From IMG/VR virus record IMGVR_UViG_3300048833_000186, positions 1 through 41,647 of that record: a stretch of 41,647 nt of DNA; one strand, given 5' to 3'. The position numbers and the translations under genes are program-made. The stretch is from a virus. The notes beneath the pieces were generated by a model. The model was not told the DNA's origin and did no database searches. It was given only the letters and a program-made list of their open reading frames with translations. This document shows, one piece after another, positions 1-41,647 of the stretch. Position 1 is the stretch's first letter. Each line of letters starts with the position of its first letter.

Positions 1-5
1 GCGGG

Positions 6-34
6 TTCCTGAATACGCTGCGGCTTGTTACAAT
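6..34 (+). promoter_or_regulatory. putative promoter of the tRNA-Lys gene
   Basis: A TACAAT -10-like hexamer at 29-34 lies 15 bases upstream of the tRNA. TTCCTG at 6-11 could be the -35 with a 17-base spacer. The position suits a tRNA promoter in the host flank, but the -35 match is weak and the window starts only five bases before it. Confidence 0.35.
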
Positions 35-49
35 ATCCACGCAGTTTCA

Positions 50-125
50 GGGCTGTTAGCTCAGTTGGTAGAGCAGTTGACTCTTAATCAATAGGTCGAA
101 GGTTCGAATCCTTCACAGCCCACCA
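50..125 (+). tRNA. tRNA-Lys (anticodon CUU), integration target
   Basis: The sequence folds as a full 76-nt cloverleaf. The acceptor stem pairs GGGCTGT (50-56) with ACAGCCC (115-121), followed by discriminator A and an encoded CCA (122-125). The anticodon stem GTTGA/TCAAT closes the loop CTCTTAA, whose anticodon CUU reads the lysine codon AAG. The T-arm is CCTTC/GAAGG around TTCGAAT. The 3' part from 78 onward is the phage attachment core, so integration rebuilds a complete tRNA gene at the left junction. A terminator that follows at once belongs to phage DNA. Confidence 0.97.
78..125. repeat. attL: attL core (48-bp direct repeat)
   Basis: Positions 78-125 are identical to 41521-41568 over 48 bases; identity stops on both sides at T78 and A125. 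The repeat covers the anticodon loop through the CCA end of the tRNA-Lys gene. A perfect repeat of a tRNA 3' end with an integrase gene just inside one copy is the classic signature of a tyrosine-recombinase prophage. The 5' half of the tRNA exists only at this left copy. Confidence 0.96.
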
Positions 126-141
126 TATAGAACAAAGACTT

Positions 142-165
142 AGGCGTCCGGAAGGGCGCCTTTTT
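142..165 (+). terminator. rho-independent terminator after the tRNA, phage-supplied
   Basis: AGGCGTCC (142-149) pairs with GGGCGCCT (154-161, one G-T pair) around a GGAA loop, followed by TTTTT. It lies 16 bases after the tRNA inside prophage DNA. It replaces the host terminator now displaced to 41575-41601 and shields the inward-facing integrase gene from tRNA transcription. Confidence 0.8.
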
Positions 166-170
166 CGTTG

Positions 171-193
171 CTCCGTAAAATTCCTCCGTAAAA
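171..193. promoter_or_regulatory. candidate integrase arm-type sites (left)
   Basis: CTCCGTAAAA occurs twice, at 171-180 and 184-193, a 13-base spacing. The same decamer recurs near the right end at 41418-41427, with a one-base variant (CTCCGTAATA) at 41471-41480. Direct repeats of about 10 bp flanking the att core on both prophage ends are what the arm-binding domain of lambda-type integrases recognises. The function is inferred; the repeats are seen directly. Confidence 0.55.
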
Positions 194-194
194 T

Positions 195-1346
195 TCACGG
201 CATATCCGATGGTTTCACGACGGCCAGGCTGTGGTCATAGACCTTCATCATGGCTTCGGTGACGCCTAGGGCTTGTTGCTTGTCGGCCTTGGTGCCGGCG
301 GTGTCGGTGCCGCCCTTGCGCTTGAGGTCGTGCAGGCTGAATCGCTGCTCAAGCGTGATTACGTTGTGCAGCACGCAGCTGGCGATGAGCCGCTGCCAGG
401 CGCTGTCCAGCCCGGACTTAGTCAACGGCTCGCCGTCTTCGCTAATGACCAGGAAGCGGTGCTCAGGGCGCAACTGCTCGGGCATGCCACGGCGCTTGAT
501 GACGGCAGAGCGGTTAGCCAGCAGGGCATCCCACGCGGCCCGCAGGCGGGGCGACCACTCCACGATGTTGTTCTGGCTGCCTTTGCGGCGGTCGGTGCGC
601 AGGCCGGCGGGTTCGCCCTGGGCTTCCACCAGCGTGTTGGTCTCGATGCCGCGCAGGCGGCACAGGTAGCCAATTTCAGCCACGGCCCACAGGTAGGCGG
701 GCACGGAGCCCTTGCTGTGCGCCTTGAGGCCGGCACCGTGGCGTGCATAAGCCACGACGGCGGCGTACACGTCCGGTGGTGGCAGGCGCCGGCGGCTGCG
801 CTCCTTGGCCTGCAGGATGCCCCGTGCGGGGTTGTCCTTGATGCCCAGGTGCGGCCCGGCCCATTTGTAGACGCCGCGAAGGTAGCGCAGTACGTGGTTG
901 GCCTTGGACGGGGTGCCCTGCCTGACGATTTTTTCGTGCATGGCCTGCACGTTGGGCTGGGCCAGCCGGTTGGCGACCAGTGCGCCGACTTTGATACCCA
1001 GCTTGGTGGGGAAGTCTTCTACTACCTTGCGGCAGACGTCGTAGTCGCGGCGGGTCGCTTTGGCCAGGCCCTTGAAGTGGGTGCTGTCGTGGAAGCGATC
1101 GAGCATCCAGGCGACGGTGCCGTGGGTGGGGCCGCCTTTGCCTTCCTCGACAAATCGATGCAGATCTGAGTTGCGGGCGCCGGCGCCAGCGATGGTTTCG
1201 CGAGCGGGTTTGCCTTCCTTGGTTACGAACACAAACCAGCGACCGTTGCCGGATGGATCCCAGTAGACGCCAGCCGGCAAAGACGCCTGGTCAATGTGGC
1301 CCGGAATGCTGGGGTTGTGCTTACGGATGCGGCCGCGTGGTGCCAT
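195..1346 (-). CDS. int: phage integrase, tyrosine recombinase
   Basis: This 383-residue protein should catalyse site-specific integration and excision at the tRNA-Lys att site. The C-terminal half carries the tyrosine recombinase residues: an Arg in YLCRLRGIE (about residue 230), a His-box written HDLKRKGGTD (about 342), and the nucleophile candidate in MKVYDHSL (about 369). The His-box reads HxxK where most relatives have HxxR, with an Arg directly after it. The N-terminal region, with a small basic domain and a core-binding helical domain (about 75-185), is of usual length. The gene is last in the leftward operon, overlaps the preceding gene by one base (TGATG), and lies 70 bases from attL. 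Confidence 0.93.
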   Translation of the reverse strand: MAPRGRIRKHNPSIPGHIDQASLPAGVYWDPSGNGRWFVFVTKEGKPARETIAGAGARNSDLHRFVEEGKGGPTHGTVAWMLDRFHDSTHFKGLAKATRRDYDVCRKVVEDFPTKLGIKVGALVANRLAQPNVQAMHEKIVRQGTPSKANHVLRYLRGVYKWAGPHLGIKDNPARGILQAKERSRRRLPPPDVYAAVVAYARHGAGLKAHSKGSVPAYLWAVAEIGYLCRLRGIETNTLVEAQGEPAGLRTDRRKGSQNNIVEWSPRLRAAWDALLANRSAVIKRRGMPEQLRPEHRFLVISEDGEPLTKSGLDSAWQRLIASCVLHNVITLEQRFSLHDLKRKGGTDTAGTKADKQQALGVTEAMMKVYDHSLAVVKPSDMP

Positions 1347-1645
1347 CAGGCGATGCGCTTCCAGCCTGGCCGACCCTTGCGCTTGGCCTGCAGACGGAGA
1401 TCAGCAAGACGTTTGGCCGGCGGATAAAGTAAGCGCCAAACTTTGCTGTTCATAGGGGTTTGCACGCGGATGCTGAAATTGGCGGAGATGTTCGCTGAAA
1501 CAGTGCGCATAGCGGTTTGCGCCACTTCTTCGCTATCGATCATCTGGCGGGTAACGGCGCGGAGGGCAGAAGTGCTTGTGCCAACAACCGCGAGAGCGCC
1601 GGCTGGTCCCACAGCGTATAACGTGGTGATAGGTTCTTGTGTCAT
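1346..1645 (-). CDS. hypothetical protein next to integrase
   Basis: The product is 99 residues starting MTQEPITTLY. I chose this start because its ATG overlaps the stop of the gene upstream (ATGA at 1642-1645); a longer open frame reaches 1777 but would run through that gene. The C terminus is very basic (KRLADLRLQAKRKGRPGWKR), which suggests nucleic-acid contact. No family is recognised. Its place between an excisionase-like gene and int is compatible with a role in recombination or its control, but nothing in the sequence proves this. Confidence 0.6.
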   Translation of the reverse strand: MTQEPITTLYAVGPAGALAVVGTSTSALRAVTRQMIDSEEVAQTAMRTVSANISANFSIRVQTPMNSKVWRLLYPPAKRLADLRLQAKRKGRPGWKRIA

Positions 1646-1851
1646 ATCGTGTCCGCTCCGTAGGGCGCAGCATCGTCGTTTGCGGAACCAATGCCAAGTG
1701 CTCGGTTCAGGGCGGCCAAGGTGGTCCATACGCCGCCCCGGCAGGCCTTCACCGGCACGCCGTTGTCCTTGGCCCACCGTTCCACGTCGGCCCGGCGGTC
1801 AAAGCCGCTGAGCTTCTGCAGGTCGGGAAATTCCAGGACGGGACCGATCAC
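1642..1851 (-). CDS. putative excisionase / DUF4224-like protein
   Basis: This 69-residue protein contains VLEFPDLQKLSGF, followed by a short helix and RWAKDNGVPV, then a basic-aromatic turn. The pattern resembles the DUF4224/excisionase-like small DNA-binding proteins found beside phage integrases. The GTG at 1851 follows the upstream stop by one base and has GAAGG upstream. An ATG at 1887 would add 12 residues and overlap the previous gene. The stop overlaps the next start. Excision directionality is the likely role, inferred from position and resemblance. Confidence 0.6.
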   Translation of the reverse strand: MIGPVLEFPDLQKLSGFDRRADVERWAKDNGVPVKACRGGVWTTLAALNRALGIGSANDDAAPYGADTI

Positions 1852-1852
1852 G

Positions 1853-2035
1853 TCAGCTGGCTGCCTTCGCCTTGGCCAGGCGCGCACGGCGGCGCTTCTC
1901 AGCTTGGGCGTGATGCAGGGTGGATTGCTCCAGCTTGGTGCTGAACTTCAACGCGGTGATCAGCTCGGCCAGTTCGATATCGCCTAGCTCGTTGATGCGG
2001 TCGCGGATGCGGCTGGGCTTTGCGGTCGTGTTCAT
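1853..2035 (-). CDS. small hypothetical protein, helical and basic
   Basis: The product is 60 residues starting MNTTAKPSRIRDR. The ATG overlaps the stop of the parB gene upstream (ATGA at 2032-2035), typical of this operon. It looks fully helical, with an acidic-hydrophobic first half (INELGDIELAELITALK) and a strongly basic tail (EKRRRARLAKAKAAS). No family is recognised. Very short length and tight overlap suggest a translationally coupled accessory protein, perhaps working with the ParB-like protein. Confidence 0.6.
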   Translation of the reverse strand: MNTTAKPSRIRDRINELGDIELAELITALKFSTKLEQSTLHHAQAEKRRRARLAKAKAAS

Positions 2036-2910
2036 CGGGCGCGTCCTTGTGGTGCTGGCGCGGTGACGCGATCGATGGCATCCAGGAGTACTGCGACGCT
2101 GGTGCGGAAGTCTTTGCGCTCGGTGCGGTCCATCTGGATGATGGCGTCGTGGAAGGCGCTCTGCTTGAACGCCATCGTGCGTTCGATATCGGCGGTGAGG
2201 CGCGACACGAAACGATCGATCTTGAGCTTGTCGTCGCGTGGGCGGCCGGCACGTGGTGGGCCGGTGATTTCTTCGGCCAGGCGCTTGGCCAGCGTGGGCC
2301 GCGCCGGCAGCTTGACCTTGAGCAGCTGGCGGTAGATATCCTGCTGGTTGGCCGCGGACAGGTCGCACAGGATCTGCGCCTCCACGAAGCGCAGGCGCTT
2401 GTTGTTGGGCGTGTCCGGGTGCAGGCGTTCCTTCAGAGCGGCGCACAGGTTCTGCAGCTTCAGGTAGGAATACACCCACACGGTGGACTTGCCGATGTCT
2501 TCGGCCAGCGAGACCACGGCTTGGCCGTGCGTCTCGCCTGCTTCGACGGCCGCGTTCACCTGGTAGCTGACGGCTTCGGAGATCTCCATGTGCGTGTGGC
2601 CTTCGCGCATGAAGTTGGACACGATGGAAAGGCGGTGCTGGGTGGCGTGCTTTTCCAGGTCTGCTTCTTCGATGCTGATGCGGATGGTCTCGATGCCGGC
2701 CAGTTTGCAGGCGCGCCAGCGCCGCTCGCCGTCGACGATTTCGAAGGGCGGGTTGGCGCCCGCACGCCGGCGGCGCACGGAGATGGGTGTGCGCTGGCCA
2801 ACTTTCTTGATGGACGTGGCCAGCGCATTGAGCGCCGGCTCGCTGAAGTGCGATCGCGGTTGCTTGGGATCGGGGCGAATGTCCGTGACTTGGATGCGGG
2901 TGACGGTCAT
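2032..2910 (-). CDS. ParB-like protein with GERRWRA box
   Basis: This 292-residue protein has the ParB N-terminal (sulfiredoxin-like) domain: IRPDPKQPR near residue 10, a regulatory helix, then IVDGERRWRACKLAG at about 59-73. The GERRxRA motif binds nucleotide in ParB CTPases. A helical HTH region follows (HTHMEISEAVSYQV ... IGKSTVWVYSYLKL) that would contact DNA. No parA lies in the window, so classical plasmid partition is unlikely in an integrated phage. DNA binding in replication or transcription control is an alternative. Both ends overlap neighbours by four bases. Confidence 0.82.
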   Translation of the reverse strand: MTVTRIQVTDIRPDPKQPRSHFSEPALNALATSIKKVGQRTPISVRRRRAGANPPFEIVDGERRWRACKLAGIETIRISIEEADLEKHATQHRLSIVSNFMREGHTHMEISEAVSYQVNAAVEAGETHGQAVVSLAEDIGKSTVWVYSYLKLQNLCAALKERLHPDTPNNKRLRFVEAQILCDLSAANQQDIYRQLLKVKLPARPTLAKRLAEEITGPPRAGRPRDDKLKIDRFVSRLTADIERTMAFKQSAFHDAIIQMDRTERKDFRTSVAVLLDAIDRVTAPAPQGRAR

Positions 2911-3863
2911 CCGTTGCTACCCCTAATCGCATTCCAGGATGCTTTTAGGACTGCACGCATGTCGTCCTTGCACGCCGCTTGCCCCTGCGGTCCGAGCTCG
3001 TCATATGGAACAGTGGTTCGGTCGCAGAACGCACGCGCCGCTGCCTCCGCCACGGCATCTGTCGCCTCTGCCAAGGGCATAAGTAACGCGTGCGAGAAAG
3101 CCGCCAGATAGTCCTCATGCCTTACGTAGTAAACAGGGCCATCGCCATCGTTCATCCACTGGCACACCCTGCATTGATTTGACGGGTGAAACCGCTCCGT
3201 GCCCCAGTCATCCTTGCAGTGCGCATATTGCTGAACTTCCTTCCTCGCAGCATCCACGATGTGCGCCGGGCGTTTGGCAAGGTCCTCGATGGTACGAATG
3301 ATGTGGGCGTTGCCGGACGGCCAGTGGCTCGGCAGGCAATTGACTAGTTCGGCTATCGGCACCACAAAATCCCTGTACCAGCTCTCTGTACTCACGGATG
3401 CGTCGGCCCCGATTGCACCTTCTTTTGTGGGCGACGTGGTGGGTTCAACGACTGAAAAGTCAACGAAGCGAGGATCGCCGAAATCAGGTAGCCGCATCGT
3501 CCACACTTTCCTGCCGTGCGGCTTGATCCCCGGATTGCCTGCGGTGTCTTTGAGTCCGCATGCTTCAATAACGCGCCGTGCAAGGTGCTCCGGCTCACGT
3601 GCCTTGTCTGTCCACGGGACGGCAACAAGATCCAGATCGCGGGTAAACGACCCGTGCATGGTCAGCGCGTAGCCTTCGCTCCAAGCAAGCACACGAGCGA
3701 TGGTGAATATGCGGGCATAGTCAGGGTCGATGATGCCGTAGGTAGCCGCACCGCCAGCGAATCGCTCCTCGCACGTGGCCCCAGCGTCGCCACAAAACCC
3801 GAGGCAAACGGGGCAGGCAACAGCCGCATTTGACTGGCTCTCAGTAGTGGGAGTGGTGCTCAT
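2907..3863 (-). CDS. nucleotidyltransferase-like phage protein
   Basis: This 318-residue protein contains MHGSFTRDLDLVAVPW at about 69-84, which resembles the GS-x-DxD strand-turn of the DNA polymerase beta nucleotidyltransferase fold. Cys pairs occur near the N terminus (CPVCLGFCGDAGATC) and near residue 235 (CRVCQWM), possibly for metal binding. Similar proteins are found in phage accessory operons without a known substrate. The start overlaps the DHH phosphoesterase stop, and the stop overlaps parB. The fold call rests on one motif only. Confidence 0.55.
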   Translation of the reverse strand: MSTTPTTESQSNAAVACPVCLGFCGDAGATCEERFAGGAATYGIIDPDYARIFTIARVLAWSEGYALTMHGSFTRDLDLVAVPWTDKAREPEHLARRVIEACGLKDTAGNPGIKPHGRKVWTMRLPDFGDPRFVDFSVVEPTTSPTKEGAIGADASVSTESWYRDFVVPIAELVNCLPSHWPSGNAHIIRTIEDLAKRPAHIVDAARKEVQQYAHCKDDWGTERFHPSNQCRVCQWMNDGDGPVYYVRHEDYLAAFSHALLMPLAEATDAVAEAAARAFCDRTTVPYDELGPQGQAACKDDMRAVLKASWNAIRGSNG

Positions 3864-4804
3864 GCGGTGGCCAGCTCGTGAGTGCGCGGGACCTTGAAAC
3901 CAGCGGCATTGGCATGCCCGCCGCCGCCGTAGCTCGCGGCGATATGGCTGACATCCATCCCGCCTTCCGCCGAACGAAGACCAAACTGACGGCCATCAGG
4001 TAGATCCCAGTAACAGGCGGCGAATGCTTCGCCCTGTGCCATCAGGTGGCCTGCATCGCTCACCAGCGTGTAGGGCAGGCTGGCTACCGGCACGTCGTGG
4101 CCTGCAATCACCATGCGCCGCTTGCAGACCTTCACCAGCTCAGCTACGTCCTTGTGGTGCTTTCGCTCAATGGCCGCGCCTTCGGTGCGCAGGTCCTCCA
4201 CATCTGTTGCTGCCAGGCGATCCCACAGCGCAAAGCTGTATTCATGGCTGAAGACGGCGGCCTGAATCTCTCGCGTTCCGGGAAGTGCGAAACGCCACAG
4301 GTCACGATCTTCTACGTGGTTGACCAATGCAGGGCGCGGCTTGTTCGGATTGAAGAAATCCCAGGCGATGCCGGCGCCGCTGCGCTGCATGTCGAAGTAG
4401 GCATAGATGATGGCCTTGCGGATGCCTTCGTACTGGTCCTGAATAACGCAGCCCTGCACGTAATCCCATGTGCGCGGGGCTGTCCACCCATGCCCGTCCA
4501 TGCGCAGCACGGTTGCGAATTCCTCGCCGGTCCTGCTTTCGTTGGGCAGGTCTTCGGCCGCGCTCTTGTGGTGATCGAGCACAAGAATTGAGCGCGCTTT
4601 GAGTGACAGCTCACGCAGCACGTCGCGCTTATAGCTGAAGTCCAGAAGCACAACATCCCGGCCGGTCACGTCGGGCGGCGTCGCCTGATAGATGCCTGGG
4701 TAATAGGTGGCACCATCGCCAAAATACTTCCGCGCTGCCCATGCGGCCGTGAATCCATCGGCGCAATTTCCGTGATAGATCACCAGTACATTTTCGTGGC
4801 TCAT
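3860..4804 (-). CDS. DHH-family phosphoesterase
   Basis: This 314-residue protein belongs to the DHH superfamily of Mn-dependent phosphoesterases (RecJ, NrnA and c-di-AMP hydrolase relatives). Motifs are visible in order: YHGNCADGF near the N terminus, VVLLDF, the family-naming DHH in ILVLDHHKSA, NHVEDRDLWRF, and the DHHA1 glycine-rich end YGGGGHANAAGF. The likely activity is cleavage of short nucleic acids or cyclic dinucleotides; the substrate is unknown. I chose the ATG at 4804 because it overlaps the upstream stop (ATGA). An in-frame ATG at 4834 would invade the preceding gene. Confidence 0.88.
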   Translation of the reverse strand: MSHENVLVIYHGNCADGFTAAWAARKYFGDGATYYPGIYQATPPDVTGRDVVLLDFSYKRDVLRELSLKARSILVLDHHKSAAEDLPNESRTGEEFATVLRMDGHGWTAPRTWDYVQGCVIQDQYEGIRKAIIYAYFDMQRSGAGIAWDFFNPNKPRPALVNHVEDRDLWRFALPGTREIQAAVFSHEYSFALWDRLAATDVEDLRTEGAAIERKHHKDVAELVKVCKRRMVIAGHDVPVASLPYTLVSDAGHLMAQGEAFAACYWDLPDGRQFGLRSAEGGMDVSHIAASYGGGGHANAAGFKVPRTHELATA

Positions 4805-6456
4805 TTCGCCACCTCCGCTTCGCCGCGTAGGCATTCCGGCAGGTAGTTGGTGCTGGCCAGCATCTCTGCCGCCTTGGGTACCAACTCCGATTTCTTCAGC
4901 TTGCCCAGCGCCTCGAGATCGGCGTCGACGGCGGCGTTGGCTTCACGCAGGATGCGCAGGATCGCGGCACGGCTGAGCGTGGCCAGCCATTCGCCGGTGG
5001 GCGCCCAGTGCGATCGCATATCGATCATGGCCAGCGCCTGGAACTGATCAGCCGTATCCGACGGCGAGTCCACCACGATGGTCTGCGCAACAAGGAACGC
5101 CAGCAGGCGAAGTAGCGTGCCGGTGTCCTGTTCCAGCAGGTAATTGAACAGATCCGGCTGTGCCTGCAGTCGCTCGGTCCACTGGGTTTCCAGCGCTTCG
5201 TTGTTGATGCCCGAAGCTAGCGCCTCGCGGAACCCCTTGATCTGATCCGCCTCGTTGAGCGTGGCGCGGCCATGCACTTTTACAATGCCGGTGCCGCCGT
5301 AGATGCCCAGCTGGTCCTCGACGAACTCTGCAATCAGTGCGGCCAACATGATGTGCGGCTTGTGTGCGAGCTCTGCCCGTAGAATCGCCGTTCGCCAACC
5401 CAGCAGGCGGTTGACCTGCGGCTTGCTGAGTTCGTCGTTGACGGGTGCCGGTGGCGCGGGTTGGCCAGGCTGCTGCGCCGCTGCGACCTCGAGGCCGGCT
5501 TCCACGCGCTTGCGATCGCCTGGGCGCACGTAGGCATCACTGACTTCTGGCTTGCCGTTGTGGCCGATGGTGACGAACACGCCGGCCACGGTCTTGTCTT
5601 CTGCGGTCGGGTGGCGCAGGCATTCCAGCTTGCTGGTGGTGCTGTAGGGCAGGTCCAAACGGCACTCGACCCATGCCCACCCTTTCTTGCGCTCTTTGAC
5701 TGCCGTGCGCTCCAGCTTTTCCAGCGCCAGGCTTTCGACCAGCAGGTGGTCGTGCAGGAACACTTCGTCACCGAACAGGTCGCGATGCAGCGCACCGCCG
5801 GCGGCCTCGTATGCTTCCACGGTGATGAACTTCGCGACTTTGCTGACACCGTAGACGGTATCGTCGGTCAGGGCTGCGCGAAGGTCATCGGGGTCGTTGT
5901 CGAAGTCACCGGATTGTTCCCACACGTGCTCCTGTTTAGCGTGGTCGGTGGTGACGGTCAGGGCCTTCACCTGGTCGAGCCGGATCTCGTCCTTGCGAAG
6001 CAGGTCGAGGATCTTCGGCGACACCGTGCCCAGACGCAGCATGCCATTGACGTGGCGCTCGCTCTGGCCGAATCGCACGGCAATGTCGGTGACGGAGCGC
6101 CCTGCATTGATGAGCGCAGTGTAGGCCGCGATTTCATCGGCCGGGTTCATGGCTTCGCGGATGGTGTTTTCAGCTGTGCTGGCATCCATGGCCACGGCTT
6201 CGTCCACCACGCGACACGGTGCCTCGTAGTCGGTAGCCAAGTGGCCGGACTTCACCAGCGATTGCAATGCGCGCAAGCGCCGACCGCCAGCGACGACGTC
6301 GAACTTTCCCTTCTTGGCCTTCACCACGGTGAGGTTCTGCAGCAAGCCGTCGGCCTCGATGGAGGCGATGAGATCGGCGACGTTCTCGCCGCCGGTTTTG
6401 CGTGCGTTGAGCGTGCTCAGCTGCAGGCTGGCCAGCGGGATAGTTTGGATTGTCAT
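4801..6456 (-). CDS. large ParB/RepB-like DNA-binding protein
   Basis: This 551-residue protein has a ParB N-terminal domain (IPLASLQLSTLNARK ... VVAGGRRLRALQSL), with GGRR in place of the usual GERR. A helical HTH segment follows (RSVTDIAVRFGQSERHVNGMLRLG, about 118-141). The middle and C-terminal parts (about 330-530) are long and helical without a recognised domain. Large ParB-like proteins of this type are common on plasmids and prophages. It is the second ParB-like gene in this operon and the divergent GGRR box hints at altered nucleotide use. The start overlaps the reverse-transcriptase stop. Confidence 0.8.
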   Translation of the reverse strand: MTIQTIPLASLQLSTLNARKTGGENVADLIASIEADGLLQNLTVVKAKKGKFDVVAGGRRLRALQSLVKSGHLATDYEAPCRVVDEAVAMDASTAENTIREAMNPADEIAAYTALINAGRSVTDIAVRFGQSERHVNGMLRLGTVSPKILDLLRKDEIRLDQVKALTVTTDHAKQEHVWEQSGDFDNDPDDLRAALTDDTVYGVSKVAKFITVEAYEAAGGALHRDLFGDEVFLHDHLLVESLALEKLERTAVKERKKGWAWVECRLDLPYSTTSKLECLRHPTAEDKTVAGVFVTIGHNGKPEVSDAYVRPGDRKRVEAGLEVAAAQQPGQPAPPAPVNDELSKPQVNRLLGWRTAILRAELAHKPHIMLAALIAEFVEDQLGIYGGTGIVKVHGRATLNEADQIKGFREALASGINNEALETQWTERLQAQPDLFNYLLEQDTGTLLRLLAFLVAQTIVVDSPSDTADQFQALAMIDMRSHWAPTGEWLATLSRAAILRILREANAAVDADLEALGKLKKSELVPKAAEMLASTNYLPECLRGEAEVAK

Positions 6457-7808
6457 GGTGTGCAGCTCCTATAGGGAATGGAAATGCGCCTGCCTTCCAG
6501 GCGGTGAGAGAAGCGCCGCGGGAGTGCGGCGGCGGTGATCCAGGGGAAGCGAGTGCGCAGCGCCTGTTGCAGGCGGTGGCTGTTGGCGTGGCGCAGGTGG
6601 CCGTGGTAGCTGGCAATGACGCTGCCGATGCGTCGGAAGTCCTTTGGCGTGCCGTGCAGCTCGCCTGGACGCACGTGCGCGCGTTCCCATGCCTGCAGGG
6701 TCTCGCGTGCATGCACCAGCACGCGGCGGCGTGCAAGCGTGTGCGTGGGGTGGATGACGTAGCCGAGGAAGTCGATGCCGTCGCCCAATGGGCGCAGCTT
6801 GATGTCGGCCTTCAACGCCAGGCGCAGGCGTGTGTGCAGGAACAGCTCGATGCGCGCCTGCCAACTGGCCAGCTGCTCGCGATCGTGGTGCACCAGCACG
6901 AAGTCATCGACATAGCGCAGGTAGCGCGTGGCCTTGAGCTCGTGCTTGACGAACTGGTCCAGCGCGTCCAGGTAGACATTGGCGAAGAACTGGCTGGACA
7001 GGTTGCCGATGGGCAGGCCGAACCCGGCCGGCGCGTTGCTGAGGCGTTTGTGTGCTGGCACCGCGGCCAGTTCCTCTGGCGTGGCGCGCAGATCCACGCC
7101 GGCGCGCACCGGGTCACGGCGCAGCAGCGCATGCGTGACGTGCTGGGCCTCGGCGCTGATGCCGGCACGCTGCAGGGTGGGCTTTAGCTGTGCCCACAGC
7201 GTGGGCCGGTGGATGCTGTTGAAGAAGTTGGCGATATCGAGCTGCAGGTAGTAGCCGCCACCTTGGCCGCTGTGTACCTGGCGCACGAACGCCTGCAGCC
7301 TGCGCACGGCGGCATGGCTGCCCTTGCCGACACGGTTGGCGTAGCTGTCGTGGATGAAGCGCGGTTCGTACAGTGCCTCCAGCTGCGGCACCAGCCAGTG
7401 GTGCACGACGCGATCGGCGAAGTCCGGTGCGTGGATCTCGCGCGCCTTGGGGCGGGTGGCGATAAAGCAGGTGGAGCGACGTGGTGCCCAGGTGTTGCTC
7501 TGGATCTGCGCCTGCAGTAGCAGCAGCCCGTCCATCCAGCGGCTGTCGAAGCGCAGCTGGTTGTGGCTGGGCACCTTCTGCCGGCGCGCATGACGCCAGG
7601 CACGGTAAAGCGATTGCAGCGGCACGGCCCCCTGAAACTCACTGGCACGACGCACGGCCAACGCGAACCCGTTGTTGTTGCGGTGGTTGTTGTTGACGTT
7701 GCCGTTGTTGAAATTGACGTTCCACGCGGACGCCGAAGACCAGGCAGCCGCTTCCCCGCGCTCTTGCGACCCAGCCGCACATCCGTGTTGGTAGCGTGGC
7801 GTCGTCAT
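6453..7808 (-). CDS. DGR reverse transcriptase, N terminus encoded by the template repeat
   Basis: This is the retroelement polymerase that would copy the TR RNA into mutagenised cDNA. RT motifs are clear: YLQLDIANFFNSI (motif A Asp), GLPIGNLSSQFFANVYLD (the IGNxxSQ signature shared by DGR and group II-like RTs), and YLRYVDDFVLVHHD with the catalytic YVDD. The frame from the ATG at 7808, which overlaps the avd stop (ATGA), is 451 residues long. Its residues 20-56 are the translated TR. A GTG at 7625, just before LQSLYRAWRHARRQK, would give a usual-length RT of about 390 residues starting after the TR. Which start is used cannot be decided here. Confidence 0.93.
   Translation of the reverse strand: MTTPRYQHGCAAGSQERGEAAAWSSASAWNVNFNNGNVNNNHRNNNGFALAVRRASEFQGAVPLQSLYRAWRHARRQKVPSHNQLRFDSRWMDGLLLLQAQIQSNTWAPRRSTCFIATRPKAREIHAPDFADRVVHHWLVPQLEALYEPRFIHDSYANRVGKGSHAAVRRLQAFVRQVHSGQGGGYYLQLDIANFFNSIHRPTLWAQLKPTLQRAGISAEAQHVTHALLRRDPVRAGVDLRATPEELAAVPAHKRLSNAPAGFGLPIGNLSSQFFANVYLDALDQFVKHELKATRYLRYVDDFVLVHHDREQLASWQARIELFLHTRLRLALKADIKLRPLGDGIDFLGYVIHPTHTLARRRVLVHARETLQAWERAHVRPGELHGTPKDFRRIGSVIASYHGHLRHANSHRLQQALRTRFPWITAAALPRRFSHRLEGRRISIPYRSCTP
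7641..7750 (-). repeat. DGR template repeat (TR), 110 bp
   Basis: On the minus strand this segment begins CGGCTGCCTGG, an adenine-free 29-base stretch. A core with eleven AAY codons plus one CAC follows, and it ends in a 30-base conserved GC-rich segment finishing GTGCCAGT. The core translates as NVNFNNGNVNNNHRNNN. The AAC-rich coding is typical of DGR templates because adenine changes give many residues and no stops. It aligns to VRs at 8278-8384 and 8734-8843, with all substitutions at its adenines. Confidence 0.96.
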
Positions 7809-8248
7809 TGGTTGGCCCCCGTGGAGGCGGCGCAGGTACTCAGTTTCTTGCCACGCTGCACGACGGCATTGCTGCCTGATGCACTCTGGGCATTGGGGGT
7901 ATCGAACTTCTTGCACCAGCCACCGGCCTGAGAGCCCAGTTCATAGGCGACGCGGGCCAATGCTTCGAACTGGCGAAAGCTTTGGAATGCATGCAGCAGC
8001 TTCGCTACCTGCATGTATTGCTTGAGCGCATCCACTTCCCACTTCAACTGCTTCACCCATCGCTGCTGATGGGAGCGGTCCTGCCAGGCGCGATTGGAAA
8101 GGTTGTAAACCTTCATGGCCTGAGTCCGCAGATCACTGCCAATCTTGTGGCGGTGGTACTGCGGAAACGACCTGACGGCGTTCTCAATATCAACGAGAAG
8201 CCGTTCGGCCGTCTTGACGATAGGTGGCAGCTGGAAGCGTGAGGGCAT
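7805..8248 (-). CDS. avd: Avd-like DGR accessory variability determinant
   Basis: This 147-residue protein is predicted almost wholly helical and basic over its first 110 residues. Segments such as PPIVKTAERLLVDIENAV, HRHKIGSDLRTQAMKVYNL and VDALKQYMQVAKLLHAF match the four-helix bundle of the Avd/23S-IVP protein family. Avd binds the DGR reverse transcriptase and TR RNA and is needed for cDNA priming in the Bordetella phage system. The C-terminal 35 residues are low in complexity. It lies between the first target gene and the RT, the usual place, and its stop overlaps the RT frame's ATG. No clear ribosome site precedes it. Confidence 0.88.
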   Translation of the reverse strand: MPSRFQLPPIVKTAERLLVDIENAVRSFPQYHRHKIGSDLRTQAMKVYNLSNRAWQDRSHQQRWVKQLKWEVDALKQYMQVAKLLHAFQSFRQFEALARVAYELGSQAGGWCKKFDTPNAQSASGSNAVVQRGKKLSTCAASTGANQ

Positions 8249-8271
8249 GATGAGATCAGCAGAGAGTCAAA

Positions 8272-8694
8272 TTACTGACTGGCACGACGCACGGCCAACG
8301 CGAACCCGACGCTGCGGTGGTAGCTGCTGACGAGGCCGCCGTCGAAACCGACGTACCACGCGGACGCCGAAGACCAGGCAGCCGGCGTCTTCGACCAGTA
8401 CCAATCGCTCTGGATGTTGGTGAAGAAGTCGGTGTTGATGGCCGGTTGGTAGCGCGTGCGATCGATGAGCAACTGCAGCTCTTCGATGGTGGGCAGATCC
8501 CAGTCGGTTTTGCCCAGCAGGTCGAGTGCGCTGGCACGCGCCTGCAGGTCTTCCTGGGACTCTTCTTCTTCGTTGATCTGGGTGGCGGTGAACTGCAGGC
8601 CAAGGCCCGCGACTTCAACGGCAACCCACTCGGTGGCGTCATTCGGCAAGGGCTGGCCGTCTGCGCCGATTTTGATAAGGGTGATGGGTGACAT
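8272..8694 (-). CDS. DGR target protein 1, DUF1566/C-type-lectin-like
   Basis: This 140-residue protein ends in the variable repeat. The C-terminal 80 residues have the DUF1566/Lcl pattern: DWDLPTIEELQLLID, a WYWSKTPAAWSSASAW segment and the closing GFALAVRRASQ. DGR targets display the variable residues on a lectin-like fold that binds diverse ligands. The variable positions here read Y, G, D, G, L, S, S, Y, S, V. I chose the ATG at 8694 because AGGAG lies seven bases upstream. No signal peptide or tail-attachment domain is visible, so location and partner are unknown. Confidence 0.9.
   Translation of the reverse strand: MSPITLIKIGADGQPLPNDATEWVAVEVAGLGLQFTATQINEEEESQEDLQARASALDLLGKTDWDLPTIEELQLLIDRTRYQPAINTDFFTNIQSDWYWSKTPAAWSSASAWYVGFDGGLVSSYHRSVGFALAVRRASQ
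8278..8384 (-). repeat. DGR variable repeat 1 (VR1), 107 bp
   Basis: This segment matches the TR over its whole length except for 14 substitutions and a three-base (one-codon) deletion within the TR's triple AAC run. On the coding strand all 14 substitutions sit where the TR has adenine, for example AAC to TAC, GGC, CTC, AGC and GTC, or AAT to GGT. No non-adenine TR base is changed. The shared 5' and 3' flanks (29 and 30 bases) are perfect. Confidence 0.96.
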
Positions 8695-8727
8695 GGTGAT
8701 GCTCCTGTTGGTGATCAAAGAGGCCAA

Positions 8728-9300
8728 TTACTGACTGGCACGACGCACGGCCAACGCGAACCCGTCGTTGTCGCGGGGGCCGTCGTAGACGCTGCCGAGG
8801 CCGAAATAGACGCTCCACGCGGACGCCGAAGACCAGGCAGCCGGTGTGCTGGTCCAGTGCCAACGCGGCTTCACGTGCGGGAAGAGATTCGTATCGATCG
8901 CCGGTTCGTGACGCGTGTCGTCGACCAGTGCAGCGAGTTCGGTGCGGGTGGGCAAACGCCAGTCGTCGTAGCCCAGCAGTCGCAGCTGCTTGCAGCGTTC
9001 GATGCAGTGTTCCTGGGTGATGCCGTCGTTTTCGTCGGCAGGGTCGCCAAGGGATGCAACGGACCACATGAGGCCGGTGCTGTGATCGATGACGGCATGA
9101 TGATCGGTGCGATCGCTGTCGGAGGGCAGGTGCAGGCCTTCGGCAGTGACCTTGGTGAAGCCGCTGGCCACGGCGTTGCCGACCTTGGTTGCGGTGAAGT
9201 CGATGGTCGGTTCGGGCAGAGCCTTGCTGATGCTGGCGGGCAGGCTGGCTAGTTGCGTTGCGAGCAAGTTGCCTGCCACATGGATGGTGATGTGGGTCAT
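8728..9300 (-). CDS. DGR target protein 2, DUF1566 domain
   Basis: This 190-residue protein has a DUF1566 domain from about residue 60: HAVIDHSTGLMWSVAS, YDDWRLPTRTELAALVDD, IDTNLFPHV, WHWTSTPAAWSSASAW, then the variable segment and GFALAVRRASQ. The lectin-like fold would present the variable residues S, Y, G, L, S, Y, D, G, P, D, N and D. AGGAG precedes the ATG at 9300 with good spacing. The N-terminal 55 residues are not recognised and lack a signal peptide. It is a paralogue of the shorter target next to it. Two targets beside one TR mean one template can diversify both. Confidence 0.92.
   Translation of the reverse strand: MTHITIHVAGNLLATQLASLPASISKALPEPTIDFTATKVGNAVASGFTKVTAEGLHLPSDSDRTDHHAVIDHSTGLMWSVASLGDPADENDGITQEHCIERCKQLRLLGYDDWRLPTRTELAALVDDTRHEPAIDTNLFPHVKPRWHWTSTPAAWSSASAWSVYFGLGSVYDGPRDNDGFALAVRRASQ
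8734..8843 (-). repeat. DGR variable repeat 2 (VR2), 110 bp
   Basis: It has the same length as the TR with 14 substitutions, all at TR adenines on the coding strand (for example AAC to AGC, CTC, TAC, GAC and GGC; AAT to TAT; CAC to CCC). One AAC of the final triple is unchanged. It differs from VR1 at most variable positions, so the two genes were mutated in separate events. Confidence 0.96.
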
Positions 9301-9326
9301 GGTGGTTCTCCTGGTGTGGTGCGGGG

Positions 9327-9698
9327 TTATTCGTCGGAGTCGTCGTCGATTTCGTCGGCGGCGTGGACGGGGAGAGCGCGGCGTTGTGTTGCGGATTTGA
9401 ACTGGCCGCGGTTGCTGCTGTTGATGGTGAAGGTGTCGCGATAGTCGCCATTGAGCGGGCGCGAGGTTTCGTGTGCGTCGAGCTTCTGCACCTTGCCGCC
9501 GTTTGCTTCGAATGCAGCGATGTCTGCAGCGATCCTTTCGCTTTCCAGGCGCTTAGCGGCCATGTACGCGCCGCCGTGTGCATTCGCGGCTGTGAGTCGT
9601 TGCGTGTTGATCGCCTTGGTGACCAGCACCGCGGTGTGCGTCGCCTTCACTTCACGGGTTGGTTTGCCCATGGCGGCGCGTTTTGCTTTGGCCGTCAT
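9327..9698 (-). CDS. hypothetical basic protein upstream of the DGR
   Basis: The product is 123 residues starting MTAKAKRAAMGK; the ATG overlaps the upstream stop (ATGA at 9695-9698). The N terminus is rich in Lys and Arg and the C terminus is acidic (DEIDDDSDE). The middle looks helical (AKRLESERIAADIAAFEANGG). No family is recognised. It lies 26 bases before the second DGR target gene, in the same transcript. Confidence 0.65.
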   Translation of the reverse strand: MTAKAKRAAMGKPTREVKATHTAVLVTKAINTQRLTAANAHGGAYMAAKRLESERIAADIAAFEANGGKVQKLDAHETSRPLNGDYRDTFTINSSNRGQFKSATQRRALPVHAADEIDDDSDE

Positions 9699-10213
9699 GC
9701 GTCGCACCCTGGGCCGCGCTCGCCCACGCTGCCGGGCTTGGTGAAGCGCATGAAGTGGACCCAGCCTCGGTCGGGGCAGTGGAAGCCCCAGTCGCGGACG
9801 CGAGGGCCGGTGATGAAGAGGGTCCAGCAGGGGTCTTTACCTTGGCGTGGATCGTCCTCGGTATTGAATAGCTCTATGCGGTGTGCACGGCTTGGCAAGC
9901 TGATTTTGAGGCTGCCAGCTTCACGGATAGTGCGACGGTGAATTCCGCCGGCATCAATGGTGCATTCGATGTATTCGCCGCGCAGCAGCAGGCTTGCCCA
10001 CGCCCAGGGGTGGTCGTGTAGGGCGCGGTCGTCGTCGTCGCGCAGAAAGTGGTGCAGGTAGACGTTGCACACCGGGTTGCGTGGCAGCAGATACCAGCGG
10101 CGAAGGTACGCGCCTTGTGGATCTTCGGCACCCACGACGAAATTGGGTGGACGTTTGGCGGCGACGCGCTGCACGAGTTGGGTGAAGATGAAGTTGGCGA
10201 AAGTGCGGCTCAC
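9695..10213 (-). CDS. cupin-like phage protein
   Basis: This 172-residue protein has a cupin-type beta-barrel signature: YLHHFLRDDDDRALHDHPWAW, then LLLRGEYIECTID, and a later RAHRIELF. The histidines in LHDHPW and AHRIE could form a metal site. Similar 'WYLLPRN ... HHFLR ... HDHPW' proteins are common in phages, with no proven activity. It is translationally coupled on both sides by four-base overlaps. Confidence 0.65.
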   Translation of the reverse strand: MSRTFANFIFTQLVQRVAAKRPPNFVVGAEDPQGAYLRRWYLLPRNPVCNVYLHHFLRDDDDRALHDHPWAWASLLLRGEYIECTIDAGGIHRRTIREAGSLKISLPSRAHRIELFNTEDDPRQGKDPCWTLFITGPRVRDWGFHCPDRGWVHFMRFTKPGSVGERGPGCDA

Positions 10214-10488
10214 TTGCTGTCCGCCTTTGCCAGTTCATTGGCTTCGCGCACGCCTGCATCGGTCAACGTAATGCAGGTGGGAAATTCTGGCGTGTCGTAC
10301 GCAACCAGTCCGGCGTTTTCCAGCCGGTTGAGCGTGCGGATGGTGAATGCCTGGTACAGCACGGGGCCGCTGGTGCGGATGGGTGCGCCGGTCGCGATGT
10401 AGCCGCCGCAGGCACGACGCAGGCTGCGTGAGGGTGTGCGGTACGCGGCGAGCAACGCGTCGCGCATCTTGGGTTGCAGTTCTGGCAT
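10210..10488 (-). CDS. hypothetical protein, possible winged-helix
   Basis: This 92-residue protein starts MPELQPKMRDALLAAY. The stretch FTIRTLNRLENAGLVAYD followed by CITLTDAGVREANEL resembles the recognition helix and wing of winged-helix DNA-binding proteins (a 'leaf-turn' LTDAG). A nucleic-acid role in the early operon is plausible but unproven. Confidence 0.6.
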   Translation of the reverse strand: MPELQPKMRDALLAAYRTPSRSLRRACGGYIATGAPIRTSGPVLYQAFTIRTLNRLENAGLVAYDTPEFPTCITLTDAGVREANELAKADSK

Positions 10489-10489
10489 T

Positions 10490-10660
10490 TCAGGCTCCGG
10501 GAACGCTGGCTGCGGCCAGCACGAGAAGGGACAGCAACACGACGGCCGCCCAGCCGAGAGCGGCAGGCAGCGGGTTGCGTTTGCGGGGAGTGCGACGGCC
10601 GGGCGTGGTGGCGTGGATGCTTTCCATCACGCCCTGGCTGAGCATGTGATCGACGCTCAT
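10490..10660 (-). CDS. small single-pass membrane protein
   Basis: The product is 56 residues starting MSVDHMLSQG; the ATG overlaps the stop of the 30-residue gene upstream. A basic stretch (GRRTPRKRN) is followed by one C-terminal hydrophobic helix (AALGWAAVVLLSLLVLAAASV). The expected topology is N-in with a C-terminal anchor. Function is unknown. Confidence 0.55.
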   Translation of the reverse strand: MSVDHMLSQGVMESIHATTPGRRTPRKRNPLPAALGWAAVVLLSLLVLAAASVPGA

Positions 10661-10749
10661 GCGAACGTCTCCATGACCAGCATCGGGATGTGGATCAGCC
10701 ACATGTAGGCGTCGAAACAGATCAGCACGATCAGCGCGGCGGTATTCAT
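10657..10749 (-). CDS. 30-residue hydrophobic peptide
   Basis: A frame of 30 codons begins MNTAALIVLICFDAYMW and ends METFA. Its ATG (10747-10749) overlaps the upstream stop and its TGA overlaps the downstream ATG, both as ATGA, which is why I accept it. It is nearly all hydrophobic and would form one membrane helix. It may work with the next membrane protein. Confidence 0.5.
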   Translation of the reverse strand: MNTAALIVLICFDAYMWLIHIPMLVMETFA

Positions 10750-11033
10750 GCGGTCACCTTGTTTGCAAGGCGAAGTGCGGCGCGGTGGGTACGGCGTAGC
10801 TCGCGGCGCAACTCGCACGCGATCAGGTAGAACTCGCCGGCGATGGGCGTTGCGAACATCGATGCGGTCGGCTCGACCTCTTGCTGCAGGCGTTCCACCA
10901 ATTGCCGGCGTAGCGTCAGCGCGTAGTTCTTCTGCGTGCTGCTGATGTCGGTCCTGGCCATGGCATCAGCACCGCGATACAGCCACGGCGATTGCAGGCG
11001 CTTTGTGAGGTAGGAGCGCATGGAAGCGTTCAT
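10746..11033 (-). CDS. hypothetical early protein
   Basis: The product is 95 residues starting MNASMRSYLTKRL. The ATG at 11033 overlaps the preceding stop (ATGA), so the longer frame to 11255 is not used. It is helical and basic (LRRQLVERLQQEVE, ELRRELRRTHRAALRLANK). No family is recognised. Confidence 0.6.
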   Translation of the reverse strand: MNASMRSYLTKRLQSPWLYRGADAMARTDISSTQKNYALTLRRQLVERLQQEVEPTASMFATPIAGEFYLIACELRRELRRTHRAALRLANKVTA

Positions 11034-11260
11034 GCCGGCACCGCCCGCGGGTGGATGTCGTCGTTGCAGTGCTGGACGTCGCCTTCGATGAAGGGTTCCA
11101 CCTTGCCGGTGGCGGTGAGGATGGCCTGCGCGAATGCGGCCATTTCCTCGCGTGTGCCCACCAGGTTGGGCGCGTGCATGCCGAAGGCGATGTGGATGCG
11201 GCCGTGCAGGCCGACATGCACCGCCGGCACCACGACCAGGCTGGCTTGGTTGCACATCAT
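11030..11260 (-). CDS. hypothetical early protein
   Basis: The product is 76 residues starting MMCNQASLVVVPAVHVG. The ATG at 11260 overlaps the preceding stop. It has a beta-rich first half and a helix EEMAAFAQAILTATGK. Function is unknown; it is part of the tightly coupled early left transcript. Confidence 0.55.
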   Translation of the reverse strand: MMCNQASLVVVPAVHVGLHGRIHIAFGMHAPNLVGTREEMAAFAQAILTATGKVEPFIEGDVQHCNDDIHPRAVPA

Positions 11261-11469
11261 CCGCGCACCGCGCCGCACACGGGCGCCTTGGTGTTGTGGT
11301 AGTTGGCGAGCTCGATGGCGCGTAGGGGAACTACCCACACGGCGAGTAGGGCAATGCCTACCCACGAGAGGGTGAGCCAGTGCCGGCGCAGCCAATGGCG
11401 CGCAGCGTGGGCATCGCACTCGATGCGGCGGCGCAGGGAAAGAAGGGCGGGGTGCTGGGCGGTAGCCAT
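11257..11469 (-). CDS. small membrane protein
   Basis: The product is 70 residues starting MATAQHPALLSLRRR. One hydrophobic helix (LTLSWVGIALLAVWVVPL, about 31-48) follows an Arg/His-rich N terminus, so an N-in single-pass protein is expected. The start overlaps the previous stop by one base (TGATG). No family is recognised. Confidence 0.55.
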   Translation of the reverse strand: MATAQHPALLSLRRRIECDAHAARHWLRRHWLTLSWVGIALLAVWVVPLRAIELANYHNTKAPVCGAVRG

Positions 11470-11714
11470 CAGCGTGCCTCCCATGCCAGTTCGTCGCTGC
11501 GTGCTTCGGTGCGCTTTTCCTTGACCTTCAGCAGGCGCGCACGGCGCTTGTGGTCCTGGAAGTGTTCACCGCCGGCGCTGCAGCGCAGTTCCTTGGCGTG
11601 CTGGTGGTCTGCGCGGCTGGCAGCGCGCATGCAGCGCATGGCGGCGGGCGGCAGGGTGGCGTAGGGCTGTGCGGTGCTGGTGTCGCTGTCCAGGTGAGCG
11701 ATGGCGTCGAACAT
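11469..11714 (-). CDS. first gene of the early left operon, hypothetical
   Basis: The product is 81 residues starting MFDAIAHLDSDTST. A strong ribosome site (GGAGAGG) lies seven bases before the ATG. This is the first gene behind the operator-controlled left promoter, with a leader of about 140 bases. The C-terminal half is basic and helical (CSAGGEHFQDHKRRARLLKV). No family is recognised. Confidence 0.6.
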   Translation of the reverse strand: MFDAIAHLDSDTSTAQPYATLPPAAMRCMRAASRADHQHAKELRCSAGGEHFQDHKRRARLLKVKEKRTEARSDELAWEAR

Positions 11715-11742
11715 GGCGGCCTCTCCGGTGTGGAAAGGGCGG

Positions 11743-11788
11743 CCCGCAGGCTGGGCGGAGAGGGGATCTGGTGCGCCGAGCCTGCGGG
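11743..11788. promoter_or_regulatory. hairpin in the left-operon leader
   Basis: CCCGCAGGCT (11743-11752) and AGCCTGCGGG (11779-11788) form a perfect 10-bp stem with a 26-base loop in the untranslated leader between the left promoter and its first gene. On the plus strand the stem is followed by TTTT, so it could stop transcription coming from the other side. On the minus strand it could be an antitermination or stability element. The role is inferred. Confidence 0.45.
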
Positions 11789-11863
11789 TTTTGCCGTCGG
11801 AAGGCCGAGGGGAGGCGGCGTTTCCGGTGGTGCCCTGTCTGGTCGGGTGACCGGACGGGGGTC

Positions 11864-11892
11864 AAATTAGGCCCACCTAACTCCAATGTCAA
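11864..11892 (-). promoter_or_regulatory. early left promoter (PL-like)
   Basis: On the minus strand TTGACA (11892-11887), a 17-base spacer and TAATTT (11869-11864) form a near-consensus sigma-70 promoter. One operator palindrome covers the spacer and -10, and a second abuts the -35, so repressor binding would block it. It drives the leftward operon including the DGR and int. Confidence 0.8.
11867..11880. promoter_or_regulatory. operator OL1, TTAGG-N4-CCTAA
   Basis: The site is a perfect 14-bp palindrome (TTAGGCCCACCTAA) within the left promoter's spacer and -10. It shares its half-sites with four other operators at the switch. Confidence 0.8.
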
Positions 11893-11905
11893 TAGGCGTG
11901 CCTAA
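11892..11905. promoter_or_regulatory. operator OL2
   Basis: The site is ATAGGCGTGCCTAA, one mismatch from TTAGG-N4-CCTAA. Its centre is 25 bp from that of OL1, the same helical spacing as at the right operators, and it touches the -35 of the left promoter. Confidence 0.75.
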
Positions 11906-11923
11906 GTATTTTTGCAAAACATG

Positions 11924-11947
11924 AAAAAGGGGCCGGTTTACGGCCCC
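11924..11947 (-). terminator. rho-independent terminator of the repressor/moron transcript
   Basis: On the minus strand GGGGCCG and CGGCCCC (11947-11929) form a 7-bp stem with a five-base loop, followed by five T. It ends the leftward transcript from the repressor and the secreted protein, just before the left promoter region. Confidence 0.85.
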
Positions 11948-11974
11948 AAGGGACAGAAATCTATAGGCGAACAG

Positions 11975-12349
11975 CTATTGCGGGCGTGGCTGGCACAGAT
12001 GCGCCCAAAGCATCAGGTATTCCGGGCGGGCTGCAGCTGATTCGCCTTCGGTGATGGCGCTTCCTGGGGAGGCAAAGAACTTCTGGAACCCAACATAGGC
12101 GCCATAGGAATTCTTTGCGTTGTACTCACCGCAGACGGTCACGCTCTTGCCGTTTCGCACGACAACAACGTCACGGAATTGAACGCTGGCGGGATCTTTA
12201 AGGTCACGAGCTACTCGCACTTTCGATGATTCGATTAGTGCGCCGTCTTCCGGGTTCGCCGCATCAGATGCCGATGGTTCCTGCGCGAGGGCGTTAGTGG
12301 CCAGAGCAGCGAGTAGCATGACCGAGGCAGTCCGTAATCTATTTGGCAT
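11975..12349 (-). CDS. secreted protein, probable lysogenic-conversion moron
   Basis: This 124-residue protein has an N-terminal signal peptide (MPNRLRTASVMLLAALATNALA), with cleavage expected after ALA, so the mature protein should be periplasmic. The core VARDLKDPASVQFRDV, with CGEYNAKNSYGAYVGF, resembles small exported proteins common in proteobacterial genomes and prophages. Two Cys (CGEY and LCQ) could form a disulfide. It lies behind the repressor in the same direction and before a terminator, so it is probably expressed in the lysogen. No function is known. Confidence 0.7.
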   Translation of the reverse strand: MPNRLRTASVMLLAALATNALAQEPSASDAANPEDGALIESSKVRVARDLKDPASVQFRDVVVVRNGKSVTVCGEYNAKNSYGAYVGFQKFFASPGSAITEGESAAARPEYLMLWAHLCQPRPQ

Positions 12350-12371
12350 GGTCTTAGTCCTTTAGTTGATT

Positions 12372-13055
12372 TCAGCCTTCCCGGTAAAGGAACTGGCCAC
12401 GGATAACGATCAAATCAATCTGGTCAGCTGGTACGCGTTCGTCTGGATATTTCAGTTTGTCCGGGCTCAAAGATTCTAGGGTCCAGCTCGCGTCGATACC
12501 AAGCCGAATGCGCCTAATTTTTGGCCCAGCAGGGTGATCTACCATGAACAGTGCGCCAGAAATTGGCTTTGTCTTAGTGCGGTCGAAAATTACTGTGTCG
12601 CCTTGCACGATGTAGTCCGCCATGGAGTCGTCTATGGCTTGTACGCCGAACAATTGATCTGCTGTAACGCCCCGTTTCGTGAACCAGTTTGCATCCTTGA
12701 CAAGCGACTTCCCGTTGCTCATTTCCTTGCTCCATTCCCCAAAGGACCATGGAGCATCAAGTATCACAATCTCAAAGTGTGAGCCATATCCCATTTGAGC
12801 CTCGGCAACGCCAAGCTGCACAGCTTTGGGCGGCCGCATCGGGAGCTTGCCCGTTCTAAGCCATTCTGGCGTGACGCCGAGGTAGGCGGCGACCGGCAAC
12901 AAAGCTTTGGTGAGGGTCTTGGTGCGGCCATTGAACCAGTCGGTGACGGACGGCGCCTTGACTCCGGCCACCCGTGCGAGATCGGCACTTGAGGGCTTCT
13001 CACCAGGCATTTCGGCTATGGCCTGGTTAAGGCGACGGGCGAGGGATGAGGGCAT
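12372..13055 (-). CDS. CI/LexA-type phage repressor with S24 peptidase fold
   Basis: This 227-residue protein has an N-terminal HTH (SSADLARVAGVKAPSVTDWFNG, about 22-43) that would bind the TTAGG-N4-CCTAA operators. The C-terminal S24/LexA domain contains VQAIDDSMADYIVQGDTVIF with the nucleophilic Ser in DDSM. The expected catalytic Lys region reads PKIRRIRL; whether the Lys is in place or replaced by Arg is unclear, so RecA-stimulated self-cleavage is likely but not certain. AGGA lies seven bases before the ATG and overlaps an operator, which suggests autoregulation. The gene diverges from cro. Confidence 0.9.
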   Translation of the reverse strand: MPSSLARRLNQAIAEMPGEKPSSADLARVAGVKAPSVTDWFNGRTKTLTKALLPVAAYLGVTPEWLRTGKLPMRPPKAVQLGVAEAQMGYGSHFEIVILDAPWSFGEWSKEMSNGKSLVKDANWFTKRGVTADQLFGVQAIDDSMADYIVQGDTVIFDRTKTKPISGALFMVDHPAGPKIRRIRLGIDASWTLESLSPDKLKYPDERVPADQIDLIVIRGQFLYREG

Positions 13056-13068
13056 TAGGCAATCCTAA
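13055..13068. promoter_or_regulatory. operator OR, repressor-proximal
   Basis: TTAGGCAATCCTAA is a perfect TTAGG-N4-CCTAA palindrome. It overlaps the first base of the repressor start codon and its ribosome site, so binding here should shut down repressor synthesis. Confidence 0.78.
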
Positions 13069-13079
13069 TTGCTATCGAA

Positions 13080-13093
13080 TTAGGCGTACCTAT
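13080..13093. promoter_or_regulatory. operator OR, middle
   Basis: TTAGGCGTACCTAT is one mismatch from the consensus, with its centre 25 bp from the repressor-proximal operator. It ends on the first base of the right promoter -35. Confidence 0.78.
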
Positions 13094-13120
13094 TGACACT
13101 AAGTAAGGTCTGCCTAATAC
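13093..13120 (+). promoter_or_regulatory. early right promoter (PR-like)
   Basis: TTGACA (13093-13098), a 16-base spacer and TAATAC (13115-13120) give a strong sigma-70 promoter. Transcription should begin near 13127, only a few bases before the cro-like ATG at 13130. An operator covers the spacer and -10. Confidence 0.82.
13104..13117. promoter_or_regulatory. operator OR, cro-proximal
   Basis: TAAGGTCTGCCTAA has one mismatch to TTAGG-N4-CCTAA and its centre is 24 bp from the middle operator. It covers the -10 of the right promoter, so occupation blocks early right transcription. Confidence 0.75.
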
Positions 13121-13129
13121 TCTGCGGCC

Positions 13130-13324
13130 ATGACTGATACCGAAATCATTGATGCGCTGGGTGGAACCGCTGAGGTTGCCCGGATTTGCAACGTGCGGCC
13201 GCCTAGCGTGAGCGAGTGGCGAAAGAACGGGATACCTCCCGCACGGCGTCAGTTTTTGATGCTGTTTAAGCCGCATGCCTTTGGCATAGAGCAGCCCAGC
13301 GAACAGCTGGCAAAGGTGGGCTGA
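13130..13324 (+). CDS. Cro-like regulator (YdaS/Cro family)
   Basis: This 64-residue protein has the Cro/YdaS HTH: IIDALGGTAEVARICNVRPPSVSEWRKNGIP, with the recognition helix around RPPSVSEWRK. It is the first rightward gene and lies opposite the repressor, as lambda cro does. No ribosome site precedes the ATG, and the promoter predicts a leader of about three bases, so the mRNA may be leaderless. It would compete for the switch operators. Confidence 0.85.
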   Translation: MTDTEIIDALGGTAEVARICNVRPPSVSEWRKNGIPPARRQFLMLFKPHAFGIEQPSEQLAKVG

Positions 13325-13325
13325 C

Positions 13326-13664
13326 ATGCGAAAGCTCAGCCAACTGCAGGTCTTGGAGATGGTGCTCAACAACTGGCACCGGAAGGAATATCCCGCCGGC
13401 AGCTTCGGGCCGTCAGTACGGGGCACGGCTTGGTTTCTCTGGGTGATTGTTCTGGCCGCCCTGGTCTTGGGTGCGCTGGCTGTGATCGTGCAGCTGTATC
13501 CCAAGCCGGAAGAACACTGCGACCACCGCGCCAGGACCGGTACGGATGTTGAATGCACGCAAGACGTGCAGGCGGAGGCGGGTAGGGAAGGGCAGGACGT
13601 TGTGCATGGGCGCAGTCTCGATGCTTTGCGTCATCGCGAATACGTTCACGGAGACCGCCCGTGA
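13326..13664 (+). CDS. small membrane protein in the early right operon
   Basis: The product is 112 residues with one membrane helix (AWFLWVIVLAALVLGALAVI, about 35-54). A charged C-terminal tail of about 55 residues follows, which should lie outside. It begins two bases after cro stops. No family is recognised. Confidence 0.55.
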   Translation: MRKLSQLQVLEMVLNNWHRKEYPAGSFGPSVRGTAWFLWVIVLAALVLGALAVIVQLYPKPEEHCDHRARTGTDVECTQDVQAEAGREGQDVVHGRSLDALRHREYVHGDRP

Positions 13665-14110
13665 ACATTGACGACGCCGCCCATGCCGTGGTGCACGACT
13701 ACCCCGGCGGCAGCCCTTCGTTGGCGCCGCGCATGGGTATGTCCGCTGCCATGTTGCGCAACAAGGTCAACCCGAACAACACCACGCACCACCTGACGCT
13801 GAAGGAAGCGCAGCGCTTGACCCAGATCACCGGTGATGCGCGTGTACTGCAGGCCTTTGCGGGTGAGTGCGATCGCGTAGTGATGGATCCGCGCACGCAC
13901 GATGACGACGCGGCCAGTGACATGGCGGTGTTGGAGATGATGGCCGCACTGTGGTCCAAGCAAGGCGACTTGGGCACCACCATCCACCAGGCATTAGCCG
14001 ATGGGGCGCTGAGTCAGCAAGAGTTTGATCGCATCAAGCAAGCAGCACTCAGCATGGACGGCAGGGTGGCAGCGCTGCTGCGGCGCTTCGAAGGCATGGT
14101 GGAGCGTTGA
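13661..14110 (+). CDS. CII-like phage regulatory protein
   Basis: The product is 149 residues from a GTG start that overlaps the previous stop (GTGA). The N-terminal part (AAHAVVHDYPGGSPSLAPRMGMSAAMLRNKVNP, then LTLKEAQRLTQITGD) matches the phage regulatory CII family seen in P2-like and Xanthomonas-group prophages. It should be an HTH transcription regulator influencing the lysis/lysogeny decision. The C-terminal half is helical and may oligomerise. Confidence 0.85.
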   Translation: MNIDDAAHAVVHDYPGGSPSLAPRMGMSAAMLRNKVNPNNTTHHLTLKEAQRLTQITGDARVLQAFAGECDRVVMDPRTHDDDAASDMAVLEMMAALWSKQGDLGTTIHQALADGALSQQEFDRIKQAALSMDGRVAALLRRFEGMVER

Positions 14111-14115
14111 TCGCC

Positions 14116-14331
14116 ATGGCCAAGGGGAGGCCAGCACACTGGAACCGCAGCGTCATCGCACACCCGAACGTGCATGCCAACGCTGGACTGGTGCGCGCTA
14201 TGAGCGAGCTATATAGCGACGCGCCCGGCTTCACAACCAGTGATGCACTGGCAGAGCGTGAGCGCTTGCGTATTGAGGACGACGCCAAGGCCGCGTGCCA
14301 AGGCGTGCTGATGCTTGAGGTCAAGGCATGA
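14116..14331 (+). CDS. hypothetical early protein
   Basis: The product is 71 residues starting MAKGRPAHWNRSVIAHPNVH. The ATG at 14116 was preferred over a TTG at 14107. The N terminus is basic and the C terminus helical and acidic. It overlaps the next gene by four bases. No family is recognised. Confidence 0.55.
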   Translation: MAKGRPAHWNRSVIAHPNVHANAGLVRAMSELYSDAPGFTTSDALAERERLRIEDDAKAACQGVLMLEVKA

Positions 14332-14516
14332 CCCGCCCCCTTCCCCCCATGGGTATTGAAAGCCGCGCTATCGGCCAACTGAAATTCAGTGCGTCGATGG
14401 AGTGCGCGAAGTGTTCAGGCCGTTCAGGTTCCGGGCTTGGGTCCTCCCTGGGCATCCCCCACGCGGGTAATGGGACGCGCAATAGCTGTGTAGTCAGTGG
14501 GGTCAATAGTTACTGA
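14328..14516 (+). CDS. small hypothetical protein
   Basis: The product is 62 residues. The ATG overlaps the previous stop (ATGA) and the stop lies one base before the replication gene's ATG. It contains one CxxC (ECAKCSG) and is rich in Gly and Ser. Coupling is the main support; a non-coding spacer is possible. Confidence 0.4.
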   Translation: MTRPLPPMGIESRAIGQLKFSASMECAKCSGRSGSGLGSSLGIPHAGNGTRNSCVVSGVNSY

Positions 14517-14517
14517 A

Positions 14518-16887
14518 ATGGGGGCGAGTAACTACGACGACGTGCTTGGTCAGCTGCTCGATGCTGGGCTGATCATTCCTCCAGGCGATGGCCTGCGCAT
14601 CAACAGCCACAAGCCTGTGCGCGTTTTCACGCAGGACGGCGGGCGTGAAAAGCGCGGCTGGTACCTGCTCAAGGAATGGTCCCCCAGCGCCGATCGCCTT
14701 TTGATTGTTGGCGCCTATGGTGTGTGGCGCGGCAATGACCAGAACGGTCAGAAAGTCGCGCTTCCCAAAGACGACACCGGCAGAGTGACCGCCGAGCAAC
14801 GCGACGCGATGAAGCGCGTGTGGGCCGACGCTGCCAAAGCCGCAGAGCTGCAGCGAAAGAAGGAAGCCCAGGCTGCCGCCGATGTCGCATCGAAGGCTTG
14901 GTCGCGCTTGCTGCCCGATGGCGACTCACCTTACCTGCGCGCCAAGTCGGTGCTCGGCTATGGTCTGAAGTTCACCAAGCACCACACCGCTGTGCTACCG
15001 CTGACCGATACCGGCGGCCGAATTCATGGCCTCCAGTTCCTGCGCACCCCAGCCCAGGCGAAAGAGGGCAAGCGGCCTGTCAAGGAATTCTGGCCAGCAG
15101 GTGTCGCGAAGAAGGGCCACTTCCATTTGCTTGGCCACCAGCCGCACTGGATTGTGTTGGTAGCCGAGGGCTATGCCACGGCCGCATCACTTCACGCCGC
15201 CACCGGCTATCCAGTCGTGTGCGCCTTCGATGCCGGCAACCTGAAGCCGGTCGCCGAAGCACTACGCACCAGGTACAAGCAGGCGAAGATCCTGATCTGT
15301 GCCGACGACGACTGTTTCACTGAGGGCAACCCCGGCGTCGCATCGGCTAGCGCCGCGGCAATGGCGGTAGCCGGTGAGTGGGTCAAACCTGTTTTTGCTG
15401 ACGAGGCGGGCAGGCACGCCAAGCATGAAGCCAACGGCACGAAGCTGACGGACTTCAACGACCTGCACGCGGCCGAAGGGCTAGGTGCGGTCGGTGCGGT
15501 GGTGACTGCCCGCCTCCTGGAGTTGCGCTGGGGACCCCCAGCTTTACGCGCCGTTTCCTCCTCCAAACCCGGGGACCGGGGCGGCAAGCTGCGGCCTATG
15601 CAGTACGTCGACGATCTGCTGCAGCGTTACGCCCTGGTGTATGCCGGCAACGGCGCGGCATTCGATCATCAGGAGCATTTGCTTCTTCCTCTGACCGATG
15701 TTCGCAACGCATGCGTGCGGCCCGATCTCTACAAGGCGTGGGCTGAGCATTCAGACCGCCAGATAGTCAGGCAAGCAGAGGTCGGATTCGACCCCGCCGA
15801 AGAAGATGAGGCCGTCACGTGCAACCTGTGGGGTGGCTGGCCATCGGAGCCTGAGAGCGGCAAGTGCGAACTTATCCTGGACCTGCTGCAGTACATGTGC
15901 AGCGGCGAGCGCAATAGCCGTGAGCTGTACGAATGGATTCTGAAGTGGTGTGCGTACCCAATCCAGAACCCGGGCGCCAAGATGAAATCCACGGTCGTGG
16001 TGCACGGCGGGCAAGGTCTCGGCAAGAACCTGTTCTTCGAAGGAATCATGGGTATCTACGGCCAGTACGGCCGAATACTCGATCAGGACGCCCTGGTCGA
16101 TAAGCACAACGACTGGGCTAGCCGGAAACTGTTCTTGATCGCGGACGAGGTCGTCGCATCGGCGCATCGGTTCGAACACAAGAACAAGCTCAAGACGCTG
16201 ATCACCGGCACGCAGATCCGCATCAATCCGAAGCACATTGCGGCCTACGATGAGGCCAACCACTGCAACCTGGTGTTCCTGTCCAATGAATCGATGCCAG
16301 TGGTGCTCGAGGAAGACGATCGGCGCCACTGCGTGCTGTGGATGGCAGACCCCAAGGATGAGGAGTACTACAAGGCGGTCGCGGCGCAAATGAAGGGCGG
16401 CGGCATCGCCGCCTTGCACCACTTCCTACTGCATCTGGATCTGGGTGACTTCAATCCGCACACCAAGCCGCCGTCCTCGGACGCGAAGCGCGAGCTGATC
16501 GACCTGGCACAGGACAGCCCCATCGATTTCCTGACGGCGCTGCTCGAGGACGACCTGCCGCCGTTGCGGGCACAGCCTGGCCTGGTGCTCGACTGGTTCA
16601 AGGTCTATCAGCGGTGGTGTGCAAACGTCGGCATCAAGCCAGCTTCGCTGAAGCGGTTCTCGGACACGCTCAAGCGACGACGGAAGCTGGTCAGCACACG
16701 CAAGGGCTACCTGCGCGGCCAGAGCATCACCAACCCTGCCGCGGTGTACCTGTTCGGCAAGCATGCGCCCGAGGGGGCGGTCGAGTCCCACTGGCTGGGC
16801 GATGAGATCCAGGCGATGCGCCATTCCATGCAGGACTACCTGGGCGGGAATCACTCGGGCGACGACGGTTATGGGGGTATTCCATGA
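14518..16887 (+). CDS. replication protein: Toprim primase-like plus D5/DUF5906-like helicase
   Basis: This 789-residue protein probably primes and unwinds phage DNA. The N-terminal part includes a Toprim-like domain: WIVLVAEGYATAASLHAATG (acidic motif, about 216-235) and ILICADDD (about 262-269). A C-terminal SF3-like ATPase follows, with Walker A HGGQGLGKNLFF (about 498), Walker B KLFLIADEVV (about 540) and VFLSNESMPVVLEEDDRR. Such fused proteins replace separate primase and helicase genes in many prophages. The ATG at 14518 was chosen because it follows the upstream stop; ATGs further upstream would overlap that gene. Confidence 0.88.
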   Translation: MGASNYDDVLGQLLDAGLIIPPGDGLRINSHKPVRVFTQDGGREKRGWYLLKEWSPSADRLLIVGAYGVWRGNDQNGQKVALPKDDTGRVTAEQRDAMKRVWADAAKAAELQRKKEAQAAADVASKAWSRLLPDGDSPYLRAKSVLGYGLKFTKHHTAVLPLTDTGGRIHGLQFLRTPAQAKEGKRPVKEFWPAGVAKKGHFHLLGHQPHWIVLVAEGYATAASLHAATGYPVVCAFDAGNLKPVAEALRTRYKQAKILICADDDCFTEGNPGVASASAAAMAVAGEWVKPVFADEAGRHAKHEANGTKLTDFNDLHAAEGLGAVGAVVTARLLELRWGPPALRAVSSSKPGDRGGKLRPMQYVDDLLQRYALVYAGNGAAFDHQEHLLLPLTDVRNACVRPDLYKAWAEHSDRQIVRQAEVGFDPAEEDEAVTCNLWGGWPSEPESGKCELILDLLQYMCSGERNSRELYEWILKWCAYPIQNPGAKMKSTVVVHGGQGLGKNLFFEGIMGIYGQYGRILDQDALVDKHNDWASRKLFLIADEVVASAHRFEHKNKLKTLITGTQIRINPKHIAAYDEANHCNLVFLSNESMPVVLEEDDRRHCVLWMADPKDEEYYKAVAAQMKGGGIAALHHFLLHLDLGDFNPHTKPPSSDAKRELIDLAQDSPIDFLTALLEDDLPPLRAQPGLVLDWFKVYQRWCANVGIKPASLKRFSDTLKRRRKLVSTRKGYLRGQSITNPAAVYLFGKHAPEGAVESHWLGDEIQAMRHSMQDYLGGNHSGDDGYGGIP

Positions 16888-17229
16888 TCAAGTTTGCGGC
16901 ATCGCTGGAGTTTGCGGTCTGTCTTGCGGCTTTGTTTGCGGGGTTAAAGCCCGCCGTTGTTAGCTCTCTGCGGCATTGCGGGGTTATCGTGCGCCCGCGT
17001 ACGAGAGACACGTTCAGCGCCTCCGTGCAGGCGTGCGTGCGTACATGCGCCCGCGTAGGCGCAACCCCGCAGACCCCGCAATGCCGCAGACAGCTAGGCG
17101 TGGCGCGGGTCTCCACATTCCGCACCCCGCAGACGACCCCGCAGACATGCCCGCAAGGGGCGAATTCGCACGCGTGCGCGTCTCTCTCTCGTTTCAAACC
17201 TTGGAAAAAAATGGGAAGGAAGCTGTCAC
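16888..17229. repeat. non-coding repeat-rich region before terminase; candidate cos site or origin
   Basis: No convincing gene lies in these 342 bases. They hold TTTGCGG or near copies at 16893, 16911, 16923, 16935 and 16975, and three exact CCCCGCAGAC copies at 17065, 17125 and 17137. A 12-base direct repeat TGCGCCCGCGTA occurs at 16990 and 17046. A 17-bp perfect inverted repeat sits at 16968-16984 and 17073-17089. In lambda-type phages cos sits just before the small terminase gene, exactly here. Iteron-like repeats next to a replication gene also fit an origin. Which one it is cannot be settled by eye. Confidence 0.65.
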
Positions 17230-17838
17230 ATGGATGAGGCAGGCACGCTCGGGCTGCGCGAGTTCGCCGACCACATGGGCGTCAAGCCTGGTTACGTCAC
17301 TGCGCTGAAGCAGGCTGGGCGCCTGGTGCTTACCGACGACGGCAAGCGCGTGCGGGTCGGTGATTCGATGCGCCTCATCGCGGACACGCGTGACCCCTCC
17401 AAAACCGGCGTACGTGGGCGACACGCCGCCAAGCGTGCCGCTGCCGCCCCGGTGGCCGGCGCGTCGGGTGAGGCGGCCCTTCCTGGGGCTGACAGTGGCG
17501 ACGATGCGGATGCGCCGATCATCCTCCCCGCCGATCCCCACGCCTCGCGCCGCGCCAAGGCGTTGGCGGACAAGGAGGAGGCACTGGCGCGCAAGGCCCT
17601 GCGTGAAGAGATGGTTGAGCTTGGCCAGCTCCTGCAGGCGGACGAGGTGCGGGCTTTCGTAGCGGATGCCGTCACCCAGCTCCGCGTTCGCCTGGAGCTG
17701 CTGGCGCCGACGCTGGCGCCGCAGCTGGCAGCCACGGCCGATGAGGACCAGGTGCGCGTCCTGCTGCGCGACGCCATCGAGTTGTCGCTGGATGATCTGG
17801 CTCGCAAGTTCGGCGAGATCGCGAAGGTGCAAGCGTGA
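17230..17838 (+). CDS. terminase small subunit (gpNu1-like)
   Basis: This 202-residue protein has an N-terminal winged-helix-like domain (LGLREFADHMGVKPGYVTALKQAGRLVLTDDGKRVRV), as in gpNu1, which binds cos DNA. The C-terminal helical part (DPHASRRAKALADKEEALARKALREE onward) probably contacts the large subunit. The linker is Ala-rich. It overlaps the large subunit by four bases (GTGA). Its place before gpA, gpW and portal follows the lambda order. Confidence 0.85.
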   Translation: MDEAGTLGLREFADHMGVKPGYVTALKQAGRLVLTDDGKRVRVGDSMRLIADTRDPSKTGVRGRHAAKRAAAAPVAGASGEAALPGADSGDDADAPIILPADPHASRRAKALADKEEALARKALREEMVELGQLLQADEVRAFVADAVTQLRVRLELLAPTLAPQLAATADEDQVRVLLRDAIELSLDDLARKFGEIAKVQA

Positions 17839-19778
17839 ACGCCCACGCTTCCGCCCGCACTGAGGTTGCGCGATCCATTGCGCGGGCCATTGCGCCACGC
17901 AAGCCGATGCGCGTGAGCGAGTGGGCAGCGCGGCGACGCAAGCTGTCCAGCAAGGGCAGCTCCATCCCTGGTGACTGGGACAACAGCCGCAACCCATTGC
18001 TTGTCGAGATCATGGATTGCTTCAGTGCCCGTAGTCCTGTGCATGACGTGGTGGGCATGCTGCCGATCCAGTTCGGCAAGTCCGAGGTTGAAGCCAACAT
18101 CCTTGGCTACTCGATGGAAGAAAACCCGGGCCCGATCATGGTCGTGCTTCCGGGCGAAGTATCTGCCGGCAAGTGGATCGACCAGAAGCTCAACCCGCTG
18201 ATCGAAGAGACTCCTGCGCTGCAGCGCGTGCTCACCAGCGTAGGCAGCCGCGAATCTTCCAACCGGCGTTCGTTCAAGGATTTCCAGGGTGGCCAGCTGT
18301 ACATCGAACACGCGGGCAATCCGGTGCGGCTGAAAGGCACGTCCGCCATGCTGGTGTTGGTCGATGAATTTTCCAGTTTCGCCTCTGAGCTCAAGAGTGG
18401 TGATGATCCGGATGAGCTGCTCAATGGCCGTAGCTCGGCTTTCCCCTCAACCTACAAGCGGCTGAAGGTCGGCACGCCGGAAATTGCAGGTCGTTGCCGG
18501 GTGTCGGCGCTGTACGCGCTGTCCGATCGCCGGCGCTGGTATTTCCCATGCCCCGATTGCCAGCACGAGCAACCGTTCGAGTGGAGCGGGCTGCATTGGA
18601 ATCCCGAGGCAACGCACTGCTGGTACGCCTGCCGTGATTGCGGCGTCGTCATCGAGGAGTACCAGAAGACCCGCTTGATCGCGTCGGGCCAATGGGTCCC
18701 GGAAAACCCGGAATCGAAGATCCGCGGCTATCACGCCAATGCCCTCTACTACCCGATGGGCTTGGGCCCGCGCTGGTTGGACCTGGTGCATATGTGGCAG
18801 GCGGCCCAGGGTGACCCTGCGAAGCTCAAGACCTTCATCAACGATCGTCTGGCTGAGCCGTGGGAAGACCCGGCGATGCGTGCCGTCAAGTTCAACATCA
18901 TTGCAGACCGCGCCGAGCCATTGCCATTGAGGCCGGTGCCCCATTGGGTGCTTGCCGCCACCGCAGGTGTGGACACGCAGGACAATCGCTTGGCTGTGCA
19001 AATCCTTGGCTGGGGTCGAGGCATGGCCTGCTGGCCTATCGACTATGTAGAGCTGCCGGGCGATCCGAACGACGATGCAGTCTGGGCCGCATTGACTGAT
19101 CTGCTGAGCACGCCCATAGAGCACAGCAGTGGTGCATTGCTCCGTATTGATGGTAGCGCCCAGGACATGTTCGGCCATCGTACCGAGGCGGTGAAGTCCT
19201 ACGTGCGCAGCCAGCGCATTCGACGGCACATTGCGATCTTCGGCGCGACAGCCAACAACGCAGTCCCGCTCGGGAAAGGCAAGCTGCAGGAAATCAATTG
19301 GCGCGGCAACCTGGATAAGCGCGGTGTGCACGCGTATCCGGTAGGTACGGTGGCCATCAAGAACATGCTGTATTCGCTGCTGGGTTCGGATGCCGACAAA
19401 CAACCAGAGCAGCGGCGCGTACGCTTCAGCGACGAACTCGGCCGGGAATACTTCGGTGGTCTTACCTCGGAAACTTACAACCCAAAGAAGAATCGATACG
19501 AAAAGACACGTGGGGCTCCGCGTAACGAGCCATTAGACACATGGGTCTATGGATACGCTGCCGCCCTTCACCCTGAGCTGAGGCTCAATCGCTGGACCAA
19601 AGCGAACTGGGATGCCCGTGAAGCCCAGTTGCTTGCGAGCGTTGAAAAGCGAGCATTGGATTCCCGTGAAACATCTTCCACGACCGCATCGGTGAATCCG
19701 GCAAATGTGGATTCCCGTGAAACACAGCCTGTAAAACAGGCAGCTGCCGCTGCCCCTGCCTGGAAGCGCCGCTGGTGA
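17835..19778 (+). CDS. terminase large subunit (lambda gpA family)
   Basis: This 647-residue protein packages DNA as an ATPase and nuclease. The start is GTG at 17835. Family features include VRVSEWAARR-like N-terminal text, the Walker A-like MLPIQFGKSEVEAN (about 74-87), LVLVDEFSSF as Walker B, a zinc-finger-like pair CPDC ... CRDCG (about 240-275), and a C-terminal nuclease region with TAGVDTQDNRLAVQILGWG. Membership of the gpA family implies cos packaging. The C-terminal tail contains a short repeat, DSRETS/DSRETQ. Confidence 0.93.
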   Translation: MNAHASARTEVARSIARAIAPRKPMRVSEWAARRRKLSSKGSSIPGDWDNSRNPLLVEIMDCFSARSPVHDVVGMLPIQFGKSEVEANILGYSMEENPGPIMVVLPGEVSAGKWIDQKLNPLIEETPALQRVLTSVGSRESSNRRSFKDFQGGQLYIEHAGNPVRLKGTSAMLVLVDEFSSFASELKSGDDPDELLNGRSSAFPSTYKRLKVGTPEIAGRCRVSALYALSDRRRWYFPCPDCQHEQPFEWSGLHWNPEATHCWYACRDCGVVIEEYQKTRLIASGQWVPENPESKIRGYHANALYYPMGLGPRWLDLVHMWQAAQGDPAKLKTFINDRLAEPWEDPAMRAVKFNIIADRAEPLPLRPVPHWVLAATAGVDTQDNRLAVQILGWGRGMACWPIDYVELPGDPNDDAVWAALTDLLSTPIEHSSGALLRIDGSAQDMFGHRTEAVKSYVRSQRIRRHIAIFGATANNAVPLGKGKLQEINWRGNLDKRGVHAYPVGTVAIKNMLYSLLGSDADKQPEQRRVRFSDELGREYFGGLTSETYNPKKNRYEKTRGAPRNEPLDTWVYGYAAALHPELRLNRWTKANWDAREAQLLASVEKRALDSRETSSTTASVNPANVDSRETQPVKQAAAAAPAWKRRW

Positions 19779-20071
19779 GCCGCAATACGCTACGGCGCAA
19801 GGTGCGCATAGAAGAACTTACAGACGAGCTGACCGTGGGCGCTGCGCTGCGCCTGCGATGCGACAGCGATGACATTCATGACGTTGTGCGTGCCGTCGTG
19901 AGCTATTTGATGGAAGAGTACCCAGCCCAGGAGCTCTATATCCCGGCGACTGTGGTCTATCCCGTTGCCCAGCTTCGGGCCGAGATCCAGTCGGGCAAAT
20001 CAATTCGCTCGATCTGCAAGGAGCACCGCATAGACCGGCGGACGCTCTACCGGGTGGTGGGCGAGGGCTGA
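19775..20071 (+). CDS. Mor-like HTH protein inserted in the head module
   Basis: The product is 98 residues from a GTG overlapping the terminase stop. The C-terminal half (ELYIPATVVYPVAQLRAEIQ, then SIRSICKEHRIDRRTLYRVV) resembles the Mor/C-type activator HTH, in which YIP introduces the DNA-binding region. Mor activates middle transcription in phage Mu. Lambda-like phages lack such a gene between gpA and gpW, so this is an extra gene that could regulate late genes. A Hin-like or other small HTH is possible. Confidence 0.55.
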   Translation: MSRNTLRRKVRIEELTDELTVGAALRLRCDSDDIHDVVRAVVSYLMEEYPAQELYIPATVVYPVAQLRAEIQSGKSIRSICKEHRIDRRTLYRVVGEG

Positions 20072-20159
20072 GGGTGCGGGCGGTCTCCCCGAGAACTCCC
20101 GCACTGACCCTGAAACGATGTGCTCATGCGCATCGCCACCTCCCTCTGCTCTTCCTGAC

Positions 20160-20366
20160 ATGGCTTACACCCAAGCCGATCTGGACGCGCTCGACAGGGC
20201 CATCACCAGCAGCACGCTGGAGGTGCAGTACGCCGACCGTCGCGTCCGCTACCGGACCATGGACGAACTGCTCAGTGCTCGGCGTCACGTGGCCGAGCAA
20301 CTCTCAAGTGTGCAGGGCCGCACCAGTTTCCGACGCTACAACTTCACCACTGCCAGGGGCGACTAG
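20160..20366 (+). CDS. head-tail joining protein, gpW-like
   Basis: The product is 68 residues starting MAYTQADLDALDRAITSSTL. The sequence and length (lambda gpW is 68 residues) fit the gpW family: helix, YADRRVRYRTMDELLSARRHVAEQL, basic tail. It fills the connector after DNA packaging. The ATG at 20160 was preferred to an upstream frame beginning at 20118. The stop shares a base with the portal GTG (TAGTG). Confidence 0.82.
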   Translation: MAYTQADLDALDRAITSSTLEVQYADRRVRYRTMDELLSARRHVAEQLSSVQGRTSFRRYNFTTARGD

Positions 20367-21850
20367 TGGGATCGTCGCTCACATTCCTGGATCGCGTGAT
20401 CGGTTGGTGGAACCCTGATTCCGGGCTCCGCCGCAGCCGTGCACGCGCCCTGCTTGCTCGCGCCTATGAAGGCGCAATGCGCACCGATGGCTGGCGCCCG
20501 CGCCGCGCTGGTGCGAGCGCCAACGCCGATCACGCGGCCGATGGGCGAGAGCTGCGCATTCGCTCCCGTTCTCTTGTGCAGAACGTGCCGTATGTCGCCA
20601 GCGGTATCCAGGCATTGGTCAGCGCAACCATCGGCACCGGTATCGAGCCGCGATTCGATGGGGATGGCGCTGAAGTGCTGAATCCCTTGTGGGCAAGCTG
20701 GTCGAAAGTCGCGGACGCAGACGCAATCTTCGATATCTATGGCCTGCAGGCTGCTGCGTACCGCGCTATGGAGCAAGACGGTGAAGTGCTCGTGCGTCGT
20801 CGCACACGCCGTCCAGACGACAATCTGCCGGTTCCATTGCAAGTGCAGCTTCTGGAAATCGATTGGCTCGACAGTTCGAAGACCGGCAAGTCGTCGTCGG
20901 GTAACGACATTATCAGCGGCATCGAATACGACGCATTGGGTAAGCCGTCCGCATATTGGCTGTTTGATAGTCACCCCGGCGAGATCATGCGCCGGGGTAG
21001 TCGAGTTACCAGCGCTCCGGTGCCTGCCAAAGACATCATCCATCTGTTTGCACCCACTCGCCCTGGACAAGGGCGCGGCATCACCCGACTGGCATCCATC
21101 ATCGCCCGCGTGCGCGACGTGATGCTGTACGAAGACGCTGAGCTGCAGCGCAAGAATCTGGAAACTCGTCTTGGCTTGATCGTCTCTGGTGATGCAAGCG
21201 TGATGGAAGGTCCGGTCCAGTTCGGCACTCCGTCTGCCGCTGGGTCTGATGGCGGTTCCAGTTATGGCGACATTGGCCAGCTGCCAAGCGGCGGCATTTC
21301 CGAGGTGCGCCCTGGCGTCACCCTGACGGCAGTCGAGCCAAAGCCTGCGGGTGGCTACGTGGAATACATGAAGTTCGGGCTGCACTTGATTGCGGCCGGC
21401 CTTGGTGTCCCGTACGAAGCGATGACGGGCGACATGGTGGAGGTGAATTTCTCCAGTGCCCGCATTCGTCAGATCGATTTCCGCCGCGATACAGAGCAGC
21501 GCCAATGGCTGGTCGTGATTCCGCGCCTGTGTGATCGCGTCTGCGACTGGTTCGTAGAGTCAGCCGTTCTTGCCGGAAAAGTGCAGAGAAACGGCAAGCG
21601 CACCGTTGATCACAGCACGCCTCGCTGGGACTACGTCAATCCAGCCCAAGACGTGAAAGCTGATGTGACTGCAATCAGCAACGCCCTGCTCAGCCCATCC
21701 GAAGCATTGCGGCGTCGCGGCTACAAGCCTGAGCAGGTGTTTGCCGAGATGGGCCGTGACTTCAAGGCAATGCAATCGAGTGGTGCGCTGGACCTGATGA
21801 GCTTCCTGCAAGCGAAGAGCACCGCACCAGCCGATACCGCCAAAACCTAA
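20366..21850 (+). CDS. portal protein (lambda gpB family)
   Basis: This 494-residue protein starts with GTG. Lambda-family portal text is visible: YEGAMRTDGWRPRR, RELRIRSRSLVQNVPYVASGIQALV, GEVLVRRRTR, HLFAPTRPGQGRGITRLASII, and GVPYEAMTGDMVEVNFSSAR near residue 350. It forms the dodecameric ring through which DNA enters the head. The gene is of normal length and in the usual place between gpW and protease. Confidence 0.93.
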   Translation: MGSSLTFLDRVIGWWNPDSGLRRSRARALLARAYEGAMRTDGWRPRRAGASANADHAADGRELRIRSRSLVQNVPYVASGIQALVSATIGTGIEPRFDGDGAEVLNPLWASWSKVADADAIFDIYGLQAAAYRAMEQDGEVLVRRRTRRPDDNLPVPLQVQLLEIDWLDSSKTGKSSSGNDIISGIEYDALGKPSAYWLFDSHPGEIMRRGSRVTSAPVPAKDIIHLFAPTRPGQGRGITRLASIIARVRDVMLYEDAELQRKNLETRLGLIVSGDASVMEGPVQFGTPSAAGSDGGSSYGDIGQLPSGGISEVRPGVTLTAVEPKPAGGYVEYMKFGLHLIAAGLGVPYEAMTGDMVEVNFSSARIRQIDFRRDTEQRQWLVVIPRLCDRVCDWFVESAVLAGKVQRNGKRTVDHSTPRWDYVNPAQDVKADVTAISNALLSPSEALRRRGYKPEQVFAEMGRDFKAMQSSGALDLMSFLQAKSTAPADTAKT

Positions 21851-21863
21851 TCGAGGATTGACC

Positions 21864-23837
21864 ATGCCACAACCAACCGTAACCCGCCTGATGCCGACGC
21901 AGCTGATCGAAGCGCGTCTGCTGCCGTCGACGTTCAACGCCGAAACGCGAAGCATCGAAGTCACGTGGGGCGTTGGCGCCCGCGTCCGTCGCTACGACTG
22001 GTGGGAAGGCCGCTACTACGACGAAGAGCTTTCCCTCGAAGACGGCGCTGTCGATCTCTCGCGCCTTGAATCCGGCAATGCTGCTGTCCTGGCCGATCAC
22101 AACACGTACAGCATCCGTTCGCAGATCGGTGTAGTGGAGCGTGCATGGATCGAAAACGGCGAAGGCCGTGCGGTGATCCGCCTCAGTGAGCGTGAGGACA
22201 TCGCCGGCATCGTAGGTGATATCCGCGACGGCATCATCCGCAACATCAGCGTTGGCTACACAGTGCAGCGATACCAGGTCGACGAGCCCGTGGGCGGAAT
22301 CCCGGTGTATCGCGCTGTCGAGTGGCGCCCGCACGAAATCAGCTTCGTCACCGTGCCTGCGGATGCCTCCGCCAGCACCCGCAACGCACCAGATACCACG
22401 CAGGGCGGTTCGCCTTGCGTGTTTACCCGCGCCACTCCGGCGCACAACCCTGTGGAGCCCACCATGCCTCAATCCGCTACTGCAGCAGCTGCTGCCACCC
22501 GTGCCGCCGCCGAGGCGGATTCCCAAACCACTCCTGTTGCTGCCGCTCCGGCCGGTGTCGAAGATGCCACCCAGCAGACCCAGCGTTCGGCAGAAATTGT
22601 CGAGCTCTGCACCCGTCATGGCTTCTCCGAAAGGGCCGCCGAGTTCCTGCGTGCCGGCCATTCTCTGGAAACCGTGCGCGGTCTGATCCTGGACGACATG
22701 GCGACGCGTGACGCTGCTGCCGGTGGCAACCTCAACCGCGTGCAGGCGGGTGAAGACGAGGCAGACAAGTTCCGCAACGCTGCCGCGGATTCGCTACTGG
22801 CCCGTGCCATGGTGGTCAATCCCACCACCCGCACCCGCTATGCAGTGGACGGTGCTAACCCGGCGCGTGGCATGTCCCTGCGCGAGCTTGGCCGCCACTG
22901 CTTGACGCGCATCGGTGTACGCACCGATGGCCTGTCCGCCCTCGAGATGATCGGTCGTGCGTTCACCCAGGGCACCAGCGATTTCCCGGTGCTGCTCGAA
23001 ATTGCCATGCACAAAGCATTGCAGGCCGGCTACGCCGTTGCACCCGACACGTGGCAGCGTTTCTGCGCACGTGGCCAGGTCAGTGACTTCCGCGCCCACA
23101 ACCGCTACCGCGTTGGCAGCTTGGGCAACCTGGACGCTCTGAATGAGCTGGGCGAGTTCAAGAACAAGTCCATTCCGGACGGCGAGAAAGCCAGCATCAC
23201 GGCAGGCACGAAGGGCAACATCATCAACCTGTCGCGTCAGGCCATCATCAACGATGACCTGGGTGCCTTTATCGGTGCCGCCACCATGCTTGGCCGCGCT
23301 GCTTCGCGCACCGTAGAGGCTGATGTCTATGCCTTGCTCGCGAGCAACCCGGTGCTGGGCGACGGCTTCGCGCTGTTCTCCGCCGAGCACGGCAATCTCA
23401 ACAATGCCGCCGCACCCACGGTCACCACGGTTGATGAAGCTCGCGTCAAGTTGGCACAGCAGAAGGATGTCAGCGGCAATGATTTCCTCGACCTGCGCCC
23501 CGCTGTGTTCCTGAGCGGCCTGGGCTATGGCAGCACCGCCCGCGTGCTGAATAGCGCCGAATACGACCCGGATACGGCCAACAAGCTGCAGAAGCCGAAC
23601 GTCGTGCGTGGCTTGTTCACGGACGTAGTCGACAGCCCGCGGATTGCAGACACCAAGTGGTACCTGTTTGCGGATCCGGGTGATGCCCCAGTGCTCGAGG
23701 TGGCCTTCCTGGAAGGCAACGACGCTCCGTTCCTGGACCAGGAAGAGGGCTTCTCGGTCGACGGCTCGCGCTGGAAGGCTCGCCTTGATTACGGCGTGGC
23801 GCCCATCGACTACCGCGGCGCTCAGCGCAACGGTTGA
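21864..23837 (+). CDS. prohead protease fused to major capsid protein
   Basis: This 657-residue protein combines two functions. The N-terminal part (about 1-185) is an HK97/S78-like prohead protease: AVLADHNTYSIRSQIGVVE with the catalytic His region, IIRNISVGYTV with the Ser, and HEISFVTVPADASA. A low-complexity linker rich in Ala and Pro (about 200-240) follows. The rest is a major capsid protein (from about 330: DGANPARGMSLRELGR ... KDVSGNDFLDLRPAVFL). After self-processing the capsid subunit would be released. GAGG precedes the ATG at 21864; a TTG at 21858 is unlikely. Such fusions are known in several phages. Confidence 0.9.
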   Translation: MPQPTVTRLMPTQLIEARLLPSTFNAETRSIEVTWGVGARVRRYDWWEGRYYDEELSLEDGAVDLSRLESGNAAVLADHNTYSIRSQIGVVERAWIENGEGRAVIRLSEREDIAGIVGDIRDGIIRNISVGYTVQRYQVDEPVGGIPVYRAVEWRPHEISFVTVPADASASTRNAPDTTQGGSPCVFTRATPAHNPVEPTMPQSATAAAAATRAAAEADSQTTPVAAAPAGVEDATQQTQRSAEIVELCTRHGFSERAAEFLRAGHSLETVRGLILDDMATRDAAAGGNLNRVQAGEDEADKFRNAAADSLLARAMVVNPTTRTRYAVDGANPARGMSLRELGRHCLTRIGVRTDGLSALEMIGRAFTQGTSDFPVLLEIAMHKALQAGYAVAPDTWQRFCARGQVSDFRAHNRYRVGSLGNLDALNELGEFKNKSIPDGEKASITAGTKGNIINLSRQAIINDDLGAFIGAATMLGRAASRTVEADVYALLASNPVLGDGFALFSAEHGNLNNAAAPTVTTVDEARVKLAQQKDVSGNDFLDLRPAVFLSGLGYGSTARVLNSAEYDPDTANKLQKPNVVRGLFTDVVDSPRIADTKWYLFADPGDAPVLEVAFLEGNDAPFLDQEEGFSVDGSRWKARLDYGVAPIDYRGAQRNG

Positions 23838-23856
23838 TCCACAAGCCATCCGATCA

Positions 23857-23877
23857 CCGCCGCATCCATCGCGGCGG
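23857..23877 (+). promoter_or_regulatory. hairpin between capsid and decoration genes
   Basis: CCGCCGC and GCGGCGG form a 7-bp stem with a 7-base loop and no T-run. It lies between the capsid fusion gene and the decoration gene. It could protect the capsid mRNA or tune readthrough. Confidence 0.4.
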
Positions 23878-23914
23878 CTGATCCAAACCTTTCGAATTTC
23901 TAGGAGTAAGAGTC

Positions 23915-24298
23915 ATGGCTAAAAACTTCGTACAGGATGGCGCGGTCATCCAGTGGACCAACAGCACCGGCGCTGCAGTTGCGTCCGGGCAGGTCGTCAA
24001 GATCGGCAACATCCTCGGCATCGCACTCGTTGCGCTGGCCATTGGTGCCACCGGCAGCGTCGCGACCGAGGGCGTCTTCAGCGGCGTGCCGAAGGTGTCG
24101 GCCGCCGTGTTCGCCCAGGGCGAGAAGCTGCTGTTCGACGTCAGCGCCGGCAGCGGCGTGGGCGCGTTCGACGACAGCGCGGCGACTGGCGCCAGCGGCG
24201 ACGTGATGGGCGGCGCGATCGCATGGGTGGCAGGTGCAAACACCGAGACCACCTGCACGATCAAGTTGACTCCGGGCAACTCGACCGTCACCGCGTAA
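23915..24298 (+). CDS. capsid decoration/cement protein (DUF2190)
   Basis: This 127-residue protein starts MAKNFVQDGAVIQWTNSTG. The repeated small-residue beta pattern (VVKIGNILGIALVALAIG, ATEGVFSGVPKVSAAVFAQGEKLLFD) fits DUF2190 proteins, which trimerise on the outside of the head like lambda gpD. AGGAG precedes the ATG. A strong terminator directly follows. Confidence 0.85.
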   Translation: MAKNFVQDGAVIQWTNSTGAAVASGQVVKIGNILGIALVALAIGATGSVATEGVFSGVPKVSAAVFAQGEKLLFDVSAGSGVGAFDDSAATGASGDVMGGAIAWVAGANTETTCTIKLTPGNSTVTA

Positions 24299-24306
24299 CC
24301 GACTGG

Positions 24307-24359
24307 CCACCACCGCACGCAGATGCCCGGGTGGCGCGTGCGGTGGTGGGTCCTTTTTT
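24307..24359 (+). terminator. strong terminator after the head genes
   Basis: Positions 24307-24320 pair perfectly with 24336-24349 (14 bp, CCACCACC ... GGTGGTGG) around a 15-base loop, and TCC plus six T follow. It separates capsid genes from the lysis cassette, so lysis genes need readthrough or antitermination. Confidence 0.88.
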
Positions 24360-24382
24360 CACTACGGAGTCGGACAGGGGCG

Positions 24383-24685
24383 ATGAGCGACAAGCACATG
24401 AACATCGAACAGGCCACAGAGAGCACGTTAGCCAAGGCCATCACGCGCTTCGGCGTTCCTCTGTTTCTGTCGGCAATCAGTTTCCTTGGCGGCATGGTGC
24501 TGCTGGATATACGTAACGAGACACGTGAGAACGGCAACGCCCAGGCTGATATCAGCCGCGAAGTGCAGCAGTTGACCGCTGACGTACGCGTGCTGAAAGA
24601 GACCGTCAATGCCGGCTTGGTCTGGCGCATCACTGAAATCGAACGCCGCGTCAACACCGTCGAACAAGCACAGAAGACACCATGA
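24383..24685 (+). CDS. small membrane protein with coiled coil, start of lysis cassette
   Basis: The product is 100 residues starting MSDKHMNIEQATES. One membrane helix (FGVPLFLSAISFLGGMVLLDI) is followed by a helical coiled-coil-like tail (ADISREVQQLTADVRVLKETVN). AGGGG precedes the ATG. It overlaps the endolysin start by four bases. It may be a holin or antiholin-type regulator, but the family is not recognised. Confidence 0.6.
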   Translation: MSDKHMNIEQATESTLAKAITRFGVPLFLSAISFLGGMVLLDIRNETRENGNAQADISREVQQLTADVRVLKETVNAGLVWRITEIERRVNTVEQAQKTP

Positions 24686-25203
24686 CCGACCGCTTCCCCA
24701 TTTTCATTGACCGGCTGCTTTCACACGAAGGCGGCTACACCGCTGACCGTCGTGATCCGGGCAACTGGACGGGTGGTCGCGTCAACGCTGGCCAGCTGAA
24801 GGGCACGAAGTTCGGCATCGCTGCCAACACGTATCCCAACCTGGACATCAAGAACCTGACCCGCACACAAGCCATTGCGATCTACCGCCGCGATTTCTGG
24901 GAAGCCGCCAAGTGCGACAAGTTGGCGCCAGTGGTCGCGTTCCAGTTGCTGGACGGTGCGGTCAACAGCGGCATCAAGCAAGCGACGCGCTGGCTGCAGC
25001 GTGCCGTGAAGGTTGCCGATGACGGAATGATCGGAAGCATGACCCTGGCGGCTATTCGCGCCACGGACCAGAACGACATCGCGTATCGATTCAACGCCGA
25101 CCGCATCGACTTCATGACGCGGCTGAAAAACTGGCCAGTGCACGGAGCGGGCTGGATGCGCCGTATCGCTGGCAACTTGCGGTTCGCCGCCGAAGACAAC
25201 TGA
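24682..25203 (+). CDS. endolysin, glycoside hydrolase family 108
   Basis: This 173-residue protein should cleave peptidoglycan at lysis. The N terminus has FIDRLLSHEGGYTADRRDPG with the family catalytic Glu in EGGY, then TKFGIAANTYP and FWEAAKCDKL. The C-terminal third (GAVNSGIKQATRWLQRAVKVADDGMIG) is the peptidoglycan-binding part found in the same family. There is no signal peptide, so a holin must release it. Confidence 0.92.
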   Translation: MTDRFPIFIDRLLSHEGGYTADRRDPGNWTGGRVNAGQLKGTKFGIAANTYPNLDIKNLTRTQAIAIYRRDFWEAAKCDKLAPVVAFQLLDGAVNSGIKQATRWLQRAVKVADDGMIGSMTLAAIRATDQNDIAYRFNADRIDFMTRLKNWPVHGAGWMRRIAGNLRFAAEDN

Positions 25204-25213
25204 GGATCCTGAC

Positions 25214-25570
25214 ATGCAACTCTTCTTCACCCTGCTGTTGGTCCTGCTGATTGCAGTGGCCTATTTCTTCTACGACCGGTTCACCCGCAAGGGCGCCGTG
25301 CCACTGGCCAGCGCTTGGAAGTCGTTCACCGTTTGGCTGGCCGCGGCCGGCACGGTGCTGGGGCAGTACCTGGTCGACCTGTTCGGTTGGGCCGCTACGC
25401 AGGTGGACTTCCTGCAGGAACGATTCGGCGGCTTGCTCGCGGATCCTTCCGCTGGCCAAGCGCTGCAGCTGCTGAGTTGGTTCTTCCTGCTGCTGCGATT
25501 GAAAGGGCAGGGTTTGCCCAGCATCCGTCTGCCTGACTTGCCTGACGAAGCCAGGCAAGCGGGCGCCTGA
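25214..25570 (+). CDS. putative holin or lysis membrane protein
   Basis: This 118-residue protein has an N-terminal helix (FFTLLLVLLIAVAYFFY), a second hydrophobic segment (FTVWLAAAGTVLGQYLVDLF) and a third near ALQLLSWFFLLL. The position between endolysin and spanin genes suggests a holin. The family is not recognised from sequence alone. Confidence 0.6.
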   Translation: MQLFFTLLLVLLIAVAYFFYDRFTRKGAVPLASAWKSFTVWLAAAGTVLGQYLVDLFGWAATQVDFLQERFGGLLADPSAGQALQLLSWFFLLLRLKGQGLPSIRLPDLPDEARQAGA

Positions 25571-25577
25571 TTCCATC

Positions 25578-26033
25578 ATGAGCATTCTGGCCAAGCTCAG
25601 CGTCAAGCCACTGCTGTACGCCATCGGCGTGCTGCTGGTGGTTGTGGTCGCGCTGTCCGTCGCCCTGTTCGTACAGGGTGCGCGGGTCGACACGGCCACC
25701 GCTGAGCGTGCCACTGCGGAGGCGGCACAGCGCAGCACCGTCACCGAGCGTGAAGCCTGGAAGGTGCGTGCTGACGAACTGGCTGCAGCCAACGCTGCTT
25801 ACACCACCAGCTTCCGCCAGCTGCAGGCGGAGTTGAAGCTGGCGCAGGACCAGGCCACAGAGGTGCGCACGCAGGCCGCCCAGGCGCAGGCCATCGCCGA
25901 GCGCGAGACCGCCGCGGCGGAGCGGACGCTGAAGGAATTCACCACGCGCTACCAGGTGCAGAGCCGCGTCGCGGACTGTGCCCGCGCCCTTGAACAGGTG
26001 GAGGCGGTATGTCCGGCATTCGAGCACTACTGA
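25578..26033 (+). CDS. inner-membrane spanin (Rz-like)
   Basis: The product is 151 residues. An N-terminal membrane anchor (PLLYAIGVLLVVVVALSVALF) is followed by a long Ala/Glu/Arg coiled coil (TAERATAEAAQRSTVTEREAW ... AQAIAERETAAAERTLKEF), as in Rz. The 3' end overlaps the Rz1-like lipoprotein gene out of frame. Together they should fuse inner and outer membranes at the last step of lysis. Confidence 0.82.
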   Translation: MSILAKLSVKPLLYAIGVLLVVVVALSVALFVQGARVDTATAERATAEAAQRSTVTEREAWKVRADELAAANAAYTTSFRQLQAELKLAQDQATEVRTQAAQAQAIAERETAAAERTLKEFTTRYQVQSRVADCARALEQVEAVCPAFEHY

Positions 26034-26305
26034 TCTTCCTGGCGATCGCACTGCTGGCCGCGTGCGGCCGCAACGCCAAGCCCGATCTGCCGCCCGCCGG
26101 CGGCGCTGTTACGCCCGTCGTGCAGGTGGTCGAGCGTCGCGTGTACGTGCCGATCGATGACACGCTCACTCGCCCGGAGCCAATCGCAGAAGGCCCGATC
26201 TCCATGTGCTTCGACGTGGCCGCCCAGCGCCGCGCAGCGATCGAACGAGGCAATGCCAAGCTCAAGGCGATCGGAGCGAAGCAGGGCACGGTGGTGACGC
26301 CGTGA
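26009..26305 (+). CDS. outer-membrane spanin lipoprotein (Rz1-like)
   Basis: This 98-residue protein has a lipoprotein signal peptide with lipobox LLAAC (Cys at about residue 19). The mature part begins CGRNAKPDLPPAGG and includes prolines near the start, as in Rz1. The gene begins inside the Rz-like gene in another frame, the typical spanin overlap. Its stop overlaps the next GTG. Confidence 0.82.
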   Translation: MSGIRALLIFLAIALLAACGRNAKPDLPPAGGAVTPVVQVVERRVYVPIDDTLTRPEPIAEGPISMCFDVAAQRRAAIERGNAKLKAIGAKQGTVVTP

Positions 26306-26631
26306 GCCAGCGTGCTTTCCTCGCCGAGCTGGATGCCGACCTGCACGGAGCCTTTGCCGACGCCGGCATGGCTGACATTGGCGCGTACACCGCGCCGGAT
26401 GCCGAGCCCACGGAAGACCCGCTTCCGGTTCGCGTGTATGTCGACCGCAACGTGCAGACCATTGGCGAGTTCAATCAGATTGCGGCCAACCGCACCGAAG
26501 TTTCCTACGTACGTGCCGACGTTGCGCCAGTCAAAGGTGCTCGCCTGGTAGTGGATGGCGAGACCTTCATCAACGTGGAGGTCGTTTCCGACGACGGCTC
26601 ATTGAGCCGCTGGCTGGTGCGCCGTGGCTGA
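26302..26631 (+). CDS. head-tail joining protein, gpFII-like
   Basis: This 109-residue protein starts with GTG overlapping the spanin stop. The C-terminal part (SYVRADVAPVKGARLVVDGETF ... VVSDDGSLSRWLVRRG) resembles lambda gpFII, which joins head and tail, including its closing 'SDDG ... WL.RG'. It resumes the morphogenetic order after the lysis cassette. Confidence 0.7.
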   Translation: MSQRAFLAELDADLHGAFADAGMADIGAYTAPDAEPTEDPLPVRVYVDRNVQTIGEFNQIAANRTEVSYVRADVAPVKGARLVVDGETFINVEVVSDDGSLSRWLVRRG

Positions 26632-27094
26632 GCCGATCAGCTGGCTGGCATTGCAGGCGATCAAGGCGCTGGTCCAATCGGTCAGCGTCATCAATGGCTA
26701 CTACACCGACATGGGTGCGGCCGACATTGTGCTCGATCGTTCGCAGGTGCCGGAAGGCGAAGCGCCGTTCGTGCTTATCACGGCCACCGACTTCACACCC
26801 ATCGATGCGCGTAGCGGGCCGAAGACCACCGTCAACACGATGGACCTGGTGATCGAGTTCGCACAGCCCATGGGTGATGGCGTCACGGATCCCGAGCTGA
26901 TTGCGCACCGTGGCCGTGCTGACCTTGTTCGCGTGCTCAAGACCGATCTGCGCAGTGCGCCGGCCATGTTGCACAACCTTCAGATCACCAGTTCCCGCAT
27001 CGGTAGTGATACCGACGAAGCAGGTTCTGCCCTGGTCATCGCTCAGGTTTCCGCGCGGGTGGACCTGACCGAATCCAAATCGCCCGCCACTTAA
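26624..27094 (+). CDS. tail completion/terminator protein (gpU-like)
   Basis: The product is 156 residues with a GTG start overlapping the gene before. Length, place before the tail tube gene, and mixed alpha/beta text (FVLITATDFTPIDARSGPKT, LVIEFAQPMG) suggest a tail terminator like gpU. The sequence match is weak, so the call rests on order. Confidence 0.5.
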   Translation: MAEPISWLALQAIKALVQSVSVINGYYTDMGAADIVLDRSQVPEGEAPFVLITATDFTPIDARSGPKTTVNTMDLVIEFAQPMGDGVTDPELIAHRGRADLVRVLKTDLRSAPAMLHNLQITSSRIGSDTDEAGSALVIAQVSARVDLTESKSPAT

Positions 27095-27106
27095 GAGGAC
27101 ACCACC

Positions 27107-27898
27107 ATGACAGCACCAGCTGTACGTCAATTTGCCGGTGACATCCGGTTCTGGGAAAAGGGCGCTGCTGGTGCTCTTGTTGCCGTAATCCCGGAAGCCG
27201 CCGATCCGGATGGTAACCAGCCCATCGAAACCAACGCCTTCACCTTCGCGTACGAAGCCGGCGACGAAATCAATGTCGTCAGCAAGCGCCGTGATGCGCG
27301 TTACAACCAGCCCGTCTACACCGACACGCTGCCGGGTACCACCAGCGTCAGCGCCACGTTGCTGGAACTGCCGCCCCTGATCCTGGCGCGCATCCTGTTC
27401 GGCGAAGGCAGCACGGCCGTGTTGACTGCTGGCAGCGTCACCGACGAAGCCGTCAGTGCCGGCGCCAGCCTCCTGTCGCCGATACAGCTGGCGCATCGCC
27501 TGGTGTCGTCGGTCGTGGTGAAGAAGGGCGTGGCCACCTTGGTGGCTGGCACCGACTACACCGTTGACCTCCGTCGCGGCCAGGTGTTGCCGAAGTCGGG
27601 TGGCGACATCGATGCTGCGGACGCGCTGCTGGTCAGCTACTCCTATGCGGCCCAGGTGTCCACGTCCATCCAAGGCGGCGCGGTGCCCACCAAGTCGTAC
27701 TACATCACCGGCGACATGCAGGATCGTATCAGCGGCGAGAATGGCGAGCTGCGTATTCCGGAAGCCCGCCTGACCGTGGATGGCGACGTGGACTGGTTGT
27801 CCAGCGAGCCGATCCAGGCGGTGCTCACCGGTGCGTGCGTGGTCGCGTCGGGTGAAACCGCACCGTACACCTTCGTGGCGTACAAGGCGGCGGTCTAA
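27107..27898 (+). CDS. major tail tube protein
   Basis: This 263-residue protein has GAGG before the ATG. Beta-rich sequence with FAGDIRFWEKG, AFTFAYEAGDEINVVSKRRD and SYYITGDMQDRISGENGELRIPEARL is typical of tail tube subunits, and order supports it (after the terminator-like gene, before the tape measure). An Ig-like or extended C-terminal end is not evident. The central YTVDLRRGQVLPKSGGDIDAADALLVSYSY resembles the repeat units of the large tail protein at 32577. Confidence 0.75.
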   Translation: MTAPAVRQFAGDIRFWEKGAAGALVAVIPEAADPDGNQPIETNAFTFAYEAGDEINVVSKRRDARYNQPVYTDTLPGTTSVSATLLELPPLILARILFGEGSTAVLTAGSVTDEAVSAGASLLSPIQLAHRLVSSVVVKKGVATLVAGTDYTVDLRRGQVLPKSGGDIDAADALLVSYSYAAQVSTSIQGGAVPTKSYYITGDMQDRISGENGELRIPEARLTVDGDVDWLSSEPIQAVLTGACVVASGETAPYTFVAYKAAV

Positions 27899-27900
27899 GC

Positions 27901-28107
27901 ATGGCCAAAGCCCGGGTGAAAGTTGCCCAGGCGGCGACGGTTGCGGAAACGCAGCCGTCGCCTTTGGCTGTGCCTGGCACAGTCATCGTGGTGTTCAAGC
28001 GTGACCACCGGCATGCCGGTGTTGACTACCGCGCCAACGACACGTTGGAAGTCACAACCGAGGTCGCGGATCTGCTGCGTCAGTACGACGCAATCGGAAG
28101 TGCGTGA
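27901..28107 (+). CDS. small tail-region protein
   Basis: The product is 68 residues starting MAKARVKVAQ. VVFKRDHRHAGVDYRANDTLEV and a C-terminal helix ADLLRQYDAIG give a compact fold, similar to small phage proteins found beside tail tube genes. Its stop shares a base with the next ATG. Function is unknown. Confidence 0.6.
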   Translation: MAKARVKVAQAATVAETQPSPLAVPGTVIVVFKRDHRHAGVDYRANDTLEVTTEVADLLRQYDAIGSA

Positions 28108-28745
28108 TGGCTGTAAGCCGCCGCAACAGCGCGCTCCAGTACTACGTCAATGGCCGTCGCGCCAAAGACTTGCATGGCCTCACCGATCTGGCAGGCAACA
28201 TCCTGTCTTCGTATGACGACGCCGTCACCAAGGCGGTGTCTGGATTGAAGCGCCGCGCTCTCCCTGCAGCAAGCCGGGCAGTGCGCAGCAACTATGGAAT
28301 CAAGGCCCGTGAGCTGTCCGGGAAATTTCGCGTGGAGACCGGCATCAAGGGTGGTCGTGGTGATCGTAGCGATTACCTGAGTATCTGGGCTTCCACGCGC
28401 CGCATACCGCTGCTGGCGTTCGCCGGCCGCTGGGGTGGCCGTCGCAGCAAGGGCGCGATGGCCTCCATCATGAAGAGCGATCGCAAGGTCTACGACTCAT
28501 CCTTCATTGCCACGATTCGTGGCCGCACGGCGATCCGCGTGCGTAGCTTCAACGGCGGCACTGGCAAGCGGTATGGCCGCGGCCCAGTGCGCATGCTGTA
28601 CGGCCCGAGTGCCTTCGAAATGTTGTCAGGCTTGGACCACGCACCGTCTCTGGCCAGCCAGAAGGCCGTGCTTGAAGAGCTGACCGGCTTCTACAGCGCC
28701 GAACTACGGCGCCAGTTCTCGCTTCAAAAGGGTCGCAATGGCTAA
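28107..28745 (+). CDS. minor tail protein Z-like
   Basis: The product is about 212 residues. KRRALPAASRAVRSNYGIKARELSGKFR and RRIPLLAFAGR are close in style to lambda gpZ, which helps attach tail to head, and the closing VRMLYGPSAFEML fits. In lambda Z precedes U and V; here it follows the tail tube. A GTG at 28104 is an alternative start. It overlaps the tape measure by eight bases. Confidence 0.7.
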   Translation: MAVSRRNSALQYYVNGRRAKDLHGLTDLAGNILSSYDDAVTKAVSGLKRRALPAASRAVRSNYGIKARELSGKFRVETGIKGGRGDRSDYLSIWASTRRIPLLAFAGRWGGRRSKGAMASIMKSDRKVYDSSFIATIRGRTAIRVRSFNGGTGKRYGRGPVRMLYGPSAFEMLSGLDHAPSLASQKAVLEELTGFYSAELRRQFSLQKGRNG

Positions 28746-31700
28746 GGGTATCGAAGAAGCCATTCGCATCGTCCTGGAAACGGAAGGCGCGGCTGGGCTC
28801 GCACAGTTGCGTACTGCGCTCGCGTCCATTGGCGACGTGTCTGTCGATTCGGCAGCGGACACGCAGAAGCTGGTCGCATCGATGGACGAACTGTCCGACA
28901 TCGCGACCACGATTGCGCGGGTAGAGTCGTTCACCAAGCTCAAACAAGGCCTGGTAGAAACCGAAGCGCAGCTGGCCAAGGCCCAGGCCGGCGCCAAGGA
29001 ACTCTTCACCACCTTCAATCAGGGTGACAAGAGCAACAGCGGCATCACCCGCATGCAGTCGCAGGCCCGAAAGACGGTCAATGACTTGTCGGCCGCCGTC
29101 GAGAAGCAGAAGCTGGAGCTGCAGCAGCTGCGTGCCGAACTGTCCCGCAGTGGTGTGGACACCACCAAACTGGGCAGCGCCCAGGGCGCGTTGCGCGCCA
29201 AGATGGCGCAGGCGCAGGCGTCGCTCGCATCCAGCGTCAGGTCGCTGCAGCAGTTCCGCGCAGAACAGGCAAAGGCGGCCGCCGAAGTCCCGGCCAGCAA
29301 TGAGCGCATCGCCAAGAGCTACAGCCGCATCGGTGGCGCGCTTTCCGGCTTGCGTGCGCTGGCGGCGCCTGTCCTGGCCTTCCTGTCGTTCCGCACAGCG
29401 CTGTCCGGCATCCAGAACCTGCTTGGCGTCGCCACCAGCGCGGAGGATGCACGCCGCGCCCTGGCTGAGATGTACGGCACGCAGGAGGCCGGCAACGCCG
29501 CCTACGACCAGCTGGCGGGGCTGGCCAAGCGCAATGGCCTGGCGTTCGATGCAACGCTGGAGTCCGCCAAGAAGCTGAAGGCATTCGGTCTTGATCCGCT
29601 AGGCGGCTCGCTGCAGGCGCTGATCGACCAGAACGCCGCCGCCGGCGGATCGCAGGAAGACCTGTCCGGTAAAGTCCTGGCACTTGGCCAGGCGTGGGCG
29701 AAGCAGAAGCTGCAGGGCGAAGAGATCCTGCAGTTGGTCGAGCGTGGCGTGCCGGTATGGGACTTGCTGCAGAAATCCACCGGCAAGAACGTGGTGGAGC
29801 TGCAGAAGCTCAGCGAGGAAGGCAAGCTGGGCCGCAAGGTCATCGCAGACTTGATCGAGGAAATCGGCAAGGCCAACGAGGGTGCCGCTGGCCGCGGACT
29901 CAACGCCCTGTCTGGGCTGGTCGCTCGCGCATCGGCGCGTTGGCTGGAATTCCGCCAGAGCGTGGTGGATGCCGGCGTAGGCGAATACTTCTCGCAGCAA
30001 ATGAAGCTGCTGCTCGATTCGACCGGCGGACTCGATGGCCTGGCGCGCAAGGTCAGCGCTGCCATCATTGCGGTGGTGGAGGGGCTGAAGGGACTGGGCC
30101 AGACCCTTGCGCCCTTCGTGTCCGTCATCGGCAACGTCACGCTGGGCTTGGCCCGCAACGCTGAGGCGCTGATCTTCCTGGCCAAGGCGTATGCGGCCGT
30201 CAAGATCGTAGACTTCTACCAGTCCATGGCGCGTGGGGCACTCACGCTGCAGGCCAATGCCGCCGCCTTGAAAGCCACCAGCGCAGCGGCAACAGAAACC
30301 AACACCATGTTTGGCAAGCTGGGTGGCGCCATCAAGGGCCTGCCCCGCACCATCGGCATCGGTGTGGTTGCGCTTGGCATCGACTCCATCATCCGCGACC
30401 TGGGCGAGATCATCCGCCTGCGTGGCGAGCTGAAGGAGGTTGAAAGCAGTATCGCAGTGCTCGAAGCCGGCCAGCGCGCCTTGTCAGCGGATCGCGTGCG
30501 CCAGGCCCAGGAGATGCAGCGCATCTATGCGCAGTACGCCGATACCGTTATCCAGTCGAATGACCAGATCAAGGGCCAGTCGCTGGAACAGGCCCAGGCG
30601 TACAAGCTCCAGCTGACGCAGGCCCAGCAGTACTTCAAGGGCATCATCATTGAAGCGGTCAATACCGGTACGGCGGTGGATTCGGGTGTGCGTGATTCCA
30701 TCCAGCGTGTCAATGCCGCGCTGGAACAGACGAACGCGCAGATCGCGCTCACAAGTGAGGCGTTGCGCAAGGCGTCTACGGATTTCACGCAGTTCTCGAC
30801 GAACGCAGTCACCAAGTTCGATGAGCTGGTCAACAAGGGCAAGACGGTCAAGGAATCCGTCGGCGGCATTTTCGACGGCATTGATTTCACACGCACGGAC
30901 GGCATCAAGAACGCGGTTGGCATCCTGGACCAGATGGCCGCCCGCGGTTCGGCAGCGGGTGCTGCCATCAAGGATGAGTTGCGCACTGCGCTGGCGGGCG
31001 TCGCGGATGAAGACCTGCCAAAGCTGAAGGCCGCGGCAGATGCCGCATTTGGCGCCAGCAGCGTGGGCGCTAAGGCGCTGGCCGATGAAATCAACACCAT
31101 CAACCTCACGCGCCTCGGTGTGGATGTGGAGGCCATCAAGACGGGCTTCACAAAGGCGGGCCGATCTGCGGTGGATGCGTTCAAGGCCGCTAATGCAGAG
31201 GTTGAAAAGCTTCAACTGGACACTGCCCAGCGTAGTTCAGCCATCTCCCAAGCCTTCCAGAGCGCATTCAAGAACGCAGCGACCAGCACCGAGCTAAAGG
31301 CGTTGAAGCAGGCGCTGCTTGATGCAATGTCTGGCGGCAATCTCAATTCGGTCGAGTTCCAGTCAGCAGTGGCGCAGGTAGAGGCCAAACTAAAGTCCCT
31401 GAGCAGCACCGGCGCTGCTGTTGGTGGTGGCGTCAAAGAAGGTGCGGACCGCGGGTCGCGGGCTTTGGAGCAGTTGAGTAATTCTGCAACTGAAACTGCA
31501 ACTGACGTGGCCAGTGTTGGTGATGCTGCGGAGGGTGCTGCGGAAGGTATTGGCGAGGCAAATGCTGAAACGGAATCCTTTAGTTTCAGCATGGGCGTGT
31601 TGTCCGAGGCTGCCCAGGAAGCGTTGCGGCAGCTTGACCAGTACCGCGGCGGCAATTTCGTGCAGCGCTTCGCCAACGTCTGGAACGAGATCTATCGCCA

Positions 31701-32160
31701 GCGGCAAGAGCTGGCTGGACTGAATGCGGACCTGCAAAAGACCATTGGCCAGTATGACGAGTTCGCCGATCGCCGCGAGGAGTTGCGTAAGCAATACACG
31801 CTGCTGACCGATGAGGAGCTCAACTCCGTCATCCAGAACGAGCAGAAGATCGCCCAAGCCAAGGAAGCCCGCAACGCCAAGCTGCGCCAGCAACAGGAAG
31901 AAGAGCGCAAGGCCGGCGAAGCGCGCCTCGAGGCACTGAAGGAGGCCGCGGCCGCCGAAAAGAACGCCGGCGACGCCATGGAAAACACAGACCAGACATT
32001 GGTGATCGATTGGCGACCGCCCAGCAAGTCGGTCGCGGCCACCGCCAGCGCCCGTGAGTTGGAAGAAGCCGATCGCATCGCCGCCCTTGTGGCACCCAAA
32101 GTCCTGCAGCAGATCGAACGCAGCAGGTCCGTCGCAATCCGCAGGAGCACGCGCCGATGA
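28738..32160 (+). CDS. tail tape measure protein
   Basis: At 1140 residues this is one of the two largest tail-region genes, and length sets tail length. It is largely helical, with an N-terminal coiled coil (KLKQGLVETEAQLAKAQAGAKEL), a conserved tape-measure region (LLGVATSAEDARRALAEMYG ... QLVERGVPVWDLLQKSTGKNVVELQ) and hydrophobic helices around 440-500 (LARNAEALIFLAKAYAAVKIV). The C-terminal part is coiled-coil (QAKEARNAKLRQQQEEERK). A siphovirus-like tail follows from this gene order. Confidence 0.93.
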   Translation: MAKGIEEAIRIVLETEGAAGLAQLRTALASIGDVSVDSAADTQKLVASMDELSDIATTIARVESFTKLKQGLVETEAQLAKAQAGAKELFTTFNQGDKSNSGITRMQSQARKTVNDLSAAVEKQKLELQQLRAELSRSGVDTTKLGSAQGALRAKMAQAQASLASSVRSLQQFRAEQAKAAAEVPASNERIAKSYSRIGGALSGLRALAAPVLAFLSFRTALSGIQNLLGVATSAEDARRALAEMYGTQEAGNAAYDQLAGLAKRNGLAFDATLESAKKLKAFGLDPLGGSLQALIDQNAAAGGSQEDLSGKVLALGQAWAKQKLQGEEILQLVERGVPVWDLLQKSTGKNVVELQKLSEEGKLGRKVIADLIEEIGKANEGAAGRGLNALSGLVARASARWLEFRQSVVDAGVGEYFSQQMKLLLDSTGGLDGLARKVSAAIIAVVEGLKGLGQTLAPFVSVIGNVTLGLARNAEALIFLAKAYAAVKIVDFYQSMARGALTLQANAAALKATSAAATETNTMFGKLGGAIKGLPRTIGIGVVALGIDSIIRDLGEIIRLRGELKEVESSIAVLEAGQRALSADRVRQAQEMQRIYAQYADTVIQSNDQIKGQSLEQAQAYKLQLTQAQQYFKGIIIEAVNTGTAVDSGVRDSIQRVNAALEQTNAQIALTSEALRKASTDFTQFSTNAVTKFDELVNKGKTVKESVGGIFDGIDFTRTDGIKNAVGILDQMAARGSAAGAAIKDELRTALAGVADEDLPKLKAAADAAFGASSVGAKALADEINTINLTRLGVDVEAIKTGFTKAGRSAVDAFKAANAEVEKLQLDTAQRSSAISQAFQSAFKNAATSTELKALKQALLDAMSGGNLNSVEFQSAVAQVEAKLKSLSSTGAAVGGGVKEGADRGSRALEQLSNSATETATDVASVGDAAEGAAEGIGEANAETESFSFSMGVLSEAAQEALRQLDQYRGGNFVQRFANVWNEIYRQRQELAGLNADLQKTIGQYDEFADRREELRKQYTLLTDEELNSVIQNEQKIAQAKEARNAKLRQQQEEERKAGEARLEALKEAAAAEKNAGDAMENTDQTLVIDWRPPSKSVAATASARELEEADRIAALVAPKVLQQIERSRSVAIRRSTRR

Positions 32161-32573
32161 GCGACCTCACCCTGGCAGGCATTGAGCTGCCCGACGACCT
32201 GAACTGGTCGGACGAATTCACCGCCTGGAAAGTCGGCCAGGCGGTCAAGTTGACCCTGACCGGCGCACAGATCATCCAGGAGTCAGCGCAGCAAGCTGGC
32301 CGCCCCATCACCCTCGAGTCGCAGCAGGAAGGCGGCAACTGGGTGGCGGTGGTGTCGCTGTCCACGCTGCGCTTCCTGCAGGCGCTTGAAGAGGTGCCTG
32401 GTGCCGCGCCCATGACGCTGGTCATGCCGGCCCACAACACGGGCACGCGCACGTTCAGCGTGGTCTGGCGGCGCACGTCCGGTGCGGCCATTGAGGCCAA
32501 GCCTCTCAAGTTCATTTCCCCCGCGGCCGATGGCGACTTCTTCGCCGTCACCCTTCGCCTTATGACGGTGTAA
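32157..32573 (+). CDS. hypothetical tail protein
   Basis: The product is 138 residues; the ATG overlaps the tape measure stop. The opening MSDLTLAGIELPDDLNWSDEF and beta-rich rest suggest a structural tail-tip protein. The position just after the tape measure is where distal tail genes sit in lambda-like phages, but the family is not recognised. Confidence 0.6.
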   Translation: MSDLTLAGIELPDDLNWSDEFTAWKVGQAVKLTLTGAQIIQESAQQAGRPITLESQQEGGNWVAVVSLSTLRFLQALEEVPGAAPMTLVMPAHNTGTRTFSVVWRRTSGAAIEAKPLKFISPAADGDFFAVTLRLMTV

Positions 32574-32576
32574 CCC

Positions 32577-35500
32577 ATGCCCATCACTGCACTCGATATC
32601 AAGCTGCGCAAGTCCCAGCGCCTCACTGACAACCCTGATGGCGGCGGCCGCATGGTCGCTGCCGAAATCGTCGACGGCGAGATGAACAATCTCTTCCCTG
32701 ACATCGGCGACGAAGAGCGGACGACCGGTCGCAGTACGCTGCGCAAGATGTTCGTGCACGTGGATACGGCCGACACCGACGTGCTGAAGGATGCGATCGG
32801 CATCATCATCAACCCGCCCATGGACAGCCACGTGCATATGTCCATGTTCTCCACGGGCAGCTACAGCGACGTGCGCGAGGAAGCCAAGAACCGCGTCGAG
32901 GGCTACATCACCAAGGGCGTGCAGTCGCGCTACGTGCTGTTCGGCAATCACTTCATCGGGCAGATGGCCATCAACCTCTACTGCATGAAGGACGCGGCGA
33001 CGCCGGAGGTCAACGACAACTTGTGCCTTGCGACGGACGCCGCAGGTTACACGCCGCACGAGCAATACATCCGCGTGCGAAGCATCCTGGCGCGCACCAC
33101 CGAGACCTTCTATGACGACGTCGGCGCATTCGAGCGCGATGTGATCGTGATCGAAATCGTGAGTGCGTTGCTGTATGACTTCTATGGCCAAGAGGCCTCG
33201 CGCCGCACGTCGATCAAGCCGCCGTCCTTGGTGTATGAAACCAACACCGTGGACGCCGCCAGCTACTACAGCGTGAAGCGCCTGGTGGCGGATGCCGAAG
33301 TGGGTGATCTGTCCGTCAAGGTGGATTCCCCCTATGTGCCCATCGTGCCGTCCACGCAGGCAGAGACGCCCGTCGTGGATCAGCTGGCCGGTCTGGGCAC
33401 CGTGACTTATCCGCAGGCCGGTGACACCGATGCGCTGGCGCTTACGTTCAGCAGTGCATTTTCGGCGGGCGTTGCCGTGCCCCGCTTCCTGGGCAGTCCT
33501 TTTGCCCGTGGATCCGTCAAGGTCACCGCCGGCAGCGTGGATCTGACGGACGATGGCAGTGGCAACCTTGTGGCTGCCGGCCTGTCGCCCTGGCATGGCA
33601 GCGTGGACTACGCCGCCGGCAGCGTGTCGGTGATCAATGACGCGGGCGTGGGTTCCACGTCGGTCAATGTGCTGGCCACGCCGGCAGGCCAGGTGGTGGA
33701 TCAGGGTTTCACGCAGAAGATCGACATCACCATAGGCAACCAGGGCTACAACTACCTGTTCACGCTCAATCCGCTGCCTGCTGCGGGCACGGTGGTGGTG
33801 GACTACCGTGCCCTGGGCCGCTGGATTCGCTTGGCCGACAACGGCACGGGCCAATTGATCGGCAAGCCGGGGCAGGGCAGCGGCACCGTCAACTACACCA
33901 CCGGCAGCGTTGTGCTGACCGCGGGCGCACTTCCCGACGTGGATTCCGCCGTTCTATGCAGCTATGGCACGGGCGTCACCACGGAGCGTCGAGACGGTGA
34001 CTCCGACATCGAGCCGCCCAAGCTCAACTTCCTGCTTCCCAACGAGGACATCAAGCCCGGCACGGTCGAGATCAGCTGGATCGTGTCTGGCTCACCGGTG
34101 GTGGCCACCGACGATGGCGCCGGTGTCCTTGAAGTGGGTGCCACGGCGGTCGGCACCATCGCCTACGCCAGTGGTGAGGTGAATCTCACGCTGACCACGT
34201 TGCCGGACAGCAATAGCCTGATCAGCAGCGAGTACGAGTGGTCCAGCTCGCTGTCATCGAACCTGACGCCGGTGCCTGACGGAAGCGGCATCGTGTCGTT
34301 CACGCTGCCTGATGTGCCGGCGCGTGCGGGCTCACTCACACTGGACTGGCTGACCAGCGTTCGCCCCAGCAACAACGACGATCTGGGTGCGCCCACCATC
34401 GCAGTGCGCATGATTGCCAAGGATGACGGTGCCGGCAACATCGTTGGCGTCAGCGCGGCGGGTGCCAGGTTCACCACCACGCTGGGCACCATCGACTACA
34501 CCACCGGTGCGGTCAGCGTGAAGGTCGGCCAGATCACCATCAACCAGATTTCGTTTCCCAACTACGTGAAGATGGTCAACCGCGGCGAGTACTGGCGCGT
34601 GTCGGGCAGCACACGCGCTGCTGGTACGGCCAACTTCAGTGGCGGCACCATTGTGGTGGTGAAGTGGCAGGAAGCCGCCAGCGGATCCACCACGGAGACT
34701 GCAGAGATCGATTTGCCGCCGGTCAAGCTGGATCTGACTCCGGGCATCATCGATGCGATCGTGCCGGGCAGTGTCCGCTTCACGTTCAAGGGCCGCACCT
34801 ACGTGGACCGCGGTGGCTCGCTGTACTACGGCATCGACCCTGTCAGCGGCAGCGGCACCTATGCCGGCATCGTGGACTACGCCAGCGGCTATGCGGTGAT
34901 CACGTCATGGGCCGCAGGCGGCAGCAATGCGGTCAGCATCCAGGCGTTGCTGAGCCAGATTTTCGAGCCCGGTACCGACGCGCTGTATTTCCGCACGCCC
35001 GGTTCGCCACTGCGCCCAGGCGCATTCACGATGCGCGCCACCACGCTCGATGGTGAGCTGGTCACGGCCACCAGCGATATCAGTGGCAATCTGACCGGTG
35101 ACCTGATCGAGGGCACGGTGGATTGGGATTCCGGCGTGGTGAAGGTGCGCTTCGGTGAGATGGTCACGGCGTCCGGCAATGAGGGCGAGCCGTGGTACGA
35201 CGTGGCCAACGTAGTCGGTTTGAACGTGTGGAAGCCGTTCCTGATGATCCCCAGCACCATCTATTTCAACACGGTGGTGTATCGCTCCATCCCGCTGTCG
35301 CCGGTGGTAGTGGGTCTGGATCCGAACCGCCTGCCCAGCGACGGTCGGGTGCCGGCGTTCAAGCCTGGCCAGACGGTGCTGATCCACAACACAGAGGTGA
35401 TCGATGTGGCGTCGCCCACGGCCAACCAGGTGGTGGACTTCGGGCGCGATCGCATTGCGCAGATCGAGGTGCGGGACGATGACGGCGTGCCGGTGCTGAG

Positions 35501-36191
35501 CAGCTGGTACACGGTGGACCTGGACGTGGGTGAGCTGGTCTTCAGTGACCCGCTGAACCTGTCGGCCTACAACCTGCCCATCCATATCAGTCATCGTATC
35601 GATGACAGGCGTTTGGTGGCGGCGGTGCAGATCACGGGCGATATCGAATTGAATACGGCGTTGTCGCATGACTTCCCGGCCGACAGCACGATGATCAGCA
35701 CGGCGCTGCGCCTGGGCGAGGCCAATGGGTCACTGGATCTGCAGGCGCGTGTGCAGGGGTTGTTCGACCAGGCGACGTGGACGAATGTCTGGCAAGACAC
35801 GCTGATCGGCAGTGCCGCGTCTGGCACTTTCAACGACACGGACTATCCGCTGGTGGTGACCAACGCGGATGCCATCACTGAGCGTTGGGTGCTGCGCTTC
35901 ACGAATGCGACGACGTTCGACATTGTGGGCGAAACCGTGGGCACGATCGGGACCGGTGTGACGGGCACGGATTGTGCGCCCGAGAATCCGCGCACGGGCT
36001 TGCCGTATTTCACGATTGATTATGACGGGTGGGGCACAGGCTGGGCTACGGGTAACGCGCTGCGCTTCAACACGGTGGGAGGGCTAGCGCCGGTCTGGAT
36101 GGTGCGCACTACGTTGGCGGGCACGCCAGAAGAGGTGACGGATTCTTTTCGCTTCCAGGTGGTGGGCAATAGCGCGGGGGTGACCCCGTGA
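32577..36191 (+). CDS. large tail protein with six internal repeats
   Basis: This 1204-residue protein has an N-terminal domain of about 240 residues and then at least six copies of a beta-rich unit. Each copy reads roughly 'PGxVxxx ... DDGxGNLxG ... GTVDYxxGxVxV', at about residues 311-352, 401-448, 493-538, 581-650, 729-777 and 813-858. The C-terminal 350 residues look different and may be the tip. The units would form a rod or surface fibre. It starts three bases after the previous gene. Confidence 0.75.
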   Translation: MPITALDIKLRKSQRLTDNPDGGGRMVAAEIVDGEMNNLFPDIGDEERTTGRSTLRKMFVHVDTADTDVLKDAIGIIINPPMDSHVHMSMFSTGSYSDVREEAKNRVEGYITKGVQSRYVLFGNHFIGQMAINLYCMKDAATPEVNDNLCLATDAAGYTPHEQYIRVRSILARTTETFYDDVGAFERDVIVIEIVSALLYDFYGQEASRRTSIKPPSLVYETNTVDAASYYSVKRLVADAEVGDLSVKVDSPYVPIVPSTQAETPVVDQLAGLGTVTYPQAGDTDALALTFSSAFSAGVAVPRFLGSPFARGSVKVTAGSVDLTDDGSGNLVAAGLSPWHGSVDYAAGSVSVINDAGVGSTSVNVLATPAGQVVDQGFTQKIDITIGNQGYNYLFTLNPLPAAGTVVVDYRALGRWIRLADNGTGQLIGKPGQGSGTVNYTTGSVVLTAGALPDVDSAVLCSYGTGVTTERRDGDSDIEPPKLNFLLPNEDIKPGTVEISWIVSGSPVVATDDGAGVLEVGATAVGTIAYASGEVNLTLTTLPDSNSLISSEYEWSSSLSSNLTPVPDGSGIVSFTLPDVPARAGSLTLDWLTSVRPSNNDDLGAPTIAVRMIAKDDGAGNIVGVSAAGARFTTTLGTIDYTTGAVSVKVGQITINQISFPNYVKMVNRGEYWRVSGSTRAAGTANFSGGTIVVVKWQEAASGSTTETAEIDLPPVKLDLTPGIIDAIVPGSVRFTFKGRTYVDRGGSLYYGIDPVSGSGTYAGIVDYASGYAVITSWAAGGSNAVSIQALLSQIFEPGTDALYFRTPGSPLRPGAFTMRATTLDGELVTATSDISGNLTGDLIEGTVDWDSGVVKVRFGEMVTASGNEGEPWYDVANVVGLNVWKPFLMIPSTIYFNTVVYRSIPLSPVVVGLDPNRLPSDGRVPAFKPGQTVLIHNTEVIDVASPTANQVVDFGRDRIAQIEVRDDDGVPVLSSWYTVDLDVGELVFSDPLNLSAYNLPIHISHRIDDRRLVAAVQITGDIELNTALSHDFPADSTMISTALRLGEANGSLDLQARVQGLFDQATWTNVWQDTLIGSAASGTFNDTDYPLVVTNADAITERWVLRFTNATTFDIVGETVGTIGTGVTGTDCAPENPRTGLPYFTIDYDGWGTGWATGNALRFNTVGGLAPVWMVRTTLAGTPEEVTDSFRFQVVGNSAGVTP

Positions 36192-37195
36192 GCGTGATTC
36201 CTTCTGTCTACTTGAGTACAGATCCTGGCGCACCGGTGCTCACTGGTCAGGTGGGGTCTCTTGCTGCCTTGCTTGATGCTGTACTAGTGGATGGCTACGG
36301 CACGGGGCCAACGGCTAAGAGCCCCGCTGGCTGGACACGGGCATTCACTGCTACGAATAAGCGCGCCTTCCGGAACAGTGCTGTGACCGGCACTGGGGGC
36401 TATCTTCGTGTGGATGACTCCTCGGCCGTGGGCGGAAGCAATGCCAGGCATGCGCTTGCTCGTGCATATAAAACGATGTCGGATGTAGACACAGGAACTG
36501 ATCCTGGGCCAACTACTGCTCAATTAGCCAACGGAGTAATCCTCGTAAAATCAACGACACTTGATTCAACTGCGAGAGCTTGGTGCATTGTTGCAAGTGA
36601 GAAATTCGCATACTTCTTCGTTAACGCACCAGCTACGACTATCAGTGGATTGACTGGCGTTCCATACTTCCCGGCTTTCTTTGGGGACTTCGTTTCGCTT
36701 AAGCCGGGCGACGCTTACAATTTTGCAGTTATCAGCAACCAATTGACTTCATTTACAGGCAGCAATACCACCGTGAACTCATTGTTCTATGGAGGTAATG
36801 CGTTGTCAGGATCGAGTGTCGGGCAAGGCGGCTGGACCTTGCGTAGTCACTCAGCCGCTTCCGGTGCCGCGCCTATTTCAGGAATTCTTAGTGTGACTGG
36901 TGCCGCTTGGAGGGGTGGCAATGTTGAGGCCAGTTATCCGCATCCTGTGACCGGTGGCCTACTCATCGAGCGCATTCTTCTAAAAGAAGCGGGTGCACAT
37001 GTTCTAAGAGGCTATCTGCCAAATGTATATTCGCCTTTACACCATCGGCCATTCGCAAACGGAGATGTAAAGACTGACGTGCAAGATTTGCCTGTTGGAA
37101 CTGAGCTATATGTGAAGGACTACTCGGGATCGAACGTCAATCCAAGCACCAGCGACATCGGGCAAGTGTTTTTTGACGTCATAAATGCGTGGTGA
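36188..37195 (+). CDS. tail-associated protein, compositionally foreign
   Basis: This 335-residue protein has a GTG start overlapping the previous stop. It is beta-rich with many Gly, Ser and Thr (GWTRAFTATNKRAFRNSAVTGTGGYLRVDD). Its DNA is clearly richer in A and T than its neighbours and uses codons such as AAA, TTA and AGA that they avoid. The location and style suggest a distal tail or receptor-binding part gained by exchange. The family is not recognised. Confidence 0.6.
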   Translation: MSVIPSVYLSTDPGAPVLTGQVGSLAALLDAVLVDGYGTGPTAKSPAGWTRAFTATNKRAFRNSAVTGTGGYLRVDDSSAVGGSNARHALARAYKTMSDVDTGTDPGPTTAQLANGVILVKSTTLDSTARAWCIVASEKFAYFFVNAPATTISGLTGVPYFPAFFGDFVSLKPGDAYNFAVISNQLTSFTGSNTTVNSLFYGGNALSGSSVGQGGWTLRSHSAASGAAPISGILSVTGAAWRGGNVEASYPHPVTGGLLIERILLKEAGAHVLRGYLPNVYSPLHHRPFANGDVKTDVQDLPVGTELYVKDYSGSNVNPSTSDIGQVFFDVINAW

Positions 37196-37198
37196 TGA

Positions 37199-37531
37199 AT
37201 GACTATCGCATGTCAGCAGCTCGGGTTGATATCGGTGCCGCATTACGGCATTTCCGGACATGGGTACCTTGCAGGCGAAGCGCCGGCGACGCCCGACCCA
37301 GATGACCCTGATGGTCGCGCCAAGAAGAGTAACGTACCGTCGCGTGTTCGCATCTGTGTCTACGAGCGCGGAAGCATGTATTGCGTAGCTCATGTCGTTA
37401 GCGAATCTGACGGGACGTGGCTGGTCGAATATCTGGATCCGAACAGGTTCTATACCGTCGTCGGATTTGATGAAACGGGCTTACTAAACGCGGCCATTCA
37501 GGATTGGGTGCAACCAGCACTCATGGCGTGA
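37199..37531 (+). CDS. hypothetical tail-region protein
   Basis: The product is 110 residues starting MTIACQQLGLISVPHYGISGHGYL. A single domain (VRICVYERGSMYCVAHVVSESDGTWLVEYLDPNRFYTVVGFD) looks beta-rich. Composition is intermediate between the AT-richer gene before and the GC-rich gene after. Function is unknown; it is probably co-inherited with the gene before. Confidence 0.55.
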   Translation: MTIACQQLGLISVPHYGISGHGYLAGEAPATPDPDDPDGRAKKSNVPSRVRICVYERGSMYCVAHVVSESDGTWLVEYLDPNRFYTVVGFDETGLLNAAIQDWVQPALMA

Positions 37532-37534
37532 TCA

Positions 37535-39352
37535 ATGCCAGCTCCCGTCGGCAATTACGTTGGACTGAACCTGGGTCCGCTTTATGTGGGCTCAGGGTCG
37601 CACGTCCCCCTAAATCTCGGCGTTGATTGGGACTACGTTCCACCTGATCCGCCAGAACCCGTCATTCGCGGCTTCCGAACCGACAGCCGCATCCCATGGG
37701 GCACAGCCGCCGCGCTGCAGCGGCCGATCGCCACGGGGTGGCGTCAGGCGCCGCAGCATCGTCGTGGCATGCGCAGCGCTTGGGGTGAAGCCGCGTTGCA
37801 GCGGCGGGCGATCGATCTGGCGTGGAGTACGCCGCCGAGGCACGTGCGCACGGTGTCGTTTGCTTGGCAGGGTCGCATGCCAACAGCGCGTGCCTCGATC
37901 ACACTGCCGTGGGCAAGCCTTCCGCGTGCACAGCGTTCGGGAAGCATGGCGTGGCGGCAGCAGCAGCTGGTGGACCGTGCCGCCACCGCACCGTGGCGAA
38001 ATCCTGGACTCGCACGCCTGGCGCGCAGCATGCCCTGGCTGGCCAGGCTGCTGACCAGTCGGCGTGATGCGGAATTCAGCTGGCTCAATCCGCTGCTGGC
38101 CAAGCGCGCCTGGAAGATTCCGTGGGGGCAGGCGCCGCAGATCCCGTGGGTCGTGTTGCCACCACGTCCGCCCACGCCACCTGACGGCGACGACTCGCCG
38201 TTCCCGCCCGGCGATCGCGTCGGCTTGAACCTCGGCTGCCCGATCGTGGGCGTCGCCGGCATCGTGCCACTCAACCTTGGCGTCACCGCGTGCTACGCGG
38301 TGCGCCCGCAACGCAGGACCTACATCGTGACCAACACCGTAACCGTCGTCCGCTTGCCGGACCGCAGTCCCATCGACGTCGACAGCATTTCCATCAGCGG
38401 CAGCGTCGACTCCTGGGGCTACAACTTCGACCTCAACCTGATCAATCCGGATCAGCTGACCCTGCTCAAGCCCACCGTGGATGGCCCGCGGCAGATCGAG
38501 ATCGCGCTCAACGGCTACATCTGGACCGCGTTGGTCGAGAGCTACAGCCGCAATCGCGAGTTCAACACCCAGAACATCCGCATCACCGGCCGCTCACGCA
38601 CCGCGTTGCTGGAAGCGCCGTACGCACCGCAGCGAGCCAAGATCACCACCGAAGAGCGCCTGGCCGCGCAGCTGGTCGACGAGGAGCTGGCCGACACCGA
38701 CTACAGCGCCACCTACGACACCGTGGACTGGCTGGTGCCGCCCGGCGCCTTCTACTACGACGCCACCACGCCGCTGGAGGCCATCACCCGCGTCGCGCAG
38801 GCCAGTGGTGCCGTGGTGCAGTCGGATCCGGAAGACCTGACCCTGATCGTGCGGCCGCGCTACCCGACCAGCCCGTGGGATTGGACGGAAACCGCGCCGG
38901 ATGCCGTGCTGCAGGATGACATCGTCACCGCCGAGCAGCTGCAGGTGCGCAGTGCGCCGCTGTACGACGCCGTGGTGGTCACCGGCGAGATCGCCGGAAA
39001 GGGCGTGACGGCCACCATCAAGCGCGATGGCGAGGCCGGCACGTTGTATGCACCCATGGCCAGCAGCGCGTTGATCAACACGGGCGCCGTGGCGGCCGAG
39101 CGAGGCCGCAACATCCTGAGCGATCGCGGCGAGCAAGCCAGCATCGACCTTGTGCTGCCGCTCTTCGCCGAGCCGCTGGGCGAGGGCCAAACCGGCCGCG
39201 TATTGCCGCTGGACCTGGTGGAGGTGCAGTCGGAGGAAGGCACGTGGCCAGGCCTGTGCACCGGCGTGCGCATCGACGTGCGCATGGACAGCCGCGCCAC
39301 CGTCATCGAGCAGACGCTCACCCTGGAGAGGCACTACAGCGATGCGAACTGA
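37535..39352 (+). CDS. tail tip/hub protein with 14-residue Trp repeat
   Basis: This 605-residue protein has three parts. Two copies of a 'VGLNLG ... VPLNLGV' unit lie at about 9-30 and 229-250. Between them tryptophans occur at 55, 69, 83, 97, 111, 126, 140, 154, 168, 183 and 197, a repeat of 14-15 residues with many Arg and Ala. The C-terminal part (from about 270: VTVVRLPDRSPIDVDSISIS ... FDLNLINPDQLTLL) is like phage hub/baseplate proteins that cap the tail tube. Stop and next ATG overlap. Confidence 0.72.
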   Translation: MPAPVGNYVGLNLGPLYVGSGSHVPLNLGVDWDYVPPDPPEPVIRGFRTDSRIPWGTAAALQRPIATGWRQAPQHRRGMRSAWGEAALQRRAIDLAWSTPPRHVRTVSFAWQGRMPTARASITLPWASLPRAQRSGSMAWRQQQLVDRAATAPWRNPGLARLARSMPWLARLLTSRRDAEFSWLNPLLAKRAWKIPWGQAPQIPWVVLPPRPPTPPDGDDSPFPPGDRVGLNLGCPIVGVAGIVPLNLGVTACYAVRPQRRTYIVTNTVTVVRLPDRSPIDVDSISISGSVDSWGYNFDLNLINPDQLTLLKPTVDGPRQIEIALNGYIWTALVESYSRNREFNTQNIRITGRSRTALLEAPYAPQRAKITTEERLAAQLVDEELADTDYSATYDTVDWLVPPGAFYYDATTPLEAITRVAQASGAVVQSDPEDLTLIVRPRYPTSPWDWTETAPDAVLQDDIVTAEQLQVRSAPLYDAVVVTGEIAGKGVTATIKRDGEAGTLYAPMASSALINTGAVAAERGRNILSDRGEQASIDLVLPLFAEPLGEGQTGRVLPLDLVEVQSEEGTWPGLCTGVRIDVRMDSRATVIEQTLTLERHYSDAN

Positions 39353-39575
39353 ACTGTGGGATCAATTCGGCGCACTGGTCGGTGGCTCGCCGCGAACGCT
39401 GGCCACCGTCACCGCGCACAACGCGGATGGCACCAGCAGCCTGGCCACCTTCGACGGTGCGTCCATCCGGGCCCAAGGGCAGCTGGGCGGCACCATTCCT
39501 TACAACGTGTGGGTGCAGGACGGCCGTGTGGTTGAAACCGCACCCAATCTGCCACTCGTGGAGCTGACCGTATGA
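39342..39575 (+). CDS. small tail-tip protein
   Basis: The product is 77 residues starting MRTELWDQFGALVGGSPRT, beginning 11 bases before the previous stop. It is beta-rich (GTIPYNVWVQDGRVVETAPN), as are small tail-tip accessory proteins. Its stop overlaps the next ATG. The family is not recognised. Confidence 0.6.
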   Translation: MRTELWDQFGALVGGSPRTLATVTAHNADGTSSLATFDGASIRAQGQLGGTIPYNVWVQDGRVVETAPNLPLVELTV

Positions 39576-39811
39576 GCAAGCGCATCCGTTTTGAAGTACT
39601 GCCGGCCGACGACGGCCGCTGGAACATCACCCGCGACAGCGTGGTGGTGGACTGGTGCGAAAAGAAAGACGACGCGATCGCCATGGCGGTCACCCGCTGC
39701 CACGTCTCCCGCGCCGCCGGCGTCAACTGCCAGCTGCTGATCAAGGGCAAAAATGGGCGAATCCAGGACGAGCGCACCTATGGTGAAGATCCGCCGGAGA
39801 TCAAAGGCTGA
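39572..39811 (+). CDS. DUF2188-like protein
   Basis: This 79-residue protein matches the DUF2188 pattern: a strand WNITRDSVVVDW, a helix with DDAIAMAVTRC, then QLLIKGKNGRIQDERTYGEDPP. Such proteins are widespread and of unknown function; here it is coupled to tail genes on both sides. Confidence 0.65.
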   Translation: MSKRIRFEVLPADDGRWNITRDSVVVDWCEKKDDAIAMAVTRCHVSRAAGVNCQLLIKGKNGRIQDERTYGEDPPEIKG

Positions 39812-40140
39812 TGGCACGTGTAGAGGAGGATCGCGAGGGCAGCGTGGTTTATGCCGTGATGTTCGATTGCCCGGGGTGCCAGCTCACCCACCTGCTGCAC
39901 GTCCGTGGCGCCATGGTGGGCTTCAGCGGCCCGTCGTGGGAATACAACGGCAACGCCGATCGGCCCACGCTGCAGCCTTCAATCCTGGCCAGCTGGACCG
40001 CGCAGCACAACGCGCCACGCGTCTGCCATTCCTTCGTGACCGACGGTCGGATCCAGTTCCTCGACGACTGCACTCACCACCTGAAGGGCCAAACGGTAGA
40101 CCTGCCTGAGATCGAGGAGATTCTTCACCCGATCGACTAA
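39811..40140 (+). CDS. DUF6527-like phage protein
   Basis: The product is 109 residues with FDCPGCQLTHLLHV (CxxC) and CHSFVTDGRIQFLDDCTHHL, a Cys/His pattern that could bind metal. It closely resembles small phage proteins assigned to DUF6527, with 'DG.IQFL.DC.H'. It is the last gene of the tail operon. Function is unknown. Confidence 0.65.
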   Translation: MARVEEDREGSVVYAVMFDCPGCQLTHLLHVRGAMVGFSGPSWEYNGNADRPTLQPSILASWTAQHNAPRVCHSFVTDGRIQFLDDCTHHLKGQTVDLPEIEEILHPID

Positions 40141-40141
40141 A

Positions 40142-40227
40142 GACGGAGCGACCGACGACGTGCGCTAACACGCCGCCGGTCGCCAGTATCCACGTGGGTG
40201 AACACGTGTCCCAGCCATGGCTCCGTC
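40142..40227 (+). ncRNA. candidate structured RNA, three-way junction
   Basis: GACGGAGC (40142-40149) and GCTCCGTC (40220-40227) form a perfect 8-bp closing stem. Inside are two hairpins. One pairs GACCG/CGGTC (40150-40154/40177-40181) with CGTG/CACG (40159-40162/40169-40172) above it. The other pairs CACGTG/CACGTG (40191-40196/40203-40208) with a 6-base loop. It lies between the last tail gene and the methylase gene. It may be an RNA element, a terminator-like structure or a DNA site; the fold alone is the evidence. Confidence 0.4.
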
Positions 40228-40228
40228 A

Positions 40229-40240
40229 CCCCTGCAGGGG
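40229..40240. repeat. 12-bp perfect palindrome
   Basis: CCCCTGCAGGGG follows the three-way junction by one base and lies 27 bases before the methylase ATG. No T-run follows, so a terminator is unlikely; a protein-binding site is possible. Confidence 0.45.
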
Positions 40241-40267
40241 CGGGGCGAGCATAACAAAGGACACGCA

Positions 40268-41059
40268 ATGCCAAACCCCATCATCCCGTGGCCAGGCGGC
40301 AAGCGCCGCCTGCTGAAGCACCTATACCCGCACTTCCCCGCGCACGAGTGCTACGTCGAGGCCTTCGCCGGCGGCGCGGCCGCGCTACTGCTGCGGCCGT
40401 ATCCGGCCAAGGTGGAAGTGCTCAACGACATCAACGGCGAGCTGGTGCGCCTGTATCGCTGCGTGCGGCACCACCTTGATGAGTTCGTGCGGATGTTCCG
40501 CTGGAGCCTGGTGTCTCGCGAGATGTTCGAATGGGCCCAGATGGAACGGCCGGAAACCCTGACCGACATCCAGCGGGCGGCGCGGTTCTATTACCTGCAG
40601 AAGCTGGCCTTCGGGGGCAAGGTCCACGGCCAGAACTTCGGCTACGTGGCCAGCGGCAACGGTCCCAAGCTCAACCTGCTGCGCATCGAGGAGGAGCTGA
40701 GCATGGTCCACCTGCGCCTGGCCAACGTCATCATCGAGCACGGCCCATGGCACGAGGTCCTGCAGCGCTACGATCGCCCGGCCACGCTGCACTACCTGGA
40801 TCCGCCGTACTGGGAGACCGAAGGCTACGGCGTGGACTTCCCCTTCGCGGAATACGAGCAAATGGCCAGCCTGATGCGATCGGCGCAGGGCAAAGTCATC
40901 CTGTCCATCAACGACCACCCGGATATCCGCCGCGTGTTCGACGGCATGGCCATGTACCCGCTGCAGATCCACTACACCGTGGGGAAGGTCGGCCGCGACC
41001 AGGCGGCGGGCGAGCTGATCATCAAGAACTGGGACGACAGCCAGGCGCAGCTATTGTGA
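40268..41059 (+). CDS. Dam-type DNA adenine-N6 methyltransferase (D12 class)
   Basis: The product is 263 residues starting MPNPIIPWPGGKRRLLKHL. The D12-class motifs are clear: PWPGGKR (motif X), YVEAFAGGAAALL (motif I, cofactor binding) and LHYLDPPYWET (motif IV, catalytic DPPY). It should put N6-methyl groups on adenine in a short site, perhaps GATC, to protect phage DNA or alter expression. AAAGGA precedes the ATG at 40268. It is a likely moron near the right end. Confidence 0.93.
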   Translation: MPNPIIPWPGGKRRLLKHLYPHFPAHECYVEAFAGGAAALLLRPYPAKVEVLNDINGELVRLYRCVRHHLDEFVRMFRWSLVSREMFEWAQMERPETLTDIQRAARFYYLQKLAFGGKVHGQNFGYVASGNGPKLNLLRIEEELSMVHLRLANVIIEHGPWHEVLQRYDRPATLHYLDPPYWETEGYGVDFPFAEYEQMASLMRSAQGKVILSINDHPDIRRVFDGMAMYPLQIHYTVGKVGRDQAAGELIIKNWDDSQAQLL

Positions 41060-41077
41060 GCTTGGCTGTCGGGGTAC

Positions 41078-41344
41078 TCAGCGAACCTCGGTGATCGAGG
41101 TGACCTTGCCGCCGTGGAATTCGATCAGGATGGTCTTGCCGTCGCGGTAGTACTCCCACCGCTCGCCGGCGGCGCCGCCGTACTTGGTCTCCAGCTGCAC
41201 GATCCGGTCAGGCTTTCCCGCCACCTGCATGACCTTGCCGGGGCCGTCGCCATCAGTGATCAGCTTGCCATCGATCGCAATGGAGTCAGCGAGGGCGGGG
41301 AGGGTGGCCAGCAGCAGGGCGGCCGAGATGAGCAATTTGCGCAT
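41078..41344 (-). CDS. secreted DUF2845-like protein, moron
   Basis: This 88-residue protein has a signal peptide (MRKLLISAALLLATLPALA) and a mature part DSIAIDGKLITDGDGPGKVMQVAGKPDRIV, ending FHGGKVTSITEVR. It is similar to the DUF2845 family of small periplasmic proteins. AAGGAAG precedes the ATG at 41344. It is transcribed against the methylase gene and faces into the prophage, as lysogenic-conversion genes often do. Confidence 0.75.
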   Translation of the reverse strand: MRKLLISAALLLATLPALADSIAIDGKLITDGDGPGKVMQVAGKPDRIVQLETKYGGAAGERWEYYRDGKTILIEFHGGKVTSITEVR

Positions 41345-41417
41345 GGGTCTTCTTCCTTGTGGCAGTTGAGGGTGCACTTCGGTGGCATGATGCGATGGTC
41401 AATCAACCGCCGCAAGC

Positions 41418-41480
41418 CTCCGTAAAATAGAGAGGCCGACCCAACTGGGGTGGGCGTTCCACGGGCCAGCCTCCGTAATA
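41418..41480. promoter_or_regulatory. candidate integrase arm-type sites (right)
   Basis: CTCCGTAAAA at 41418-41427 is identical to the two left sites, and CTCCGTAATA at 41471-41480 differs by one base. They lie 40-103 bp inside attR. Together with 171-193 they would give four arm sites around the joined att site. Confidence 0.55.
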
Positions 41481-41520
41481 AATGGAACTCCAAGGCATTG
41501 ATTCTGAACGTACGCGACCC

Positions 41521-41568
41521 TGACTCTTAATCAATAGGTCGAAGGTTCGAATCCTTCACAGCCCACCA
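41521..41568. repeat. attR: attR core (48-bp direct repeat)
   Basis: The segment is identical to 78-125. It carries only the anticodon loop to CCA part of tRNA-Lys, without the 5' half, so it is a remnant and not a second tRNA gene. Host sequence resumes after 41568. Confidence 0.96.
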
Positions 41569-41574
41569 CACCTG

Positions 41575-41601
41575 AACGCCCGGCCATGCCGGGCGTTTTT
41601 T
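41575..41601 (+). terminator. original host terminator of tRNA-Lys
   Basis: AACGCCCGGC and GCCGGGCGTT form a perfect 10-bp stem with a CAT loop, and the T-run continues to 41601. It lies seven bases after attR, as the native tRNA terminator would before integration. Confidence 0.85.
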
Positions 41602-41629
41602 GTTGCAGGAACCCCTGGGCGGATACAAT
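41600..41629 (+). promoter_or_regulatory. possible promoter of the next host gene
   Basis: TACAAT at 41624-41629 matches the -10 seen before the left tRNA. A weak TTGTTG at 41600-41605 gives an 18-base spacer. The gene it would serve lies outside the window. Confidence 0.25.
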
Positions 41630-41647
41630 GCCCAGAGCCAGCGAAAG

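Follow-up and report, generated by a model that had tools for sequence, protein, structure and literature searches.

The window analysed here, a stretch of 41,647 nucleotides (IMG/VR record IMGVR_UViG_3300048833_000186), contains a complete prophage of 41.4 kb, which is inserted in tRNA-Lys and has both att sites. A reverse transcriptase (RT) gene, an avd gene, one template repeat (TR) and two target genes with Lcl_C (DUF1566) domains form a prophage-borne cassette that is supported as a genuine diversity-generating retroelement (DGR). The features are as follows.

78–125, plus strand: attL, a 48-bp repeat, the 3' part of tRNA-Lys
195–1346, minus strand: integrase
6453–7808, minus strand: DGR RT gene, encoding 451 aa counted from the start codon ATG 7808–7806, with YVDD at 6903–6914
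7641–7750, minus strand: TR, 110 nt with 24 adenines, in frame within the RT gene
7805–8248, minus strand: accessory gene avd (147 aa), whose stop overlaps the RT ATG (ATGA)
8260–8277, minus strand: conserved sequence flanking VR1 on its 3' side, CAGTAATTTGACTCTCTG (approximate family consensus CAGTRATTkGrCYTTTTTG)
8272–8694, minus strand: first target gene (140 aa), encoding an Lcl_C (DUF1566) domain and carrying VR1 at the 3' end
8278–8384, minus strand: VR1, 107 nt, with 14 A-substitutions and a 3-nt deletion
8716–8733, minus strand: conserved 3' flank of VR2, CAGTAATTGGCCTCTTTG
8728–9300, minus strand: second target gene (190 aa), encoding an Lcl_C (DUF1566) domain and carrying VR2 at the 3' end
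8734–8843, minus strand: VR2, 110 nt, with 14 A-substitutions
41521–41568: attR, the second copy of the 48-bp repeat

The original prediction, a DGR carried by a prophage and comprising one TR, two targets, an Avd-like gene and a YVDD RT, is borne out by the RT fold and sequence, the Avd, the adenine-only substitutions and the att sites. The RT belongs to the DGR clade (YVDD and IGNLSSQ; phrog_1423, 2e-93), the catalytic residues that were looked for are present as YVDD, and the best PDB match both by sequence (3e-35) and by fold is the BPP-1 bRT (8ub7). The Avd protein matches phrog_3206 (1.6e-15) and PF22296 bAvd (2.7e-7), the latter at 31.5 bits, which is below the cut-off of 40 bits for that family. 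The two targets match Lcl_C at 2e-19 and 3e-26, and in both the VR lies at the C-terminus of what is predicted to be a C-type-lectin-like protein; no PDB match by sequence was found for either. A search of named phages, made for the prophage with its first 25 kb, found no close relative of either the prophage or its RNA.

The TR and both VRs lie where they had been placed, on the minus strand, and searching the entire record with the TR returned only these three copies. All 28 substitutions (14 per VR) fall on TR adenines, as had been claimed, with 9 A>G, 4 A>T and 1 A>C in VR1 and 9 A>G, 3 A>T and 2 A>C in VR2; the chance of 14 out of 14 falling on A is 2.6e-12 and 1.1e-11, respectively. However, the 3-nt deletion in VR1, which corresponds to one unit of an AAC run at 7673–7680 and keeps the frame, had been overlooked, so that the statement is true of substitutions and not quite true of differences. 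The identity between TR and VR runs through the last TR base and then breaks (G7640 after the TR, C after the VR).

Changes are concentrated on adenines in the relatives too: in 92 VRs from 50 related phages, 1278 of 2126 TR adenines are changed, compared with 13 of 7686 other bases. Furthermore, the non-adenine VR positions of the relatives match the TR of their own phage in 5887 of 5888 comparisons, which are not independent of one another. The first 136 loci contained no near-identical pair of phages with different VRs. The contigs L004 and L236 turned up later, via the target gene; the end of L236 is a VR-to-VR jump and could be a chimeric contig end. These sister phages are identical over 2473 bp, and their VR1 sequences differ at 12 sites, all of them TR adenines, which suggests mutagenic homing. 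Because the VRs track the TR of their own phage and the sister phages differ only at TR adenines, recent activity of the DGR, as originally proposed, is likely. The VR1 deletion and the lack of a BPP-1-type hairpin after the VR might instead indicate that the DGR is decaying and defunct, its VRs having been fixed long ago. Nevertheless, the deletion keeps the frame, the RT, Avd, TR and targets are all intact, the non-adenine VR positions follow the TR across the family, and the missing hairpin is not a mark of decay because no family member has one; we regard decay as very improbable.

The element resembles that of BPP-1 (mtd/avd/TR/brt; RF03022 Phage_DGR; 8ub7–8ubf) in its RT fold, its Avd, the adenine-specific transfer from TR to VR and the gene order target–avd–TR–RT. 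In BPP-1, a structured spacer 3' of the TR recruits RT–Avd and primes synthesis (PMC12875486), and a hairpin with a GRNA loop follows the VR (PMC3240598). The RF03022 match in BPP-1 falls 3' of the TR, whereas only about 15 nt separate the TR from the RT core in the prophage, where the fold lies on the 5' side; no Rfam family matched anywhere in 5000–10500, so that no structured spacer of this type was found there. Likewise, no stable GC-rich GRNA-loop hairpin directly follows the VRs in the prophage or its relatives, which have a linear conserved motif instead. The DGR is thus of a kind already known, and the likeness to BPP-1 in the original prediction holds for the kind but not for the RNA anatomy; the location of the TR inside the RT gene and the TR-closing fold on its 5' side depart from BPP-1.

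Comparison among relatives shows a predicted, conserved and previously uncatalogued fold of the avd–TR–RT transcript, which overlaps the 3' end of avd and the start of the RT gene, with a P0/P1 hairpin in the former and P4, P2 and P5 across the junction. Its elements are as follows.

7850–7891, minus strand: P0/P1 hairpin within the avd 3' end (P0, 7889–7891 with 7850–7852; P1, 7879–7883 with 7857–7861)
7842–7847, minus strand: 5' strand of P3, GAAACU, inside the avd 3' end
7830–7836 with 7755–7761, minus strand: P4, enclosing P2 and P5 (region 7755–7836)
7825–7828 with 7815–7818, minus strand: P2, holding the likely ribosome-binding site of the RT
7790–7806 with 7768–7784, minus strand: P5, including bases of the RT start
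7634–7639, minus strand: 3' strand of P3, AGUUUC, beginning one nucleotide after the TR, inside the RT gene

The 36 pairs of the fold are 97.2% paired in 46 sequences, with 146 double-change cells against 31.7 in shuffled alignments and a score of 0.339 against 0.137 when shuffled and at most 0.101 when slid. RNAalifold recovers the fold unaided. When the prophage RNA is folded alone, the probability is about 0.25 for P3 and 0.06 for P4, and the fold therefore rests on comparison. P3 by itself is 99.6% paired, with a double-change value of 20 against 4.1 and nine compensatory events inferred on an RT tree. The RNA model later identified nine further loci, every one of which pairs in P3 and two of which have pair sets absent from the first 41 (GAUACU/AGUAUC and GGAACU/AGUUCC). 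Since the avd 3' end would pair through P3 with the bases just after the TR, the TR appears to be held as a loop, its 5' end following P4 and its 3' end abutting P3.

The original prediction recognized the DGR correctly but missed that the TR lies inside the RT reading frame. The RT ATG overlaps the avd stop upstream of the TR, and the frame passes through the TR in the VR frame. An open frame was rejected as proof of translation, the RT frame of BPP-1 being likewise open through its TR without being used, whereas that of the prophage would use it. Among the relatives, the distance from the ATG to the RT takes 12 lengths, all multiples of three; 13 have no ATG, GTG or TTG after the TR, and three have none from the start of the TR onwards. 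The RT start is conserved (MTxPRYxxGCAxGSQ), with indels in frame. Codon periodicity is found after the TR; before it, a codon-position test gives a third-position excess, which the RNA pairing of P5 in the same stretch confounds, and there is a modest purifying signal (omega about 0.62). This anatomy across relatives shows the predicted course of translation, which begins at the ATG overlapping the avd stop and continues through the TR. Other possible RT starts in the prophage are a GTG (7625) after the TR and TTG and GTG codons within it.

It is possible, though unlikely, that this is an ordinary BPP-1-like DGR in which the TR is noncoding, the RT starts at GTG 7625 and the fold does no more than control how avd and RT are translated. 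Such an arrangement would accord with the presence of that GTG, with the RT start and likely ribosome-binding site lying in the fold, with the unused open frame of BPP-1 and with the predicted disorder of RT residues 1–62 (the leader and TR-encoded part; pLDDT about 33). However, it does not fit the relatives that lack later start codons. Furthermore, P3-like pairing also occurs at the 3' boundary of the TR in distant DGRs that have their RT start downstream of the TR; in these, the 3' strand lies at most about 2 nt from where the TR ends, a placement that translational control would not need. The conserved start, in-frame indels and pre-TR purifying signal could also mean that a TR-encoded N-terminal peptide of the RT has a protein function, such as Avd binding, that keeps the TR in frame. 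We consider this very unlikely, as the peptide is predicted to be disordered, the pre-TR conservation coincides with P5 pairing, the TR of one relative (L015) is read in another frame with its ATG and RT still in phase, and DGRs of the RT-15 type have an RT frame open across the TR in a different frame. A functional N-terminal domain was rejected on account of the disordered model and of L015.

The RT-15 RNA (RF03018), known from Pseudomonas, Burkholderia Magia and Shewanella vB_Sb_QDWS phages, is likewise a structured RNA directly 5' of the TR that overlaps the avd end, and its AUCUG/CAGAU pairs with the 3' end of the TR. Its RT frame is open across the TR as in the prophage, but the TR is read in another frame, the other helices differ, and its P3 is partly invariant, with covariation mainly at one position; P3 is moderately supported in RT-15 (p = 0.015 for the outer positions). 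The RF03018 covariance model gave no match up to E = 1 in the prophage sequence, and a search of 369 Gammaproteobacteria gave none in a run in which the controls were silent too. The relation of the prophage RNA to RT-15 is one of analogy only. A survey of DGRs recorded from annotation elements in which, as in the prophage, the TR and the beginning of the RT ORF overlap; its section on arrangement concludes that this is irrelevant to mechanism, and mentions no test of either translation or RNA pairing (PMC3521204). In the DGR of Vibrio phage VP58.5 (gp20), the RT ORF also starts before the TR, whose frame gives a VR-like peptide, but the RT is distant (32%) and the TR-to-RT distance longer. 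In retron msr–msd RNA, a long-range a1/a2 helix closes a loop that holds the copied segment. The msr–msd is a single transcript (PMC8867640). Retrons have neither a TR/VR pair nor adenine mutagenesis, and the likeness is one of topology, not homology.

We consider it likely that the prophage carries an intact and probably working DGR with a TR-closing fold, an RT translated through the TR and a 5' fold standing in for the spacer. RT and Avd would copy the TR RNA, making errors at adenines, and the cDNA would then take the place of VR1 or VR2 in the 3'-terminal part of one of the two small Lcl_C (C-type-lectin-like) target genes. The 5' fold would substitute for the 3' spacer of BPP-1 by recruiting RT–Avd and placing a primer at the TR 3' end, and P4 may mark where copying stops. 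As the fold includes the RT start, one RNA could be read by ribosomes or folded as a template, but not both at once. We would give about even odds to the broader proposal that DGR template RNAs include a second class, in which a 5' module for RT/Avd recruitment and priming lies in the avd 3' end, the TR is looped by a helix and embedded in the RT coding region, and the transcript serves as RT message or template; RT-15 DGRs would share this plan with different helices.

DGR copying is known almost wholly from BPP-1, where the spacer after the TR recruits RT–Avd and primes the cDNA. DGRs of the type described here have no room for such a spacer, and the TR-closing helix offers a concrete and testable mechanism for initiating and ending copying and gives the Rfam RT-15 RNA a likely function. 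A covariance model built from the fold is supplied for finding template RNAs. The results are also relevant to DGR-based tools for protein diversification, in which minimal template RNAs are designed, and the fold points to a simple switch between RT production and target mutagenesis.

The DGR lies in a single virus record of 41,647 bases, which is a complete integrated prophage of ∼41.4 kb with short host flanks, because a tRNA-Lys repeat is present at both ends together with an integrase:

78-125 and 41521-41568, attL/attR repeat, 48 bp, exact, 3' part of tRNA-Lys
195-1346, integrase

Since matches to repressor, primase, terminase, portal, head and tape-measure genes were found in the window, the element is temperate and siphophage-like. 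Most closely related to it are phages from metagenomes and prophages of Stenotrophomonas, Xanthomonas and other Lysobacterales, so the host probably belongs to that order. The DGR operon (target 2, target 1, avd, RT, ParB-like gene) and the tail genes are on opposite strands, and both target proteins (190 and 140 aa) carry an Lcl_C (DUF1566) domain. The ATG of the ParB-like gene (4801-6456) overlaps the RT stop by 4 nt (6453-6456), so that the operon has two such stop/start overlaps, and a cysteine dioxygenase-like phage gene (phrog_4786; 9695-10213) is located upstream of the operon.

On the minus strand, the TR (7641-7750) aligns with VR2 (8734-8843) without gaps and with VR1 (8278-8384) with a single 3-nt deletion in an AAC run. 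The original prediction had aligned the TR with both VRs and placed all 28 substitutions (14 per VR) on TR adenines; realignment upheld the coordinates and the adenine-only pattern (28 of 28 at A), and added the VR1 deletion. The TR contains 24 A, and the chance of substitutions at adenines only is about 1e-11 for VR2 and 3e-12 for VR1. Translated in the target-gene frame, the TR reads AAWSSASAWNVNFNNGNVNNNHRNNNGFALAVRRAS, with its adenines mostly within AAY codons, as is usual for DGRs. No additional TR copy was found in the whole 41,647-base record. Seven relatives (L073, L074, L075, L077, L031, L038 and L042) possess extra VRs far from the cassette, 3-5.5 kb upstream of the RT and mostly in small Lcl_C-like genes; no such distant VRs were found in the window. 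BPP-1 bRT is the best match of the RT in sequence (8ub7, 3e-35) as well as in predicted fold. A prophage-borne DGR with one TR and two targets, as predicted, is thus borne out by the RT match, the adenine-only VRs and the att repeat with integrase; the element is a true DGR and, as such, of a known kind.

In 92 VRs from 50 related phages, 1278 of 2126 adenines were changed relative to the VR's own TR (747 to G, 376 to T and 155 to C), as were 13 of 7686 non-adenine bases. Where TRs differ between phages at non-A positions, the VR carries the base of its own TR in 5887 of 5888 comparisons (not independent), so information flow from TR to VR was kept up while these phages diverged. Contig L236 is identical over 2473 bp, including VR2, to L004, which is closely related to the window (88% DNA identity across the cassette), and then shows 12 differences in VR1, all at TR adenines (P about 8e-10), before ending 95 bp later in VR2 flank. 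At 2474-2678 of L236 the VR2 flank follows VR1, as in a contig-end chimera or a tandem target-gene copy; this end may be a repeat-joined assembly, and the adenine-only pattern stands in either case. The VR 3' flank is conserved at nearly every VR (about CAGTRATTkGrCYTTTTTG); however, whereas BPP-1 requires a hairpin after the VR (PMC3240598), this flank does not form a BPP-1-like hairpin.

The variant part of this DGR is a translated TR combined with a 5' template fold that closes the TR. No prior account of this variant was found in the searchable literature, in which key DGR papers are only partly covered, and priority is uncertain. At 7808 the RT ATG and the avd stop overlap (ATGA), an arrangement present in 51 of 51 relatives examined (ATG, with one GTG); the ATG is followed by a conserved MTxPRYxxGCAxGSQ (in nearly all relatives), the TR-encoded stretch and then the RT. 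This stretch is in the VR frame in the relatives except L015, in which the shifted TR frame is restored after the TR, keeping ATG and RT in phase. Relatives differ in how far the ATG lies from the RT core, with 12 distances (174 to 222 nt), each a multiple of three; 13 relatives have no ATG, GTG or TTG in the interval between TR and RT core, and in three (L037, L039 and L043) start codons are absent from the TR start onward. Codon-position changes before the TR (54, 66 and 98) favour third positions, in a test confounded by RNA pairing. The open frame through the TR was rejected as proof of translation because BPP-1 has one as well. The RT leader is probably an unstructured tail, as the predicted structure has a pLDDT of about 33 at residues 1-62 and high confidence beyond. 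Overlap of the TR with an annotated RT ORF has been on record since 2012 (PMC3521204, group 3), as an observation made from annotation. As in the window, the deposited RT genes of Vibrio phage VP58.5 and Burkholderia phage Magia contain the TR; in the former (gp20; L143), a distant DGR lineage, the RT gene begins before the TR, and the TR is read there in a VR-like frame.

The codon periodicity of avd fades ∼90 nt short of the gene end while conservation climbs, and alignment of this stretch revealed hairpins with compensatory changes. Furthermore, GAnACU at the avd 3' end has its complement in AGUnUC, which starts one base past the TR (helix P3), with full pairing in 40 of 41 relatives; its variable position pairs as AU, CG, GC, UA or UG, with a double exchange in L042. 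RNAalifold on an alignment through the TR recovered P3 unaided, together with P0, P1 and P2 and two further helices, P4 and P5, around the RT start. Over 46 sequences the 36 pairs are formed to 97.2% and show 146 double-change cells (31.7 shuffled); their covariation score is 0.339 (0.137 shuffled; <=0.101 when slid). P3 by itself is 99.6% formed, with 20 double-change cells versus 4.1. Parsimony on the RT tree gave 9, 34, 26 and 16 compensatory events in P3, P4, P1 and P5, respectively. A covariance model found more loci in Xanthomonadaceae genomes, and P3 pairs in 9 of 9 later-found loci, two with pair sets missing from the first 41. The variable P3 base codes for Phe, Cys, Ser, Tyr or Asn, a residue that tracks pairing and not protein constraint. 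Comparison shows the pairing; as the window RNA folded alone gave only low P3 and P4 probabilities, proteins may be needed.

The layout is P0/P1, P3 5' strand, P4 (enclosing P2, RT start and P5), TR, P3 3' strand and RT. P4 ends 4 nt ahead of the TR and P3 starts 1 nt past it; the TR is therefore a loop between two helices. In BPP-1, a post-TR spacer recruits RT-Avd and a spacer adenine primes cDNA at the TR end, while copying is stopped by a motif in the avd 3' end (PMC12875486). In contrast, the 15 nt after the TR here are too few for a spacer of this kind, and codon periodicity reappears immediately. We infer that the 5' fold serves in recruitment, priming, stopping and switching: it would cover both jobs of the BPP-1 spacer and avd motif, with P3 placing it at the 3' end of the TR, where it would prime, and P4 forming the 5' boundary of the TR. 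The RT start and likely ribosome-binding site lie within P2/P5, and therefore a translated transcript cannot keep the fold; coupling via avd translation would tip the balance towards RT synthesis and leave idle transcripts as templates.

Distant DGRs in which the TR is non-coding are hit by the covariance model too (L081, E = 7e-8; L094, L087 and L083 more weakly), and there a helix likewise links the element with the 3' boundary of the TR (examples are GUCACU/AGUGAC, AUUCACU/AGUGAAU, CAUCAUU/AAUGAUG and GAUCACU/AGUGAUC). The 3' strand of this helix keeps its place at the end of the TR even as the position of the RT start changes, which argues for a template role over translation control. No Rfam family matched the window. 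In phages that carry the Rfam RNA RT-15 (RF03018), this RNA lies directly 5' of the TR, and its unpaired AUCUG is the complement of CAGAU at the end of the TR, with covariation chiefly at one further position. The Rfam model stops before the TR and so misses this helix. As RT-15 adjoins the TR in the cases checked (L138, L142, L101, L049, L157, L165 and others), its function is probably that of a DGR template RNA.
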